A program made the translations under genes and the position numbers. A DNA stretch of 64,000 bases, from assembly GCF_000969985.1 (NCBI RefSeq), contig NZ_CP009526.1, forward strand, positions 1,798,001 to 1,862,000, written 5' to 3'. The notes below the pieces were generated by a model, which saw nothing but the letters and a program-made list of their open reading frames with translations, was not told the DNA's origin and did no database searches. Shown here one piece after another: positions 1 through 64,000 of the stretch; position 1 is the first letter of the stretch; the number at the start of each line of letters is the position of its first letter. This DNA comes from Methanosarcina barkeri str. Wiesmoor (lineage in GTDB: Archaea > Halobacteriota > Methanosarcinia > Methanosarcinales > Methanosarcinaceae).

Positions 1-99
1 TCAAGATTTCTCTTTCTTTTAATTCCTTTATAGCATAAGAGATTTCACAAGAAAAAAACATGCTTAGAAGAACAATTTTTATAGTAGGTACTGATCTGT

Positions 100-257
100 G
101 GAGGGGCACAATGCCCCTCCTTGTAAGAGTTTGCTTACAGAATCTCAAATCAAAAACATTTAATATTTCGGACAACAATTGCCATTTGAAATCTTCATTT
201 AGTGGTATAAGTGGAGGTTTCGTAATAATCACCAGAGAAGGATTGAAAATCCTTCTC
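100..257 (+). other. Cluster of three hairpins (possible structured RNA or terminators)
   Basis: Three perfect inverted repeats lie close together: 100-108 with 112-120 (9-bp GC-rich stem, 3-nt loop), 122-127 with 134-139 (6 bp), and 235-243 with 249-257 (9 bp, 5-nt loop). The first two are separated by a single base and could stack coaxially. A 73-codon open frame crosses them, but it has no Shine-Dalgarno site and its sequence looks non-protein. The rest of 1-668 holds no gene I can support. Function unknown; terminators of a gene to the left are the simplest alternative. Confidence 0.45.
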
Positions 258-292
258 AATAAAATTTACGATTTTTTATGACATTAATTGAA

Positions 293-322
293 ATTCAGAC
301 GAAAAATTGAATGTACTTTTTT
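293..322. repeat. Dispersed inverted repeat, copy 1
   Basis: This segment reads as the reverse complement of 9668-9693: both carry AAGTACATTC(A/G)ATTTTTCGTCTGAAT in opposite orientation with one clear mismatch. It is too short to classify; it may be the end of a mobile element. Confidence 0.5.
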
Positions 323-408
323 GAGGGGAACTACTAATAACCTTAATAAATGGAACAAATAAGTAATAACCTCTAGTTTGAGAGTGAGTTTAAGAGGACC
401 CTATATAA

Positions 409-446
409 GTTTCAATCCTTGCATTAATAGGATTTTACCCGCGAAT
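409..446. repeat. Solitary CRISPR-repeat-like sequence
   Basis: The segment begins GTTTCAATCCTTG and continues with a recognisable but degenerate match to the ~37-nt repeat I recall for Methanosarcina type I-B arrays (reverse orientation), with about seven mismatches and one extra base. No second copy, spacer or cas gene is nearby. It is therefore at most an orphan or decayed repeat. The resemblance comes from memory. Confidence 0.3.
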
Positions 447-668
447 TGCAGGACCCTTTATTAAAAAATAGGACTTCAGGAGAATGGTCAACTATGTCAG
501 AGGTTAATTTTAATTCCAGGGCTTTTACGTGAAGTGAAAAATAATCTGATGCCATGCAAAGACTCCAAAATAAGTCCATTACTGAAGGAAAGTTAAAAAA
601 ATTCTATTCATCCACCAGATAGTCGGGTATTTTAATTCAATCGAATTTTCATTTAAGGAGAATACATT

Positions 669-1592
669 ATGGAAACAGTGGAGAAGGCAGAAGACGGGAT
701 CATAAAAATTATGGCAAAAAAAAGATCCGGTAGCAAGTCGGCCGAGGGAGTTGCACTTCAAAGACTGCGCGAATCAGTCAGGCCAGAAAGCGAAAGAATC
801 TGTTACGACCCGTATGCTGTCCATTTCATTAGCCCGGATGTGCTTGAATTCATTCACAAAAATCCTGATCTGATAAAGGCTGAAACAGATCGATATGAAA
901 GATTTTTGCCCGGCCTGTTCAACTCCTTAATAGCTAGAGTTAGATATTTCGATGATATCGTTAAGGAATCGATAGAAAAAAAAGGACTTGAGCAGCTGGT
1001 TATCCTGGGTGCAGGTTATGATACCCGCGCCTACCGGATCGAAGGGCTGAGGAAGCTAAAGATATTCGAGGTGGACCATCTGGATACCCAGAGCACAAAA
1101 ATGGAAAGGCTTAAAAAGGCCTTCGGTTCCCTCCCGGATCATGTTGTCTTTGTATCCATCGATTTCGAAACTGAAACTTTAGGGCAAAGACTGTTGAATA
1201 GCGGATTTGACAAATCGAAGAAGACTCTTTTCATTATGGAAGGACTTGTTATGTATCTTCCACCTGAATCTATTGATGATACTTTATTCTTCATTGTGAA
1301 GAATTCAGGAAAAGGCAGTACTATCCTGTTTGATTACTACCCTGAATCCATAGTTGACGGTACATGCGAACTAGAATTGGGAAAGAACATCAGGAAATTT
1401 ATGATACAGCAAGGTGAGCCTCTTAAATTCGGTATCAAGGAGGGAACGGTCGAGGCTTTTCTCGCCGAGAGAGGTTTTTCCAGGGTCCAGAATGTGACTG
1501 CTGAAGAATACAAGAAAATGTACTTCCACGGAATAAACAAAGACAGAGAGGTATGCAGCCTTTTATCCTTTGCCCACGCGGTGATTGAATGA
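669..1592 (+). CDS. SAM-dependent methyltransferase, LCM/TIGR00027-type
   Basis: A 307-residue class I methyltransferase of the leucine-carboxyl-methyltransferase-like family. Motif I (VILGAGYDTRAYR, about residues 111-123) binds the SAM methionine/ribose region; FEVDH (133-137) is the acidic motif II after strand 2; FIMEGLVMYL (about 188-197) is the family's conserved post-motif segment. The start is fixed by AAGGAG at 655-660. An in-frame ATG 14 codons later is less likely. The methyl acceptor is unknown for most members, and the neighbours do not suggest one. It appears monocistronic: a hairpin follows at 1731-1780, and a decayed piece of the same gene lies at 1818-1877. Confidence 0.85.
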   Translation: METVEKAEDGIIKIMAKKRSGSKSAEGVALQRLRESVRPESERICYDPYAVHFISPDVLEFIHKNPDLIKAETDRYERFLPGLFNSLIARVRYFDDIVKESIEKKGLEQLVILGAGYDTRAYRIEGLRKLKIFEVDHLDTQSTKMERLKKAFGSLPDHVVFVSIDFETETLGQRLLNSGFDKSKKTLFIMEGLVMYLPPESIDDTLFFIVKNSGKGSTILFDYYPESIVDGTCELELGKNIRKFMIQQGEPLKFGIKEGTVEAFLAERGFSRVQNVTAEEYKKMYFHGINKDREVCSLLSFAHAVIE

Positions 1593-1730
1593 CTTAAGCT
1601 TCAAAGGCAGAGAAAGTATCACCAATTAAACTGATGAAGCTCATTTCTGAGCTCTTTATGTGATCGATTCTCTAGCTTTAAGGTTTGTTGTCGCCTATAA
1701 TAAAAAGATGGCAAGCGATTGTTTGATCGG

Positions 1731-1780
1731 CTAACTGGATTCTCAGCCTTTTTTCGCAGAAGCGAAAAGCCTCAGGTTAG
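1731..1780. terminator. Imperfect long hairpin downstream of methyltransferase
   Basis: CTAAC at 1731 pairs with GTTAG ending at 1780, and the inner arm CTTTTTTCGC-AGAA-GCGAAAAG gives a stable tip. It lies 139 bp after the stop codon at 1592, so it could be a distal terminator or a processed RNA element. The rest of 1593-2041 holds only the methyltransferase relic. Confidence 0.4.
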
Positions 1781-1817
1781 ACTGTTGGGCTATTAACTAT
1801 TATTTGTTTTCCCTGTG

Positions 1818-1877
1818 GCATACTATATTCTTTATTGCAAAGAATTCAGAAAAAGACAGCGATATCCTGTTGTTAAT
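1818..1877 (+). pseudogene. Relic of the upstream methyltransferase gene
   Basis: About 60 nt here align with about 1276-1335 inside the 669-1592 gene. Both read roughly ATACT(T/A)TATTCTT.ATTG..AAGAATTCAG.AAAAG.CAG...TATCCTGTT. The translated relic resembles the parent's FFIVKNSGKGSTIL segment (FFIAKNSEKDSDIL). It is the trace of a tandem duplication that has otherwise decayed. Confidence 0.6.
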
Positions 1878-2041
1878 TAAATCCTGTTGTTGACAGAACT
1901 ATATGCATCACAACATTAATAAATAATTATAAAACTATATGTTTATGAAGTAATGTTACACTGACTTTTAGCACTAAATTTTGGAACTGAGTCGAATGAA
2001 TGCGAATAAAACTTATTCTTTGTTAATAGATAAGTAAGAGA

Positions 2042-2761
2042 ATGGAGAAAAGACATTTTTATATCTCAAATAATAAAATTCGTATTCCTGCCATCCTGTG
2101 GGGAAGGCAGAGTGAAAAACTGTTGATTGAAGTTCATGGCAACCTTTCTAATAAAGAGGACACCGTAATTTCCATGATGGCACAAAAGGCTGTTGAAAAA
2201 GGTTACCAGGCATTAAGCTTTGACCTGCCTATGCACGGTGAGCGTTTAGATGAGGAATATGCCTGTATTCCCGAGAATTGCGTAAGTGATCTGGCCGCTG
2301 TTTATGAATATGCAAAGTCACTTGCACCTGACATTTATTTGTTTGCGTGCAGCATGGGAGCTTATTTCAGTCTGCTTGCCTATCATGACCTTAACATAAA
2401 GCAAAGTTTGTTTCTCTCGCCCGTCGTCAATATGGAACGCATCATACACAATATGATGGAAGGTTTCCAGGTAAGTGAAGAAAGACTAAAAGCAGAGCAT
2501 GAAATCCGATTGCCGATTGGACAGACACTGGAATGGAGCTATTATTGCTACGTGAAAGAAAACCCAATTTGTTTTGAATGGAAAGTACCTACTGCCATTT
2601 TGTATGGTTCTGACGATAATCTCTCTGAATCGGACGAGATTTCAGCATTTGCAGAGAGGTATCAATCAACAGTTAAAGTCCTGGAGCATGGAGAACATTA
2701 CTTCCATACGGAAGAACAATTGACGGTTTTTGATAGATGGGCAGATGAAAATTTGCTGTAA
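2042..2761 (+). CDS. Alpha/beta hydrolase
   Basis: A 239-residue single-domain alpha/beta-hydrolase-fold protein without signal peptide. HGN at 32-34 is the oxyanion region. ACSMG (102-106) is the nucleophile elbow, with Ser104 as probable nucleophile. LYGSDD is the usual acid-bearing strand end near residue 190, and a histidine in HGEHYFH (216-222) completes the triad. It belongs with the small serine hydrolases/esterases; the substrate cannot be read from sequence. The upstream Shine-Dalgarno is weak (TAAGAG directly before ATG). Not obviously in an operon. Confidence 0.8.
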   Translation: MEKRHFYISNNKIRIPAILWGRQSEKLLIEVHGNLSNKEDTVISMMAQKAVEKGYQALSFDLPMHGERLDEEYACIPENCVSDLAAVYEYAKSLAPDIYLFACSMGAYFSLLAYHDLNIKQSLFLSPVVNMERIIHNMMEGFQVSEERLKAEHEIRLPIGQTLEWSYYCYVKENPICFEWKVPTAILYGSDDNLSESDEISAFAERYQSTVKVLEHGEHYFHTEEQLTVFDRWADENLL

Positions 2762-2907
2762 AACTTGATGGGGTACTACAAACAGAAAAGTATGCAGTAT
2801 TTATTTTTTTACTCACGCAGTAATCGAATAATTCAGGTTTCACAGATCGAGAAATAACGAAAAGTAATAAATGCTGATGATCAATATATCTGTCCAGAGG
2901 ATTTGAT

Positions 2908-3729
2908 ATGATGTCTCACCTTATCGTTGATCAGGATCGCTGCACAGGATGCGGCCTTTGTGTAAAGATGTGCTCCTCAGGTATTATTATTCTGGATGAT
3001 AAGTCAAATCTTCCTCAGGTGCAGGAAGAAAACATTTCTCACTGTCTCTATTGCGGGCACTGCGAGGTATTTTGCCCGTCTCAGGCACTTACCCTAAATT
3101 TCCTACCTGATGAAAAAGTTCCCCTGCCTGCCGGTGCTGGCAATATCTCTCCGGAGGATATAGCCTTCTATCTCAAAAAACGCAGGTCTATCCGGCATTT
3201 TACCAAGGAACCCGTGCCAAAGGAGAAAATCCTTGAAGTCCTCGATATTGCCCGTTATGCAGCATCTGGAGGTAACGGTCAGCCGGTGCAGTGGCTGATA
3301 ATCCATGATCCCGAAGAAGTAAAGAAGATTGCCGGGCTAACTATCGAATGGATGAAAAACCTGCTGAACACCGACCACCCTATGAGCGGGTTTGTGCCGA
3401 TGCTTATTTCTGCATGGGAGCAGGGAATTGATGTCATCTGTAGGGGCGCTCCACACCTGCTTTTCGCCCACATTCCAGAGGACAACCATATTGCTTCTAC
3501 TGATGCTATCATCGCCCTCACCCATTTCGATATCGCTGCACCGGCGTTCGGGATCGGGACATGCTGGGCGGGATTCGTTGCAGCTGCTGCCATGTCCTAT
3601 GAACCTCTTAAGAAAGAACTCGACTTGCCCGCAGGACGAAAGTCTGCTTACGCAATGATGTTTGGCAATCCGGAATACAAGGTTTATGGAATCCCCCGCA
3701 GGAAGCCTCTTGAGGTTATGTGGAAGTAA
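2908..3729 (+). CDS. Nitroreductase fused to a 2[4Fe-4S] ferredoxin domain
   Basis: A 273-residue cytoplasmic flavoprotein. Residues 1-60 are a bacterial-type ferredoxin with two complete C-x2-C-x2-C-x3-C clusters (C12/15/18/22 and C46/49/52/56). Residues from about 85 are a nitroreductase domain opening with the FMN-binding pattern RRSIRHF and ending near the C-terminus with MMFGNPEYK. Such fusions pass ferredoxin electrons to bound FMN to reduce an unknown acceptor and are common in anaerobes. AGAGGAT at 2895-2901 selects the ATG at 2908 or 2911. A stand-alone nitroreductase is at 32587-33078. Confidence 0.88.
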   Translation: MMSHLIVDQDRCTGCGLCVKMCSSGIIILDDKSNLPQVQEENISHCLYCGHCEVFCPSQALTLNFLPDEKVPLPAGAGNISPEDIAFYLKKRRSIRHFTKEPVPKEKILEVLDIARYAASGGNGQPVQWLIIHDPEEVKKIAGLTIEWMKNLLNTDHPMSGFVPMLISAWEQGIDVICRGAPHLLFAHIPEDNHIASTDAIIALTHFDIAAPAFGIGTCWAGFVAAAAMSYEPLKKELDLPAGRKSAYAMMFGNPEYKVYGIPRRKPLEVMWK

Positions 3730-3880
3730 AGTTGAAAGATTTTGAGGGAGCGATAAATACTATGATAAAATTGCCGTTCTCCTGGGAAGCCCTTAAAAGA
3801 ACGGCAACAATACTATTTTACTGGGATCATGGCCCAGACCAAAGCCTGGATCGACTAATTCTTCCCATATACAGACATGG

Positions 3881-3965
3881 ACCTGAGTCCAGAAGTACCT
3901 GAGTTCAGAAATACCTGAGTTCAGAAATACCTGAGTTCAGAAGTACCTGAGTCTAGAAGTACCAG
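3881..3965. repeat. 16-bp minisatellite
   Basis: Five copies of a 16-bp unit (ACCTGAGTTCAGAAAT and variants) lie in the spacer after the nitroreductase. The convergent GNAT gene ends at 4139. The rest of 3730-4138 shows no gene I can support; short frames there have no Shine-Dalgarno site and are low-complexity. Confidence 0.9.
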
Positions 3966-4138
3966 AATCAAAAGAGCCTCTTTCATCCTCATTTTAATAC
4001 AATTACACATATGGAAAATTATCCCAGAGATGGCAAATGCTGCCGATTGACTACTATTAGTTTTTAAACTACTACCAGTTTTAAAACTGATCATTGAAAG
4101 CATCAAGAATAGTTCACGAGTCTTTATCACCAGCTTTA

Positions 4139-4588
4139 TCAGCGTCCATCAAACCTGATAATAAATCCTGTCTTAGATTTACACTCAAATCCAGCCTTTT
4201 CGTAAAACGGTATAGCTTCTTTTCTTCCTGTAAGAAGCATAATTTTATAACAGCCTTTTTCTCTGGCTATCTCCTGTGCCCTTTTTAAAAGTCTTGTTCC
4301 AATTCCCCTTTTTCTATAATCTGGATGCGTCACGACACTCTCGATAATGGCATAAGGACTTGCGCTCCTTGTCAGGTTCTTGATAACAACCATTACGCAG
4401 GTGGATACCAGTTTTCCATTTACTTCGACCACAAGGTAGTGCTGACTCGGGTCTTCCAATATTTCTTGCCATAGCTTTTTGAGTTCAGCATCCTCTACAA
4501 GATCTGGATCATCTTTGTTCAGGTATTTGTAGAGATCCAGTAGTTCTCTTAATTCATGTTTTTGAACATAGCGAATAATTTCACTCAT
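4139..4588 (-). CDS. GNAT-family N-acetyltransferase
   Basis: A 149-residue GCN5-related acetyltransferase. The acetyl-CoA pyrophosphate loop (motif A) is RKRGIGTRLL near residue 92, preceded by the beta4 strand IIESVVTHPDY and followed by GCYKIMLLTGRKEAIPFYEKAGF, the family's C-terminal signature. The acceptor substrate is unknown. It begins 15 nt after the PfpI-family gene, with AAGGAC upstream of its ATG, so the two are probably co-transcribed. Confidence 0.87.
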   Translation of the reverse strand: MSEIIRYVQKHELRELLDLYKYLNKDDPDLVEDAELKKLWQEILEDPSQHYLVVEVNGKLVSTCVMVVIKNLTRSASPYAIIESVVTHPDYRKRGIGTRLLKRAQEIAREKGCYKIMLLTGRKEAIPFYEKAGFECKSKTGFIIRFDGR

Positions 4589-4603
4589 AATCAGTCCTTT
4601 TCC

Positions 4604-5233
4604 TTAGTCATTTTTCCTTAAATACTCAGGAGCCTGCGAAATTTTATGCATCATGCCATAAGATCTACCTGACGGGTAGTACTCGGCACCGAGCTGAATT
4701 TTCCCTGCTGTTTTTTCATCTGTCATATATTCAATAAATGCAAATGCCAGATCAATACCAGCAGAAATGCCTGCTGAGGTCCAGATATTTCTGTCTCTAA
4801 CAATTCGATCCTCTACTACCTCCACATCACCCAGGTCTCGCAGTTTCTGGAGTGAAGCCCAGTGAGTAGTAGCTCGCCTGTTTGAGAGCAGGCCGGCACG
4901 GTGAAGTATGAATGCGCCAGTACAAACCGACAGCACAGCTTTGCAATTTTCAGCTTGCTCGGCAACGAATTGAATTAGGGGCGGGTTATCAACCTCTCTC
5001 TGTGTACCTTCCCCACCCGGAACAAGGAGAAAATCCAGTGGAGGGCAATCTGCAAAGGTGACGTGAGGATTTATGGACATTCCTTTACTACAGATCACGG
5101 GAGCGGGATTTTCGGCAACCATGAAGCATTTATTAGGTCCCTGAGCAAATTTGCTCCAGAGTGATATTATTTCCCAGGGGCCGACAAGGTCCAGTTCTTC
5201 CAGCCCTGGGTAAATTAAAAATCCGAAATTCAT
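4604..5233 (-). CDS. DJ-1/PfpI-family protein (isonitrile-hydratase-like)
   Basis: A 209-residue class I glutamine-amidotransferase-like protein. The nucleophile elbow LSVCTGAF places the reactive cysteine at residue 104. The N-terminal FGFLIYPGLEELDLVGPWE and later RATTHW...IWTSAGISAGIDLAF match the subgroup containing isonitrile hydratase and the sensor domains of AraC-type activators, but there is no DNA-binding domain here. Plausible roles are hydrolase/hydratase or glyoxalase-like. First gene of a two-gene unit with the GNAT gene. There is no clear Shine-Dalgarno site; three phased repeats occupy its upstream region (5254-5325). Confidence 0.8.
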   Translation of the reverse strand: MNFGFLIYPGLEELDLVGPWEIISLWSKFAQGPNKCFMVAENPAPVICSKGMSINPHVTFADCPPLDFLLVPGGEGTQREVDNPPLIQFVAEQAENCKAVLSVCTGAFILHRAGLLSNRRATTHWASLQKLRDLGDVEVVEDRIVRDRNIWTSAGISAGIDLAFAFIEYMTDEKTAGKIQLGAEYYPSGRSYGMMHKISQAPEYLRKND

Positions 5234-5253
5234 GTTAGAAAGGTTGGAGATGT

Positions 5254-5325
5254 TTTGTAAATATTTTTCTCTTATCGGATGGTTTGTAAATATTTATTTC
5301 TTATTTAATATTTTGTAAATATTTT
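5254..5325 (-). promoter_or_regulatory. Three TTTGTAAATATTT repeats at 29-bp spacing upstream of PfpI gene
   Basis: The 13-mer TTTGTAAATATTT occurs at 5254, 5283 and 5312, exactly 29 bp apart. The proximal copy lies 20 bp before the start codon at 5233. Intervening bases differ, so this looks like repeated sites and not a simple tandem duplication. They could be regulator-binding sites or include the TATA element. Inferred only from position and phasing. Confidence 0.5.
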
Positions 5326-5566
5326 ATTAGTGTATATTTTATCCCAAAATTACTTTATTTTTATAATTTATTATTGTAATTATATCACGTGCCCAGGTAA
5401 CCCATAATTTCACTTCAACTTCGAATTTTTTTCGTTTTACATGATCGTTCTCCTACTATAAAGAGTTAGAATTACTAATGTTTAGCTTATACCTTACTTG
5501 CTGTTGCATTATTTGTTTAAATTTTTATACAATTTGAATCTGCGAAATTATTTCAGGATACATTAA

Positions 5567-5695
5567 AATTCCCTTGGGTTTATCAATCCTCTTTTAAAAC
5601 CCCGTTTGAGTATACTGGAAAATGTGTATACAGAACAGGTTAGGGGGACTGATGAGGCTACTTGGGGGTATGTTGAGAAGCATGGCTATCAGTAA
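5567..5695 (+). pseudogene. Unrecognised C-terminal gene relic
   Basis: A stop-to-stop frame of 42 codons without a start ends in TEQVRGTDEATWGYVEKHGY followed by Q and TAA. The composition is protein-like while the surroundings are very AT-rich, so it may be the surviving end of a deleted gene. I do not recognise the family. Between 5326 and 6094 I see only this frame and the duplicated block at 5826-5940. Confidence 0.3.
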
Positions 5696-5825
5696 TATGT
5701 AATGAGTCAAACTATAACCTGAAATAGCTGATTTCTAGTAAATTGTGGAGACTTCGTCGGCTCTTACTGGAAATAAAGAGCTGTCTTAAGATACAGTATT
5801 ATATGACCTTCTCATGGTCCTTATT

Positions 5826-5940
5826 TTCTAGTTTATAAGAATTGAAAATAGTGTGGAATGGATTCATAGTGTTATACTCTTTTTTTTTTAGTTTGTAAGA
5901 ATTGAAAATAGTGTTGAATGAATTTATAGTGTTATAATCT
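5826..5940. repeat. 60-bp tandem duplication
   Basis: Two direct copies (5826-5880 and 5886-5940, period 60) of an AT-rich segment containing AGAATTGAAAATAGTGT differ at about six positions. They sit about 150 bp upstream of the secreted PKD gene and might duplicate a regulatory element. Confidence 0.85.
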
Positions 5941-6094
5941 TTTAGATAATAAGATAAAGTTTTATCAAGCTTTAAACTTCCATTACGTTTTTTATTTAAT
6001 TTTTTGAAAATAAGTATGTTTATAAGATAATTTCTCCTGTAATTTTTTACTACGTGTACTTCCGAATAAAACTAAAAAAAAACAGGAGGATTAT

Positions 6095-6523
6095 ATGAAA
6101 AATAATAGAAAGTCTATACTGAAAATAACAGTATCTGTTTTTACCGTATTAATGGTGCTGGCTTTATTGTCTCAAGGAGTCTGTGCAAAATGTATTGTAA
6201 CCAAGACTCCTCTAGGTGCAGGAACTCCTCCAGCAACGCAACGTCTAACTGGTGGGAATAATCGTATTGATTATACGGCGGTAGCCGCTTCACGTACTGA
6301 TCCAAGAATAGTACGATTTAAGGATTTATCAAAAGGTAAAGAGACATATATCAGATGGGACTTTGGAGATGGAACCCATAAACAAGGAACAAAAATTACT
6401 TCATCACTAAAATATCCGGTTCACAAGTATTCAAAGACTGGTTTTTATATTAGTTGTCTGACTATCAAGTGTAAGGGTTATAATGGAAAACTGTGGGTTC
6501 ATAAAAGTATTGTTATCCGATAA
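6095..6523 (+). CDS. Secreted single-PKD-domain protein
   Basis: A 142-residue exported protein. Residues 1-31 are a signal peptide (basic MKNNRKSILK, hydrophobic core, cleavage after a VCA-type site). Residues about 50-140 form one PKD domain, shown by IRWDFGDGTHKQG and the later VHKYSKTGFYISCLTIK. PKD domains are beta-sandwich modules of Methanosarcina envelope proteins. Here the domain stands alone, without propeller or anchor, so the protein is probably released or held by a partner. A strong AGGAGG ends 6-7 nt before the ATG. It looks monocistronic. Confidence 0.8.
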   Translation: MKNNRKSILKITVSVFTVLMVLALLSQGVCAKCIVTKTPLGAGTPPATQRLTGGNNRIDYTAVAASRTDPRIVRFKDLSKGKETYIRWDFGDGTHKQGTKITSSLKYPVHKYSKTGFYISCLTIKCKGYNGKLWVHKSIVIR

Positions 6524-7595
6524 ATTTGGAAAAGGTAACATTTACTTACCTTTTCCAGCGTTTATAAGCAGTGTTTTTATATTGAGCTGATGCCAAAACT
6601 CAAAATTAATTATTTGAATCCTGTATTCTGAATTATCAATAAAATTTCAGATCATAAAAAACAACTCATAAAAAACAACTTTAAAAATTTATTGATTTGA
6701 AAAATAAAATTGGTTTTGGGATAAGCTCAGTAATAAAATTTTTTGCCATGTTCTTGCTTAAAATCGCAATCCGCTAATACTAAATATATTTTATTATCTA
6801 GTTCTTATTATTTTTGCATTTACTCTCTTTGTCGAAAGAAACCAGGTATTCATATCGTCTCTGTAATGATTGCCCCAAACAAATATTCTCAGAAAAATTC
6901 CTAGTTTTCAGTCCCCCTCAAATTTCTAATTTTTAGTCCCAAACTTTGCACTCCAATCCTTTTGGAAGTATACTACCCGAAGACTGCATATGACCTGAAA
7001 TGCTTCCCAAAATATGTTTCACGACATATATCATTTTATTAATATAGTATATATAAATATTTTTTTAAGTTTTTATTATAAAATATTAAAAAATATTAGT
7101 ATACAAACCCACTCGTTTTCAGGCGAATAATATGAATAGGACTTACGCAGTTGAACTGAAAAATCACGCCTTTCGCAACTAAAACATTGAATCTTTTTTT
7201 ACTGCCTTAATTTGTTCGGAGTCCAAATCTTTGACCCGCTCTTTGCACTCATCAGTATACTTATTAATTTTTTATAGTTTTTCTTTGATTTAGAAAAAAT
7301 CATGAAATTTCATCATAACTCGAGTAAATCAATCTATTCATTTTTTCTTATTCATAGTTGGATTGTCAACTTTTTTAACTCTGATGCTAATAAACTTCAC
7401 TTTGCAAAGAAGTAATGGTAAGATGTTTAAACAAAACAAAAAAAATGTGAGAGTTCACTTCATCTCTACCTGAAATCAGGGTATTCGTGACCTTCTGCGC
7501 TCTCGATGTAATAAAAGAAAGTAATACAGGATACAGGGTAGAAAGTTTATCCTTAAAAGGCAAATTCTTTATAGCTTAAAATAAAATAATTTATA
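6524..7595. other. Long AT-rich spacer with faint mobile-element traces
   Basis: No complete gene is visible in this 1.07-kb stretch. At about 6980-7030 a plus-strand frame reads TAYDLKCFPKYVSRH, faintly recalling the N-terminus of IS200-type TnpA (AYDLKYH..W.PKY), but it is too short to call. AGGACTTACGCAGTTG at 7138-7153 resembles AGGCTCACGCAGTTGG at 14391-14406 and may be an element end. Confidence 0.3.
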
Positions 7596-9161
7596 ATGTT
7601 TCAGACCGTTCGAAAACCCAGATCTTTCTCAGTTCTGTTTTTTCTTGTAATGCTTATTGCTTTTTTCATATTTCCACCCCCTGCCTCCGGAATGACCGAA
7701 GTGGAGGTAAATCCTGTTAACACACCGCAGGGTGCAGTCGTGCTGATCGTAGATGGTCTGAGTGCGCCTTTTATCTATCCAGAGCTTACGCCGCATGCAC
7801 TCGACGGCACGCCCCTTGAAAAAGCCGAACTTGAGAATCTACCGGAAATAAGTAAAGAGAGCGCAAGGATTCTGGAATTCCGAGCACCTCAGACCTTTAC
7901 CGAAGGAGGGCATTCGGTTCTTGTCACGGGAAATCCGGGTGCAGACAGTGAACTTGTAAGTTTCAAAGATGCCACTATTTTTGATATTCTACACAGAGAA
8001 GGCTATCTATGTATTGCGGTTATGGAAAGAGGGGATTCCTGGTCAATCCGTGCCGAGCAGGATGCCATTCTCAGGGATGAAAATAACTCTATAAATAAAA
8101 TAAAAATTGCCCTTGAGCAATCCGAACCTTCCTCTAAAAGTCCGGAGGTACCTGAAGGACTTTTACAGGTTATGGAAGAAGCTGCTGATAAAGCGCCTGA
8201 ATATGTCACATCAAAAGAGACTCGGGAAAAGTATAGTGGGTATAATCGATGGGGAGTAGAGACTGCACGCAATATTGTTGAGTATATGGCCAGAAGCAGG
8301 CCGGAACAAAAATACCTGCTCACTATCAATGTAGGCGCTGTAGATTCAAGCGGGCACCACCGGGATAATTATGGGTATATAGACTGTATCGAATGTCTTG
8401 ATGCCGATATTTCCCCACTTTATGAGCTCTGCAAGAAAAATGACCTTGCCTTTGTACTGACATCAGACCATGGAATGTGTTTTTCCAAAGATGATTCCAA
8501 GGGTGGGCACCAGTCAGAAAAATTTACGGATACAGATGAAGCACAACTCGTTCCCCTTATAGTGCATGCCCAGGACATTGAAAGTGGAATTCTCAGGGGA
8601 AAGCACGGCCAAGAAGACTTTGCTCCAACGCTGCTTGGAGTTCTTGATGTTCCAGACCGGCCACGGTTTGCAGAAGGAAAACAGATTCTTCTGACGGACC
8701 ATGTAAATCTTAGAGTAGAACTCCCGGAAAAGGGCTCTGTAGAACTCAGGAAGAATGAGGATGAGAAGAAAGGAAACTTGAAGGAAGGAAACGTAAAAGA
8801 TGGAAGTATTGTAGCTTCCCTGCAACATGATGACGAGTTCCTCTTCTTGGGGCTTGAGCCGGAAAGTACCTATACTGTCAGTGTTGCTCTTGATTCCGGA
8901 AACAGCCTTGAAGAGCAGGTAAAAGAGCTCACTCTTGAAACCGACTCGGTACTGGAATTCACTGAAAAAGGACAGAAAATCGAAGAAAATAGTGAAGATA
9001 ATCCCGAATCAGATTCAGGAAAAAACTCTACTGCTAGTTTCTTGAAAAAGGAATCTGGAAAATCTAATTCGAGTTTAACGCACCTGATTGGATATCTTGT
9101 GATAGGATTGGTCAATCTTATAGGATTTGTAATTATTGCAAAGGTCCTGAAGAAAAGCTGA
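7596..9161 (+). CDS. Membrane-anchored alkaline-phosphatase-superfamily hydrolase
   Basis: A 521-residue envelope protein: N-terminal signal/TM segment (about 10-30), extracytoplasmic catalytic domain, acidic Glu/Lys-rich linker (about 445-490) and C-terminal TM helix (about 498-518). Metal-site motifs of the alkaline phosphatase/phosphoglycerate mutase superfamily are present: LIVDG (Asp53), FTEGGHSVL (Thr102 as candidate nucleophile), VDSSGHH, TSDHGM and KHGQEDFAPTLLG. The overall look is nearest to archaeal phosphoglycerate-mutase-like or phosphopentomutase-like hydrolases. Substrate unknown, probably a phosphorylated or sulfated envelope compound. No Shine-Dalgarno precedes the ATG, so a slightly later start is possible. 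It converges on acyP and shares a hairpin-rich terminator region. Confidence 0.7.
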   Translation: MFQTVRKPRSFSVLFFLVMLIAFFIFPPPASGMTEVEVNPVNTPQGAVVLIVDGLSAPFIYPELTPHALDGTPLEKAELENLPEISKESARILEFRAPQTFTEGGHSVLVTGNPGADSELVSFKDATIFDILHREGYLCIAVMERGDSWSIRAEQDAILRDENNSINKIKIALEQSEPSSKSPEVPEGLLQVMEEAADKAPEYVTSKETREKYSGYNRWGVETARNIVEYMARSRPEQKYLLTINVGAVDSSGHHRDNYGYIDCIECLDADISPLYELCKKNDLAFVLTSDHGMCFSKDDSKGGHQSEKFTDTDEAQLVPLIVHAQDIESGILRGKHGQEDFAPTLLGVLDVPDRPRFAEGKQILLTDHVNLRVELPEKGSVELRKNEDEKKGNLKEGNVKDGSIVASLQHDDEFLFLGLEPESTYTVSVALDSGNSLEEQVKELTLETDSVLEFTEKGQKIEENSEDNPESDSGKNSTASFLKKESGKSNSSLTHLIGYLVIGLVNLIGFVIIAKVLKKS

Positions 9162-9292
9162 ATAGACGTTTACCACGCTTGTTTCCTACTTTTTCGCTCA
9201 AGCCTTTTTTCAAAAAGATTGAAAAAAGCTGAATAGACATTTACCACGCCTTTTTCCTACCTTTTCGCTCAAGCCTTTTTTCAAAAGGCTTG
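9153..9292. terminator. Duplicated bidirectional terminator hairpins
   Basis: A ~70-bp unit starting AGCTGAATAGAC and ending in a Lys/Phe-codon-like hairpin occurs twice. The second hairpin, CAAGCCTTTT-TTC-AAAAGGCTTG (9270-9292), is a perfect 10-bp stem that includes the acyP stop codon. The first forms CTTTTTTCA/TGAAAAAAG (9204-9228). The position between convergent genes fits termination in both directions. Confidence 0.65.
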
Positions 9293-9559
9293 ATAAACAT
9301 TTCCAAGGGCTTTCTTAAAAGTGACATCGACATCTTGCACATGGGCAAACATGGGGCCTTTCCTGAGTTCATTTATATAAAGTTCCACAGCTTCAGGTCT
9401 GCCTTCAGCAATGATAAAGACCCTTCCGTCCCTTAAATTTCTGGGATTAGACTCTATGCCCAGACGCTCGGCAGCATTTCTCGCAAATCTTCGAAAACCC
9501 ACGCCCTGTACCCTTCCGGATACAAGGATTTCCGCCCGTACAGTTTCTCCAGAGGTCAC
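9281..9559 (-). CDS. acyP: Acylphosphatase
   Basis: A 92-residue acylphosphatase of typical size, hydrolysing carboxyl-phosphate bonds such as acetyl- or bisphosphoglycerate-type acyl phosphates in the cytoplasm. The active-site phosphate cradle is SGRVQGVGFRRFA with catalytic Arg23; the water-orienting Asn is Asn41 in NPRNLRDGRV. The canonical GWVRN context is altered to ESNPRN, but the Asn is kept. The start is GTG at 9559 with no clear Shine-Dalgarno. The last codons lie inside a terminator hairpin shared with the convergent phosphatase-like gene. Confidence 0.9.
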   Translation of the reverse strand: MTSGETVRAEILVSGRVQGVGFRRFARNAAERLGIESNPRNLRDGRVFIIAEGRPEAVELYINELRKGPMFAHVQDVDVTFKKALGNVYQAF

Positions 9560-9667
9560 AACTGGCTATTTTGAGCAACCCTGATTTATAGTTATGGTTA
9601 TTTCTGATGGGGAAAGTTGAGAGATAGTGGGTTTTGGGATATAAAAAGAGGCGAGATATAAGGGAAA

Positions 9668-9693
9668 AAGTACATTCGATTTTTCGTCTGAAT
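9668..9693. repeat. Dispersed inverted repeat, copy 2
   Basis: Opposite-orientation partner of 293-322. It lies 60 bp before the tRNA-Leu relic, at the edge of the accessory stretch. Confidence 0.5.
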
Positions 9694-9752
9694 CGCCATG
9701 TTCAGAGTATAACATATAGGACTAAATATTATCTAAAAGTAAACAAGCCAAC

Positions 9753-9838
9753 ATGAAAGGTTGCTCAACACGGTCAAAGACGGCGGACTTAAGATCCGTT
9801 TACAAAGGTATTCGTGGATTCAAACCCCACCCTTCGCA
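9753..9838 (+). pseudogene. Decayed tRNA-Leu (UAA)
   Basis: The anticodon arm is intact: stem GCGGA/TCCGT around loop CTTAAGA, giving anticodon UAA. A class II variable arm and a T loop TTCAAAC follow, and the 3' end CCTTCGCA is a normal Leu acceptor strand. The 5' acceptor strand TGAAAGG mismatches it at three positions, the D stem has an A-C mismatch and the T stem one mismatch. I read it as a relic, possibly left where an integrating element displaced a tRNA gene. A diverged functional tRNA is less likely. Confidence 0.6.
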
Positions 9839-10102
9839 TCTGATTTTAGGGTAATAAGTAACGTGAAAAACGCAAAGCATTTGTAAAGGTAATTAACAAC
9901 TGTGTCTTTCATCCGTTTAGATTGTGATTGCATATGTAGAAGTTACAGTGGGTTACAATACTTTCCGGATAGGCTCTTGTTTGATTTTGTTTCCAAGATT
10001 ATCATTGCTACGATTGGGAAACATACTTACAAAGTCATTATATGATAGGCTTTCTGATTACTGTGACCTGCCACTAAGCTAAAGACTTAGCGCATTCCTC
10101 AT

Positions 10103-10225
10103 TCATAGATGACCATCGGCATCTCCAAAGGCTTTAATTCCGGCTGAACCTTCCACTGAGTCTCGCTCTTCCGCCCGTTTCGGCTTTACGTAGTTACAAG
10201 CCAGAGTCGAAGGTTTTTCTACGAC
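10103..10225 (-). pseudogene. TnpB-like (IS1341/IS605) C-terminal relic
   Basis: A minus-strand frame ends KPKRAEERDSVEGSAGIKAFG followed by DADGHL and stop, recalling the tail after the zinc ribbon in archaeal TnpB proteins (AGI.A.GD). Downstream, at about 10072-10093, GCTAAGTCTTTAGCTTAG-type sequence can form the hairpin usual at IS605-type right ends. No catalytic region remains. The rest of 9839-10420 shows nothing else. The assignment is tentative. Confidence 0.35.
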
Positions 10226-10420
10226 CTACTGAGCCTGATGGTAGATTCTTGGAAAAAGGCTGCTTGGTTTTCGCATACCTTAATTTAATATTAAATTATC
10301 CGATGGTCTATGAAGTTAAAGAATACTGAAAAGAATAGGGGGAGAAGTTGATGCTTATATTTCCTGAGATAAAGAAACAGGGGTTTTACGCTTCTTTAGA
10401 TAAAAGTTCTTTATCAAATG

Positions 10421-10972
10421 TTATTTATCACCCTCAAAACGCTGGAGAATTAAATCAACAGGTTCGATTTTAAACTTCTCTGCGCCGACAAGACATGATC
10501 CTTCAAAATCACATGTCCAGATAGGGTATTCTGAATATCTATCCACGACATCTTTAAAAAACTCTCTAACCGGAAGTGCACGAAGGTTGACATATTTATC
10601 CAGTTTTAGATCCAGAGTACCGTAAAGCACTTCAGTTAATTCATTTAGTAATTTTAATAACACTGAGGTTCGTTGGAATTCTGGATTCCACAAATCAATT
10701 CTTTCTACAATCTCTTTGACCTTTATATATTGCTCATACTCCCACATTTCAAGTATATCATTGTTGAAATGTTTGGATACTATTTCATAAACTCCTGGAA
10801 TTTTAACTATTGATTGAGTAATTTCTTCGTTAAGAAGTATATCACTACCGAAGTATTTAGATACTATTTCATAAACTCCTGGAATATTGACTATTGATTC
10901 AAGATTTTCTTCTTTAATAAGTGCATAAAAAATTCTATCAAAATCGTCTTTTGTCATATTATTGTAGTTCAT
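10421..10972 (-). CDS. Hypothetical protein with internal duplication
   Basis: An acidic soluble protein of 183 residues from the ATG at 10972 (187 from 10984). The N-terminal half has two copies of a ~25-residue unit, IVNIPGVYEIVSKYFGSDIL and IVKIPGVYEIVSKHFNNDIL, likely a helical pair. The C-terminal half (about 110-187) is unrelated: PVREFFKDVVDRYSEYPIW and a final EPVDLILQRFEGDK. No signal, TM segment or catalytic motif. It sits alone between a TnpB relic and an IS1634-type element, so it is probably accessory cargo. I do not recognise the family. Confidence 0.5.
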   Translation of the reverse strand: MNYNNMTKDDFDRIFYALIKEENLESIVNIPGVYEIVSKYFGSDILLNEEITQSIVKIPGVYEIVSKHFNNDILEMWEYEQYIKVKEIVERIDLWNPEFQRTSVLLKLLNELTEVLYGTLDLKLDKYVNLRALPVREFFKDVVDRYSEYPIWTCDFEGSCLVGAEKFKIEPVDLILQRFEGDK

Positions 10973-11077
10973 ATATGTTCCCATTGCTTAGCTCGTTGAC
11001 TACGAGATTCAATCCTAGTTTTCGTGTACCTTGCTCGCAGATACATAAACTACATATGTAAAATTATTTTTAAATTT

Positions 11078-12483
11078 CGTTTTTATCTGACCTTCCGCAG
11101 ATGTCTGATAAATTTATTTCTTTTTCTCGCTAATATCTAAATATCAAAAATGTCGTATTCTGCTTTGGATTTCATCATGTTTGTTACAATACGTTTTCTT
11201 GATCATCATGGAATCGTTTCTGGCATTTATGATGACTTGAAATTGGAAAAGTGATTGACGAAGTGCTGCTCAAGTTTGGGCAGCACAAGTTAGCTCATTC
11301 TATTGTAGTAAAAGCAATGATCCTCAACTGTCTTGGTTTCGTAGATAGTCGTCTTTACATGCATTCTCAGTACTTTGAAACCCTTCCTGTTGAAAGGCTA
11401 CTTGGCTCCGGGATCAGTGCATCTGACCTTACTGATGATGTTTTAGGTCGAAATCTTGATGAAATATATGAAGCAGATTCTACTCAGCTTTTCATAAAAC
11501 TTGCCTTGAAAATGATGAGAATAGTGAACATCAGGACTCAACTTCTTCAATGTGACACCACCAATTTTAGCGTTTATGGAGATTACAAACATATTGATGG
11601 CAGTTCTGCCATCGAAATAACATATGGTCATGCAAAAGAGGGTAAAGATGACCTGCAACGTTTTGGACTTGGAATCATAACAAACCAATATGGAATCCCA
11701 TTATTTGCAAAAACTTACTCTGGTAATGCATCAGACAAGGATACCATAATTGAGGCAATGAAAAAACTTCAAGAAAACATAACTTTCCCTGATGATGTTT
11801 ATTACATAGCGGACAGTGCTCTATACTCTGACAATAACATCAAATCAATGAGAAAAGATATGGAGTGGATTACTCGTGTCCCTTCAACACTAAACCTTTC
11901 AAAAGATTTGTTGATTTCTGATCTTGAGTTTAAACCAGGAAATATCGTTCACTATGTTATAAATACAGAAGCAGTTAGGAATGAAGAAGTTATATTGAAT
12001 GAAAAAGAGCATCAGGGAAGGTTTGTAATTGCAAGCAATGATCTCAATCTTGATGCTAAAAAGATGCTGGATTACTACAAGAATCAAAGTAAGGTTGAAA
12101 AAGGATTCAGGTTCATAAAGGACAAAAGTTTCAGGGTTTCAGAGGTTTACTTGAAAAAACCTCAAAGAATTGAAGCTCTATCAGTGGTAATGGTATTGAC
12201 TCTGATGGTTTACTCGGTAGCAGAATGGAAATTAAGAGAAAGGCTAAAAGAAACAGGGGAAACAATACTTGACCAGGTTAAAAAACAAACTCAAAAGCCC
12301 ACTTTGAAGTGGGTTTTTATCCTAATGAGGGGGATTACAGAAGTAAAAATAGAAATTGATTCAAAAGTAGTAACTCAAATTGCCAATATGAGTGAAGTTA
12401 AAGACAAAATAATAAGGTTGATGGGGAAAAATTGTGAAAAATACGACTTTTGAGTGGAGATCTGCGGAAAGGCGGTTTTACGA
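11078..12483 (+). mobile_element. IS1634-type insertion sequence, inactivated
   Basis: A ~1.4-kb element bounded by imperfect inverted repeats sharing CCTT(T)CCGCAGAT: left about 11078-11102, right about 12460-12483. AATTT occurs just outside each end (11073-11077 and 12486-12490) and may be the target duplication, though the exact ends are uncertain. It contains one frameshifted transposase gene. Confidence 0.65.
11150..12453 (+). pseudogene. IS1634-family transposase, frameshifted
   Basis: The long frame (11251-12453, 400 residues) holds the DDE domain: LLQCDTTNFSVYG (first Asp), later YIADSALYS and the YYKNQSKVEKGFRFIKD segment carrying the terminal Glu. The family N-terminus, including LDHHGIVSGIYDDLKLEK, lies in another frame starting at ATG 11150 and reaching TGA at 11250. 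Inserting one base in the GGAAAAG run joins LKLEK to VIDEVLLKFG, so a single 1-nt deletion broke the gene. Natural -1 frameshifting at the A run cannot be excluded, but IS1634 elements usually have one uninterrupted frame. Otherwise full length. Confidence 0.75.
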
Positions 12484-12900
12484 ACAATTTAAATAAAAAT
12501 CAAAGACTAAAAATGAAGAAATCTCTAATTCTAGCAAATCAAATCACATAAAATCGTGTCCCTTGAAATCAAGCTTTGTAAAAAACATATAATAGGAAGA
12601 ATTTCAAATATCGTGACATAAGAAATGCGAATGGGAGTTTTGAGGGCCAAATATTTTTTTAATACATATTAAAAAAATTTTATGAAGCCGATGTTTATAA
12701 ACATTTTTTCTTAAAAAATACAACTTTTTCATTTAGTAATAGATACATATTTCTTTAATGAGTTTGTCAAGAAGTTGTTTCAGATATCAACAGATTGATA
12801 AAGTGGGATAGCTTCAATTGAATTTAGCGATACCGGACAGTTGGTCTGAGATAAGCATTGCTCAGGTGCTACCCTCAAGTTTCTTCCGGTTATAGAGGAA
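12484..12900. other. Spacer between IS element and aminotransferase
   Basis: AT-rich sequence without a supported gene. A run of short A/T stretches near 12650-12740 could hold the aminotransferase promoter, but no convincing TATA/BRE pair stands out. Confidence 0.4.
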
Positions 12901-12909
12901 ATGAGTTAT

Positions 12910-14115
12910 ATGTCAAGCAAGACAACATTTGAAATAGAGGACAAGTGCCTCCCGCCTTTCTTCGTGAAGCAGAAAATCTCCATTGAAAAAGGAGATGGAG
13001 TTTATGTATGGGATGAAGAAGGGAAGATGTATATTGATTTCACAGCAGGTTGGGGTGTAACATGTATTGGTCATGCAAACCCGGTCATCACCGAGGCCTT
13101 GATCGATCAGGGGAAAAAAATAATTCAAAACCCCAATTCGGGACTTACATATTCTCCGGCACGTGCACGTCTACTGTCCTTACTCGCAGAAATTCTGCCT
13201 CTCAATCTTACAAGAGTATTCTTCACAAATAGCGGAGCTGAAGCAAATGACGCTGCCATTAAACTTGCTCGAAAGGTAACAGGCAGACCTGATATAATTT
13301 CTACAGATCAAAGTTTTCATGGGCGTACTATCAGTACAACATCGGCTACAGGTCAGGCCAAGCATAGAGATAGGTATAGTCCTCTGATGCCTAATTATCG
13401 TTTTGTTCCCTATGATGACTTAGAGGCTATGGAAAATTCTCTGGACGAGAATGTTGCTGCAGTAATTCTTGAACCTATTCAGGGAGAAGGTGGAGTTTGC
13501 ATACCTTCTGAAGGATATCTGAAAGAGGTAAGCAACCTGTGCAAGAAGAACGGAAGCCTGCTGATCGTAGATGAAATCCAAACTGGCTTCTTTAGAACAG
13601 GGCCAGCTTTTGTTACAAGTTCCTATGGTGTGAGAGCAGACTTTATGACAATGGCAAAGGGAATTGCAGGTGGTTTCCCATTTGGTGCTTTTGCTTTGTC
13701 TGAGAACGTCGCAAAGAAACTCGAGATCGGCGACCATGGAGGTACATATTGTGGCAACCCTCTTGGTTGTGCCGTTTCCTATGCAGTGATAAAATACCTG
13801 ATAGATAACAACATTTCCAGAAATGTAGAAGAAATGGGCTGTTTTGCCCTGAAAAGAATGAGCTTATGGCCTAATATTTATGGAAATGTAATTGCTGACA
13901 TAAGGGGAAAAGGGCTTCTTATTATGGTCGAATTCCAGAGCGAAGAGATTGCTACAAATGTCAAAAACGAGTGCTTGGCAAGAGGCTTGTTTGTCACTCA
14001 AACTCAGGGCAATGGAATCAGGATATTTCCCGCACTAAACGTTAAGAAGGAAGAGTTAGAGGAAGGTCTTTTAATTATCGAGGACGTGGTCAAGAAAATT
14101 AATCTCACCTTCTAA
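12910..14115 (+). CDS. Class III (acetylornithine/GABA-type) aminotransferase
   Basis: A PLP-dependent fold-type I aminotransferase of about 401 residues, nearest in pattern to ArgD/acetylornithine aminotransferases. FFTNSGAEANDAAIKLAR binds PLP phosphate; LIVDEIQTGFFRTG carries the Asp contacting the pyridine nitrogen; MTMAKGIAGGFPFGAF holds the Schiff-base lysine; GTYCGNPLGCAV follows. GAGGA at 12895-12899 touches the ATG at 12901 but lies 10 nt before the ATG at 12910, so I prefer the latter. No arginine genes surround it and an IS lies just upstream, so it may be an acquired paralogue with a different amino donor. Confidence 0.8.
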   Translation: MSSKTTFEIEDKCLPPFFVKQKISIEKGDGVYVWDEEGKMYIDFTAGWGVTCIGHANPVITEALIDQGKKIIQNPNSGLTYSPARARLLSLLAEILPLNLTRVFFTNSGAEANDAAIKLARKVTGRPDIISTDQSFHGRTISTTSATGQAKHRDRYSPLMPNYRFVPYDDLEAMENSLDENVAAVILEPIQGEGGVCIPSEGYLKEVSNLCKKNGSLLIVDEIQTGFFRTGPAFVTSSYGVRADFMTMAKGIAGGFPFGAFALSENVAKKLEIGDHGGTYCGNPLGCAVSYAVIKYLIDNNISRNVEEMGCFALKRMSLWPNIYGNVIADIRGKGLLIMVEFQSEEIATNVKNECLARGLFVTQTQGNGIRIFPALNVKKEELEEGLLIIEDVVKKINLTF

Positions 14116-14220
14116 ATATCAAGTTATAGCTGTCTAAGCCAGTTTAGTATAAAAACGACCAAGAAAGTATGTTACCTGACGGATTAAGGGATTATTAAAA
14201 ATAGGCATTAAGAAAACCGG

Positions 14221-14390
14221 TACAGACTCAACAGATATACAGACTCAACAGATATACAGACTCAACAGATATACAGACTCGACAGATATACAGACTCGAC
14301 AGATATACAGACTCAACAGATATACAGATTCAACAGATATACAGGTTCAACAGATATACAGGTTCAACAGATTTATAGGCTCAATAGATA
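14221..14390. repeat. 17-bp minisatellite
   Basis: About ten copies of ACAGACTCAACAGATAT and variants fill the spacer between the convergent genes ending at 14115 and 14425. Copies become more diverged at the right end. Confidence 0.95.
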
Positions 14391-14424
14391 TAGGCTCACG
14401 CAGTTGGTATCAAAAGTCCTGAAA

Positions 14425-14790
14425 CTACTTAGAGGTCTTAAGACCTATCCAGTTAAGGTGGATAACAATAAGATACTCGTTAACACCGAGTACTGGCTTT
14501 TTTAATCTTTTTGTCAGTTCTTCGACATCGCCAACTAACTCCAGGCCGATGTTTCTTCCAGTTTCAGAATAAATGATCTTCGTGCCAGGACCCGTTTTCT
14601 TCAATAGAGCCACATTGATACTGGAGTATAGCGACTCGTTAAACTTCGCTGTCATCTCTCCAAGCCTTGGTGCATGGAGTTCGACACTTTCTGATCTTTC
14701 CGCATCGATGTCAAGATGGTATACCTTGTTTTCCAGCCGGAGACGAATGTTATCGTCGGTAACATTGCCACGTATCGACAAATTTATCAT
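14425..14790 (-). CDS. Hypothetical protein
   Basis: A 121-residue soluble protein from the ATG at 14790. A TTG three codons upstream is possible. Predicted beta-rich: LSIRGNVTDDNIRLRLENKVYHLDID is followed by VELHAPRLGEMTAKFNESLY, then a positively charged segment and VEELTKRLKKPVLGVNEYLIVIHLNWIG. No catalytic motif, metal site, TM or signal is visible, and I do not recognise the family. It stands alone and has no clear Shine-Dalgarno, but its composition is protein-like throughout. Confidence 0.5.
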   Translation of the reverse strand: MINLSIRGNVTDDNIRLRLENKVYHLDIDAERSESVELHAPRLGEMTAKFNESLYSSINVALLKKTGPGTKIIYSETGRNIGLELVGDVEELTKRLKKPVLGVNEYLIVIHLNWIGLKTSK

Positions 14791-14922
14791 TTGGTACAAG
14801 TAAAGATACTATCTATTCCTTGATGGGATTAGTTTAAAAGACCGCTTAACAATTGAAAAAAATCTATTGAAAAGCAGTTAATAAGATTTTTTGAAGATAT
14901 TTAATGAATTGGGGAGAAAATA

Positions 14923-15228
14923 ATGCCTACAAAAGAAGATATAGAAATCCAAATTATGGAACTCTGGGATGAAATCTTTGAACTTGAAGATAAACTTGGT
15001 GAAGAGCTGGATATTAAGTATGCAGAGTGGCGTAAAGTAGAACCATTATTGAATGAGGGTGTAGATGTAGATTCATTTATAATGCATATAGAATCTATGA
15101 AGGGGATTAGTGAAGAAAGCATACTTGTTTACAAAGAAGTCAAAACAATCAAAGATAAGTACAAACAGGAAATGGATGAAAAACAAGCGAAAATAGACAC
15201 ATTGAACAAAGAAAAAAATATTATGTAA
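14923..15228 (+). CDS. Small coiled-coil protein
   Basis: A 101-residue highly charged protein, nearly all helical with heptad-like spacing. Helix 1 runs about 5-35 (EIQIMELWDEIFELEDKLGE) and helix 2 about 65-100 (EVKTIKDKYKQEMDEKQAKI). No signal or TM segment. GGGGAGAAAATA before the ATG supplies a good Shine-Dalgarno. Function unknown; coiled coils of this size often serve as adaptors or subunits. It lies in a run of unrelated small genes after an IS element. Confidence 0.55.
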   Translation: MPTKEDIEIQIMELWDEIFELEDKLGEELDIKYAEWRKVEPLLNEGVDVDSFIMHIESMKGISEESILVYKEVKTIKDKYKQEMDEKQAKIDTLNKEKNIM

Positions 15229-15626
15229 GTGTCGCTCGTTGGCTTTTCAGAAGAAATGCCAGAAATCAGAGTGCTTGATTTTCTGATAGAAAATGCAGAT
15301 GTCTTATAATACTGAAGGGCTTGTAGTTTCAATCCAGACATTCGCGGAAATTGCGACTATTTTATAAGGATTTTTTACAAAGCTATTTTATAAGTATCTC
15401 TTATAAGACTATCTGCAAAGTTTCTAGAGTAATTTATTCCACTTCATCACTTTTTTTAATAGTCCCAGTGAAAATTCAATATTGAAATCTTCGATAGACA
15501 TCGTTCGTAATTTTTGTTGGAAAAAGCATTTATGTGACTCTTTGTAAACTCACAGAATATAGATCCTCTTACTAATTAGAAGAACCCAGTCTGTCATTAA
15601 TTATTCTCCGTATACCATACAGCTTT

Positions 15627-15920
15627 TTGTTCAATCTTTTTTACAAAAAGATTGCAGTAACTGTACTACTTATCGTTGTCAAGTTTTTGTTCAATCTTTT
15701 TTGCAAAAAGGTTGTGGTCAATCTTTTTTACAAAAAGATTGCAGTAACTGTACTACCTATCGTTGTCAAGTTTTTGTTCAATCTTTTTTGCAAAAAGGTT
15801 GTGGTCAATCTTTTTTACAAAAAGATTGCAGTAACTGTACTACCTATCGTTGTCAAGTTTTTGTTCAATCTTTTTTGCAAAAAGGTTGTGGTCAAACATT
15901 TTTGCAAAAAGATTGCAGCG
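15627..15920. repeat. 87-bp tandem array of A/T hairpins
   Basis: The marker GTTGTGGTCA recurs at 15711, 15798 and 15885, exactly 87 bp apart. Each unit holds two palindromes, CAATCTTTTTT(A/G)CAAAAAG(A/G)TTG, plus TAACTGTACTACCTATCGTTG. The array thus has about seven near-identical hairpins in 300 bp. Open frames across it (up to 98 codons, both phases) are by-products of the repeat. Its position downstream of the minus-strand 15941-16213 gene suggests multiplied terminators. The remainder of 15229-15626 shows no gene. Confidence 0.9.
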
Positions 15921-15940
15921 TAACTGTTCTATTGTCGGGT

Positions 15941-16213
15941 TTAATAATGGATCGGATGAGAACCATATCTTGAACCAGTTCTTTTTTCATCCTCTACTTT
16001 TGTTTCATGTGGTGCAGTTGGACCAGTTGGTTTTTCTTCCTCTACTTTTATTTTATGCGATACAGTTGAACCAGTTGGTTTTTCATCTTCTGATTTTGTT
16101 TTATGCCAACCAGACAAGCAGCAAGATTCTTTGCGATGCATAACATATTTTACAATGCAAGCAAGTCCTATTGCTGCTAAGATACAGCCCACTATTTTCA
16201 TTAATTTATTCAC
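15941..16213 (-). CDS. Small membrane protein with repeated Lys/Glu tail
   Basis: A 90-residue protein starting at GTG 16213, with GGGGTGA eight nt upstream. Residues 5-25 are one TM helix (MKIVGCILAAIGLACIVKYV), followed by a basic HRK stop-transfer motif and CC at 31-32. The tail contains three imperfect 15-16-residue repeats of the type HKTKSEDEKPTGSTVS. The lineage is unknown. The repeated tail lies directly next to an 87-bp tandem array, and repeat expansion may have shaped both. A signal-anchored envelope protein is likely. Confidence 0.5.
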   Translation of the reverse strand: MNKLMKIVGCILAAIGLACIVKYVMHRKESCCLSGWHKTKSEDEKPTGSTVSHKIKVEEEKPTGPTAPHETKVEDEKRTGSRYGSHPIHY

Positions 16214-16313
16214 TGTTATTCACCCCAAACTATTATTGTACTTTATCATTTATGAAGATGCGCAAACAGGCAAGTTTGCCATCGAGTTCATTGCAGAGAA
16301 AATATAATTTGTA

Positions 16314-16475
16314 AGTACTCCAATATTTAGTCTTCGGTACCTTGATTTTTGAAAATGCATCAATATTTAGTAATTAGTTCCTTGAGTTTTAAAAGTAATC
16401 TCCTATTTCGCAGTCGGTTCCTTGATTTTTAAAACTACTCCAATATTTAGCAGTCATGCCCTGGATTTTTTTCAA
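16314..16475. repeat. ~40-bp degenerate tandem repeat
   Basis: About four diverged copies of a unit containing CAATATTTAG and GTTCCTTGATTTTTAAAA lie between the 90-residue membrane protein (minus) and the small gene at 16669 (plus). Confidence 0.7.
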
Positions 16476-16668
16476 TCCTGGACTTTTTCAATATTACGTT
16501 AACATCCACATGCAGCAGTCAAAAATAAGGTAAATTGGATTACTTTCTCTATTAAAATTTAAGTATTTTTATGTAGAGCAGAATGAAATGGAAAGCTTTA
16601 TAGATTCTTTATACAACTAATTCATTCAGTCTATTTTTTTTGAAAATACTGTAAAGGACGAGAATATA

Positions 16669-16803
16669 ATGACAATAAAAAAATCATGCCTGATTGTTTT
16701 AGCTTCAACCGCCCTTCTTTTGTTATTTATTGTCTTTTCATTTACTACATCAGGTAGTCACTGCACAGAGTTCTTCTTTCTCGACATATGCATAGATATC
16801 TAA
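16669..16803 (+). CDS. 44-residue exported peptide
   Basis: MTIKKSCLIVLASTALLLLF begins a 44-codon frame ending with FFFLDICIDI. Residues 1-27 form a signal peptide or signal anchor with basic start and long hydrophobic core. The short remainder has three cysteines in the whole chain. AAGGACGAG lies upstream of the ATG. It shows a genuine signal-like profile but has no recognised family. It could be a small membrane peptide or the intact start of a truncated secreted protein. Confidence 0.4.
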   Translation: MTIKKSCLIVLASTALLLLFIVFSFTTSGSHCTEFFFLDICIDI

Positions 16804-17033
16804 TTCAGTTTTATTGAAAAAATATAGCTTTGTTACAAAATCAGTGAAAATTTTCACAATTAGGGAAGTAAATCAATCTCACCACAGAGAAAATGATACA
16901 CAAAGGTGAGAATTAGTATATAGTACCAAACTGAGGAAATATTATTTTTGCAACAGAACTAACCGTTGGATCATTTTACTTCATAGCTGACATGTGTATG
17001 TTTTTGTACTTCTTTATGATGCCATCATTCAAA

Positions 17034-17042
17034 TTATATAAA
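17034..17042 (+). promoter_or_regulatory. TATA-like element for the PGF-CTERM gene
   Basis: TTATATAAA lies 33-41 bp before the preferred ATG at 17075. That matches an archaeal TATA box with a short leader carrying AGGAAT. It is assigned only by sequence and spacing. Confidence 0.4.
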
Positions 17043-17074
17043 TTATTTATAACAGATTGGAAATAGGAATTAAA

Positions 17075-18205
17075 ATGAAACTGCCACTAAAAATAACAGG
17101 TATCCTCTTAATCTTCGCTCTGCTGACAGCATGTGTAGCAGCAACTGAAAACAAAAATCTCCCGACAAAAGAAGAAATAACTGATTTTATTGCTGGTATA
17201 CCAGTATCTGATAATTATATTATCACAGTATTTGATACCGTGAAAGACAAACAGCCGACATGGAACTGTGATACATGGGAAGATAAAAATGGTAACCAGA
17301 TGCTCAGTTTGTATTATGTAGATCCAGACTCAGTAAAAGGATACGATAGCATATACTTTAATGAGTTCGGGAAAAAAATCTCCATGTGTGGGGTTGAAGC
17401 CAAGCTGGTAAATCATTACGTAGGCGAGGCTGTTTCGGAAGAAAACACTCCTGTAGGTGCTACAAGTGGTTCGATTAAAGAACAGAGTGTTACAGACCAA
17501 ACCGAGACAGTTGAAGAAGAAGCTGACTCAGTTGAACAGGAAACCGAATCAGCTGAAGAGAATCCCGATTCGGTTGATGATAAACGGCTGGAAGATTATG
17601 AAGATCGAATGGACGATTATGAGGATCAGCTAGCTGAGTATCAGGACAAGCTGGCTGAATATGAAAGTCAGTCGGTTAATTATAACCAGCCGACTGCGTA
17701 TAAAGACGCACCAGCAGAAGAGCCGGAAGCGTCTTCTGCAAGTGTAAGCCTCCATGGTGAGAAAACAAAAGTCCTTATGGGAGAAGATATCTTGCTCAGG
17801 CTCTCAGCAGTGAACCTAATCACAAAGCCTACCATGCATGTCCAGGCTATAATTATTCCTCCGTCGGGGATGAGCGTCTCTTCTACGGAGTTTGTTGAGT
17901 CCGGTGCTGGACAGTACACAACTACATATGACATTGAACCCGGCAAAGGAAGAGATATTGAAGTAAGGATTGCAGCCAACCAGGTTGGGGATTTTAATGT
18001 TACAGGCAGGGTAATATATTATTTTGGAAGTGACACAAAAGATGGAGACGATACAACGCTCGATCTCCCTATTCGTGTAGAAGACCCAACTCCTTCCCAA
18101 TCCACGTCTGAGGAAAACCCCTCGGCAATTAAAGACATTCCTGGTTTTGGAGCCGTAAGCCTGGTAATGATATTGATAATGGTATTTCTCTTAAAAAGAT
18201 ATTAA
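17075..18205 (+). CDS. Surface protein with PGF-CTERM-like anchor
   Basis: A 376-residue exported protein from the ATG at 17075 (AGGAAT upstream; the earlier TTG at 17057 is less likely). Signal peptide about 1-25. An N-terminal globular region (about 30-120, with a conserved-looking Cys pair NCDTW...MCGVEA) is followed by an acidic Glu/Asp/Ser linker, a coiled segment with repeated EDYEDQLAEYQDKLAEYES, and a beta domain (about 225-335, VSLHGEKTKVLMGEDILLRL). The tail DIPGFGAVSLVMILIMVFLLKRY has PGF, a TM helix and basic end, the pattern processed by archaeosortase A. Probably lipid-anchored and glycosylated on the cell surface. Role unknown. Confidence 0.7.
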   Translation: MKLPLKITGILLIFALLTACVAATENKNLPTKEEITDFIAGIPVSDNYIITVFDTVKDKQPTWNCDTWEDKNGNQMLSLYYVDPDSVKGYDSIYFNEFGKKISMCGVEAKLVNHYVGEAVSEENTPVGATSGSIKEQSVTDQTETVEEEADSVEQETESAEENPDSVDDKRLEDYEDRMDDYEDQLAEYQDKLAEYESQSVNYNQPTAYKDAPAEEPEASSASVSLHGEKTKVLMGEDILLRLSAVNLITKPTMHVQAIIIPPSGMSVSSTEFVESGAGQYTTTYDIEPGKGRDIEVRIAANQVGDFNVTGRVIYYFGSDTKDGDDTTLDLPIRVEDPTPSQSTSEENPSAIKDIPGFGAVSLVMILIMVFLLKRY

Positions 18206-18340
18206 ACAAAAACAATTTAAAAGAATGTATGAGTTATTAATTAATTCCGAATAACTCTTCCATTTCCTTTTTTGAGAGAAACAGGAAATTTCTGTGCTTA
18301 CAATTTTCAGTAACTTATCTCAGGATGAAAATCAACTTAA

Positions 18341-21106
18341 ATGGGTAAGCCTATGAATAATAATCAGACTCCGGAGCAAAAAGCAAGAAATGACATTGAC
18401 AGAAAATTAAACGCTTCTGGCTGGATAGTGCAGGAAAAGAGCAAGATCGATTGGAGTGCTTCTAGGGGTATTGCAGTTAAGGAGTATTTAACTGACGTCG
18501 GGCCTGCTGATTATGTGTTATTTGTTGATAAGAAACCGGTTGGAATTATTGAAGCAAAAAAGGACGAAGAAGGCCATCGGTTAAACGTGGTCGAGGAACA
18601 GTCCTCAAGATACGCTACGAGCAAACTGAAATACCTGGACAATGACCCATTGCCTTTTGTGTACGAGAGTACAGGGGAACTTACTCGGTTCACAGACTTC
18701 CGTGACCCAAAACCAAGATCAAAACCTGTTTTTTCTTTTTACAGGCCTGAGACTTTTGAAGAGTATCTTAAAAATAGGCCTTTGAGGGAAAGGCTACTGG
18801 ATCTTCCCGAATTGAAGACAGATGACCTGCGTGACTGCCAGATAACTGCGATTTCAAATCTTGAGAAATCCTTTAAGGACAACCGCCCAAGAGCTCTTAT
18901 CCAGATGGCAACAGGTTCGGGAAAAACCTATACTGCTATAACCTTCATCTACCGATTGCTGAAATTTGCGGATGCAAAAAAAGTGCTGTTTCTTGTTGAT
19001 ACCAGGAACCTTGGTGAACAGGCAGAACAGGAATTCAAAAATTATACTCCCAATGATGATAACCGGAAATTCACAGAGCTATATAATGTACAGCGTTTAC
19101 GTTCCAGTTATATCACATCAGACAGCCAGGTGTGTATTTCCACAATCCAACGTCTTTACTCCATCCTGAAGGACGAGGATCTGGACGAGATTAATGAGGA
19201 AGAAAACCCTGCCGAGAGAGGCTGGCAGCCAAAAGAACCGCTTCCTGTAGTCTATAATGAGAAAGTTCCCATTGAAGAGTTTGACTTTGTAGTTATAGAC
19301 GAATGTCACCGTTCCATATACAACCTGTGGCAACAGGTTCTGGATTACTTTGATGCTTTTTTGATAGGTCTGACAGCCACGCCGGACAAGCGCACTTTCG
19401 GCTTTTTCAATGAAAACGTGGTGAGTGAGTACAGTCATGAAGACGCAGTGGCAGACGGCGTGAATGTGGGTTATGACGTGTATACCATTGAGACTGAAAT
19501 TACCAAAAACGGGTCAAAAATAAATGCGCGGGAGTTTGTGGACAAACGGGAGAAGCTTACCCGTAAAAAACGCTGGGAACAGCTGGATGAAGATTTCACC
19601 TATACTTCCAAAAACTTAGACAGAGATGTGGTTAACCTCAACCAGATACGACGTGTGATACGAACATTTAAGGAAAAGTTACCTGAGATCTTTCCCGGCA
19701 GAAAGGAAGTTCCTAAAACCCTGATTTTTGCCAAGAACGATAGCCATGCCGATGATATTATCAATATAGTGAGGGAAGAGTTCGGAGAAGGCAATGCCTT
19801 TTGCAAAAAAGTGACCTACAAGGCCGAAGAAGACCCTAAATCGGTATTATCAGCTTTTCGCAATGAGTACAATCCCAGAATAGCGGTTACAGTAGACATG
19901 ATTGCTACGGGCACGGATATCAAGCCGCTGGAATGCCTGCTCTTTATGAGGAATGTAAAAAGCAAGAATTATTTTGAGCAGATGAAGGGTCGAGGTACAC
20001 GAACTCTGGACTACGATGATCTGAAAAAAGTGACACCTTCTGCGATTTCGGCCAAGACTCATTTTGTAATTGTGGACGCGGTGGGCGTTACAAAAACCAT
20101 GAAAACCGACAGCCGACCTCTGGAACGCCAGAAAAGCACATCTCTTAAAGACCTGCTGGAAGCAGTAACCTTTGGGGCTCAGGACGAAGACCTTTATGTT
20201 TCTCTGGCTTCTCGACTTGCAAGGCTGGACAGGCAGATAAACGAAGCCGAAAGAGCTACTTTTGCGGAGAAAGCGAACGGAAAAACGATCAACCAGACTG
20301 TTAAGGACCTTCTCAATGCATACAATCCTGACATCATTGAGCTCAAAGCTTCTGAGATTAAACAACGCCAGCCGGAGATTTCAGAAGCCGATGCAAGGAA
20401 AAAAGCGCAGGAGAACCTAATTGATATTGCCAGATCAACTTTTTCCGGCGAGTTGAACGAATATATAGAGAATGTCCGCAGGGTCCATGAGCAAATTATT
20501 GATACCGTGAACCTTGACACCGTTAACAGAGCCGGCTGGGATAAAGACACTGTGGTACAAGCGGATGAACTGGTTAATGACTTTAAGGCATATATGGAAG
20601 CAAATAAAGACGAGCTCACAGCCCTGAGGATTTTCTACAACCAGCCCTACAGGCGCAGGGAAGTTACTTATTCGATGTTAAAAGAAGTGATGGAGAAACT
20701 GAAGCTGGAAAAGCCCCAATTCGCTCCTTTGAGGGTCTGGCAGGCTTACGAGCAACTGGAAAAGGTGAACGGGAATTCCCCAAAAAAACAAATGACTGCT
20801 CTGGTTTCTCTGATCCGCAGGATAACTGAGATCGACCCTGTACTGACAGCCTACGACCAGACAGTGAACCGGAATTTTCAGGAATGGGTATTTAAAAAGC
20901 AGGCTGGAACTCTGAAATTTAATGAAGACAAGATGAACTGGCTTCGCATGATTAAAGATTATGTTGCAACCAGCTTCCATCTGGAAATAGACGACCTTGA
21001 TTACACTCCCTTTGATGCTCTTGGCGGGCGAGGCAGAATGTACCAGTTGTTCGGGGATGAGATGAATCTGGTTATCAGCGAATTGAATGAGGCTCTGGCG
21101 GCGTAA
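18341..21106 (+). CDS. hsdR: Type I restriction enzyme, R subunit
   Basis: A 921-residue HsdR. It has an N-terminal PD-(D/E)xK nuclease (about 25-75, GPADYVLFVDKKPVGIIEAKK supplying D and ExK), a helicase domain with Walker A MATGSGKTYT (about 190) and DEAD-like VIDECHRS, then LTATPDKRT (motif III), and a C-terminal helicase lobe with TVDMIATGTDIKPLE and MKGRGTRT (motifs V-VI). The C-terminal helical region docks onto the M2S methylase. It translocates DNA after recognising unmethylated sites and cleaves at a distance. The start may be ATG 18341 or 18353. Its last ~29 nt are repeated before hsdS, which points to later insertion between the two genes. Confidence 0.93.
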   Translation: MGKPMNNNQTPEQKARNDIDRKLNASGWIVQEKSKIDWSASRGIAVKEYLTDVGPADYVLFVDKKPVGIIEAKKDEEGHRLNVVEEQSSRYATSKLKYLDNDPLPFVYESTGELTRFTDFRDPKPRSKPVFSFYRPETFEEYLKNRPLRERLLDLPELKTDDLRDCQITAISNLEKSFKDNRPRALIQMATGSGKTYTAITFIYRLLKFADAKKVLFLVDTRNLGEQAEQEFKNYTPNDDNRKFTELYNVQRLRSSYITSDSQVCISTIQRLYSILKDEDLDEINEEENPAERGWQPKEPLPVVYNEKVPIEEFDFVVIDECHRSIYNLWQQVLDYFDAFLIGLTATPDKRTFGFFNENVVSEYSHEDAVADGVNVGYDVYTIETEITKNGSKINAREFVDKREKLTRKKRWEQLDEDFTYTSKNLDRDVVNLNQIRRVIRTFKEKLPEIFPGRKEVPKTLIFAKNDSHADDIINIVREEFGEGNAFCKKVTYKAEEDPKSVLSAFRNEYNPRIAVTVDMIATGTDIKPLECLLFMRNVKSKNYFEQMKGRGTRTLDYDDLKKVTPSAISAKTHFVIVDAVGVTKTMKTDSRPLERQKSTSLKDLLEAVTFGAQDEDLYVSLASRLARLDRQINEAERATFAEKANGKTINQTVKDLLNAYNPDIIELKASEIKQRQPEISEADARKKAQENLIDIARSTFSGELNEYIENVRRVHEQIIDTVNLDTVNRAGWDKDTVVQADELVNDFKAYMEANKDELTALRIFYNQPYRRREVTYSMLKEVMEKLKLEKPQFAPLRVWQAYEQLEKVNGNSPKKQMTALVSLIRRITEIDPVLTAYDQTVNRNFQEWVFKKQAGTLKFNEDKMNWLRMIKDYVATSFHLEIDDLDYTPFDALGGRGRMYQLFGDEMNLVISELNEALAA

Positions 21107-21108
21107 AA
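21080..21108 (+). repeat. hsdR 3'-end direct repeat, copy 1
   Basis: This is the genuine end of hsdR, coding for ELNEALAA and stop. 28 of 29 bases recur at 22318-22346 just before hsdS. The two copies flank a 1.2-kb insert. Confidence 0.9.
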
Positions 21109-21439
21109 AAGAAAATGATAAGTTGGGAGAATACAGCTTTTTCTTCGTTTGTACTTATAATGCAGTAGTATGCCAATTCTTTTGTAAATCAAAAGTTAAA
21201 TTTTGAGTACTTCTTTAAGACCAATTCAAAAAGTTACAATCGTCTTATCATAAAAGTGGCCAAGTTGTAAAAATCATTAATTTAAAAATTGGGAAACAGC
21301 AGAAAATATTTGGCATATTTTATTTATATTAAAAATTTTATATTTATAAAAACTAATATGATAACAAAAAATGAAATTTATATAAATGTTTTGAACTTAA
21401 ACAATTAATATTATCTAATTGTAAAATAAACTAAAATGT

Positions 21440-22111
21440 ATGCAATCAAAAGAAGACTATTTAATATGGATCTATGAACAGTGCCAAGAAGGTTATCATT
21501 CTAGAGATCAGATGACAAATGATATTTTTTATAAAATGATTATGATTTTTTCACTACAGGCTGGTTTTATTACTTTCCCTTTAATGACAAAACTTGTCAA
21601 TAAAGATAATTTTTCTTTATACGCTGAATATTTATTTATTTTTTCTGTGGTTGGTTTCATTTCTTTATTTGTTTTTTTTGTTATTCTTCGCAATGTGGTA
21701 GAATGCAAAATTGCGTTAAGAAAACAAAGTGAATCAATTGAAACGGAAATTCGAAATTTATATTTATCAAATTTAGCAAATCAAGATAATTACTTTAATA
21801 TTGTGAGTATTAATAACCCAGATAGTTATTGTAAATTCAAAAATAAGTATTGTAAATTTAAAATTACTTATTATATTAATAAATGTGCAAATAATTCCCC
21901 CTTAGAAGATAAATGTTATCAGTATTGGGAGCGCGTAAAACGTAGAGGATGGTTAAAGATTTTAAATGGAAAGACAGATGAGGAAAGGTTTATCATTTTA
22001 CTTCCAGCGTTAATTCTTATGATTATATGGACAGCTATATGTTTTTACCTTATTTTAGATCCAGATAATACTTTATCATTATTTAATTTTTCAAAGCAAG
22101 ACTTAATCTGA
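21440..22111 (+). CDS. Unknown three-TM membrane protein in restriction-locus insert
   Basis: A 223-residue, AT-rich gene unlike hsdR/hsdM in base use. After a polar N-terminus (YLIWIYEQCQEGYHSRDQM) come TM1 (about 34-52) and TM2 (about 62-85). A cytoplasmic loop of about 100 residues, rich in Lys, Tyr, Asn and Cys (with a duplicated YCKFK), follows, then TM3 (about 185-207) and a short tail. No enzymatic motif is seen. The layout resembles small membrane effectors or partners found beside defence genes (SLATT- or RipA-like), but I cannot place it in a family. It lies between duplicated hsdR ends. The 333 bp before it contain no gene. Confidence 0.6.
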   Translation: MQSKEDYLIWIYEQCQEGYHSRDQMTNDIFYKMIMIFSLQAGFITFPLMTKLVNKDNFSLYAEYLFIFSVVGFISLFVFFVILRNVVECKIALRKQSESIETEIRNLYLSNLANQDNYFNIVSINNPDSYCKFKNKYCKFKITYYINKCANNSPLEDKCYQYWERVKRRGWLKILNGKTDEERFIILLPALILMIIWTAICFYLILDPDNTLSLFNFSKQDLI

Positions 22112-22181
22112 TTTTGTGTAATGATATATCTTAAATTAGATATAATTGTATTAGATGTCTTACTTTTTAATTTTACAAAAA

Positions 22182-22295
22182 ATGCATACTGCTGTTTATA
22201 ATCAAGACAAAGGGCTTTTAAAAAGAATAGGTCCAGATAAAGGCGGATATTGGGAAGTTAATCTAAGAAACAAAGAATTTAACTCCTTAGAGTAA
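22182..22295 (+). pseudogene. C-terminal relic, Schlafen/AlbA_2-type winged helix
   Basis: A 37-codon frame contains GLLKRIGPDKGGYWEV. Its LxRIGxxKxGYW core is the usual end of the winged-helix domain in AlbA_2/Schlafen-type ATP-binding proteins often coded in type I restriction operons. Nothing of the upstream domains remains. It ends 51 bp before hsdS, inside the insert. The family link is from memory of the motif. Confidence 0.45.
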
Positions 22296-22317
22296 ATTAG
22301 TGAAAAGTTCGAACACT

Positions 22318-22346
22318 GAATTAAATGAGGCTCTGGCGGCGTAAAA
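22318..22346 (+). repeat. hsdR 3'-end direct repeat, copy 2
   Basis: GAATTAAATGAGGCTCTGGC and the bases that follow repeat the hsdR terminus with one mismatch and run directly into the GTG start of hsdS. This is most simply the original hsdR-hsdS junction, with copy 1 or 2 created by the insertion. Confidence 0.9.
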
Positions 22347-23825
22347 GTGAAAAAGATTAAACCTATTATTGAAGAGGAAATAGCTGAATACCCGAATTTG
22401 CCAAATGATTGGCAATGGACTCGCTTGGGAGAAATCGCAGATAACATCCAGTACGGTTACACGGAGTCTTCTTCTGACGAACCCATTGGACCTAAATTTT
22501 TAAGAATTACTGATATCCAAAATAATGAAGTGAATTGGAAATCTGTCCCTTATTGTGAAATCGATAATACAAAAAAACAAAATTATTTGCTAAAAGATGG
22601 GGATTTAGTTTTTGCAAGGACAGGAGCAACAGTTGGAAAAAGTTATTTACTCAAAGGAGATTTCCCTGAAAGTGTTTTTGCATCATATTTAATCAGGGTT
22701 AGATTATTGGAAGAAATTTCCGAATCATTTGTGTACAACTTTTTTCAAAGTTTAACTTACTGGAAGCAGATCACTGAAGGTCAAGTTGGTATTGGGCAAC
22801 CGAATGTAAATGGAACAAAACTATCTTTGCTTATTGTTCCTGTTGCTCCTCTTCTCGAACAACGCGCCATAGTCTCAAAAATCGAGCAACTCTTCAGCGA
22901 ACTGGATAATGGCATTTCTAACCTCAAACTGGCACAGGAACAGCTCAAAGTTTATCGGCAGGCGGTGCTGAAGAAAGCATTTGAAGGAAAGCTTACGAAA
23001 AAATGGCGAGAGGAAAATCCTGATGTTGAAGATTCAAAATATGTTTTGAATAAAATTAAAAACCAAATATCTACTCAAAAAAAGACTAAAGAAATTCAAG
23101 ATATCCAATATGGAGAAGTACCATATGAATTACCATTTAAGTGGAACTGGGTATCTCTAAGCGATGTATCAATATCGATTACAGATGGAGATCATCAGGC
23201 TCCCCCTAAAGCCGATTCAGGTGTTCCTTTTATTGTAATCTCAAATATAAGTTCAGGAAAACTAGACATGTCTGAAACGATGTATGTTCCTGAAAAATAT
23301 TACGAAAATCTTGCAGCAAAAAGAAAGCCACAACCAAGAGATATTTTATATTCGGTAACGGGTTCATATGGCATACCGATATTAATATCAGAAAATTATA
23401 GATTCTGTTTTCAGCGTCATATTGCTCTCATTCGTCCTCATATGGAAATTTCCTCTAAGTACCTATATTATATTTTGAAATCTCCTTTTGTTTATAAACA
23501 AGCAACAAAAGTTGCTACAGGAACTGCTCAATTAACTGTGCCGCTTTCAGGTCTTCGAACAATAAAAGTTCCCATTCCTCCAATCGCCGAACAACAAGCC
23601 ATCGTCCAGGAAATCGAAACCCGCCTTTCAGTCTGCGAGAAGATAGAACAGGACATTAAAGATAATCTGGAAAGAGCCGAAGCACTACGGCAGAGTATTT
23701 TGAAAAAAGCGTTTGAAGGGAAGTTGCTTAATGAAAAAGAGCTGGCAGAGGTTCGAGGGGCAGAGGATTGGGAGCCGGCTGAGGTTTTGCTTGAAAGAAT
23801 AAAGGCAGAAAAAGCGAGAAAATAA
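22347..23825 (+). CDS. hsdS: Type I restriction enzyme, S (specificity) subunit
   Basis: A 492-residue HsdS that selects the bipartite target for the M and R subunits. It has two target-recognition domains (about 10-165 and 250-415), each followed by a conserved helical spacer: LLEQRAIVSKIEQLFSELD...AVLKKAFEGKLT (about 170-225) and IAEQQAIVQEIETRLSVCEK...SILKKAFEGKLL (about 420-475). The two spacers are recognisable repeats of each other, as expected. TRD1 is more AT-rich than the spacers, fitting domain shuffling. The GTG start lies three bases after the duplicated hsdR stop codon. mcrB follows after 34 nt. Confidence 0.93.
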   Translation: MKKIKPIIEEEIAEYPNLPNDWQWTRLGEIADNIQYGYTESSSDEPIGPKFLRITDIQNNEVNWKSVPYCEIDNTKKQNYLLKDGDLVFARTGATVGKSYLLKGDFPESVFASYLIRVRLLEEISESFVYNFFQSLTYWKQITEGQVGIGQPNVNGTKLSLLIVPVAPLLEQRAIVSKIEQLFSELDNGISNLKLAQEQLKVYRQAVLKKAFEGKLTKKWREENPDVEDSKYVLNKIKNQISTQKKTKEIQDIQYGEVPYELPFKWNWVSLSDVSISITDGDHQAPPKADSGVPFIVISNISSGKLDMSETMYVPEKYYENLAAKRKPQPRDILYSVTGSYGIPILISENYRFCFQRHIALIRPHMEISSKYLYYILKSPFVYKQATKVATGTAQLTVPLSGLRTIKVPIPPIAEQQAIVQEIETRLSVCEKIEQDIKDNLERAEALRQSILKKAFEGKLLNEKELAEVRGAEDWEPAEVLLERIKAEKARK

Positions 23826-23859
23826 TTCATCTAGTGGATATAGAAGGGAAGTTGTCTCT

Positions 23860-25977
23860 ATGAGAGAAGACGAAATCAAAAAGGGTATTCAGTTAATTTG
23901 TGATACGTCTAAAGAGATATCAAGACTTTATGAGGATAAAAATGCCTTAATTAATAAACTCAATAGTCTATCTAAAGAAGACCTGGCTCTATTAGAATAT
24001 GAGTACAGATCAAAATCAGGGCCAGTTACAGATCTACGTAAAGATGTGTTAAAATATCTGCTCGATGGGAATAAACTGGATGAAAAGGCATTTGATGAAT
24101 TTATTCTTAAGCATCGTACTGGAAATGAGGAAAAATTTATAGCGTATCAAAAGCCGTTTTCTATCTTTCATCCATTCATCACTTCTTACGGGCACAAACC
24201 ACTCAGAGAATTTGTACAACAATTCATAGATGAGATAATTGAAAGATTACAGTTAAAAGGACTAGTTAATCAAAAGTATGTCGACTTTCAAGGTGCTAGA
24301 TATTTAGGAACCAACAGATCATGGTTTGCAATTTATAACAGTAAACATAAATCCCAATCTACAGCAATACAGCTTTTTGTTGATCTTCAGGATGGTAAGA
24401 TTGAGTATGGTGTTTATCGTTACCCGAATGAGTATATAAAAGGACCAGTAAAAAGAGATTCTACCACTTTTGATTTTGAATCATTAATTTCCTTTTTTGA
24501 CGAAAATAAAGAATTGATCCTGAAAGACTACCCTGACACAGAAAAAGTATTAACTGCTCTGCCAACAGGTGAAAATAAGCAAGGCGTTTTAACTATTCCG
24601 TTAGCAGGTAATAAGCTGTATAAAATATCACATGGGGAATTTAAAGCTAAAAAACATGCAAATATTCTCAACACATTTAAACAAAATCACTGGGTTGGTC
24701 TTCATGAAAATACCGGAAAAAGGCAGGGTGAGCGATTTAAAAATGACCTGCGGCTGGGTGACTATTTATATATCACTGTAGGTGCTGATGAACTTTTTGC
24801 GATAGCAAAAATCAAATCCGATTCATGGGAATATGTTCCAGAGAGTATTGTATTTGAGAGTGGTTGGATCTACCGAGAAGTAGAATATGTTAAATATGCA
24901 ATAAAAACAGACCCTCATGAATTAAAAAAACTAAAAAAACATTTCTATCCTAGCGCAAACAGTACTTTGTTTGAGATTACTTCTGACAACCTCAATGAAG
25001 CAAATGAGAATCTTTTTAAGCCTTATTTTGGAGTTGAATTTGTTTCGGATAAAACAGATCCTGAAATAGAAGATGAAAACGCGGCAAACATTCCGGAAAA
25101 GTTCCCCCGCAACATCATATTATATGGACCTCCTGGCACTGGAAAGACATACAATACAATTGACCTAGCGGTTGAAATTATAACAGAAAATGAAGCCAGT
25201 CATCAGGAAAACAAAAAAAGATTTGATGTTCTGAGAGAAGAAGGGCAGATTGAGTTTATTACTTTCCATCAAAACTATAGCTACGAAGACTTTATGATTG
25301 GGATTCGGCCTGACCTAAGTGAAACTTCAACCTTAAAATTCAGGCGTAGAGAAGGTGTATTTTATAAGATTTGTAAAAGGGCAGAGCAGAATTATTTGCA
25401 ATCACAGAATAAAGAAAACACACCTGAACCTCTTAAAAAATACGTGCTCATCATTGACGAAATCAACAGAGCCAATATTTCTAAAGTATTTGGTGAGCTT
25501 ATTACACTGTTAGAAGAAGATAAGCGTCTGGGAGCTAAAAACGAACTTAGAGTCAGTATTCCTGGCGAAGAAACTGATTTTGGAGTCCCGCCTAATCTTT
25601 ACGTCATCGGAACCATGAATACCGCCGACAAATCGATAGCAATGATTGATATCGCATTGCGAAGGCGCTTTGAGTTCAGAGGCTATTTCCCTGATTACGA
25701 CAAAGTAGATGAGCTTAGTGGGAAGATCCTGAAGCATATAAATAAACAAATATACGAGCGAAAAAAATCTGCTGATTATTTAATTGGCCACGGGTATTTC
25801 ATGAACGGGGACAAAACTCCAGAAACCTTTAAAGTGATTGAGAATAAGGTGATACCCTTGCTAATGGAGTATTTTTCTGGCAAAACCGATGTTGTTGAAG
25901 AAATATTCAAGGGAAGCGAATGGGCAGTAAAATACGATACTGAGAAGTATTGTTGGCAAATCAAACCAGTAAATTAA
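23860..25977 (+). CDS. mcrB: McrB-type 5-methylcytosine restriction GTPase
   Basis: A 705-residue AAA+ motor of a type IV (modified-DNA-dependent) system. Residues 1-90 are helical. About 100-225 resembles the MrcB N-terminal DNA-reading domain (KYVDFQGARYLG...SWFAIYN). About 250-385 looks like an EVE-like base-reading module (NHWVGLHENTGKR...LRLGDYLYITVGAD). The motor has Walker A GPPGTGKT (423-430), Walker B VLIIDEINRANISKVFGE and the McrB signature MNTADKSIAMIDIALRRRF. Methylated-base specificity is unknown. It lies between hsdS and hsdM, and mcrC starts 10 nt after its stop. Confidence 0.9.
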   Translation: MREDEIKKGIQLICDTSKEISRLYEDKNALINKLNSLSKEDLALLEYEYRSKSGPVTDLRKDVLKYLLDGNKLDEKAFDEFILKHRTGNEEKFIAYQKPFSIFHPFITSYGHKPLREFVQQFIDEIIERLQLKGLVNQKYVDFQGARYLGTNRSWFAIYNSKHKSQSTAIQLFVDLQDGKIEYGVYRYPNEYIKGPVKRDSTTFDFESLISFFDENKELILKDYPDTEKVLTALPTGENKQGVLTIPLAGNKLYKISHGEFKAKKHANILNTFKQNHWVGLHENTGKRQGERFKNDLRLGDYLYITVGADELFAIAKIKSDSWEYVPESIVFESGWIYREVEYVKYAIKTDPHELKKLKKHFYPSANSTLFEITSDNLNEANENLFKPYFGVEFVSDKTDPEIEDENAANIPEKFPRNIILYGPPGTGKTYNTIDLAVEIITENEASHQENKKRFDVLREEGQIEFITFHQNYSYEDFMIGIRPDLSETSTLKFRRREGVFYKICKRAEQNYLQSQNKENTPEPLKKYVLIIDEINRANISKVFGELITLLEEDKRLGAKNELRVSIPGEETDFGVPPNLYVIGTMNTADKSIAMIDIALRRRFEFRGYFPDYDKVDELSGKILKHINKQIYERKKSADYLIGHGYFMNGDKTPETFKVIENKVIPLLMEYFSGKTDVVEEIFKGSEWAVKYDTEKYCWQIKPVN

Positions 25978-25987
25978 ACAATAAACC

Positions 25988-27349
25988 ATGAATACTACAT
26001 TCGAATATGGCGAACAATTTGAAGTTGATGACCGCAAAGGCCTTGAATCGTATTTATGCTTTTTATGGCAAGAGTATAAAAATATTTGGCCATCTCCGCC
26101 CGAAAATGAAAGTGAAAATGAAAATACAGATTTGGGGCCAGGTTCAAAATATCAGCCTTTCCTAAGTTTTGATGGGAAAATGGCCAGGGCAAGGAATTAC
26201 ATTGGTTTCATTAATTTTGAAAATTTTAATATAGAGATCTATCCCAAGATTTTTCAAAATGGACATGAAATAAGTAAAGAGCTAAATGAACCTAAAATAA
26301 GTAAAGAGCTAATGCATCGTCATTTATTTTACTGGCTAAGTTATTGCAAAAAAGTAAAATTCCCATTTAATCAGGCATTTCTGGATAAGTTTGAACTCGA
26401 ATTACCTGAACTGCTTATATATTTATTCGCAAGACAGATACATGAAGTCATCAGCACTCGACCTTTTTCTGCTTATGAAGAAGTACAGGAAGCTCTGTTT
26501 ACACCCAGAGGAAGAATAAATTTTGATCGTTATGTAACCAGAATCTCCTATGGAAATTGTCACCTGATTGATTGCGACTACGAACCATTTGTATTTGACA
26601 ATTTATTGAACCGCATAATCAAATACTGTACTCGATTACTGCTTTCCAAAGCAAGTATCATTGAAACACAAAGAATTCTGAATGAAATCATATTCATGCT
26701 GGAAGATGTAGACGATCAGGTTTGTTTTGCACAACAGCTTCAGACTCTCCGGATACCCTCAATATACAGTGATTATGAAGAAATAATTCAGATATGTGGC
26801 ATGATATTGGAAAATCAAGCTTATTCTTGCGCAGAGTATGAAATGAAAAACTGGAGCTTATTATTACCAATGGAATATATTTTTGAAGATTTTATAGCCG
26901 GCTATGTTCAAAAGTATTTTAGTGGCACATTCAAAGTAGAACCTCAGAAATCAGATCTTTACCTGCATACCAATCCTAACACGTTCAATCTTCAGCATGA
27001 CATCCTGCTCACAAACAAAAAAACTGGGGAACAGATAATTATTGATACCAAGTATAAACCCCGATGGAACTTGGAAAAAAGCGATTCAAAGAAGGGAATA
27101 GCTCAATCCGATATGTATCAAATGATCAGTTATGCCTACAGGCGAGGAACAAATAAAGTACTGCTTATCTATCCAAATACCTCTAATGAATTGGCAGAAG
27201 ATCACACGTTTTTGATTAATAAAGGTACTAAGGATGAAACTATTAACATCAAAGCAATAGACGTGCCTTTCTGGTCAATTACTGGTCATCCATATGTTGA
27301 AGAAAAGCTAAAAATTAAATTAAGAGATGTATTATTTAATGAGTTATGA
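25988..27349 (+). CDS. mcrC: McrC nuclease subunit
   Basis: A 453-residue McrC. The N-terminal half is the McrB-binding region, with the family's ARNYIGFINFENFNIEIYPKI and, later, HEVISTRPFSAYEEVQEALFTPRGRIN. The C-terminal PD-(D/E)xK nuclease has FNLQHDILLTNKKTGEQIIIDTKYKPRW (D...DTKYK) and QMISYAYR. It stimulates McrB GTP hydrolysis and cuts DNA between distant modified sites. The gene follows mcrB by 10 nt with no other promoter and looks intact. Confidence 0.9.
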   Translation: MNTTFEYGEQFEVDDRKGLESYLCFLWQEYKNIWPSPPENESENENTDLGPGSKYQPFLSFDGKMARARNYIGFINFENFNIEIYPKIFQNGHEISKELNEPKISKELMHRHLFYWLSYCKKVKFPFNQAFLDKFELELPELLIYLFARQIHEVISTRPFSAYEEVQEALFTPRGRINFDRYVTRISYGNCHLIDCDYEPFVFDNLLNRIIKYCTRLLLSKASIIETQRILNEIIFMLEDVDDQVCFAQQLQTLRIPSIYSDYEEIIQICGMILENQAYSCAEYEMKNWSLLLPMEYIFEDFIAGYVQKYFSGTFKVEPQKSDLYLHTNPNTFNLQHDILLTNKKTGEQIIIDTKYKPRWNLEKSDSKKGIAQSDMYQMISYAYRRGTNKVLLIYPNTSNELAEDHTFLINKGTKDETINIKAIDVPFWSITGHPYVEEKLKIKLRDVLFNEL

Positions 27350-27388
27350 ATTTCGATTTGTAAAATGATTACTCTTATAGCTGATTAG

Positions 27389-27796
27389 AAAACTGAGGGT
27401 TCAATTGAAGTTGCAAATGAAGGAGCAATTGAGGGAGCAAAAATGCAAACTACAGAATCAAAGGATATAGCCTGCGGGTCAATGATGCTAAGCGATATCC
27501 ATAAATAATACCATAAATTACTCCTCAAACCCTTTCCAAGTACCCCCCAAGCCACCCCTCAAGCTACCTCCCAAGATGAGAATGACAAGATCAATGCACT
27601 ATTAAAATATTGTATAGAACCAAGAAGCAGAGAGGAAATTCAAAACTTTATGGGATTAAAAGATAGAAAACATCTTAGATTAGAAATCTTAAATCCACTT
27701 ATTCAAGAAGGAAAACTCTTACTCACAATCCCTGAAAAACCAACCAGTCCTAACCAAAAATATTATTCCAAATCCAAAGGTTCAAAAAATGTCTGA
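27389..27796 (+). pseudogene. Truncated Schlafen/AlbA_2-type ATP-binding protein
   Basis: One reading frame from 27389 to TGA 27796 is interrupted only by TAA at 27506. Before the stop are EGAIEGA-type residues. After it come the PQATPQATSQDE hinge and the winged helix CIEPRSREEIQNFMGLKDR...LNPLIQEGKLLLTIPEKPTS. That tail is characteristic of AlbA_2-domain proteins often found within type I restriction operons. The N-terminal ATPase half is missing, probably lost when mcrBC arrived. Its last codons overlap the hsdM ATG by 8 nt, as in a normal operon. Confidence 0.6.
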
Positions 27797-29285
27797 AAAT
27801 ACCTCATCCATCGTTTCCAAAGTCTGGAGCTTCTGCAACGTCCTGCGGGACGGGGGCGTGAGCTATGGCGATTATCTGGAACAGTTGACGTATCTCATAT
27901 TTCTAAAAATGGCTGAAGAATTCAGTAAGCCGCCATATAACAGAAATATCGGCATCCCTGAGGAATATACCTGGGACAAACTGAAACAGCAGCGAGGAGC
28001 CGAACTCGATACTCGTTACAGGGAACTGCTGGAAGAACTTGGTCAAAAACCAGGGATGCTCGGACAGATTTTTCTCAAAGCCCAGAACAAGGTCAGCGAC
28101 CCTGCCATGCTGTATAAGATCATTGACATGATCGACAAAGAAAGCTGGGTCATGATGGGTGTGGACACAAAAGGAGAAATCTACGAAGGGCTCCTGCAAA
28201 AGAATGCCGAAGATACGAAAAGCGGAGCTGGGCAGTACTTCACCCCAAGACCGCTAATTAAAGTCATGGTCCAGTGCCTCCAGCCCGGGCCCCTGAAAAC
28301 AATCGGAGATCCCTGCTGCGGCACAGGCGGGTTCTTTTTAGCAGCCTATGATTTTCTTACCTCACACTACCGGCTGGACAAAGAGCAGAGCCGCTTCCTG
28401 AAAAACAAAACCTTTGGCGGAAACGAAATCGTTGCAGGGACCCGGCGGCTTGCCCTGATGAATATGTTCCTGCACAACATAGGAGAAATCGACGGCGAGC
28501 CCATGATCTCAAATTCAGATGCTCTCATAGCCGATCCCGGTTATCGTTACGATTACATCCTCACTAACCCGCCGTTTGGAAAAAAGAGCAGCATGACCTT
28601 TACGAACGAAGAAGGCGAGCAGGAAAAAGAAGAACTCACTTACAACAGGCAGGACTTCTGGACAACCACAAGCAACAAGCAGCTAAACTTTTTACAGCAT
28701 ATCCATACTATCCTTAAAACCGGCGGGCAGGCAGCAGTGGTATTGCCTGACAATGTTCTGTTCGAAGGTGGAGCAGGCGAAACTATCCGCAAAAAGCTTC
28801 TTGAAACCACTGACCTGCACACAATTCTACGCCTGCCGACCGGGATTTTTTATGCAAATGGCGTAAAGGCAAACGTGCTCTTCTTCGAAGCAAAAACCGC
28901 ATCAAAAGAGCCCTGGACAAAAGAAGTCTGGATTTATGATTACCGCACAAATGTGCACCACACATTGAAGAAAAACCCTATGAAATTTTCGGACCTGGAA
29001 GACTTTATTAAATGCTATAACCCCGAAAACCGCCACATCCGAAAAGAAACCTGGAGTGAAGAATTTCCCGAAGGCAGGTTCAGGAAATTCAGCTATGAGG
29101 AAATCATAGCAAGAGACAAAACGAATCTGGATATTTTCTGGCTCAAAGACAAAAGCCTGGCTGATCTGGATAATCTTCCGGACCCAGATATTCTTGCAAA
29201 TGAGATTATTGAGAATATGGAGGCTTCCTTAGCGAGTTTTAAGGAAATTATGGCAACGATCAATGGAGATAATGAAGAGAATTAA
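27789..29285 (+). CDS. hsdM: Type I restriction enzyme, M (N6-adenine methyltransferase) subunit
   Basis: A 498-residue HsdM. Residues 1-140 are the helical N-terminal domain (VWSFCNVLRDGGVSYGDYLEQ). The catalytic domain has GQYFTPRPL (148-156), SAM motif I DPCCGTGGFF (174-183) and adenine-methylase motif IV NPPF (260-263). With HsdS it methylates target adenines to protect host DNA and forms the core to which HsdR binds. It sits about 4 kb after hsdS, separated by mcrBC and a relic. A decayed copy of its 3' end lies at 38735-38967. Confidence 0.94.
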   Translation: MSENTSSIVSKVWSFCNVLRDGGVSYGDYLEQLTYLIFLKMAEEFSKPPYNRNIGIPEEYTWDKLKQQRGAELDTRYRELLEELGQKPGMLGQIFLKAQNKVSDPAMLYKIIDMIDKESWVMMGVDTKGEIYEGLLQKNAEDTKSGAGQYFTPRPLIKVMVQCLQPGPLKTIGDPCCGTGGFFLAAYDFLTSHYRLDKEQSRFLKNKTFGGNEIVAGTRRLALMNMFLHNIGEIDGEPMISNSDALIADPGYRYDYILTNPPFGKKSSMTFTNEEGEQEKEELTYNRQDFWTTTSNKQLNFLQHIHTILKTGGQAAVVLPDNVLFEGGAGETIRKKLLETTDLHTILRLPTGIFYANGVKANVLFFEAKTASKEPWTKEVWIYDYRTNVHHTLKKNPMKFSDLEDFIKCYNPENRHIRKETWSEEFPEGRFRKFSYEEIIARDKTNLDIFWLKDKSLADLDNLPDPDILANEIIENMEASLASFKEIMATINGDNEEN

Positions 29286-29441
29286 AAAATAAATCCCACC
29301 TATGTTTAAAGATTAAAGAATATCCGATATTACAGAATATCTAATACTCTTTTTATCATCGCCAAATCCAAAAAAATTCAGACGTTTTTATAAAATGTTG
29401 TGGTGGATGTACACCACATATATTACTGTGAAATTTTCGGG

Positions 29442-30431
29442 TCAGGCTGCAAGGTCGTATAAATAGATATCATTGCCAGTCGTACTATCAACATAGTTCT
29501 TGTCCATTCCCCATACAACAGTGTTATTGTATACTTCTGGTGTCGTATAAACTTCTTCAGGATATTTATATATTAGTGTGCTTTGTCCTGTAGATATGTT
29601 ATATACATATACTCCGGGTTTGCCTTCATAATCATCAACACATTTATTGTATACAATTTTATCATCTTGTATGGCAATATGTGTCCCTGTACTGGCGCCG
29701 TATTCATTTCCATATGGGTCAGTGCCAAGTTGATGTGTGACATCTATGGTTTTCTTTGTTAATATATCATACATCACAATATATCCCTGATGATTATATA
29801 CGTCAGACCAGATGATTTTAGTGCCCCATATCTGCGGCATGGTTGGATCTCCATGTGAACTGACGGTTATTTTTTCTGTTGTATTGATGTCATACATTCT
29901 GATAGCCATATCCGCTTCTGGATCTTCTGAATAAGAGGAATACACCACTTTTGTATCATATATGTCGGGATTACTACCGTTTCCGATTTTATTCTGTGTG
30001 GATGTAGATATGTTTCTCAGATACACATTCTCATCTGCACTCCAGACGATTCTGTCGCCGTAAATGGCAGGTTTACTGTATTGGTCTACATTTTGTGTGA
30101 TGTAAGATTTTGTGCCTGTTGGTATATCGTACACAGCAAGCTTTGGTGTTCCACTTCTTTCGTCACGCCACACTAATGTATTACCGTAAATATCTGGACT
30201 GAATGCCCCAGAAGAGCTAACCGTAGTGTCCATTCTGTTGGTCAGGTCGTATAAATGAATAACAACTCCATTTGTCCATACTACCTTGTTACCATACACA
30301 GCAGGATCGTATCCTGTGCCAATTTTCGTAACTTGAGCCGCTGAAGCTGCGGCTGAGATTAAAATCAAAAAAACAAAAACCAGGAATACTGAAGCTAAAG
30401 CTATTGAACATAGATTCCCCTTATTTTTCAT
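29442..30431 (-). CDS. Secreted TolB-like beta-propeller protein
   Basis: A 329-residue exported protein: signal peptide about 1-32 (IALASVFLVFVFLILISAAA), then about six propeller blades of ~45-50 residues marked by PAVYGNKVVWTNG..IHLYDL, PDIYGNTLVWRDERSG and PAIYGDRIVWS. This Y-G-(D/N)-x-(V/I)-V-(W/Y) pattern is abundant in Methanosarcina surface proteins. Ligand unknown; no anchor, so released or bound non-covalently. GGGGGG five to six nt before the ATG is a strong Shine-Dalgarno. The gene stands alone, convergent with hsdM. Confidence 0.8.
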   Translation of the reverse strand: MKNKGNLCSIALASVFLVFVFLILISAAASAAQVTKIGTGYDPAVYGNKVVWTNGVVIHLYDLTNRMDTTVSSSGAFSPDIYGNTLVWRDERSGTPKLAVYDIPTGTKSYITQNVDQYSKPAIYGDRIVWSADENVYLRNISTSTQNKIGNGSNPDIYDTKVVYSSYSEDPEADMAIRMYDINTTEKITVSSHGDPTMPQIWGTKIIWSDVYNHQGYIVMYDILTKKTIDVTHQLGTDPYGNEYGASTGTHIAIQDDKIVYNKCVDDYEGKPGVYVYNISTGQSTLIYKYPEEVYTTPEVYNNTVVWGMDKNYVDSTTGNDIYLYDLAA

Positions 30432-30901
30432 TTATTTCCCCCCAATTGACTTTATTTTCAAAGTTAATGTCCAGTTTGTAGTTCAGATATTTTCAGGTTC
30501 TATAATGGTTCTATAATAATATCTGAATCATCTATTACTAAAGTCGCATTAATTCAAACGTCACATTAATTCAAACCTGGACTATTTGCCCAACCAATTA
30601 TGTGATGGATCAGTAAAGAGATTAAGTATATATTATATAATTTTACGAATAAAAGATTATCTAACCTTTATTACACAATTTTTGTTATGCTAAAATGAGA
30701 AAAGCCGATATAAAGGGGATAAGGTTTGAAGTTATATTCCTTGAATAGTCCCTGGATACTTAGCCCAGTATTTCCGTGCATTTCCTTAAATGTCCATTAA
30801 TACCTTTACAGACATTTTACGAAACCAAGGACAACTTCATACCTTAATGTTTTGAGTTCTCAGTTCCACTGGAACATAAGGTTTAACAGCAACATGAGTT
30901 C
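30432..30901. other. Divergent spacer
   Basis: AT-rich region between the minus-strand propeller gene and the plus-strand CDF gene. A short direct repeat CATTAATTCAAAC occurs twice near 30548-30577. No gene seen; promoters in both directions are expected here. Confidence 0.4.
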
Positions 30902-31807
30902 ATGAATTATTTATGGATGATAGATAAATTTATGGGTGATAGAGAAAAAAATGTGGGGTTTGCTGCGGTTTTAAATATACTCTTCACATTCATAGAACTG
31001 ATCGGAGGATTCTTAACAAACAGCTTGGCACTCATAGCTGATGCATTGCATGATTTTGCTGACAGTTTTGCGTTAATAATAGCCTGGTACGCAGAAAAGA
31101 AAGCAAAAAAACCTGCAACAAGTAAAATGACTTTTGGATATCGAAGGTTATCTCTTTTATCTGCAACATTTACTATTATTGTACTTGTAGCCGGGTCGTT
31201 GTTTGTACTTACTCAGGCCATCCCGCGTCTGATCAGTCCGGAACCTGTAAACGCCGAAGGAATGGTTTTAATTGCAGTCATTGGAGTCACTATAAATAGC
31301 CTGGGATATTTTCGATTAAAGAAAGGGATGAGTCAGAGTGAGAAAGTGTTATCCTGGCATCTTCTGGAAGACATTTTGGGATGGGTAGTCCTGCTTACCG
31401 GGTCGATAATCATAAGGTTCTGGAACAAACCAGTTATTGATCCCATAATGACAATAGGATTCACTGTTTTTGTATTATGGGGAGTTTCTAAAAACGCAAA
31501 GGAAATCTTTAATCTCCTTCTAGAAGGTGTCCCAGAATATATCGACATTGATGAGATTAAGAAATCTATCTTATCGGTTGAAGGGGTGAAGATGGTTCAT
31601 GACCTTCATATATGGTCTCTGGAAGGAGAAACCGTTCTTTTAACAGCTCATGTAGTTGTGGAAGACAAATATCTACAAACGCCGGATAAAATGAGGCAAT
31701 CTATTAAAAGCAAGTTAGAGAAGCATCACATAGAGCATTCAACGCTTGAACTGGAAAGTGAAGGATTTTGTTCTGCAACAGAATGTATTTTTGAATCGAA
31801 GAATTGA
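30902..31807 (+). CDS. Cation diffusion facilitator (CzcD-type metal exporter)
   Basis: A 301-residue six-TM CDF transporter that exports divalent metals (Zn2+, Cd2+ or Co2+) in exchange for protons. The TM2 site is ADALHDFADSFAL (HxxxD) and the TM5 site HLLEDILGW (HxxxD), the arrangement typical of Zn/Cd-type members. The C-terminal cytoplasmic domain (about 205-295) shows VEGVKMVHDLHIWSLEGETVLLTAHVVV with the metal-regulatory HxW motif. The start may be the ATG at 30902 or one a few codons later (MGDREKN). No clear operon partners or visible metal-responsive site. Confidence 0.9.
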   Translation: MNYLWMIDKFMGDREKNVGFAAVLNILFTFIELIGGFLTNSLALIADALHDFADSFALIIAWYAEKKAKKPATSKMTFGYRRLSLLSATFTIIVLVAGSLFVLTQAIPRLISPEPVNAEGMVLIAVIGVTINSLGYFRLKKGMSQSEKVLSWHLLEDILGWVVLLTGSIIIRFWNKPVIDPIMTIGFTVFVLWGVSKNAKEIFNLLLEGVPEYIDIDEIKKSILSVEGVKMVHDLHIWSLEGETVLLTAHVVVEDKYLQTPDKMRQSIKSKLEKHHIEHSTLELESEGFCSATECIFESKN

Positions 31808-31924
31808 TGCGCAAAGAAACATGGTAAGGAGATCGTTTACTCAAGTATATAGCTTACTAACAACTATATCTGTATGTTAAGATAATCGACTACAAAGATG
31901 GAGTTACACTACTTAGCTGAAAAA

Positions 31925-32098
31925 TTAATGGTAAGATTGTTGAAGAGAGTCATACTTTTGCTTATATATTTTAATAGCTCCACTTATAAACTGCCTATAG
32001 ATTCCGCAGTACCTTTTATCAAAAGCTTTTGTACACGTATATGAATTATCTCGATACGCATCACATTTTAAAGCGTATTCACATCTGATGTCAGACAT
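31925..32098 (-). CDS. 57-residue cysteine-rich protein
   Basis: A short gene with a strong Shine-Dalgarno (GGGGAAGG ending 2-3 nt before the ATG). The protein has C6, C12, C22 and C31 in the pattern C-E-Y-A...C-x9-C-x8-C-G-x-Y-R. It recalls small archaeal zinc-ribbon-like proteins with CxYAxxC...TC...YCGxYR, which I remember but cannot name. The C-terminal 25 residues are basic and helical. It could bind zinc or an Fe-S cluster. It is convergent with the CDF exporter, 117 bp away. Confidence 0.6.
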   Translation of the reverse strand: MSDIRCEYALKCDAYRDNSYTCTKAFDKRYCGIYRQFISGAIKIYKQKYDSLQQSYH

Positions 32099-32586
32099 GT
32101 CCTTCCCCTTTTAAACTTCAGTGCCCACTTCATTTTCCTGAATTTATATTCTTATAATTAATATTTATATTAATCGTTTTATAATATAAGTATATCATCA
32201 AAGCATATGAACAGGACTCTGAAATTAAGCGGCACTGTAAAGAGAGTTCCACACTAACGTACAAAACTAACTGACTTATGCTGGAAAAAAATGGTTCATA
32301 CTGGCAATGTACCAATTTTTCTGTAAAATCAGATATCTCAATAAGTAATTGGGTAGTAAATTACATATCGGGAGGTCCATTTTCTCCCAGTACAAAAAAC
32401 TTGACTTCAAATTTACAGCAAATTCGCGACGCTGCCTTCATACTGGAGAAAAATGGTTCATACTGGAGAATAATGGCTCCATATTATTGAATAACTATAC
32501 TTCAAGCAGATAGTGTATTATATATTCTGTAGTGAATATAGAGCTATTAGAAACAATCTATTCCTCTGATCACAGGTGAAACTGAT
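32099..32586. other. AT-rich spacer with a short duplicated frame
   Basis: A 70-codon frame at 32278-32490 contains LEKNGSYW twice, because AAAAATGGTTCATACTGG is duplicated (32287-32304 and 32449-32466). It lacks a Shine-Dalgarno site and is not counted as a gene. Confidence 0.4.
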
Positions 32587-33078
32587 ATGGGCATGTTTGA
32601 TACGATACAGGACAGGAGAAGCATACGGACGTATAAAAGTGAGCGCATACCACAGGAAAAGCTTGAAAAACTGCTGGAAGCTGCAAGGTTAGCACCATCG
32701 GCTGCAAACAGGCAGAACTGGAAATTCATTGTTGTCGAGAATGAGCACATAAAAAAACAGCTTGTTATTGCTTGCAATAACCAGGCATTCGTAGGTACTG
32801 CCTCGCATGTTATCGCAGGAGTAGGGGATCCCTCTCAAAAGTGGCACCAGGTTGACCTTGCCATTGCTCTTGAACACATTGTCCTGGAAGCTGTTGAGTT
32901 AGGACTTGGTACCTGCTGGATTGGCGCTTTCAACGAAGATGAAGTTAAAAGAGTACTCCAGATACCTAAGGACAAAAAAGTCGTTGCTTTACTGACTGTG
33001 GGAGTTCCAGCCGAATCACCCGCCGCCAGGCCAAGAAAAACTCTGGAAGAAATTGTATCTTACAATGAATACAAATAA
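32587..33078 (+). CDS. Nitroreductase-family FMN oxidoreductase
   Basis: A 163-residue short nitroreductase. RRSIRTYKSE (about 10-19) and APSAANRQNW (about 36-45) are FMN-binding motifs; ELGLGTCWIGAF and VVALLTVGVPAE complete the fold. Members reduce nitro or enone compounds, or act in flavin-dependent steps, with NAD(P)H; the partner here is unknown. AGGTGA eight nt before the ATG is a good Shine-Dalgarno. Single-gene unit, unlike the ferredoxin-fused paralogue at 2908-3729. Confidence 0.88.
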   Translation: MGMFDTIQDRRSIRTYKSERIPQEKLEKLLEAARLAPSAANRQNWKFIVVENEHIKKQLVIACNNQAFVGTASHVIAGVGDPSQKWHQVDLAIALEHIVLEAVELGLGTCWIGAFNEDEVKRVLQIPKDKKVVALLTVGVPAESPAARPRKTLEEIVSYNEYK

Positions 33079-33090
33079 GCTCACATCTTC

Positions 33091-33156
33091 TTTTTATCTT
33101 TATTTCTATTTTTTATCTCTATTTCTGTTTTTTATCTCTATTTCTGTTTTTTATCG
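33091..33156. repeat. 19-bp minisatellite
   Basis: 3.4 copies of TTTTTATCTCTATTTCTGT lie 13 bp after the nitroreductase stop. The T-rich plus strand may also serve as an archaeal U-tract terminator. Confidence 0.9.
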
Positions 33157-33238
33157 ATAAATGTCATTTTTGAGGGTCTTCATTTCCTTGCGTTTAATAG
33201 TGCGGTAGTCTGTGAGCGTTCTTGAACATGGAAGATAA

Positions 33239-35077
33239 CTATCTAAACAAAATATCAGCAACACTCTTACCTGAACTCTTATCAGCAATAATCGTTGCAA
33301 TATCGTTATATTCAAGTTTCAAATTGCTATGTGCGATAATTGATTCACTTCCCCGTTGTATCATAACCATGAGGCTTTTTTCTGGAAAATTGATCTCCTT
33401 TATAGCTTTTCCCACAATTTTTGGATTGGTAACTCTAACTTCCATAATATTGCCTTTGTTTCCAACTTCACACATAGAAAATAGGTTATTCCCGCCAACC
33501 ATACTATCCATGACTGCAGCAGTTGTCATCGTAGTGCTCATCGCTCGAATTCCGAGATCCCAGAATGCCGGGAGATTTTCCACGTTATTTACCCTAACAA
33601 CTAATTGTTCCCCATTAAACCCAAACTTTGCCTTTGCAATCTGACAAAAAAGAAGATTTGTATCATCCTTTTTTGTGGTTACAACTACATATTTGGCATT
33701 TTCAATCCCAGCTTTTTTCAGAACAGCTATATCTGCTGCATTACCCTGAACAGCCCTGACTCCTAATTCCCTACACCTGTTACATTCCTCTCCAGAGATG
33801 TCTATAACTGACACATTTTCTCCTCTATTCTCAAACCTTTCGGCAAGGATACGGCCTACGTTTCCTCCTCCAATAATCAAAATTTCCATAGGAATTATCT
33901 CCAGTATCTGAGCTACTTTTTTTGACATACTACCTGTCAGGAAAACAGTAATAATAACGGTCAGGAAGACCAGTCCTACAATAGTTTGGCCTCCCGCAAT
34001 CCCCATTTCATCCAGTCTAATTGCAAAATAAGTTGCGATTGAAGTAGGAACTACTCCTCTTGGTCCCACAAAAGATATGAACATTTTTTCTTTAGTACTT
34101 ATTTTCGAACTCCGCATCGAGATAAATACAGCTACAGGACGGACAAATAGTGCTATAAGCAAGACAAGGGCAATCCCTTTTAGCCCGATCTCCATGATGT
34201 ACCAGAACTTGAGCATTGCTGCAAGCAAGATGAAAATCAGAGAGATCATTAAAACCGCTAGGTTGTTATTGAATTCTTCTATCATCTTCTTCTGGGGAAA
34301 TTCGGTAGATCCCATAATAATCCCAAAGACAGCCACTGCAAGAATCCCCGACTCATTGCCTATAGTTTCTGACAATACATAGCAAGCAAAGATAAAAGTG
34401 AGAGTGAACAACCTTGCAGGCTGTTTGCTAATGGATATACCTCTGGTAAAAAACCAGCGTAGAATAAACCCACATAAGCTCCCTATAATTAACCCCATCC
34501 CAACTCTTTGCAGCATAAAAATTACTGCACCAGTTCCGGACATCTCAGCTGTAATCCATTCAAAAACCAGTGCAGTTAGAATTACACTTACAGCATCGTT
34601 TAAGACACTCTCAAATTCCAGAATTTTGGCAACCCTATGGCAAATCCCGATGTTCCTGATTATTGGACCAACAACACTAGGGCCAGTTGCAGTAACAAGA
34701 GCGCCAAAAAGGGCAGCAATCGGGAGAGAGATATTTATAAGAAGATGTGTCAGTATGGTTATCCCAATAAAAGTGATAAAAACTCCTAATGTACTTAATT
34801 TAATAACACTTTTTTTAACCCCTCTCATGTGCTTCCAGTCGATCTGGAATCCTCCATCAAAGACAATCACAGACACGCAGATCGAAACGATAGCACTTAG
34901 CACATCAGAGTAAAGAGCCGGGTTTAATAGGTTTAGAACCTCGGGTCCTACTATTATTCCTTCAATAAACAGAAAGATTATAAAAGGTATCTGAAAATAG
35001 TGGGTAAGGACCTGTGCCAGCATGGATAGAACGAGCAAGGCAACAATTATTTCCATTAAAAATATAGGTTCGATCAT
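33239..35077 (-). CDS. NhaP-type Na+(K+)/H+ antiporter with TrkA (RCK) domain
   Basis: A 612-residue CPA1-type antiporter. The membrane part (about 1-385) has some 12-13 TM helices with the ion-binding signatures VTATGPSVVGPI and EFESVLNDAVSV (conserved ND). The cytoplasmic TrkA-N/RCK domain (about 393-525) opens with ILIIGGGNVGRILAERFENRG, a Rossmann GxGxxG-type NAD/ATP site. A TrkA-C domain (about 530-612) follows. The RCK parts suggest nucleotide-gated monovalent cation/proton exchange for pH and salt control. Weak Shine-Dalgarno GGGAAG upstream. Stands alone. Confidence 0.88.
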   Translation of the reverse strand: MIEPIFLMEIIVALLVLSMLAQVLTHYFQIPFIIFLFIEGIIVGPEVLNLLNPALYSDVLSAIVSICVSVIVFDGGFQIDWKHMRGVKKSVIKLSTLGVFITFIGITILTHLLINISLPIAALFGALVTATGPSVVGPIIRNIGICHRVAKILEFESVLNDAVSVILTALVFEWITAEMSGTGAVIFMLQRVGMGLIIGSLCGFILRWFFTRGISISKQPARLFTLTFIFACYVLSETIGNESGILAVAVFGIIMGSTEFPQKKMIEEFNNNLAVLMISLIFILLAAMLKFWYIMEIGLKGIALVLLIALFVRPVAVFISMRSSKISTKEKMFISFVGPRGVVPTSIATYFAIRLDEMGIAGGQTIVGLVFLTVIITVFLTGSMSKKVAQILEIIPMEILIIGGGNVGRILAERFENRGENVSVIDISGEECNRCRELGVRAVQGNAADIAVLKKAGIENAKYVVVTTKKDDTNLLFCQIAKAKFGFNGEQLVVRVNNVENLPAFWDLGIRAMSTTMTTAAVMDSMVGGNNLFSMCEVGNKGNIMEVRVTNPKIVGKAIKEINFPEKSLMVMIQRGSESIIAHSNLKLEYNDIATIIADKSSGKSVADILFR

Positions 35078-35587
35078 TTAGGGCTTCCCTACTAATAAAT
35101 AAACTTTTTGATTAAAATATTTAATGTGAATTGAATTGTTGAATTATGAAAAGATCAAGGCATATATCTTAAGATATCGTACCTAAGATCTCGTACCTGT
35201 GATCAGCTAGAGTTCAGGTCCAAAAAAATTTTGACAATTCATGAGATTACAACTCATGAGATTAACACTAAAGTTAAATCCTGAGCAGTAGAAGATATTT
35301 TTCAGCAATGTGCTTATTTTTCTGTATAATTTGCTCTGTACCCCTTAGTATTCTTTTTTGATTATTGTTCCATTACTAGCTCCATTAGTATATACATTTT
35401 TCCAGTAATCCAGTCTTCATTTATATCAATGAGTATTGAAATTGCCGGCCTCGTTGCTGATTTTCATCCCGTTCTTTAGTAATTTTCGTCCAGCTCTTTA
35501 GTAATTCTGAAAACAGAAGAGTCTGAGATTCCCTCTACTCTTAAACAGTCATGACCTGTTCCACCCATCTGGTGGAAACACCTTGAA

Positions 35588-35720
35588 GGAGTTAACCTTG
35601 AGAGCTAACCTTGAAAGAGCTAACCTTAAGGAGCTAACCTTAAGGAGCTAACTTTGAAGAAGCTAACCTTATAAGAAGCTAACCTTAAGTGGACTACCCT
35701 CAAGGAAGCTAACCTTATAG
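35588..35720. repeat. 14-19-bp degenerate minisatellite
   Basis: Eight or so copies of (GGA)GCTAACCTTAAG with varying length fill part of the 778-bp spacer 35078-35855. No gene is seen elsewhere in the spacer. Confidence 0.85.
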
Positions 35721-35855
35721 AAGTTTATGTTTTATCAACTGACCAGCTTTCTAAAATGAAAGCACTTTATGGTACAAAATTAGATGAAGAACTTCCCACC
35801 TTAAGTTAAAACAGAATTATCCTGACTTTTTTGAAATACTTGATTAAGATTCATT

Positions 35856-38528
35856 TCACTTCAGAATCTGTACAAAACCCCTGGTACCGTCAACACGGAC
35901 GTACTGGCCGTCTTTTAAAATTTTGGTTGCATTTTCGATACCAACAACTGCAGGAATACCGTATTCTCGCGCAATTACAGAGCCGTGTGTCATCATACCA
36001 CCAATCTCCACCACCAGGGCTTCAACGGAATAAAACAGTGGAGTCCAGCCAGGATCAGTAAAAGGCGCTACTAAAATATCTCCTTTTTCCAGCTTTGCGG
36101 CTTCAGGTCTGAGGATAACCTTTACGTACCCTTCTGCAACCCCAGCAGAAACAGGAGTTCCAATTAAAGCCCCTTTAGGAGCCTCAAAATCGCTCCTTAC
36201 ACTCGTAATAACTTCTCCTTCGCTGGTTAGAACTCTGGGAGGAGTCATCTTCTGGTACTGCTCGTAGGCTCTTTTACGGGAATCTATAAGCTGCTTCAGG
36301 TCCTCACTAAAATGATTTTCTAACAATGCAACCAGCTCATCGAGATACAAATAAAATACATCTTCTTCCTTCTCCAGGACTCCTCTTTGATGCAAAGCTC
36401 GTGCTTCTGCCAGGATGGCCTGCCGATAGATATCAAAAAATCGAACAATAACATACTTGGGAAATTCGCGCAAGCCTGTAGAATTTCGGTAAATGAAAAG
36501 AAGCCTGAAGACGAGTCTTGTTTTGAGGCTTCCGACAGGGGTGTTGCTAATACTTTCCATAAGTTTTTGTACGACTTCCTGCGCTTCTTTCCTGCCCTGT
36601 CTGAACCGTTTTCGGTGCTCACCCGGAGCATTGCTTTTAATATGGTTTATAATGGATGGAACTAGAAGAGTAGGGGCTTCCCACCATCGAATATTTGAAA
36701 TATCGATTTCACCCGGGCAGCGCATGCCATACAGTTCCATGAACCTGTCCAGCCCAGCCCTGAATATATCTCCGCCATTTACTTTACCTAGCCCCTGATA
36801 AAAAGTGCTGTCTTCTGCTCTCTGAAGATAATCTATCACCTCAGGATATTTTCGTGCTGTATCGGCCAGATCCCCAATCATTAACCCCATCTCACCGGTC
36901 ACGTTTCCAGGAGAGGATTTACTCAGCGTGTCAACATCAAGGCCCTCACCCAGCCATAACCGGGTCAGACGGTTAGCAATGGACAGGGCAATGAATGATA
37001 ATGGCACATACATCATGTTGCCATTAAGTTCCTGTAGCAATTTTCTCATGCTTTCCTGAACTCTTTTAATTCGCTCTGACCCTGAGACCTGCATGATTCT
37101 GCGTCTGCAATTATCGGTTATCTGTTCCACAGGGGCTGTAGCCCGCTGAATGATGCCTGAGGGATCAAGAAAGAATAAATTATTAACAATGATTAGGATA
37201 CCTTTTAGATAGAGCGAAAGCATTGGTTTGAATAATTTAAAAATCTGCATAGTTGTATTTTTGTTTGCTTTCGCTTCCTGTTGAAAGATCTCGCTTGAGA
37301 CTATTTTTGCCAGGGCATCTCTCATTAGTTCGTCCGCAATAGAAATTCTCCAGATAAAATATCGCCGAAAAGAGTTATTGTACAAAAAAGGAGTAACGTC
37401 AAAAAAAAGCCTGCCTCCCGCTTCCACGATCACATGGTTGGGAAAGGGTGTGGAGTCTTTTCCAAAGGGAAATATTCCCTGAAAAACAGAAATTCCCATA
37501 GGTCTCATGGCGTCTGTCATCATTTGCAGGTGAGCAAGCGACAAAAATATGTGAAGTTTATTGTCATATAATTTAGGAATAGGATAAAGAGTGGTGATGG
37601 GACGGCTCTGTAAGATATAGAACCTATCCCCTGCCAGACACCACTCAATGTCCTGCTCTGAGCAGTAGTGTTTTTCTATCCTTTGACCAAGTTGGGCTAG
37701 CTCCAGAATTTTATCATCAGAGAGGGCCTGCTTGTTCTGGAGTTCAGGAGCAAGTTCTCTGGTTACTGTTCCTCCTCCTGTGACCGGATAAACAGCTTTC
37801 TTCTTTTCTGCAATTTGCTTTTTAATAATCTGGCTTTCGAGAACCTGATAAGAGTCGGCTGAAACAATTCCTGAAACCAGAGCTTCACCCAACCCAAAGC
37901 TAGCATCAATAGAAATAATATTCCTGTGTCCTGTGACAGGATCCACGGTAAACATAAGCCCGGAAACCTCCGGAAATATCATTTGCTGCACCACTATGGA
38001 TAAATAGACCATACGGTGGCCAAATCCGTTTTTGATTCGGTAGATAATTGCCCTGTCGGTAAATAGAGAACTCCAGCATTTCCGCACAGCCTGAAGGAGT
38101 TGATCCATTCCCTTTACGTTCAAATAGGTCTCCTGCTGGCCGGCAAAAGAGGCAGTTGGCAAATCTTCGGCTGTAGCGCTGGACCTAACGGCATAAGCCT
38201 TTTCTTCCCCTACTATTTTCCATGCATCAAGGATAGAGAATTTAATTGTTTGGGATATGGGGATGGTTAGTAAATGGTTCCTGATCAGTTTTCCCAGCTT
38301 GCTAATTTCGTCCGGTTGATCCAGTTTCAACTGGTCAAGAAAATCAAAAAATTTGTTCATCTCATTGCTTGCTGCAATAAAATCACAGTAAGCCGACGTT
38401 GTAATGCAAAATCCAGGCGGAACAGGAAACCCCGCCTTGACCATTTCTCCCAGATTAGCGCCTTTTCCCCCGACGTCAGGCAAGTTTGTCCTATCGACTT
38501 CATTAAAGTGCATTACATAAACGCTCAT
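35856..38528 (-). CDS. PEP-synthase-like / rifampicin-phosphotransferase-like dikinase
   Basis: An 890-residue three-domain phosphotransferase. The ATP-grasp domain (1-320) has VGGKGANLGEMVKAGFPVPPGFCIT, AVRSSATAEDLPTASFAGQQETYLN and EQDIEWCLAGDRFYILQSRPIT. A long middle domain follows, and a swivelling phosphohistidine domain ends the protein with GGMMTHGSVIAREYGIPAV, His848 being the phosphocarrier. The PEP/pyruvate TIM barrel of true PEP synthase is absent. This order and length match rifampicin phosphotransferases (about 865 residues), and many archaeal homologues phosphorylate unknown substrates. GAGGTG nine nt before the ATG gives a good start. Confidence 0.8.
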   Translation of the reverse strand: MSVYVMHFNEVDRTNLPDVGGKGANLGEMVKAGFPVPPGFCITTSAYCDFIAASNEMNKFFDFLDQLKLDQPDEISKLGKLIRNHLLTIPISQTIKFSILDAWKIVGEEKAYAVRSSATAEDLPTASFAGQQETYLNVKGMDQLLQAVRKCWSSLFTDRAIIYRIKNGFGHRMVYLSIVVQQMIFPEVSGLMFTVDPVTGHRNIISIDASFGLGEALVSGIVSADSYQVLESQIIKKQIAEKKKAVYPVTGGGTVTRELAPELQNKQALSDDKILELAQLGQRIEKHYCSEQDIEWCLAGDRFYILQSRPITTLYPIPKLYDNKLHIFLSLAHLQMMTDAMRPMGISVFQGIFPFGKDSTPFPNHVIVEAGGRLFFDVTPFLYNNSFRRYFIWRISIADELMRDALAKIVSSEIFQQEAKANKNTTMQIFKLFKPMLSLYLKGILIIVNNLFFLDPSGIIQRATAPVEQITDNCRRRIMQVSGSERIKRVQESMRKLLQELNGNMMYVPLSFIALSIANRLTRLWLGEGLDVDTLSKSSPGNVTGEMGLMIGDLADTARKYPEVIDYLQRAEDSTFYQGLGKVNGGDIFRAGLDRFMELYGMRCPGEIDISNIRWWEAPTLLVPSIINHIKSNAPGEHRKRFRQGRKEAQEVVQKLMESISNTPVGSLKTRLVFRLLFIYRNSTGLREFPKYVIVRFFDIYRQAILAEARALHQRGVLEKEEDVFYLYLDELVALLENHFSEDLKQLIDSRKRAYEQYQKMTPPRVLTSEGEVITSVRSDFEAPKGALIGTPVSAGVAEGYVKVILRPEAAKLEKGDILVAPFTDPGWTPLFYSVEALVVEIGGMMTHGSVIAREYGIPAVVGIENATKILKDGQYVRVDGTRGFVQILK

Positions 38529-38734
38529 GCTAATACACCTCGAAAAATGAAATCCTGGTTTTTATATTATTATGATTTTATAGTATAGGACTTATATGCT
38601 TGTCCGCAAAGCAGGAGATTCTCAAATCCCCTTAAGCCATTATTTTTCTCTACAACTCATTTTACCTTTAGATTTTTAGTAGATATTGTATTACTTCAGG
38701 CTAAAGAGTCCACAAAGAAAAGTCATTTTTGATA

Positions 38735-38967
38735 CCAATGAAATATTCGGTTTCAAAGACTTCGTTAAAAGCTACAATCCCGAAAACCATTACATTATAC
38801 AGAGAACCTGAGTGAAGAATCTCACGAAATCAGGTTCCATAAATTCGTTTATAAAGAAATTGTAGTAAGGAGTAAACGAATTTGGGTTTCTTCTGGTTTA
38901 AAGGCAAAAGCCTTTCTGATCTAGATACTCTGCTGGATCTGATATTCTTGCAAATGAAATAATAAAA
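38735..38967 (+). pseudogene. Decayed 3' fragment of an hsdM gene
   Basis: The DNA aligns over about 230 bp with the 3' end of hsdM (about 28978-29215). Translated pieces read FKDFVKSYNPENHY (hsdM: LEDFIKCYNPENRH) and, after frame changes, DILANEII (identical in hsdM). Stops and frameshifts break it. It lies alone about 9.5 kb from the working copy, so it is either an old duplication or the remains of a second type I locus. Confidence 0.75.
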
Positions 38968-39261
38968 AGGTAGTAGGTGTAGCCAAATTAGTATTTTTAG
39001 CAGGTTCAGTACGTTTTATCTTTATTTAATGTTTCTATTATTAAATATTATATTGCCCAGTATTATATATTACTAAGTATATTATTTTAATGTTACAAAT
39101 TACTCCGACTTAAGCAATTTAAAAGAAAAGTAAATAAAATTAAACCACTAGCTGTCTAAAATGTAACTAAAGTCGAACATTATCCCTAAAAGATTTCCTT
39201 AAATCTAAGAATTTTATAAATTCAAATTCAAAACATCTCAAACTTATTTGCTAAATCTAAT

Positions 39262-39287
39262 CTATATATTATATATTTTAAGGGTGA
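39262..39287 (+). promoter_or_regulatory. TATA box and Shine-Dalgarno of the YVTN propeller gene
   Basis: CTATATATTATATATTT (39262-39278) lies about 20-30 bp before the start codon, followed by AGGGTGA (39281-39287) seven nt from the ATG at 39295. The leader must be very short if the TATA box is used. Confidence 0.45.
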
Positions 39288-39294
39288 GATATAA

Positions 39295-40758
39295 ATGGGA
39301 AAGGGGGGCAAATCATACTCACTGTTTTTAACTTCAACAGCTTTTCTCTTACTTGTAATCATTATTTTATCTGTTGAGTTGGTGGCTACTGCGCATAGCG
39401 ACTTGTCCGCTGAATATGCATATGTGCCTAATGAAAAAAGTAATACTGTTTCTGTGATTAACACAACAACCGACGCTGTTATCTCCACGGTGCCTGTAGG
39501 AAATGTTCCTGTGGGTGTTGCAATCAGCCTTGATGGAACAAAGGTATATGTGACTAACTTTGGTAATGACGACGTTCCCGGACGTACTGTCTCCATAATT
39601 GATACGGCCACCGAAGAGATTACATCGATGAATGTAGAAGAAGGCAAACCAGGCAAACCTGCTGGAGTTGCAATCTATCCGTATGAACAAAAAGTATATG
39701 TGGCAAAATTATTGAATGGAAAAGTTCGTGCAGTTGACCTGATAACCAACAAAGCTTCTGATATACCTGTAGGAACCGACCCTTGCGGAATTGCAATCAC
39801 CCCGGACGGATCAAGGGTATATGTGGCGAACATCGGCAGCAATACCATCTCTGTGATTAACACAGTAACGAACAATATTACAAAGACGGTAAACGTAGGA
39901 GTCAAACCCTATGGAGTTGCAATCAACAAGAATGGAACAAAAGTATATGTCACGAACATGGGAAGTAGCAATGTTTCTGTAATTAACACAACAACCAACG
40001 AAGTTACAGACAATTTAATTGCAGGAAAAGATCCTCATGGAATTGCAGTCGCACCAGATGAAAAATGGGTATATGTGGCAAACCATAATACTCCCATGGG
40101 CACAGTCTCTGTGATTAACACAACCACAAAAGATGTTACAAATATAACTGTAGGAAAAAATCCTTGTGGAGTTGCAGTCAACAAAAATGGAACAAAGGTA
40201 TATGTGACAAATTCCGGTACCGCTGATGATCTTGGAGGCACTGTTTCTATAATTGACACCGAAACCAAAACAGTTATGGGCCAGCCAATTTCTGTAGGAA
40301 TTCGTCCTTCTGGTTTAGGTCAGTTTATAGGTTCTGTTCCAGGGTCCAGAGTAGAAACAATGACTACTTTAACTTCTTCACCCAATCGATTTCTTGCTGG
40401 GGAATCAAGAACACTTACCGCTACAGTTAGTGCAACGTCCCAAGTAACAGAAAAACCCTCAGGCACAGTTACCTTCATGGAAGGAGCCACATCTATAGGA
40501 ACTGAAACTTTAAGTGATGGACAGGCAATTTTGGATACTTCATTGCTTTCAAATGGCTCACATTCGATAATAGCAAGATATAAAGGCAATAATCAGTTTA
40601 GACCAAGCACATCCTCTTCTTTCACACTAAAAGGCCAAGATCTAAGTTCCAAAAAATCTGTATTGGAACATCCAATAGTTGCTGGTGTTATTATTGCAGT
40701 AGTGAGTGGTATCATATCCCTGGGACTATATATCATAAAGAAAAAATATTTTTCTTGA
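39295..40758 (+). CDS. YVTN beta-propeller surface protein with Ig-like domain
   Basis: A 487-residue membrane-anchored surface protein. Signal peptide about 1-34. Seven YVTN repeats (about 38-345) carry the signature VYVTN(L/M/S)G and SVI(N/D)T.T, each ~42-45 residues, forming one propeller. A bacterial Ig-like domain follows (about 355-450: SGTVTFMEGATSIGTETLSDG...SIIARYKGNNQF). The C-terminal TM helix VAGVIIAVVSGIISLGLYII and basic KKK end anchor it. Such proteins are thought to mediate cell-surface contacts. Monocistronic, with a clear TATA and Shine-Dalgarno. Confidence 0.88.
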   Translation: MGKGGKSYSLFLTSTAFLLLVIIILSVELVATAHSDLSAEYAYVPNEKSNTVSVINTTTDAVISTVPVGNVPVGVAISLDGTKVYVTNFGNDDVPGRTVSIIDTATEEITSMNVEEGKPGKPAGVAIYPYEQKVYVAKLLNGKVRAVDLITNKASDIPVGTDPCGIAITPDGSRVYVANIGSNTISVINTVTNNITKTVNVGVKPYGVAINKNGTKVYVTNMGSSNVSVINTTTNEVTDNLIAGKDPHGIAVAPDEKWVYVANHNTPMGTVSVINTTTKDVTNITVGKNPCGVAVNKNGTKVYVTNSGTADDLGGTVSIIDTETKTVMGQPISVGIRPSGLGQFIGSVPGSRVETMTTLTSSPNRFLAGESRTLTATVSATSQVTEKPSGTVTFMEGATSIGTETLSDGQAILDTSLLSNGSHSIIARYKGNNQFRPSTSSSFTLKGQDLSSKKSVLEHPIVAGVIIAVVSGIISLGLYIIKKKYFS

Positions 40759-40788
40759 ATATTTTTCTTGATATAGAGAGAAAAATAT

Positions 40789-40829
40789 AAAGCTAAAAAC
40801 CAAAGCTAAAAACCAAAGCTAAAAACCAT
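40789..40829. repeat. 13-14-bp minisatellite
   Basis: Three copies of AAAGCTAAAAACC directly follow the propeller gene. Confidence 0.8.
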
Positions 40830-40846
40830 AATTTAAACAATATCTA

Positions 40847-41041
40847 TTATTTTTTTGCAGATGCATTTAACGCTTCTCTTACCCTTGCTTCGGTAATTCC
40901 GGCTTCCATGTGATTTCCAGACAGTTTCAGTACGGATAAGATTTTTAGGGCATTTTTATAGCTACTCTGACAAGAATTACACCTAAAATAGAGTATCTCT
41001 TCAATCTCTTCTAAGATATTGTTTTTGATTCTCTCTAGCAA
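40847..41041 (-). pseudogene. Short frame ending in a copy of the PHP-gene 3' end
   Basis: The last ~20 residues, AGITEARVREALNASAKK, match the C-terminus of the PHP protein at 42095-42751 (AGLTEARARETLKASARK). The DNA over about 40847-40905 is correspondingly similar. The first ~45 residues contain CNSC and are not PHP-like. I read this as the tail of a duplicated PHP gene joined to other sequence. A genuine 64-residue protein cannot be excluded. Confidence 0.55.
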
Positions 41042-41182
41042 TTAAGGATAAACGTTTACTACCGATGCGAGAAATTTAAAACATAATAAAAAAGTCAAGG
41101 TGAAGGTAGTAGACCTGTTATTTAACCAACTACCTTTTAACCTTGTTTAACCAGTTTGAAAGCCATGTTCCAACTAATCAAG

Positions 41183-41545
41183 TTATGACATATTGCCTGG
41201 ATTTCCTGCCTGAGGAGCTCCTTCAGGAGGCATTGACATGTTACCTGGAGCTTCTCCATTATACATGGAACCGTTACCTGGCATGTTACCTGGGGCATCG
41301 CCATGATACATGGAACCGTTACCTGACATGTTACCTGGAGCTCCTTCGGGAGGCATGGTAGCGTTGTCAGGTGGCATCTGCCCTGGGTTTTCTCCTCCAG
41401 GAGGCATAGTACTATTAGCTGACATATTGCCTGCGTTCTCTTCTGCAGGGGCAGTAGTGTCAGATGTTTTATTATCAGCACATCCTGACATCGCTACTAT
41501 TGACATAAGTAGCAAGCCGATAACTAAAAAACTCATTTTTTTCAT
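41183..41545 (-). CDS. Met/Pro/Gly-rich repeat lipoprotein
   Basis: A 120-residue exported protein. The signal peptide ends in a lipobox, IVAMSGC, with Cys21 as probable lipidated residue. The mature part is low-complexity: repeats of MPPEGAPGNMSGNGSMYHGD type, about 17-19 residues long, with several N-x-S/T sites and about a dozen methionines. It should be a disordered, glycosylated surface peptide; the Met-rich repeats could bind soft metals such as copper, but this is speculation. GAGGTA seven nt before the ATG. No operon partner. Confidence 0.6.
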   Translation of the reverse strand: MKKMSFLVIGLLLMSIVAMSGCADNKTSDTTAPAEENAGNMSANSTMPPGGENPGQMPPDNATMPPEGAPGNMSGNGSMYHGDAPGNMPGNGSMYNGEAPGNMSMPPEGAPQAGNPGNMS

Positions 41546-42094
41546 TATAGTACCTCAAATATTCTTGGACTTAAACTCTCAATCTCAAGAGGTTGTATCT
41601 ATAAGTCCTGAATTTTCAATATCAGTAATCCAGTTTTGGGAGTTTGGGAATTTACTGCAAATCCAAATCTAACATTTTACATAGTATAGACAATTAGATT
41701 TTTTTGAGGTGAAATGCCCTATAAAGAATATTGAAAATTCATTAAATAGAAGATCGAGAGTTTAACTCTAAAGTACGCTAAGTATTTTAGATAGCGTTGA
41801 CTTTTCGAATAGGAAATGATTCAAACACTAAAAAACCTTTGTATATTTGCCAATATTCATGTATTTCTTGAATATTTTTCAGTTCAACTTGTTTCTTGTT
41901 TGAAATCTTTAACGCGGATTGAATAATTATTTTTCTCTTTTAATATAATAAATATAGAATAAACTACGGAATGAGGAAGTAGTAAAAACAAGGGATAAGC
42001 TGAAAGAACGGCGAAAACCACCTAGAAATAAATTCAAAACGAGGAAATTAAGAAAAAGCACGGGAAGAAATAGAAAAAAATATGAAACTACAGT
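41546..42094. other. AT-rich spacer
   Basis: The minus-strand lipoprotein promoter should lie in 41546-41700. No gene, strong hairpin or repeat is recognised in the rest. Confidence 0.4.
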
Positions 42095-42751
42095 TTAAAC
42101 AGTCTCTGCTATTTTTCTCGCTGACGCTTTTAATGTTTCTCTCGCCCTTGCCTCGGTAAGCCCTGCCCCCCTCGCGATTTTCAGGGCCGTTTCATCGGTG
42201 ATAAGGTCTTCAGGGGCATGTGTGTCAGTATTTACCAGAAGCGTCGCGCCGATCTCAAGGGCAAGCCTGGCAACATGGCCATTTGTCCGGTTGTGTCCGT
42301 TCCTGGCTGTAATTTCGAGGCAGACATTGTTCTCTTTAGCCTTCTCGACATCTTCCGCGGAGATCAGGCCCGGGTGGGCCAGGATGTCCACATAATCACA
42401 TGCAACAGATGCTGCGTTTGTTCCGGGGGCGACTGGCTCGGAGGTGGTCTCTCCATGCACGACCACAATTTCTGCACCCAGCTCTTTTGCTTTCTTTGCA
42501 AGAGGGGCAATCTTCCTTGGTGGCACATGTGTTAGTTCAACCCCAGATAGAACGCGGATGTCCCATTCATTTTCAAGGTATTTTGCTTTCTGTCCCGCTT
42601 CGATAAGCTGTTCGAGATTGGTGTAATCGGCATGGTCGGTAAGTGCAATAGCCTTATAGCCATGAATAACCGCCCGCCGGACAAGTTCGCTGGGGATCAG
42701 TTCCCCATCACTGAAAATTGTGTGAGTGTGAAGATCTATCAACCGGATCAC
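42095..42751 (-). CDS. PHP-domain phosphoesterase
   Basis: A 218-residue PHP protein of the histidinol-phosphatase-like type. Trinuclear metal-site motifs: DLHTHTIFSDG (about 6-16), ALTDHADY (about 36-43), GVELTH, VVHGE, ILAHPGL and the final NTDTHAPE. No polymerase or other domain is attached. Substrate unknown; in archaea such proteins hydrolyse small phosphoesters. The start is GTG at 42751 without a visible Shine-Dalgarno. A diverged copy of its 3' end is found at 40847-40905. Confidence 0.82.
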   Translation of the reverse strand: MIRLIDLHTHTIFSDGELIPSELVRRAVIHGYKAIALTDHADYTNLEQLIEAGQKAKYLENEWDIRVLSGVELTHVPPRKIAPLAKKAKELGAEIVVVHGETTSEPVAPGTNAASVACDYVDILAHPGLISAEDVEKAKENNVCLEITARNGHNRTNGHVARLALEIGATLLVNTDTHAPEDLITDETALKIARGAGLTEARARETLKASARKIAETV

Positions 42752-42961
42752 CGTGTTTGAAGGTGGTTTTTACAATCGGGATAAACTCTCATTAATTTTT
42801 ACTAACCGTTTTTTTAATTAACCAATATATTCAATAGTTAAGCTGTATATTTAACTACTTAAATATATAGGTCATTACTAAATACTGTAGTTTATGTGAA
42901 CTGATATACCTATTGTGTTTTAATTGATATATCTATTGTGTTAACCATGTGTCTAATAAAA

Positions 42962-43753
42962 TTACTCAGGTTTTTCGGTTTTTCCAAGCCTTTCTGCGAC
43001 ATCGGCAAAAGCAAAGTTTGGCTTGACATCCGTTATTTTAATCCTGACCTTTTCTCCGACCTCGACTTCCTTTACGAAGACAACAAACCCTTCAATGAGC
43101 ACGGCGCCGTCCCCACTTGAGCCTAGTTTTTCGATATCCACAACGAATTTGTCTCCTTTGCGGAGCGGAGCTGTAAGGAATTTCTTTCCGATAACGTAGA
43201 TTTCAGCACTCTGGGACCGCGAGGCTTTTGGAGAATAAGCCATTGTACGGACAAAGTTATCCCTTACCTTCTGCATGTAATCGTTAAACATGTCTCCCTG
43301 GAAAACCTTAACAACGAAATTCCCTTTGGGCTTGAGAATTTTTTTTGCACATTCCAGAGCTGAAGTTGCAAGCTCGATTGACCTTGCATGGTCATAAGAC
43401 CAGTTTCCTGACAGGTTAGGGGCTGCATCACAAAGTACTACATCAGCTCCTTTTGCCCCTACGGTCTTAATAATTTTCTGTATGGTTGAATCTGCGTTTA
43501 TATTGCCCTGAATGGTCTCGACACCCTCTATAGGCACAATTCTCTGAAGATCCACACCAAGAACCTTACCTCCGGACAGTTCCTTTGCAACCTGGAGCCA
43601 ACCGCCCGGGGCTGCACCCAGATCAACAACCGAGTCTCCTCGATTGATAATATGATGTCTTTCGTTAATCTGCTTTAGTTTGAAGGAAGCCCTTGATCGG
43701 TACCCTTCCTCTTTTGCCTGACGATAATAGTAATCTCTTCTGTCTCTTGCCAT
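42962..43753 (-). CDS. rlmE: 23S rRNA (uridine-2'-O-)-methyltransferase with TRAM domain
   Basis: A 263-residue archaeal FtsJ/RlmE. The N-terminal Rossmann methylase (about 1-190) has FKLKQI with the catalytic Lys, SAM motif I VVDLGAAPGGWLQVA, VLCDAAPNLSG (Asp), NFVVKVFQG (Lys) and SAEIYVI (Glu), giving the K-D-K-E tetrad. The C-terminal TRAM domain (about 197-258, LRKGDKFVVDIEKLGSSGDGAV) should help bind RNA, as in archaeal RNA-modifying enzymes. It 2'-O-methylates a uridine of 23S rRNA. GGGAAGGT precedes the ATG. Confidence 0.92.
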   Translation of the reverse strand: MARDRRDYYYRQAKEEGYRSRASFKLKQINERHHIINRGDSVVDLGAAPGGWLQVAKELSGGKVLGVDLQRIVPIEGVETIQGNINADSTIQKIIKTVGAKGADVVLCDAAPNLSGNWSYDHARSIELATSALECAKKILKPKGNFVVKVFQGDMFNDYMQKVRDNFVRTMAYSPKASRSQSAEIYVIGKKFLTAPLRKGDKFVVDIEKLGSSGDGAVLIEGFVVFVKEVEVGEKVRIKITDVKPNFAFADVAERLGKTEKPE

Positions 43754-44530
43754 TGCTTACCTTCCCTGCGCTGAAAGCTGATATAGATTGCGCAGAAGTC
43801 TGTTGTCAGCCGCCAGATGTTTATAGATTACACTAAATATATAAATATTGTTTTATCCTGAAAGTATTTCGTACTAATCCTTGTGGTTAATAACTCCCTG
43901 TCTGTTGTGAAGCTCAACTAGAGAAAAAAACCAACAGTGGTGGTTAGTATCATTAAATTCGAATTTGTATCCCATTTTATGTCCAAACAGTTGTAAGATC
44001 TGATATCCAGATTATTTTCCAATATAATAGTGGAGATCAAAAATAAAGGGTTTAAAAAAGCTATTGAAAACTTTAATAAAGCTGAAAACAAGAATGAAGG
44101 GCTCTGAATCCCCCAAAAAATTGGACAAAGACATTAATACTATAGTGCTCACATGCCCTAATCACGAAAAAATTGAACTTACATCACAAATTTTCAAACA
44201 TGGGTCAGGATATACGAAAAAGTCCATAGGCTCATTTATTTGCATTTTCCCTGAGTTCTAACTGAGTTCTAACTGTGATTACCTTGGAAATATGTAATCC
44301 GATCTATAAAAAGATGAGAATGCGGAACAGTACTACGAAGATGAGATAGAGGAAATTATACCTTCACGGATCGAGGCGGTTCGTCGGAAGGCTAAGGTTT
44401 GCAAGCAAAATGTAAGCCTCTGGATTTATCTGTAAACTCAGGGGCGTCGGAAGTGAGAAAACATTATCTGACATCGGAAGCAAAAAATCATGATATTGTG
44501 TTGCGAATTTTGAAAGAGGAGTAGTTTACT
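43754..44530. other. Spacer with two unassigned short frames
   Basis: A plus-strand frame at about 44300-44443 without a start reads AEQYYEDEIEEIIPSRIEAV followed by RRKAKVCKQN; its composition is protein-like and it may be a gene remnant. A 65-codon frame at 44064-44261 has no Shine-Dalgarno and is not counted. The methyltransferase Shine-Dalgarno GAGGAG is at 44516-44521. Confidence 0.35.
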
Positions 44531-45277
44531 ATGTATAATAGAGAAGGAATTCAGGGTCATATTTTATCCTTTATAGACTTTTCAAAAGCCAGTACATTTT
44601 TGGATATTGGTTGTGGTAAAGGTAATGATCTAATAGAAATTAGTAATAGGACCTGCAAAGAAGCTAAATTGTATGGTGTCGATGTTAAGGCTAACCTGAT
44701 AGAGTTTGCAAAAATGCAGACTGAAGGGGATTGTCGGTTTACATTTAATGTTTATGATGTAGAAGATGGTCTCAAATTCGAAGACGAGTCAATAGATGTT
44801 ATCATCAGTTGTAATGTATTAGAATGCATCAAAAATAAAAGTAAATTACTACACGAAATTCATAGAGTGCTGAAGCCCGATGGAAAAATTATTATGGCGC
44901 ATTTTGATTGGGATACACAAATTTTCAATGCTTTTGATAAAAACCTTTATAGAAAGCTTATCCATACATATAGCGATTGGCAGCAGCCCTGGATGAATGA
45001 TTGTGATGCCTGGATGGGACGAAGAATTTCAGGTGTATTTAACGAGACAGGCTTATTTAGTGGAAATATATTTACTTATGTGGTGACTGAATCCGAGTAT
45101 AAAGAAGGATTCAGGGGTTATTCATTGATAAATGAGGAATTTAAAGCACTTGTTGAAAAAGGAATAATCAAAAATACTGAGTTTGAATTATTTAAGGATC
45201 AAATAATTCAACTAGAAAAGACAGGACATTATTTTTACAGTGTAAATTTGTATACATATGTAGGTCAGAAGAAATAA
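44531..45277 (+). CDS. Class I SAM-dependent methyltransferase
   Basis: A 248-residue Rossmann methyltransferase of the UbiE/Methyltransf_11 type. Motif I FLDIGCGKGNDL (about 22-33), acidic motif II YGVDVKA, motif III DEDESIDVIISCNVLECI-like segment and post-motif HEIHRVLKPDGKIIMAHFDWD are all present. The C-terminal half (WQQPWMNDCDAWMGRRI) likely binds substrate, as in sarcosine/small-amine methylases, but I cannot name one. Good GAGGAG Shine-Dalgarno nine nt upstream. AT-rich and alone, next to IS debris, so possibly acquired. Confidence 0.8.
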   Translation: MYNREGIQGHILSFIDFSKASTFLDIGCGKGNDLIEISNRTCKEAKLYGVDVKANLIEFAKMQTEGDCRFTFNVYDVEDGLKFEDESIDVIISCNVLECIKNKSKLLHEIHRVLKPDGKIIMAHFDWDTQIFNAFDKNLYRKLIHTYSDWQQPWMNDCDAWMGRRISGVFNETGLFSGNIFTYVVTESEYKEGFRGYSLINEEFKALVEKGIIKNTEFELFKDQIIQLEKTGHYFYSVNLYTYVGQKK

Positions 45278-45460
45278 TCTGGGGAATGGTTATCTGTGAC
45301 TATCTCTGGCTTCGCGGGACTTTCTACTTAAGATAACATTGAATTTACAAAATCTAAGAGAGAACCGTCGTAAGAATCATGATAAATTACATTGATTTCC
45401 ACAAAGTTTTTAAAAGTATTTATTGATGAGTCCGTTTCAAAATTGTTCCTACATCTTTAC

Positions 45461-45890
45461 TCAATAAACAAAAATGTCGCTATTTAAATAGAATCTGCTA
45501 CTACTTCTTTTGATCTTGTTACTGGTTTGTGTCCAGCCCTGATTTTTATTGCTCCAAGAGTCTCTGGGCATATCTCGCCATTGACAACCTGTAATAAGAA
45601 CATAAAGAATACCGTTGATAATCTGACGATCATTTACTCTCTTCCTCCCAGCCGAAGGTTGGAATGGAAGGTGTAAGCGAATATAATCCCATTGTTCATC
45701 GGTTAGGGAATTTTCTTGCCTGAAAGCTATCGATTTTGCATTAGAAGTCGGCTTTAAATTTTAGCCTGTTTACATGAAATCGATGCTCTGTTCCATCTCA
45801 CAAGTTATTAAAATATTTGACAAATGTTAAGGACATTGACGCAGTTTGTCACGATTCCTCACTTAACTGAAGACGCATGAATATAATCCT
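45461..45890 (-). pseudogene. IS5-family transposase N-terminal relic (copy A)
   Basis: A minus-strand frame (45760 to stop 45461) reads FRQENSLTDEQWDYIRLHLP, then PSAGRKRVNDRQIINGILYV, then LITGCQWRDMP. This is the DUF4096 N-terminal domain of IS5/IS1031-type transposases. The catalytic DDE part is replaced by unrelated sequence. The upstream 45740-45890 segment is the 5' flank of the element and recurs at 59906-60100. Confidence 0.75.
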
Positions 45891-45973
45891 ATTGAAGTTA
45901 GCCAAGTTCTTCAAAGTGTATACTATTCCCCTTATAATAATATTAAATTATATATAAATTTGAAACAGGCTCA

Positions 45974-46031
45974 CTCTAAATGTTACTACTCTAAATGTTA
46001 CTACTCTAAATGTTACTACTCTAAATGTTAC
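45974..46031. repeat. 15-bp minisatellite
   Basis: Four copies of CTAAATGTTACTACT start at 45976, 45991, 46006 and 46021. They lie between the IS relic and the DUF1275 gene. Confidence 0.95.
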
Positions 46032-46101
46032 GAATCTATTGATCTGGTTTCAGTGATTCACCAGTTTACTGTTAATAATCTACTGTTACTAACACTGAGT
46101 C

Positions 46102-46833
46102 TTATATTTCAATACCAACGGCCTCATCCTTACGCTCGTTATTGAACAAAATTATAGAGCATATTAGCACGATAACAGGTATCCACACGGCTTTAACCCC
46201 AATAAATGATGTAAGCAACCCTCCTAAAATAGCTCCTGCTAGAAACGAAAGGTTAATTGTAGTGTATCGAACGGTTCTGCAAGCCGATTCATCGTCTTTT
46301 TTTGTGAAAGCGATATAAGCTTCCTGTGTAGCTGAACGTAAGTTTCCAGTAACCATTGTTGTGCTATACGTAGAACCAACGAGTTTGCGAAATGAAGATA
46401 TCTGAACCGAAGAGACAAATGAAATTGTAACAGTCACTATGATATCTGGACTGGTGTAAGGTATAAAGCCTACAATAAAAAGGACTACAGTTTCAAGAAT
46501 TAAAACTGCCCTTTCAGATTCCGGTATAGGCAGGCGCATTGAAGGACTTTTAATCATCTCAGCAACTATTACTCCAGCCATGAATGCCAGAATAGGTACA
46601 GCATGAAGCACTGCCTGTCTCCAGTCTCCTGCTGCAGCTTCTATGCCCATAAGCACGACGTTTCCAGTCTGGGCATTAGCGAAAACTCCGCCTCTTCCAA
46701 CGAATGTATAAGCGTCCAGAAATCCCCCTACAATTGCAAGAAGTATTCCAAGCTCCACCGACTCAGAGGTAAAGTTACATAAACGCGTTTTTCTTTCTTT
46801 TCTTTCATTTTTCAATGTTAGCATCTTTATCAT
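46102..46833 (-). CDS. DUF1275/YoaK-family membrane protein
   Basis: A 243-residue integral membrane protein with six or seven TM helices. The family signature is clear: GGFLDAYTFVGRGGVFANAQ followed by TGNVVLMGIE (about 35-65), then SSVQISSFRKLVGSTYSTTMVTGNLRSA in the second half, which repeats the first (TGN motif twice). Function is unknown for the family; transport has been suggested. The C-terminus is acidic and short. No operon partner. Confidence 0.88.
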   Translation of the reverse strand: MIKMLTLKNERKERKTRLCNFTSESVELGILLAIVGGFLDAYTFVGRGGVFANAQTGNVVLMGIEAAAGDWRQAVLHAVPILAFMAGVIVAEMIKSPSMRLPIPESERAVLILETVVLFIVGFIPYTSPDIIVTVTISFVSSVQISSFRKLVGSTYSTTMVTGNLRSATQEAYIAFTKKDDESACRTVRYTTINLSFLAGAILGGLLTSFIGVKAVWIPVIVLICSIILFNNERKDEAVGIEI

Positions 46834-47030
46834 TCGAATTCAAACAGCTCTATTTAATAGTAACGAGCCTTACACATAGATATATTTAAACTTTTTTATA
46901 AAACATAAACCATTTTTAAAAAAGGTGTATCACAGAGAGTTTCTTAAAAATGAAGTTTCTTCTTTTTCCAACGTTTTTTGGAACTTTACAACATATCTTT
47001 CTTGAAATCTTACAGCAAGTGTCCTTGCAT

Positions 47031-48071
47031 TCAAAGCAGATATCTTCTTGAGCTCAAGACCGTCCTGAGAATCTCTTCACTGCCTGCTTTTTCGACTCTG
47101 ATGTCAGACGGCTTTTCGATTATATCTAGATTGAAAGGAAGACGCTTCCGGATTTCCCCAATTAGCTGAAAATCCCCGCTCAGAATAACGCAGTCAATAA
47201 GCTTTTTTTCTTCAAGAACCCTGTCCAGGACTTCGAGGACTTTATCCATGTGGTGTGCGATATCTTCTTCCCTGAGGCGTTCGAAACGGCGCTGGCTAAA
47301 GCCTCCTTTACTGTGCTTTTCCTTTACGCTGCTGCGGATAAGCTCTTCGGTATCGAAAACCTGCGCATCTGGAGCAAAACCTATGAAGGATTCGCCGGCG
47401 TGCAGGACAAGGACAAGCATGCGGTAGTCCTTACTTAAGATCTCTTCAAGCAAAGAGACCTCAAAACTATCCCCAAGCTCCCAGGCTGGGAAAGTGATAG
47501 GAAAAGGAGGAGCTATAGCTTCACAGACCATACGGTGAAGATCATAAAAAAGTACAAGGCCGGTCTCAGGCTCAAGCCTGTCAAGAAGGGTACGGGTTTC
47601 CTCTTCCACGCGCTTAAGAGCCTTTTCACTTATCACACCTGAGAGTCGGGTTCCAGGAGGTAGGTAAGCGGTCAGCAGGCCGCCTGCAGGGGCGTGGAAG
47701 GACTTGAGCTTGGAGAGGTAAGCCTGAACAACTTGCAGGCTCAGGTTTTCAATCCCACGGAACTTCAGTTTGCCCTCGGATTCGGTTCTGATTGTTTCGA
47801 GCTCGTGGGAAAGAGTCCGGGTGCGAATACGTTCCTGATTTAAAAGAGCCTCAGCTTCCTGCCTGTCCGAAACCGCTTGCCTTGCAAGAATCTCTTTTTT
47901 TTCAAGCTGGTTTTTTGCACTCTGCAAATCAAGTTCCAGTTTAACAATCTGCGAGTTGAGACTCTCTATCTCAAGTTCGAGCTGTTCTTTTCCTGAAATC
48001 TTCCCAAGAAATGTACTTAAGCCGTTTTTCGTAACTTCAGAGGCTTCTTTTTTTGCTTTTTTGTCGTTAAT
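47031..48071 (-). CDS. Vms1/Ankzf1-like (eRF1-fold) protein, probable ATT start
   Basis: The VLRF1/Vms1 release-factor-like domain contains EKHSKGGFSQRRFERLREED. Vms1 proteins use a G-x-S-Q loop to hydrolyse peptidyl-tRNA on stalled large ribosomal subunits; here the loop is GGFSQ. A standard start (TTG 47927) gives 298 residues, but the frame stays open for 48 more codons of good coiled coil (KEQLELEIESLNSQIVKLEL) up to ATT at 48071. GAGGGAAG lies at ideal distance before that ATT, giving 346 residues. A TAG lies just upstream. The ribosome-rescue role is inferred from family knowledge. Confidence 0.72.
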   Translation of the reverse strand: MNDKKAKKEASEVTKNGLSTFLGKISGKEQLELEIESLNSQIVKLELDLQSAKNQLEKKEILARQAVSDRQEAEALLNQERIRTRTLSHELETIRTESEGKLKFRGIENLSLQVVQAYLSKLKSFHAPAGGLLTAYLPPGTRLSGVISEKALKRVEEETRTLLDRLEPETGLVLFYDLHRMVCEAIAPPFPITFPAWELGDSFEVSLLEEILSKDYRMLVLVLHAGESFIGFAPDAQVFDTEELIRSSVKEKHSKGGFSQRRFERLREEDIAHHMDKVLEVLDRVLEEKKLIDCVILSGDFQLIGEIRKRLPFNLDIIEKPSDIRVEKAGSEEILRTVLSSRRYLL

Positions 48072-48414
48072 CTACTTCCCTCACACACTGTTATTTTTAA
48101 CTTCAGATGTCTGATTATTTTTAACTCAGATGTCGGATTAATAAAATAATAACTCTCTATAAAGTTTATTTATTAATTAATTTTAATCCTTATTATTTCG
48201 AAAGTTTTAATAATATCGTATTGAATGTCACTTTGTTTTCAGGAGCATTTTCTGAAAAGCAAGCTGATTTAAGAAATTATTTCCCAGATTATTAACCTTA
48301 TGAATCACTCCGCTGCCTGAATGAGATCATCATTAAAACACTTTTAAACCCAGACAGGCAGAAAGACCCTAACCAGGAAAGCCCCGGTCAAAGGGGCCGG
48401 ATTGAGTAGATGAA
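48072..48414. other. Divergent spacer between Vms1-like gene and coaBC
   Basis: TTATTTTTAACT(T)CAGATGTC is duplicated (about 48090-48130). A GCCCCGG/AAGGGGC hairpin (48381-48397) lies just before coaBC. Promoters for both divergent genes should be here. Confidence 0.4.
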
Positions 48415-49674
48415 ATGGATAATGAAGAAAAGCAAAAGGCCCCCGGGTCCAGAGCCGAAAAGTTCCACCCCACACTCTGGATCCAGGGGCAAAAGAGCTC
48501 TTCCCTTGCCGGAAAAACCATAGTTCTTGGTGTCACGGGAAGTATTGGAGCAGTCAGGGTAGTTGAACTTGCAAGAGAGCTAATCAGAAACGGGGCTGAG
48601 GTCCATGCTGTTATGACAGAGGCTGCCACGCGTATTCTGCACCCTGATGCCCTGCACTATGCTACCGGAAATCCAGCAATTACCGAACTTGGAGGCAGGG
48701 TTGAACATGTAGAGTTCTGCGGGCTCAAGGGCAGGGCCGACCTTCTCCTTATAGCCCCTGCAACTGCAAACACCATTGGTAAAATCGCATACGGAATAGA
48801 TGATACTCCTGTAACTTCATTTGCAACAACTGCCCTCGGCTCTGGTATACCTTTGATGGTTGTTCCTGCAATGCACGAATCAATGTTCAGGCACCCGGCT
48901 GTAGCTGCGAATCTGATAAGATTGAAAAGCTGGGGAATATCTATTGTGGGCCCCAGGCTTGAAGAAGGCGTTGCAAAAATTGCAGCAAATGAAGAAATCG
49001 TGCTCGAGGTAGAAAGAGCTCTCGGAAACAAAACCCTTGAAAACCGAAAAATAATTATCACGAGCGGCTCTACTGCCGAAAGTCTAGACCCCATCCGAAT
49101 TATCACGAACCGGGCTTCAGGTAAAACCGGCAGGGAGCTTGCTCTTGAAGCTTATCGCAAGGGAGCTGATGTAACCCTGGTTCATAGAGACCGGCTTGGG
49201 TTTGCAGGAATCAGGGAGGTTTTTGTAGAGAGTGCCGCCGACATGACTGATGCTGTACTCTCGGAACTCGAGAAAGAGTACGATGTTCTTATCAGTTCGG
49301 CAGCAATTGCAGATTATACAGCCGAACCTTCTCCCGGAAAGATAAAATCGGGAGGAGAACTCACCTTGAGACTGAAGCCCACCCGCAAATTGATTAAGGA
49401 ATGCCGTCAAAAGTATCCTGACCTCGTAATTATAGGTTTCAAGGCTGAAACCGGAATTGAAAAAGAAGAACTCCTCAGAAGGGCAGCCTCAACCCTTAAA
49501 ACTTCAAAATTGGACCTGATTGCAGCAAATGATGTCGCAAAAGGTGGAATGGGCACTGAGGAGAATGAACTGTACCTGCTTGGACAGAAAAAAAATGAAC
49601 CAAGGCACGTAAGCGGGAATAAACGCAAACTTGCAGCCTTTATCCTTGAAGAGGCAGCCGATCTGTTAAAGTAA
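48415..49674 (+). CDS. coaBC: Phosphopantothenoylcysteine decarboxylase / phosphopantothenate-cysteine ligase
   Basis: A 419-residue bifunctional CoaBC. The N-terminal FMN-dependent CoaC decarboxylase (about 25-210) has GVTGSIGAVRVVELARELIRNG, IAPATANTIGKIAYG and PAMHESMFRHP. The C-terminal CoaB ligase (about 215-415) has TSGSTAESLDPIRIITNRAS followed by GK, and ISSAAIADYT. It couples 4'-phosphopantothenate to cysteine and decarboxylates it to 4'-phosphopantetheine. It is followed 91 bp later by pantoate kinase, so the cluster codes for consecutive steps of archaeal CoA synthesis. No strong Shine-Dalgarno is seen. Confidence 0.93.
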   Translation: MDNEEKQKAPGSRAEKFHPTLWIQGQKSSSLAGKTIVLGVTGSIGAVRVVELARELIRNGAEVHAVMTEAATRILHPDALHYATGNPAITELGGRVEHVEFCGLKGRADLLLIAPATANTIGKIAYGIDDTPVTSFATTALGSGIPLMVVPAMHESMFRHPAVAANLIRLKSWGISIVGPRLEEGVAKIAANEEIVLEVERALGNKTLENRKIIITSGSTAESLDPIRIITNRASGKTGRELALEAYRKGADVTLVHRDRLGFAGIREVFVESAADMTDAVLSELEKEYDVLISSAAIADYTAEPSPGKIKSGGELTLRLKPTRKLIKECRQKYPDLVIIGFKAETGIEKEELLRRAASTLKTSKLDLIAANDVAKGGMGTEENELYLLGQKKNEPRHVSGNKRKLAAFILEEAADLLK

Positions 49675-49765
49675 AAAATCTGCTGCAAAGTATCCCAGAG
49701 TATTTCACAAAAATCCAGAAACATTTTGCAAAGTATCCTGCAAAACACGAACGAACTTTGAAAAA

Positions 49766-50698
49766 ATGAGTGAAGTGACAAAAAAGGCGTTTTCTATGTA
49801 TATATATGAGAGTGAAGGAGCAGATATTCAGGCAAAGGCCTATGCTCCGGGACACATCACAGGTTTTTTCCAGATTCATGAGCATGAAAACCCTCATCGT
49901 AAGGGTTCTACAGGCTGCGGAATCGTCCTGAATGGAGGCGTAACCACCGAAGTAAAGATCGGGAGATCTGTAGAAAAAACCGAAATTTTCCTTAATGGAA
50001 AGAGAGTTGAAGGCAGAACTACTCGGACTGTCGCAGAGATGATGACTGAACTGCCCGTAAGAATAAAGAGCTGGGCAGAAATTCCAACCGGATGCGGATT
50101 TGGAGCTTCAGGTGCAGGAGCTCTCGGGACAGCCTATGCCCTGAACAATGCACTTTCCCTGAATCAGACCGTAAAAAGCCTGACTGAACATGCTCATGTG
50201 GCTGAGGTTGTCAATTGCAGCGGACTTGGGGATATTGCTGCCCAGTCCAGCGGTGGAGTAGTGATCAGACTGCAGCCGGGTGGACCCGAATTCGGGCTTG
50301 TGGATGGGATTCCGGCTCCCGAAGTCAGGGTCTTTTGTATTGTGCTTGGTGAGATTTCTACCGGTTCGGTCCTGAGGGATGAAGCTGCAGCCTCAAGAAT
50401 TAACAGCGCAGGAAAAGAAGCTATGTCCGAGCTGCTTAAAAAGCCAACTCTTGAGAACTTCATGCAGCAGGCAAAAGCATTTGCCAGTAAAACAGATCTT
50501 ATGAGCAGCAGGGCAAAAGATGTGATCGAAACTGCAAACGCAAATGGTGGGTTAGCTTCCCAGGCAATGCTTGGAGATACGGTTTTTGCAATTGCCCCTT
50601 ACTCCCAGCAGTTCCGTCTCTACGAAGCCCTCCAGGAATTTGGTGAGGTGCTGGAATACGGCATAAGTACCTGTGTGCCGAAACTAATGAACGAATGA
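49766..50698 (+). CDS. Pantoate kinase (GHMP family)
   Basis: A 310-residue archaeal PoK, phosphorylating pantoate to 4-phosphopantoate, the step that replaces pantothenate kinase order in archaea. AYAPGHITGFF (about 27-37) is the family N-terminal signature; EIPTGCGFGASGAGALG (about 111-127) is the GHMP ATP loop; GDIAAQSSGGVV and MLGDTVFA complete the substrate and ATP sites. The ATG at 49766 lacks a Shine-Dalgarno; an ATG ten codons later is possible. It lies between coaBC and the phosphopantothenate synthetase gene. Confidence 0.9.
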   Translation: MSEVTKKAFSMYIYESEGADIQAKAYAPGHITGFFQIHEHENPHRKGSTGCGIVLNGGVTTEVKIGRSVEKTEIFLNGKRVEGRTTRTVAEMMTELPVRIKSWAEIPTGCGFGASGAGALGTAYALNNALSLNQTVKSLTEHAHVAEVVNCSGLGDIAAQSSGGVVIRLQPGGPEFGLVDGIPAPEVRVFCIVLGEISTGSVLRDEAAASRINSAGKEAMSELLKKPTLENFMQQAKAFASKTDLMSSRAKDVIETANANGGLASQAMLGDTVFAIAPYSQQFRLYEALQEFGEVLEYGISTCVPKLMNE

Positions 50699-50891
50699 GT
50701 TCAGGCAGAACATATTTTGAATGAGCCAGGAAAATAATAAAATACCTGCAGAAAATTGCTGCGTAACTAGTCTCCCTATAACTTAAAGAGAGTTAAAGAA
50801 AGTAGAGATAGAAATTTGGGATCAAATAGTAATATATAATTCATATAATTCAGATTACTCATTTTAGTGTTTTATTTGAGTGTTCTGAACT

Positions 50892-50972
50892 AATCAAGCA
50901 GTTTATGTTAAAACTGACAATCAAGCAGTTTATATTAAAACTGACAATCAAGCAGTTTATATTAAAACTGAT
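50892..50972. repeat. 27-bp tandem repeat with hairpins
   Basis: Three copies of a 27-bp unit contain the inverted repeat CAGTTT-ATATTA-AAACTG. They lie in the 350-bp spacer between the pantoate kinase and the synthetase genes and may affect read-through between them. Confidence 0.9.
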
Positions 50973-51048
50973 GAAACTCATTTACGGATTAAGTTCATAA
51001 ATATAAAAAGATACTGGAAAGTAAATTAAAAAAAGGTAAGCGACCGAT

Positions 51049-51810
51049 ATGACCGAGATACCCAAAGACCACCCAAGGTATGAGTCCCTGTTAGCCCGTG
51101 AAAAGGTTGCAGCCGGGGTAAAAATGGGAATTACAAGCGTTCAGGGGTTGATTTCCCAGGGAAGAGGCGAAAGCTTTGATTACCTCATAGGTGAGCGAAG
51201 CACCAAGTCTGCTCTGTATGCTGAAAGAGCAGCAGTTGCTGCACTGCTTCTGGCAAAGAACCCCGTGATTTCCGTAAACGGCAATGCTGCAGTTCTCGCT
51301 CCTGACAAAATTGTCGCCCTTGCAGATGTTACAGAAGCAAAGCTCGAGGTCAATCTCTTCCACAGAACCGAAACAAGAGTCCACCTCATAATAGAACAGC
51401 TCAAAGCCAACGGGGCTTCTGAGGTACTCGGGAAAAATCCAGATGTGAGCCTTGAACTCTCTCATGCCAGGCGGCTGGTAGAAAGCCGAGGGATATATTC
51501 TGCAGATGTAGTGCTTGTCCCACTGGAAGACGGAGACCGTTGTGAGAAACTTGTAGAAATGGGAAAGACTGTTATAGCTATTGACCTGAACCCTCTCTCA
51601 AGGACTTCAAAGATGGCTACAATCTCGATAGTTGACAACCTTACCCGTGCACTTGAAAACATGATCAAGTTCGGAGTGGAACTAAAAAAGGAGAGAAATG
51701 AAGAACTTGTGAAATTAATCACGACTTATGATAATAAAAAAGTTCTCATAGAGGCGATTTCTGAAATCCAGGAAAACCTTAAAGCGATGACTGTAGAATT
51801 GGAACAATGA
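51049..51810 (+). CDS. 4-phosphopantoate--beta-alanine ligase (phosphopantothenate synthetase)
   Basis: A 253-residue archaeal PPS (DUF137). It joins 4-phosphopantoate to beta-alanine with ATP, giving 4'-phosphopantothenate for CoaBC. Family signatures: IPKDHPRYESLLAREKV, GLISQGRGESFDYLIGE, SVNGNAAVLAP, VNLFHRTE and IAIDLNPLSRT(S)KMA. AAAGGTAA lies ten nt before the ATG. The HD-hydrolase gene overlaps its stop by 4 nt (ATGA), so they are translationally coupled. Confidence 0.93.
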   Translation: MTEIPKDHPRYESLLAREKVAAGVKMGITSVQGLISQGRGESFDYLIGERSTKSALYAERAAVAALLLAKNPVISVNGNAAVLAPDKIVALADVTEAKLEVNLFHRTETRVHLIIEQLKANGASEVLGKNPDVSLELSHARRLVESRGIYSADVVLVPLEDGDRCEKLVEMGKTVIAIDLNPLSRTSKMATISIVDNLTRALENMIKFGVELKKERNEELVKLITTYDNKKVLIEAISEIQENLKAMTVELEQ

Positions 51811-52466
51811 ATATGGATCTGATAGAGAAAACGAGGGAATTTGTAACTACTTTTCTTGAAGGCGAGCCCAGTTCCCACGATATGTCTCATATAAATCGAG
51901 TAGAAGCTCTCTGCCTGGAAATCCAGAAGGAAGAAGGTGGCGATCTTCTCGTACTTCAGCTTGCAGCTCTCCTCCATGATGTCGGCGTAATTAAAGAACA
52001 TGAAGAGGGCGGGGACCATGCCGTATACAGTGCCGACATTGCTTCTGAATTTCTTTCGAGAACAGGGCTCGGAAAAGAGGTTATTGAAGCTGTTACTGGT
52101 TGTATCCGGACGCATCGCTTCAGTGCAGGGGAAAAGCCGGATAGTCTCGAAGCTCGAATTTTGCAGGACGCCGACAGGCTTGATGCCCTTGGAGCAGTGG
52201 GGATCTTCAGGGCTGTTCTTTCCATGGGAGCTCTCAGGATGTTAAAGCACACAACAGGGATGGATAAGGGGAGTTCAAAAAGAACCGTGTACATTGAAGA
52301 CCCTATTGAAGGCTTTAACGAATATATGCAGTACAAACCTTTCACAATTCCTGAAAAGTTGAATACCGACACTGCAAAAAAGATTGCCGATGAAAGGCTG
52401 AAAATCATGCGTATTTATCTTAAAGCCCTGAACCTGGAGGCCGGGATTGACGAAAGAGGGCTCTGA
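51807..52466 (+). CDS. HD-domain metal-dependent phosphohydrolase
   Basis: A 219-residue YedJ-type HD protein. Ligands: SHDMSHINRV (about 26-35), LLHDVGVIKEHE (HD about 53-54) and DADRLDALGA (Asp about 117), with EARILQDADRL typical of this group. It probably hydrolyses nucleotides or phosphomonoesters. The 4-nt overlap with the phosphopantothenate synthetase gene suggests coupled expression and perhaps house-cleaning of pathway by-products; this is inference. Confidence 0.85.
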   Translation: MNMDLIEKTREFVTTFLEGEPSSHDMSHINRVEALCLEIQKEEGGDLLVLQLAALLHDVGVIKEHEEGGDHAVYSADIASEFLSRTGLGKEVIEAVTGCIRTHRFSAGEKPDSLEARILQDADRLDALGAVGIFRAVLSMGALRMLKHTTGMDKGSSKRTVYIEDPIEGFNEYMQYKPFTIPEKLNTDTAKKIADERLKIMRIYLKALNLEAGIDERGL

Positions 52467-52560
52467 GTAAGGAGCAAGTTTGAGTAGGCTTTAACAGGTT
52501 TTAAAATTTTGGTGGGATGAAACTCGACAGTAAAGCGCAAATACTGAAAAAAGTATATTT

Positions 52561-52625
52561 TCTCAGGAATTCTTATTTTCTCAGGAATTCTTATTTTCTC
52601 AGGAATTCTTATTTTCTCATAAATT
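52561..52625. repeat. 19-bp minisatellite
   Basis: Three and a partial copy of TCTCAGGAATTCTTATTTT lie in the spacer between the HD gene and dadD. Confidence 0.95.
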
Positions 52626-52807
52626 TATGAGTTTTTCACAGGGTTTTAGCATAATTCTCAGGACAACTTTTTTTAGGATAACCTCTTAATTCCAATACCT
52701 TTTAATTTTAGTTACCTGTTAAGTCCAGTACTTCTTTAATTTGGACAGAATTCTTAAATTCAGAATAGTCTAACAGCTTCATTTCATTACCTGACGGATT
52801 TGATTGT

Positions 52808-54106
52808 ATGGCTGACATAATTGTAAAAAATGCTTACGTTATGACAATGGACCCCGATGAGGGAGATCTCAAAAATGGGACTGTTGTCATCGAAGACGGA
52901 AAGATTACGGAAATCGGAGAAAAGACCAGTGAAAGTGCCGATACCGTAATTGATGCAAAACATTCGGTAGTAATGCCAGGGCTTGTAAATACGCATACTC
53001 ATGCTGCAATGACTCTTTTTCGGGGTTATGCCGACGATTTGCAGCTTGCAGACTGGCTTGAAGGGCATATATGGCCTGCCGAGGCAAAGCTGACTGCAGA
53101 AGATGTTTATAAAGGCAGTCTGCTTGCCTGCCTGGAGATGATCAGGTCAGGCACTACTTCTTTTGCGGACATGTACTTTTATATGGACGAGACTGCAAAA
53201 GCTGTTGAGGCATCAGGGCTTCGGGCTTCACTTTGCCATGGGCTTATCGAACTCTGGAACGAAGAAAAGGGCGCAACAGACCTAAAAGAAGGGAAGCGCT
53301 TTGTCCGGGCCTGGCAGGGAGCGGCTGACGGCAGGATAAAAACAATGTATGGGCCTCATGCCCCGAATACCTGCTCTGAAGAATTTCTTGCAAAGGTAAG
53401 GGAAGAAGCCAACAGGGATGGTGCAGGAATCCATATCCATCTCCTTGAAACGGAAGCCGAACTCCTGGCTATGAAAGAAAGGTACGGGAAATGTTCGGTG
53501 CACCTTCTGGAAGACATAGGATTTTTAGGGCCTGATGTGCTTGCTGCTCACTGTGTCTGGCTTTCGGACGGCGACATAGAAATCCTGGGAAAAAGAGGAG
53601 TAAATGTTTCTCATAATGTCATAAGTAATATGAAACTAGCTTCAGGGATTGCACCTGTATACAAGATGCTCGAAAAAGGAGTCAATGTGAGCCTTGGTAC
53701 GGATGGTTGTGCCTCAAACAATAACCTTGACCTTTTTGAGGAGATGAAAACGGCTGCTCTTCTGCATAAAGTCAATACTTTCAGCCCTACTGCCCTTCCT
53801 GCGCGACAGGTGCTTCAAATGGGTACTGTGAACGGTGCAAAAGCCCTTGGCACGGAAACCGGCATGTTGAAAGTAGGAATGAAAGCGGACCTTATCGTGG
53901 TAGATATGAAAAAAGCGCATCTTACCCCCTGTTTTGATGTTCCCTCCCACTTGGTGTACTCTGCAAAAGGAAGCGACGTCAGGACAACAATTGTAAATGG
54001 GAAAGTCCTTATGGATGATTACAAAGTGCTGGCCCTGGACGAGCAGAAAGTTATGGAAGATGCTCAAAAAGCCGCAGAAGAGCTTGTTACAAGGGTAAAC
54101 GCCTGA
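52808..54106 (+). CDS. dadD: SAH / 5'-deoxyadenosine deaminase (MTA/SAH deaminase family)
   Basis: A 432-residue amidohydrolase of the MtaD/DadD group. Metal ligands and catalytic residues: NTHTHAAMTLFRG (about 59-71), IHIHLLETEAE, AAHCVWLSD and LGTDGCASNNNLD (Asp). Methanogen enzymes of this family deaminate S-adenosylhomocysteine and 5'-deoxyadenosine, giving S-inosylhomocysteine or 5'-deoxyinosine. The next gene is SAH hydrolase, so the pair likely recycles homocysteine through SIH. Guanine- or melamine-type deaminase activity is possible but less likely in this context. Confidence 0.87.
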   Translation: MADIIVKNAYVMTMDPDEGDLKNGTVVIEDGKITEIGEKTSESADTVIDAKHSVVMPGLVNTHTHAAMTLFRGYADDLQLADWLEGHIWPAEAKLTAEDVYKGSLLACLEMIRSGTTSFADMYFYMDETAKAVEASGLRASLCHGLIELWNEEKGATDLKEGKRFVRAWQGAADGRIKTMYGPHAPNTCSEEFLAKVREEANRDGAGIHIHLLETEAELLAMKERYGKCSVHLLEDIGFLGPDVLAAHCVWLSDGDIEILGKRGVNVSHNVISNMKLASGIAPVYKMLEKGVNVSLGTDGCASNNNLDLFEEMKTAALLHKVNTFSPTALPARQVLQMGTVNGAKALGTETGMLKVGMKADLIVVDMKKAHLTPCFDVPSHLVYSAKGSDVRTTIVNGKVLMDDYKVLALDEQKVMEDAQKAAEELVTRVNA

Positions 54107-54121
54107 GAACTTTACTTATGG

Positions 54122-54292
54122 CAAAAAATATATGTCAAGAATAATTTATGTCAAGAATATTATGTTAAGAATTATTTATGTTAAGAATGTTATGTTAAGA
54201 ATAATTTATGTCTAATAATTTATGTCAAGAATATTATGTTAAGAATTATTTATGTCTAATAATTTATGTCTAATAATTTATGTCAAGAATGT
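54122..54292. repeat. Degenerate ~17-18-bp minisatellite
   Basis: Nine to ten copies of (AA)TTTATGTCAAGAATA(A/T) with deletions and TTAAG/CTAAT variants fill the spacer between dadD and ahcY. Confidence 0.85.
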
Positions 54293-54400
54293 TTCACTGT
54301 GATACCTGAATGAATTAGTAATCTGAATGAGTAAAGGATAAACACTTATGTTTGAAGCTAGAATTAAGATCGAACTCAACCGCATATTTGATATTACGGG

Positions 54401-55642
54401 ATGAACATGACCGAAAAAGAACTCATAGAATCCGGAAACATGAAGATGGACTGGGCAAGAAACCATATGCCTGTACTTGCCATCGTCAGGAAAAAATTTG
54501 AGGAGGAAAAACCCCTAAAGGGGATGAAGGTAGGAATGGCTCTGCATGTGGAAGCAAAAACTGCAGTCCTTGTAGAGACCCTCGCTGCGGGCGGTGCAGA
54601 GGTAGCAATTACCGGCTGCAATCCTCTCAGCACGCAGGATGACGTGTCCCTTGCCCTCGGCACCCGCAAGAACATAAACTGTTTTGCAAAATACGGAGTC
54701 GAAAGCCAGGAATATTACAAAGCAATCGACCAAGTCCTGGACATTAAACCCGATATCACAATCGATGACGGGGCAGACCTTATCTTTAAATTACATACAG
54801 AAAGGACCGACCTGCTTCCGAATATTCTTGGCGGCTGCGAAGAAACAACAACTGGTGTTCACAGGCTTCATGCGATGGAAAAAGAAGGAGCTCTGAAAAT
54901 GCCGGTAATCGCAGTAAACGACGCCATGACCAAATACCTCTTTGACAACCGCTACGGGACAGGCCAGTCAGCCTGGGATGGGATTAACAGGACAACAAAC
55001 CTCCTAGTAGCAGGCAAAAACGTTGTTGTTGCAGGTTACGGCTGGTGCGGGCGCGGAGTTGCAATGCGTGCTTCAGGCCTTGGGGCAAATGTAATCGTTA
55101 CCGAAGTCGATCCTGTAAGAGCTCTTGAAGCCAGGATGGACGGTTACAGGGTTATGAAGATGGCAGATGCTGCAAAATTAGGTGAAATCTTTGTGACCAC
55201 CACAGGAAACCGCGATATTCTCACAGCCGAAAATTTCAAGTCCATGCCTGACGGAGCAATCCTTGCAAATTCCGGCCACTTCAATGTGGAAATCGATATG
55301 GGAGCCCTTGAATCTCTTGCGAAATCCGTCCGGACCGTAAGACACAATATAAAAGAATACGATCTCGGCGACAGGCGCATTAATGTCATAGCCGAAGGCA
55401 GGCTGGTCAATCTGGCTGCTGGCGACGGTCATCCCGCCGAGGTTATGGATATGAGTTTTGCAAACCAGGCTCTCTGTGTGCGTTATATTGCTGAAAACAA
55501 GCTTCCGAACGGAGTCCATAAGGTACCTCTGGAACTTGATACTTTTGTGGCAAGAATGAAACTTCAGTCAATGGGCATAACCATCGATGAACTCACGACG
55601 ACACAGGAATGCTACATGAGCGGTTGGGAGTGCGGGACATAA
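54401..55642 (+). CDS. ahcY: Adenosylhomocysteinase / S-inosylhomocysteine hydrolase
   Basis: A 413-residue NAD-dependent SahH of archaeal length. Substrate side: HVEAKTAVLVETLAAGGAEV, and CEETTTGVHRLHAMEK. NAD domain (about 185-345): KNVVVAGYGWCGRGVAMRAS, TEVDPVRALEARMDG and TTTGNRDI. C-terminal NLAAGDGHPAEVMDMSFANQ. It splits SAH, or SIH from DadD, to homocysteine. Methanogen homologues have been reported to prefer SIH; whether this one does cannot be read here. Its start may be ATG 54401 or 54407. Confidence 0.93.
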   Translation: MNMTEKELIESGNMKMDWARNHMPVLAIVRKKFEEEKPLKGMKVGMALHVEAKTAVLVETLAAGGAEVAITGCNPLSTQDDVSLALGTRKNINCFAKYGVESQEYYKAIDQVLDIKPDITIDDGADLIFKLHTERTDLLPNILGGCEETTTGVHRLHAMEKEGALKMPVIAVNDAMTKYLFDNRYGTGQSAWDGINRTTNLLVAGKNVVVAGYGWCGRGVAMRASGLGANVIVTEVDPVRALEARMDGYRVMKMADAAKLGEIFVTTTGNRDILTAENFKSMPDGAILANSGHFNVEIDMGALESLAKSVRTVRHNIKEYDLGDRRINVIAEGRLVNLAAGDGHPAEVMDMSFANQALCVRYIAENKLPNGVHKVPLELDTFVARMKLQSMGITIDELTTTQECYMSGWECGT

Positions 55643-56462
55643 TTTAGAAAAGTAATAGAGAATAATTTCCGCAATCAAAAAACTATAATATTTTAGAAAT
55701 GCGGTGAATATCATCATTTTTAATTTTTGATTGTGTTCCATTCTCAAAAGGTGATATTATTTGCTGCATTTCCGAATCTTTAAGACACTTATAAAAACTA
55801 ATACACTCTGTAATAAATTAACGCGTATTTTACAAACTTAACACAACTATAAAATCAATTTTACTTTCTAAAAATTACTGTACTTCATAAGCATTATTCT
55901 ACATTATATATATTTTCATACTTTGTAATTGTGACTGCACCTATTTTTTAATAATTTTTGACAAAGGATGCATATTTTGATATTTATCATAGACAGTTTT
56001 ATAACCCATAACACGTAAAGGACATAATTAATGTATAATTTATTTACAACTGCCTTTGGAAAAAATAATATATTTATTACTTTTTGTAAAATATTTTGAT
56101 TCACTTTTAATAAGGAAATTATACGTGAAATCGATAGTAGCAATGATCGTAAAGCACTCTTGAGATCCTGGTTATAAACTATTGATTAACATACGTTGGA
56201 AAATAATGGATAGTTGGTGTATGAAAAAACATCCAAAGGCCAAAAACTTTACAGAAAGTGGATTAAAAATTGAGCGTTAAACATCAAAAGATTAGATCGA
56301 ACGATTTGATCAAAAATTTTGCTGTCAGGTTTCGGATTTTGAAAGTTCTGGAAAAGGGATAATGAATAAACTGATTGATATAGCAAAATTTTAGAAAAAT
56401 TGTCTGATCTTATAAGTGACAAATTACGTGCAGGTGACGAATTCCTTGCACCTTGTTAAATA
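55643..56462. other. Very AT-rich intergenic region
   Basis: No supported gene. A frame near 56205-56279 (MDSWCMKKHPKAKNFTESGL) may be a small relic but has no Shine-Dalgarno. The region ends at a MITE (56463-56571) preceding the sensor kinase gene. Confidence 0.4.
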
Positions 56463-56571
56463 CTAGTGTCATGAAAATTTAGTTATTAATTATCTAATGA
56501 GCTCAAAATCAGTGTACTCTGATGAGAAGCTGCTATGATTATGTTCAATAATTAAATTGCCAGGACACTAG
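56463..56571. mobile_element. 101-bp MITE with CTAG target duplication
   Basis: CTAG occurs at 56463-56466 and 56568-56571. The element between starts TGTCATGAAAATTTAGTTAT and ends as the reverse complement of TGTCCTGGCAATTTAATTAT, with 18 of 23 terminal positions matching. The size, terminal repeats and 4-bp CTAG duplication fit a non-autonomous IS5-type MITE. It ends 37 bp before the kinase start codon. Confidence 0.7.
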
Positions 56572-56607
56572 CCTTTAAATTACCTTTGAGATTCGGAAAG
56601 GGTTGAA

Positions 56608-59600
56608 ATGGAAAAAAGTTTGAGAAATTCTGGAATTGACATTATTGGAGAAGTGCCCTGGGGAACGCATTTCTGTCAATTTTACCAGACAAAACAGGAT
56701 TTAATTGACATACTTGTTCCTTATTTTAAAGCCGGTCTGGAAAATAACGAATTCTGTATGTGGGTTACATCAGAGCCCCTGGAAGTCGAAGAGGCAAAAG
56801 GCGCTCTTAGAAAAGCTATTCCTGAGATTGATGTTTATCTGGAAAAAGGACAAATTGAAATTATTCCTTACACTTACTGGTATGTCAAAGAGGGAATTTT
56901 TGATTCGCAAAAAGTGCTTAACGGCTGGATAGAAAAACTCAATCGAGCTCTGGCTGACGGTTACGACGGTTTAAGGTTGAGCGGAAACACCTTCTGGCTG
57001 GAGAAGAATGACTGGAACAGTTTTGTTGATTATGAAAAAGAAATCGACAGCATCATCGGCAACTATTCCATGATAGCCCTGTGCACATATTGCCTTGAGA
57101 GGTGCAGTGCAACCGAAATTATTGATGTAGTTATCAACCATCAATTTGCCCTGGTTAAAAAAGAAGAGAAATGGACACAAATCGAGAGTTCCAGACGCAA
57201 AAAGGAAAAAGAGAAAGCTTTTCAAGTCACACAATACTGGGGATCCACCTTTGATTCCATGCCAGACCTGATAGCCATACTCGACGATAAATACCGGATT
57301 GTTCGTGCAAACAAGGCAATGGCGGCAAGATTAGGGCTGAAACCGGAAGAGTGTATAGGGTTAATCTGCTATCGGGCTTTGCACGGGACAGCTAGTCCTC
57401 CTTCTTTTTGTCCGCACAGGCTTTTGATTGAGGACGGGCTTGAACATACTACAGAGATTTTTGAGGAATGCCTGGGTGGTTATTTTATATTAAGTGTCTC
57501 GCCACTCTATAATTCCAAAGGGAAAATTATTGGGAGTGTGCATGTTGCTCGTGATATTAACGAACGCAAAAAGGCTGAAAAAGATCTGAAAAAGAGTGAA
57601 AACGAATTCCGCACACTGGCAGAAAATTCTCCTGACATAATTGCCCGATTTGATAGAAAAAATCGCCATATGTATGTAAATCCTGCCGCTGCCGAAGTCT
57701 ATGGTTGTTCTCAGGACGAAATCATCGGGAAAACTCATTGTGAACTGGGAAGAGACCCTGAACAGATAGAGCTCTGGGAAAAACATCATCAGAATGTTTT
57801 TGCTACAGGAAAATCGGGGACAATGGAATTCCAGTATAGATCGCCTCAAGGAAAAGAATACTATTTTAACACAAGAATAGTACCTGAATTTGTTAATGGC
57901 AAAGTGACTTCCGTCCTTGCTATTTCCCGTGATATTATCGAAATAAAAAAAGCTGAAGCCAGGTTAAAAGAAACCCTTGATAATTTAGAAGAGTTAGTTA
58001 AAGAAAGGACATCGGAAGTTGAAAAGGCTTGTAATTCTTTGAAAGAAAGCAAAAGGAGTCTTTCTGAAGCTCAAAGGATGGCACACCTTGGAAACTGGGA
58101 CTGGAACATTATAACTAATGAATTATACTGGTCTGATGAAATTTATTGCATCTTTGAACGCAGCCCTCAAGAGTTCGGGACAACTTTCGATGCATTTCTG
58201 AATTATGTACATCCAGACGATCGAGATTATGTAAATAAGGCTGTTAAAGAAGCTTTAAACGGAAAAAAATACAGTATTAATCACCGTATTACTTTAGTCA
58301 GTGGAGAAGAGCGTATTGTACATGAACAGGCTGAGGTTATTTTTAATGAAGAAAATACCCCTATCCATATGAGAGGAACAGTCCAGAACATTACTGAGCA
58401 AAAAAAAGCTGAAGAAGCCTTAAAACTGGTTAACTCATATAACCGCAGTCTTATTGAGGCCAGCATAGATCCTTTTGTAACTATTGATCTGGATGGTAAA
58501 ATTACTGATGTGAATAACTCAACAGAATCTGTTATAGGTTATTCTCGTGATGAATTAATTGGGACTGATTTTTCGGATTATTTCACCGAATCTGAGAAAG
58601 CTAGAGAAGCATATCAGTATGTGTTCCAGAAAGGACTGGTGCAAAATTATCCTCTGGAAATTCGGCATAAAAATGGAAATATAACGCCGGTTTTGTACAA
58701 TGCTTCGGTTTACAGGGATGAAGCTGGAGAAGTTATCGGCATCTTTGCTGCAGCACGAGATATCTCAGAGCAAAAAATGGCTGAGGAGGCTTTGAGATTA
58801 TCAAATATTTATAACCGTAGCCTTATTGAAGCCAGTATGGACCCGCTGGTTACTATTGGGCCTGACGGAAAGATAACTGATTTGAATAAGGCTACAGAAC
58901 TGATTACCGGTTATTCCAGAAATGAGTTGACCGGAACTGATTTTTCGGATTATTTTACTGAGCCTGAAAAAGCGAGTACAGGATATCGGCAGGCGTTTGT
59001 AAAAGGTGAAGTCCGGGATTATCTTCTTGAAATTCAGCACAGAAATGGTCAGGTAACTCCTGTTTTGTATAATGCTTCGATTTATAAAGACGAAAATGGT
59101 GAGGTTATTGGAGTTTTTGCAGCTGCTCGTGACATCACCGAACGGAAAAAGGCAGAAGAGATGCTAAAACTGAAATTAGAGGAGCTTGCTCGCTCAAACG
59201 CGGAGCTGGAACAATTTGCCTACGTATCATCCCACGACTTGCAAGAACCCTTGAGAATGATAGCAAGTTATTTACAGCTTTTACAAAGAAAATATCAGGG
59301 AAAGCTTGACGAGAGGGCTGATAAATACATCTATTTTGCTGTGGATGGGGCGTCCCGCATGCAAAACCTGATAAACGATCTTCTGGAATTTTCTCGAGTA
59401 ACTACAAGAGCCAGAGAATTCGAGCCTATTGATTGCAAATCTGTTCTGGATCGTGTGTTATTTGATTTAGATGTATCTATAAAAGAAAATGAAGCCAGTA
59501 TCTCTTCTGGTTCTTTACCTGTAGTAATGGCAGACCCTGTCCAGTTTACTCAGCTCTTTCAGAATCTTATAAGCAACGCTATAAAATTCCGCAGTGAAAA

Positions 59601-59904
59601 TGCCCCGAAAATTGAAATTTCTGCCGAAAAACAGGCTGATCAATGGTTATTTTCAGTAAAAGATAATGGGATCGGAATTGACCCTAAATACGCTGAACGG
59701 ATTTTCGAAGTTTTTAAAAGACTTAATAAAAGAGAAGAGTATCCAGGGACAGGCATAGGGCTTTCAATTTGTAAAAAAATCGTGGAAAGGCATAAAGGAC
59801 GGATTTGGGTAGAATCTGAAACAGGCAATGGTTCAACCTTTTACTTCACTTTACCAGTAATTCCTACAAAAGTTTGTGACAACGACAATACCGTGAATTC
59901 CTGA
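56608..59904 (+). CDS. MEDS/multi-PAS sensor histidine kinase
   Basis: A 1098-residue soluble kinase with no TM segment. Order: MEDS (DcmR-like) domain 1-190 (GTHFCQFYQTKQDL, RLSGNTFWLE); PAS1 about 205-325 with a Cys-rich loop (CYRALHGTASPP...CPH); PAS2 about 330-445; coiled coil; PAS3 about 475-600; near-duplicate PAS4 and PAS5 about 605-850; HisKA about 862-925 with phospho-His in SSHDLQEPLR; HATPase_c with N, G1 and G2 boxes (NLISNAIKF, DNGIGID, GTGIGLS). MEDS domains sense C1/methyl compounds in related proteins. The likely partner is the response regulator at 60248. A MITE lies just upstream. Confidence 0.9.
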   Translation: MEKSLRNSGIDIIGEVPWGTHFCQFYQTKQDLIDILVPYFKAGLENNEFCMWVTSEPLEVEEAKGALRKAIPEIDVYLEKGQIEIIPYTYWYVKEGIFDSQKVLNGWIEKLNRALADGYDGLRLSGNTFWLEKNDWNSFVDYEKEIDSIIGNYSMIALCTYCLERCSATEIIDVVINHQFALVKKEEKWTQIESSRRKKEKEKAFQVTQYWGSTFDSMPDLIAILDDKYRIVRANKAMAARLGLKPEECIGLICYRALHGTASPPSFCPHRLLIEDGLEHTTEIFEECLGGYFILSVSPLYNSKGKIIGSVHVARDINERKKAEKDLKKSENEFRTLAENSPDIIARFDRKNRHMYVNPAAAEVYGCSQDEIIGKTHCELGRDPEQIELWEKHHQNVFATGKSGTMEFQYRSPQGKEYYFNTRIVPEFVNGKVTSVLAISRDIIEIKKAEARLKETLDNLEELVKERTSEVEKACNSLKESKRSLSEAQRMAHLGNWDWNIITNELYWSDEIYCIFERSPQEFGTTFDAFLNYVHPDDRDYVNKAVKEALNGKKYSINHRITLVSGEERIVHEQAEVIFNEENTPIHMRGTVQNITEQKKAEEALKLVNSYNRSLIEASIDPFVTIDLDGKITDVNNSTESVIGYSRDELIGTDFSDYFTESEKAREAYQYVFQKGLVQNYPLEIRHKNGNITPVLYNASVYRDEAGEVIGIFAAARDISEQKMAEEALRLSNIYNRSLIEASMDPLVTIGPDGKITDLNKATELITGYSRNELTGTDFSDYFTEPEKASTGYRQAFVKGEVRDYLLEIQHRNGQVTPVLYNASIYKDENGEVIGVFAAARDITERKKAEEMLKLKLEELARSNAELEQFAYVSSHDLQEPLRMIASYLQLLQRKYQGKLDERADKYIYFAVDGASRMQNLINDLLEFSRVTTRAREFEPIDCKSVLDRVLFDLDVSIKENEASISSGSLPVVMADPVQFTQLFQNLISNAIKFRSENAPKIEISAEKQADQWLFSVKDNGIGIDPKYAERIFEVFKRLNKREEYPGTGIGLSICKKIVERHKGRIWVESETGNGSTFYFTLPVIPTKVCDNDNTVNS

Positions 59905-59905
59905 T

Positions 59906-60100
59906 AACGACTCATTGGTCATCGGTTAAGGAATTTTCTTGCCTGAAAGCTATCGATTTTACATTAGAAGCCGGCCTTAAATTTTGGCATATTTACATGA
60001 AATCGATTCTCTGTTCCAGCTCATAATTTATAAAAATATTTGGCAAATGTTGAGGAAATAGAGACAATTTGTCACGATTCCTCACTTAACCGAAGACGAA
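59906..60100 (-). pseudogene. IS5-type element 5' fragment (copy B)
   Basis: The segment is about 85% identical by eye to 45692-45890: both contain GGAATTTTCTTGCCTGAAAGCTATCGATTTT and the GTCACGATTCCTCACTTAAC end. Only the first codons of the transposase (FRQENSLTDDQ) are left. It lies between the kinase and the response-regulator gene. The 60140-60200 region has AATAAGATTGTCAGTTT twice. Confidence 0.75.
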
Positions 60101-60247
60101 TGGATAATGACTATACAGTAAAAATATAATCTTTATACAAAATTTAATTTTTATGAATTTGGTTCAAATAAGATTGTCAGTTTGAAATAAGATTGTCAGT
60201 TTTGGAAAACTCAAAGTTTTTGACATATATTCAGGATGGTCATATAA

Positions 60248-60694
60248 ATGAGAACTCGGGTAGCATTTAAACCGGTAGAGATCCTTGTAGTAGAAGACAG
60301 TAAAGGCGATATTGGCCTAATAGAAGAAGGTTTCGAAGATGCAAAAATCGGGAACATTCTTCATATTGTAGAGGATGGAGAAGAAGCAATCGCTTTTTTA
60401 CGTGGTGAAGGGCAGTTTTCAGGTTCTCCACGCCCGGATATAATACTTCTGGACTTAAATTTACCCAGAAAAGATGGACGTGAAGTTCTTGAGGAAGTAA
60501 AAAGCGACGATGAACTTAAAAACATACCTATTGTGGTTTTAACCACTTCGAAAGCTGAAGAGGACATATTGAAATCTTACAATCTTCATGCCAATGCATA
60601 TGTTACTAAACCTGTTGACTTTGATCAATTTCTAGACGTAGTTAAATCCATAGAAAATTTCTGGCTTGAGATTGTAAAGTTGCCGTCAAAATAA
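60248..60694 (+). CDS. Single-domain response regulator (Rcp1-type)
   Basis: A 148-residue receiver without output domain. Acidic pocket ED (about 16-17), phospho-acceptor Asp in PDIILLDLNLP (about 69), Thr in VLTTSKAEE and Lys in VTKPVDFDQF are all present. The insert GEGQFSGSPRPD marks the phytochrome-partner Rcp1 subgroup, which usually pairs with HisKA kinases of the SSHDLQEPLR type, as in the kinase just upstream. It likely relays phosphate to, or competes with, the downstream REC-PAS kinase. AGGATGG Shine-Dalgarno. Confidence 0.9.
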   Translation: MRTRVAFKPVEILVVEDSKGDIGLIEEGFEDAKIGNILHIVEDGEEAIAFLRGEGQFSGSPRPDIILLDLNLPRKDGREVLEEVKSDDELKNIPIVVLTTSKAEEDILKSYNLHANAYVTKPVDFDQFLDVVKSIENFWLEIVKLPSK

Positions 60695-60726
60695 GATTAG
60701 AATAACCCGGATAGGACGGTTTGACT

Positions 60727-62967
60727 ATGGATGAGAAGGTGAAAATCCTACTTTTTGAGGACAATCTCGGGGATGCAGGTCTAATTGAAGAGATGCTCGA
60801 AGGGTCCGTCGACTTTCGATATCTACTTGAAAATGTTGAGACCCTGAATGAAGGTTTGAGTCTTCTTAAAGAGAATCCGTTCGATATAATATTATCTGAC
60901 CTGGGACTGCCAGATAGCGAGGGCATTGATACTTTTCTTGAAATTCATGCAAGAAATTCACGAATTCCCATTATAATTCTGACGGGAATGAATGATGAAA
61001 AAATTGGAATTGAGGCTGTAAAGAAAGGTGCTCAGGACTATCTGGTCAAAGGGCAGGTAGATAGCAGATTATTGAAACGTTCTATCCAGTATTCCATTGA
61101 GCGTAAAAAAGCAGAGGAAAGAGTTCAGGACTTAGCGAATATAGTGGAATCGTCAAATGATGCTATTGTAACTCGGTCTCTTGACGGTTTTATTACCAGC
61201 TGGAACCTGGGAGCAGAGCAAATCTATGGATATCCAGCTGAAGAAATTTTAGGGAAGCCTGTGACAGTTTTAATACCAGACGCCATGGGAAATGAAACAC
61301 AAAAAATAACTGAGATGGTAAAACAGGGAGAAAAGATTCACCAGTATGAGACTTCACGGTTAAGAAAAGACGGTACGATTATAGATATCTCAATGACTCT
61401 TTCTCCGGTTTTTGATATATCTGGAGAGCTAATGGCTATTTCAGTTATTGCCAGAGATATAACTGAAAGTAAAAAAGCCGAAGAAAAGCTTCACAAAAGT
61501 GAGGAAAGGTATAGGATTGTTACAGAACAGACAGGCCAGCTAATATATGAGCATGATATAGAAGAAAATAAAATTTACTGGGCAGGCACCATAGAGGAGA
61601 TTACAGGATATACTCAGGAAGAACTGCTGAACACTGGTATTAATATATGGATAAACAACGTCCACCCTGAAGACCAAAAGAAAGTTTGGAATCAAAAGAT
61701 GAAAGGCTGCGGATATGACGTAAAGGATACTGAAAATAAGAAAAACTTTCACCTGGAGTATCGTTTTAGAAGGAAGGATGGAGAATATATCCATATTGAA
61801 GATCACGGGATCTGTCTTCAAAAGGGAAATTATCTTACAAACAAAGTCCTCGGAATAATGAAGGATATCACAGAGCGTAAGCGGACAGAAGAAGCGCTGC
61901 GAAAGTCCGAGGAACGCTTTCGTCTCGCCCTGAGAGGTTCAAGCATCGTTATGTTCAGTCAGGATCTAGATCTGAGGTACACATGGATGTACAACCCAGC
62001 ACCTGGCTTCAAAATCGAGGATGTCCTGGGTAAGCGTGACTACGATATATACAAGCCAGAGGATGCTGAGATATTTACCGCTATCAAGCGTCAGGTCTTA
62101 GCCAGTGGAATCGGCCGACGTGACGAGATTGTTACCCATAGGCCAGCTTCCTCTGGTGGTAATCTGGTCCATGATATGACCACAGAGCCGCTGCACGACT
62201 CCACAGGAACCATTATAGGAGTTATCTGCGTCGCAATGGATATTACTGAGAAAAAAGAGGCTGAAAATTTCCTGAAAAAAATTGAAGAAGCCCGTAAAAA
62301 GGAAATTCATCATAGAATTAAAAATAATCTGCAGGTAATTTCATCCCTGCTCGACCTGCAAGCTGAAAAATTCGCTGTCAATGAAATTTATGATACTTCA
62401 AGGGTGCTTGCAGCTTTCAGGGACAGCCAGAACAGGGTTATTTCTATGGCTTTGATCCACGAAGAACTGTATGGGTCAAAAGAAATCAGTACTCTTAATT
62501 TTGCAACTTACCTTCAAAAACTGACTGAGGAGCTCTTCAGGTGTTACAACGTTGGAGTTTCAGAAGTCAAAATGGTTCTGGAAATAGAGGAAAATATTTT
62601 CTTCGATATGGACACTGCAGTTCCGTTAGGAATGATTGTTAATGAACTGGTCTCAAATTCCCTTAAACATGCATTTCCAGGTAGGGGAACAGGAGAAATT
62701 AAGATAAAACTCTCCAGGGAAATAAATGAAAAATCTGAAGATAACGGGATTGAAGACAGTAACGAAGCATGTAAAAGTACCAGTTATATCTTGGTCGTTT
62801 CAGATAACGGAGTAGGTATACCTGAGAGCATCAGTCTGGAAGACTCCGATACCCTTGGATTACAACTGGTAACCATTCTGGTAGACCAGTTAGACGGAGA
62901 ACTTGAATTGAACAGGGAGTCTAGTACCAAATTTACAATAAAAATCACAGTAGAAGACAATAAGTAA
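60727..62967 (+). CDS. REC-PAS-PAS-PAS hybrid histidine kinase (HisKA_2)
   Basis: A 746-residue soluble protein from the ATG at 60727 (AGGA ten nt upstream; the TTG six nt earlier is less likely). An N-terminal receiver (1-125; Asp in IILSDLGLPDS) is followed by PAS1 (about 135-255), PAS2 (about 262-390) and PAS3 (about 395-520). A HisKA_2 domain has phospho-His in EIHHRIKNNLQVISSLLDLQ, and HATPase_c has NELVSNSLKHAF and DNGVGIP. This is the methanogen FilI/HWE-like class. The N-terminal REC suggests it is controlled by an upstream kinase, so the three genes may form a short relay. Confidence 0.9.
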   Translation: MDEKVKILLFEDNLGDAGLIEEMLEGSVDFRYLLENVETLNEGLSLLKENPFDIILSDLGLPDSEGIDTFLEIHARNSRIPIIILTGMNDEKIGIEAVKKGAQDYLVKGQVDSRLLKRSIQYSIERKKAEERVQDLANIVESSNDAIVTRSLDGFITSWNLGAEQIYGYPAEEILGKPVTVLIPDAMGNETQKITEMVKQGEKIHQYETSRLRKDGTIIDISMTLSPVFDISGELMAISVIARDITESKKAEEKLHKSEERYRIVTEQTGQLIYEHDIEENKIYWAGTIEEITGYTQEELLNTGINIWINNVHPEDQKKVWNQKMKGCGYDVKDTENKKNFHLEYRFRRKDGEYIHIEDHGICLQKGNYLTNKVLGIMKDITERKRTEEALRKSEERFRLALRGSSIVMFSQDLDLRYTWMYNPAPGFKIEDVLGKRDYDIYKPEDAEIFTAIKRQVLASGIGRRDEIVTHRPASSGGNLVHDMTTEPLHDSTGTIIGVICVAMDITEKKEAENFLKKIEEARKKEIHHRIKNNLQVISSLLDLQAEKFAVNEIYDTSRVLAAFRDSQNRVISMALIHEELYGSKEISTLNFATYLQKLTEELFRCYNVGVSEVKMVLEIEENIFFDMDTAVPLGMIVNELVSNSLKHAFPGRGTGEIKIKLSREINEKSEDNGIEDSNEACKSTSYILVVSDNGVGIPESISLEDSDTLGLQLVTILVDQLDGELELNRESSTKFTIKITVEDNK

Positions 62968-63695
62968 AAATGTGCCAGTCAAAGCAAGTCGATAGAAACG
63001 CTTATTTTGGAAGTTAAAATTTTTGTCATACCTTGCACTGTCCAGTAATATACTATTTTACATTGTTTTATTATATAACAAATACAATATTTTACATTGT
63101 TTAATTATATAACAAATAACACTAACTAGATATAACCGAAGCACCATAAGCTTTGAAAATTATAACGCAGGATGTCTTTTTACAATACATGTATTTATGT
63201 GAATATTTTTACAAATAAATTCTGTATATATTGTATTCAAATTGATTCATAACTAATATTATTCAAGTTATAACTAACATTATTCAAGTTATAACTAACA
63301 TTATTCAAGTTATAACTGATATTATTCAAGTTACAACTGATATTATTCAAGTTACAACTGTTATTATTCAAGTTGATACATATGATTCATAAATACATAT
63401 GATTCATAATTGGTGCGTAATAGGACTTGTATGCTGCATTTATCTCTGGAGAATAAAATAATTATATGAGAATAATTATAGATGAATTCTCTAAAAAATA
63501 CTTCTTTCCTGTAGAATTTCCGCAGAGCTCTCAGAACTCGCAGAGTTTTCCTAGAACCGGTAGAGATCTAGAGACTTCTAACAGAAGAAATTTACCCGAA
63601 GAAATTTAACAGAAGAGATCTTACAGAAGAAATACCTCAGAAGAAAGTCTATTATTTCACCTTTCTTTATTAAAAAAAACATCTCAGGTTCACCC
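62968..63695. repeat. Spacer with 21-bp minisatellite (63249-63376)
   Basis: About six copies of ATTATTCAAGTTATAACTAAC with point changes occupy 63249-63376. A second short motif, ACAGAAGA, recurs at 63580-63640. No gene is seen in this stretch. Confidence 0.85.
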
Positions 63696-64000
63696 ATGCA
63701 AAATATACTCTCAGTCCAGTCACTCACAAAGAAATTTGATGATTTTACAGCTGTAAAAGATATCAGTTTCAATGTTGAAACCGGCTCGATCTTTGCTTTT
63801 CTCGGTCCAAACGGGGCAGGTAAGTCCACAACTATCAAAATGCTCACAACTGTTTTGAAGCCCACATCAGGAAAAATAAGCATTAACGGTTTCAATGCAC
63901 TTAAAGAGCAGGACAAAGCCCGTGCATCTTTCGGGATAGTCTTTCAGGACTCCAGCCTTGATGAAGAACTGACTGCTTACGAGAATATTGTTTACCACGC
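63696..64000 (+). CDS. ABC transporter ATP-binding protein (partial)
   Basis: The first 101 codons of an ABC ATPase run off the window end. Walker A is LGPNGAGKSTT (about 37-47), and the Q loop is GIVFQDSSLDEELTAYENI. The pattern TVLKPTSGKISINGFNALKE resembles DrrA/daunorubicin-type exporters, so a membrane subunit should follow beyond 64000. The ATG at 63696 lacks a strong Shine-Dalgarno. The signature and Walker B motifs lie outside the window. Confidence 0.85.
   Translation, partial: MQNILSVQSLTKKFDDFTAVKDISFNVETGSIFAFLGPNGAGKSTTIKMLTTVLKPTSGKISINGFNALKEQDKARASFGIVFQDSSLDEELTAYENIVYH

Follow-up and report, generated by a model that had tools for sequence, protein, structure and literature searches.

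The gene for the archaeal Vms1-like release factor aVLRF-1 in Methanosarcina barkeri str. Wiesmoor very probably has a real, clade-wide non-AUG start codon and is one among several Methanosarcina genes with such a near-cognate start. The window analysed is a stretch of 64,000 nucleotides (G000:C2:1798001-1862000) of the 4.9 Mb focal Methanosarcina genome, G000, and coordinates of the gene are given within it. We consider it highly likely, from the genomes compared, that translation of aVLRF-1 starts at ATT 48071 by means of a Shine-Dalgarno element, that the ATG was lost once, and that the gene is part of a wider tolerance of Methanosarcina for near-cognate starts. The features to which the argument refers are as follows.

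47031..48071, minus strand: aVLRF-1 coding region from the ATT through the TGA, 346 codons and the stop
48069..48071, minus strand: probable ATT start codon; the same codon is ATT or ATC in 9 Methanosarcina species and ATG in 19 of 29 genus genomes
48072..48074, minus strand: in-frame TAG adjoining the ATT upstream, which rules out an upstream start in G000
48075..48082, minus strand: GAGGGAAG, Shine-Dalgarno-like element upstream of the ATT
48090..48136, minus strand: tandem duplication of 23/24 nt in the leader (copies at about 48136-48114 and 48113-48090)
47925..47927, minus strand: TTG, the first canonical in-frame start, codon 49
47778..47993, minus strand: predicted long N-terminal helix, residues 27-98 (structure model)
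47292..47306, minus strand: GGFSQ, residues 256-260, the GGxSQ catalytic-loop motif of aVLRF-1/acVLRF-1

The minus-strand frame comprises 346 codons without a stop, beginning with ATT (48071-48069) and closed by TGA (47033-47031). As the preliminary description had stated, it opens directly behind a stop, the TAG at 48074-48072 (a second in-frame stop, TGA, lies upstream at 48083-48081), and 48 codons stand ahead of the first in-frame ATG, GTG or TTG, which we confirm to be the TTG at 47927.

Judged by its sequence, the encoded protein is aVLRF-1. The Vms1-like identity first proposed for it is supported by Pfam (acVLRF1 at 62.8 bits and eRF1_2 at 39.4 bits, both above the cut-off of 27.1) and by GGFSQ, which all 27 full-length orthologues contain; the NCBIfam model NF041024 (acVLRF1) scored 38.4 bits, below its curated cut-off of 125 bits. 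The Pfam search returned no match to a C-terminal eRF1/Pelota domain in the focal protein. The best PDB sequence match was the archaeal aRF1 3agk (E 4.9e-12), and all 14 PDB sequence matches were archaeal or eukaryotic release factor 1. The structure model is of low confidence (pLDDT 55.9 for the whole, ten-residue means of 53-81 in helix 27-98), and with it the top Foldseek matches were eRF1 and the hibernation factor Balon; we infer from the model that helix 27-98 is the coiled coil expected of aVLRF-1. Passages of PMC6514570 credit archaeal VLRF-1 with a long coiled coil at the N-terminus and a GGxSQ motif, which is given there for acVLRF-1 as well, and say that it lacks a Pelota domain at the C-terminus. 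The focal protein resembles this description in its GGxSQ, its predicted N-terminal coiled coil and its lack of a match to a C-terminal Pelota-type domain; no structural difference from the described aVLRF-1 was found, and what is unusual is the start codon of a nine-species clade.

Of the 30 genus genomes searched, all but G010 (no match at E 1e-20) have the gene, and the frame is full-length in 26 of the 29 orthologues. Comparing ATG with ATT across these orthologues, a check proposed in the preliminary description, gave ATG starts in 19 genomes (17 full-length, plus G011 and G017; where the alignment of a row set in only past the ATG, the start was taken to be the closest ATG upstream in frame) and ATT or ATC at the focal codon in nine: ATT in G000, G023, G028 and G009, and ATC in G013, G020, G001, G016 and G022. 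The comparison also took in G030, from another genus of the same family, which starts at ATG. Members of the ATT/ATC group were matched to M. spelaei MC-15 and to the MAGs UBA5, UBA11020, UBA289 and Bin.035, and we take the nine-species group to be barkeri-like. One further MAG, G004, has ATT at the focal column and an ATG two codons upstream, its gene being matched in two overlapping frame pieces; it is a possible second ATG-to-ATT change at this column.

In the gene tree the nine ATT/ATC species lie on one side of a branch of modest support (68/45), which was recovered in 66% of 200 bootstrap trees. This tree needs one start-codon change, and none of 500 label shuffles needed as few. A single origin of the ATT/ATC start from an ancestral ATG, in the ancestor of the nine species, is thus the history that these sequences make most likely. 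A recent mutation of the original ATG, the other explanation offered at the outset, is rejected, as ATT or ATC stands in nine species that all have a full-length frame and differ by a mean pairwise dS of about 0.5; a private recent mutation in G000 is ruled out by the eight further species. Since dN/dS is well under 1 at this mean dS, the start-codon change is old and the gene has been kept.

The rates pN/pS and dN/dS were computed over the 36 pairs of the nine ATT/ATC species. For codons 2-48, pN/pS was 0.103/0.365 and the median dN/dS 0.22; for codons 49-346 the values were 0.071/0.376 and 0.139. By these measures codons 2-48 are under purifying selection, in agreement with the coding-like character that had been ascribed to the codons ahead of TTG 47927. 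Because nine species keep ATT or ATC at the focal codon and codons 2-48 are under purifying selection, ATT 48071 is beyond chance; the non-canonical start suggested by the first reading of the frame is supported, and ATT 48071 is very probably the start of the aVLRF-1 gene.

Synonymous change is reduced directly behind this codon. In the nine ATT/ATC species codons 2-16 have a pS of 0.175, against 0.373 in the median window (14 of 330 overlapping windows are as low). The same codons are not lowered in the five nearest ATG species (0.452 against a median of 0.457), and the 17 ATG species together give 0.507 against 0.566, with 61 of 330 windows as low. This single window hints at constraint on the mRNA behind a weak start. 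Selection against reversion to ATG was not found at fourfold sites; because G is likewise missing from 48 of 51 mostly-pyrimidine fourfold columns, the retained third-base pyrimidine is in itself no evidence of selection. Folding of the start-region RNA of the focal gene gave no notable structure (z +1.24).

The distance between the Shine-Dalgarno element and the ATT, which had been called perfect, is indeed good: in G000 the GAGG of GAGGGAAG ends 7 nt before the ATT, and 7 nt is the commonest spacing among calibration starts (30 of 109; a Shine-Dalgarno scan of all columns was too noisy and served solely for this calibration). GAGG stands 7 nt before the start in eight of the nine ATT/ATC species, G023 having only GGAG at 4 nt, and every one of the nine genes has a Shine-Dalgarno-like 4-mer (GAGG or GGAG) 4-8 nt before the codon.

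The leader tandem duplication is common only to G000 and G028 among the nine ATT/ATC species, and it increases the distance from an AT-rich stretch to the Shine-Dalgarno element. The divergent intergenic region also holds a strongly conserved noncoding block at about 48190-48290, which includes TATTATT...AATAATA and perhaps represents promoter elements. The divergent neighbour of the aVLRF-1 gene is the gene at 48415 on the plus strand, which is presumably coaBC-like.

Near-cognate starts were also surveyed beyond the focal gene. In a first survey of 400 kb of G000 against 400 kb of G013 (53 pairs), the focal gene and an MgtC-like gene stood out; at this distance the noncoding DNA of the two genomes has not yet lost its similarity. 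A second set 800 kb of G000 against 1.2 Mb of G015, leaving 204 of 334 reciprocal best frame pairs after removal of overlapping shadows. Its rule required that the reference have, in the first 40 aligned columns, an ATG preceded by a Shine-Dalgarno-like element and that at least 6 of the 12 following residues be identical, and it misses genes that are near-cognate in both genomes. Ninety-seven G015 ATG starts were testable in G000, where the codon was ATG in 88, GTG or TTG in 2, near-cognate in 3 and another codon in 4 (three of these four have another canonical start, and one is a misaligned PhoU-like gene). The three near-cognate codons, each with a Shine-Dalgarno element and no alternative start, are the focal ATT, the ACG of a universal stress protein and the ACG of a thioredoxin-like protein. 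With G000 as the reference, none of 102 was near-cognate without an alternative, and one near-cognate codon had an alternative start.

A wider and looser list of 56 flagged pairs was inspected by eye. Candidate ATT starts behind a Shine-Dalgarno element were seen in genes for a PhoU-like protein (L124:4215), a metallophosphoesterase (L061:11671, minus strand) and a Fasciclin lipoprotein (L120:11950); as near-cognate starts these and one CTG gene are only plausible, on the strength of two genomes. GyrA (A_+_790379) was dropped as an ACG start, having a good Shine-Dalgarno element at its ATG.

The most uniform of the other cases is the MgtC/DUF4010 membrane protein (G000:C2:1881751, outside the window), which has ACG in 25 of 27 loci and ATG in two, G018 and G004 (the loci are L087, from 1501, and L088-L113; L114, a partial match, was left out). 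An in-frame stop lies two codons upstream, with one codon between, in 26 of the 27, and in no locus is there a canonical codon upstream. Downstream, a canonical codon (ATG, GTG or TTG, varying) is found 13 or 16 codons away in 25 of the 27 loci, and in 23 of the 25 with ACG; in G002 and G026 there is none within 20 codons. Most loci have a GAGG-type Shine-Dalgarno element.

The universal stress protein (G000:C2:1891075-1891527, minus strand) varies far more. Its start column across 22 loci (L223-L244) holds ATG in 10, ACG in 8, ATT in 2, ATA in one and, in one, ACA beside an ACG. A GTG stands in frame three codons upstream in 10 of the 11 genes with ACG, ATT or ATA; a purine stretch lies directly against this GTG, which hence has poor spacing, and two of the 10 genes (G013 and G002) have an ATG further up. 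The exception is G000, where no canonical codon occurs from the stop to 12 codons past the ACG, and the same holds for G026, the ACA row. The thioredoxin-like protein (G000:C2:2312223, plus strand; L195-L222) has ATG in 24 of 28 loci and ACG in four, those of G000, G005, G007 and G008. In G000 and G005 the frame has no canonical codon between the stop and the 30th codon beyond the ACG, which in G005 sits behind a full GGAGGTGA; in G007 a TTG lies 32 codons upstream, and in G008 both a TTG and a GTG lie a short way upstream. The near-cognate cases of these two proteins in other species are mostly less clean. For G000 itself, near-cognate starts in four genes are well supported by these alignments.

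We suggest that the Shine-Dalgarno element would place the 30S subunit at ATT 48071, where the initiator Met-tRNA would pair with the near-cognate codon, one mismatch being accepted, and that the product would be a 346-residue protein with the whole coiled coil. The ancestral ATG would have become ATT or ATC once, in the ancestor of the nine-species group, and have been kept since, and aVLRF-1 would be one case of a wider Methanosarcina tolerance for ATT, ATC and ACG starts behind a Shine-Dalgarno element. Initiation at ATT or ATC would presumably be weaker than at ATG and be proofread by aIF1; in archaea aIF1 favours proofreading of wrong start complexes, according to portions of PMC7531240. 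By analogy with infC and sigR, which follow IF3, the output of aVLRF-1 may be low and would track the activity of aIF1.

How the ATT/ATC start came to be kept can be read in more than one way. If a near-cognate codon with a good Shine-Dalgarno element suffices in Methanosarcina, loss of the ATG would have been nearly without effect and the codon would have drifted neutrally, a proposition whose chances we judge to be evenly balanced. Such tolerance is favoured by two genes in which the start codon differs irregularly between species: the thioredoxin-like ACG is dispersed over four genomes, and the universal stress protein mixes ATG, ACG, ATT and ATA across the genus (most of its near-cognate genes having the upstream GTG). 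The absence of reversion in aVLRF-1 also fits the neutral expectation. Drift accounts less well for an MgtC-like gene that keeps its ACG in nearly all loci and for the reduced synonymous change behind the focal start.

A broader proposal, which we hold only tentatively, is that Methanosarcina has a relaxed start code, with a few percent of genes starting at ATT, ATC, ATA or ACG behind a good Shine-Dalgarno element, some of them genus-wide and missed by gene finders, and with an aIF1-controlled set including the rescue factor that would form an initiation-fidelity regulon. Such genes would escape notice, since gene finders accept no start other than ATG, GTG and TTG; we grade the proposal lower because most of the universal stress genes counted have a GTG upstream.

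Somewhat less probable still, and in our view unlikely, is that selection made the ATT/ATC start a regulatory device specific to the rescue factor, by which aVLRF-1 would be raised only when initiation fidelity is relaxed. The long-kept ACG of the MgtC gene and the quiet codons 2-16 of aVLRF-1 favour regulatory use, the latter being low in the ATT/ATC species and not in the ATG sets compared; nine species have kept ATT or ATC, and infC and sigR, controlled by IF3 through such starts, are precedents in passages of PMC5472188. Against it, other species keep ATG, and the fourfold-site control shows nothing exceptional in the lack of reversion. Near-cognate starts also occur in unrelated genes, and the idea that the codon throttles a rescue factor, put forward in the preliminary description as a limit on its expression, is weakened because the MgtC-like, universal stress and thioredoxin-like genes of G000 start likewise.

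Two other positions for the start itself are very improbable. TTG 47927 would make the 48 upstream codons a leader, and as the first canonical in-frame start it is the choice of a gene finder restricted to ATG, GTG and TTG. In the orthologue alignment, by which we reject it, that position is TTG in only three of the nine ATT/ATC species (G000, G013 and G028), contrary to what a common start there implies, and four (G020, G016, G022 and G009) lack any ATG, GTG or TTG up to alignment column 125, which covers about 105 codons. The upstream codons, moreover, evolve under purifying selection and can be aligned with the N-termini of relatives that start at ATG, and a start at TTG 47927 would cut predicted helix 27-98.

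Equally remote is a start at an in-frame GTG that six of the nine species have five codons ahead of the ATT/ATC, with no stop between, the gene being damaged in the three that bear stops. As a common start this GTG is excluded by in-frame stops, which directly precede the ATT in G000 and G028 and lie four codons before the ATC in G013; in these three species no canonical codon occurs between the upstream stop and the ATT/ATC, so that the statement that there is no usable in-frame canonical start holds for them, the other six having the GTG. The conserved GAGG/GGAG element sits 3' of the GTG and not 5', and the three genes do not look damaged, the 346-codon frame being intact in each and pairwise dN far below dS. 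The ATT/ATC codon is therefore the only start found in these sequences that fits all nine species.

To our knowledge, clade-wide kept non-AUG starts are rare, and the well-characterised ones we know of are mainly bacterial (infC and sigR). Near-cognate starts may be a feature of Methanosarcina that gene finders have missed; four unrelated genes in one genome, one of which has ACG at 25 of the 27 loci read, suggest mis-annotated N-termini for a set of Methanosarcina proteins, and such genes offer a ready set for probing, in the living cell, how strictly archaeal aIF1/aIF2 select AUG. Literature on non-AUG or unusual starts in Methanosarcina and archaea, and on Methanosarcina N-termini and proteogenomics, held no report of ATT or ACG starts in Methanosarcina in the titles and abstract openings among the matches listed. 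Excerpts of a Ribo-seq study of M. mazei give ATG, TTG, GTG and 5% CTG for unannotated small ORFs (PMC11456600), and passages of two other papers name only AUG, GUG and UUG as start codons (PMC4350412; PMC7531240).

Among known systems, the closest in kind is infC, which starts at ATT in E. coli and at ATC in Streptomyces, as parts of PMC5472188 have it; like infC, the focal gene has an ATT/ATC start and a product acting on the ribosome. It differs in that infC encodes a factor that rejects such codons and regulates itself, whereas aVLRF-1 is a release-factor homologue, and in that its host is an archaeon, where aIF1 takes the place of IF3. Streptomyces sigR, which starts at GTC and is repressed by the initiation-fidelity factor IF3 (passages of PMC5472188), is likewise a single gene with a non-canonical start, but it encodes a bacterial sigma factor, its codon is GTC and not ATT or ATC, and it has been studied by experiment, the focal ATT/ATC start being deduced from sequence. 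Chloroplast genes, for which portions of PMC9845219 report evolutionarily kept non-AUG starts, offer the parallel of a kept start of this sort in a prokaryote-like translation system, though in an organelle and in other genes. With the infC and sigR type, the aVLRF-1 gene shares a non-canonical start codon that is conserved across related species, in this case nine.
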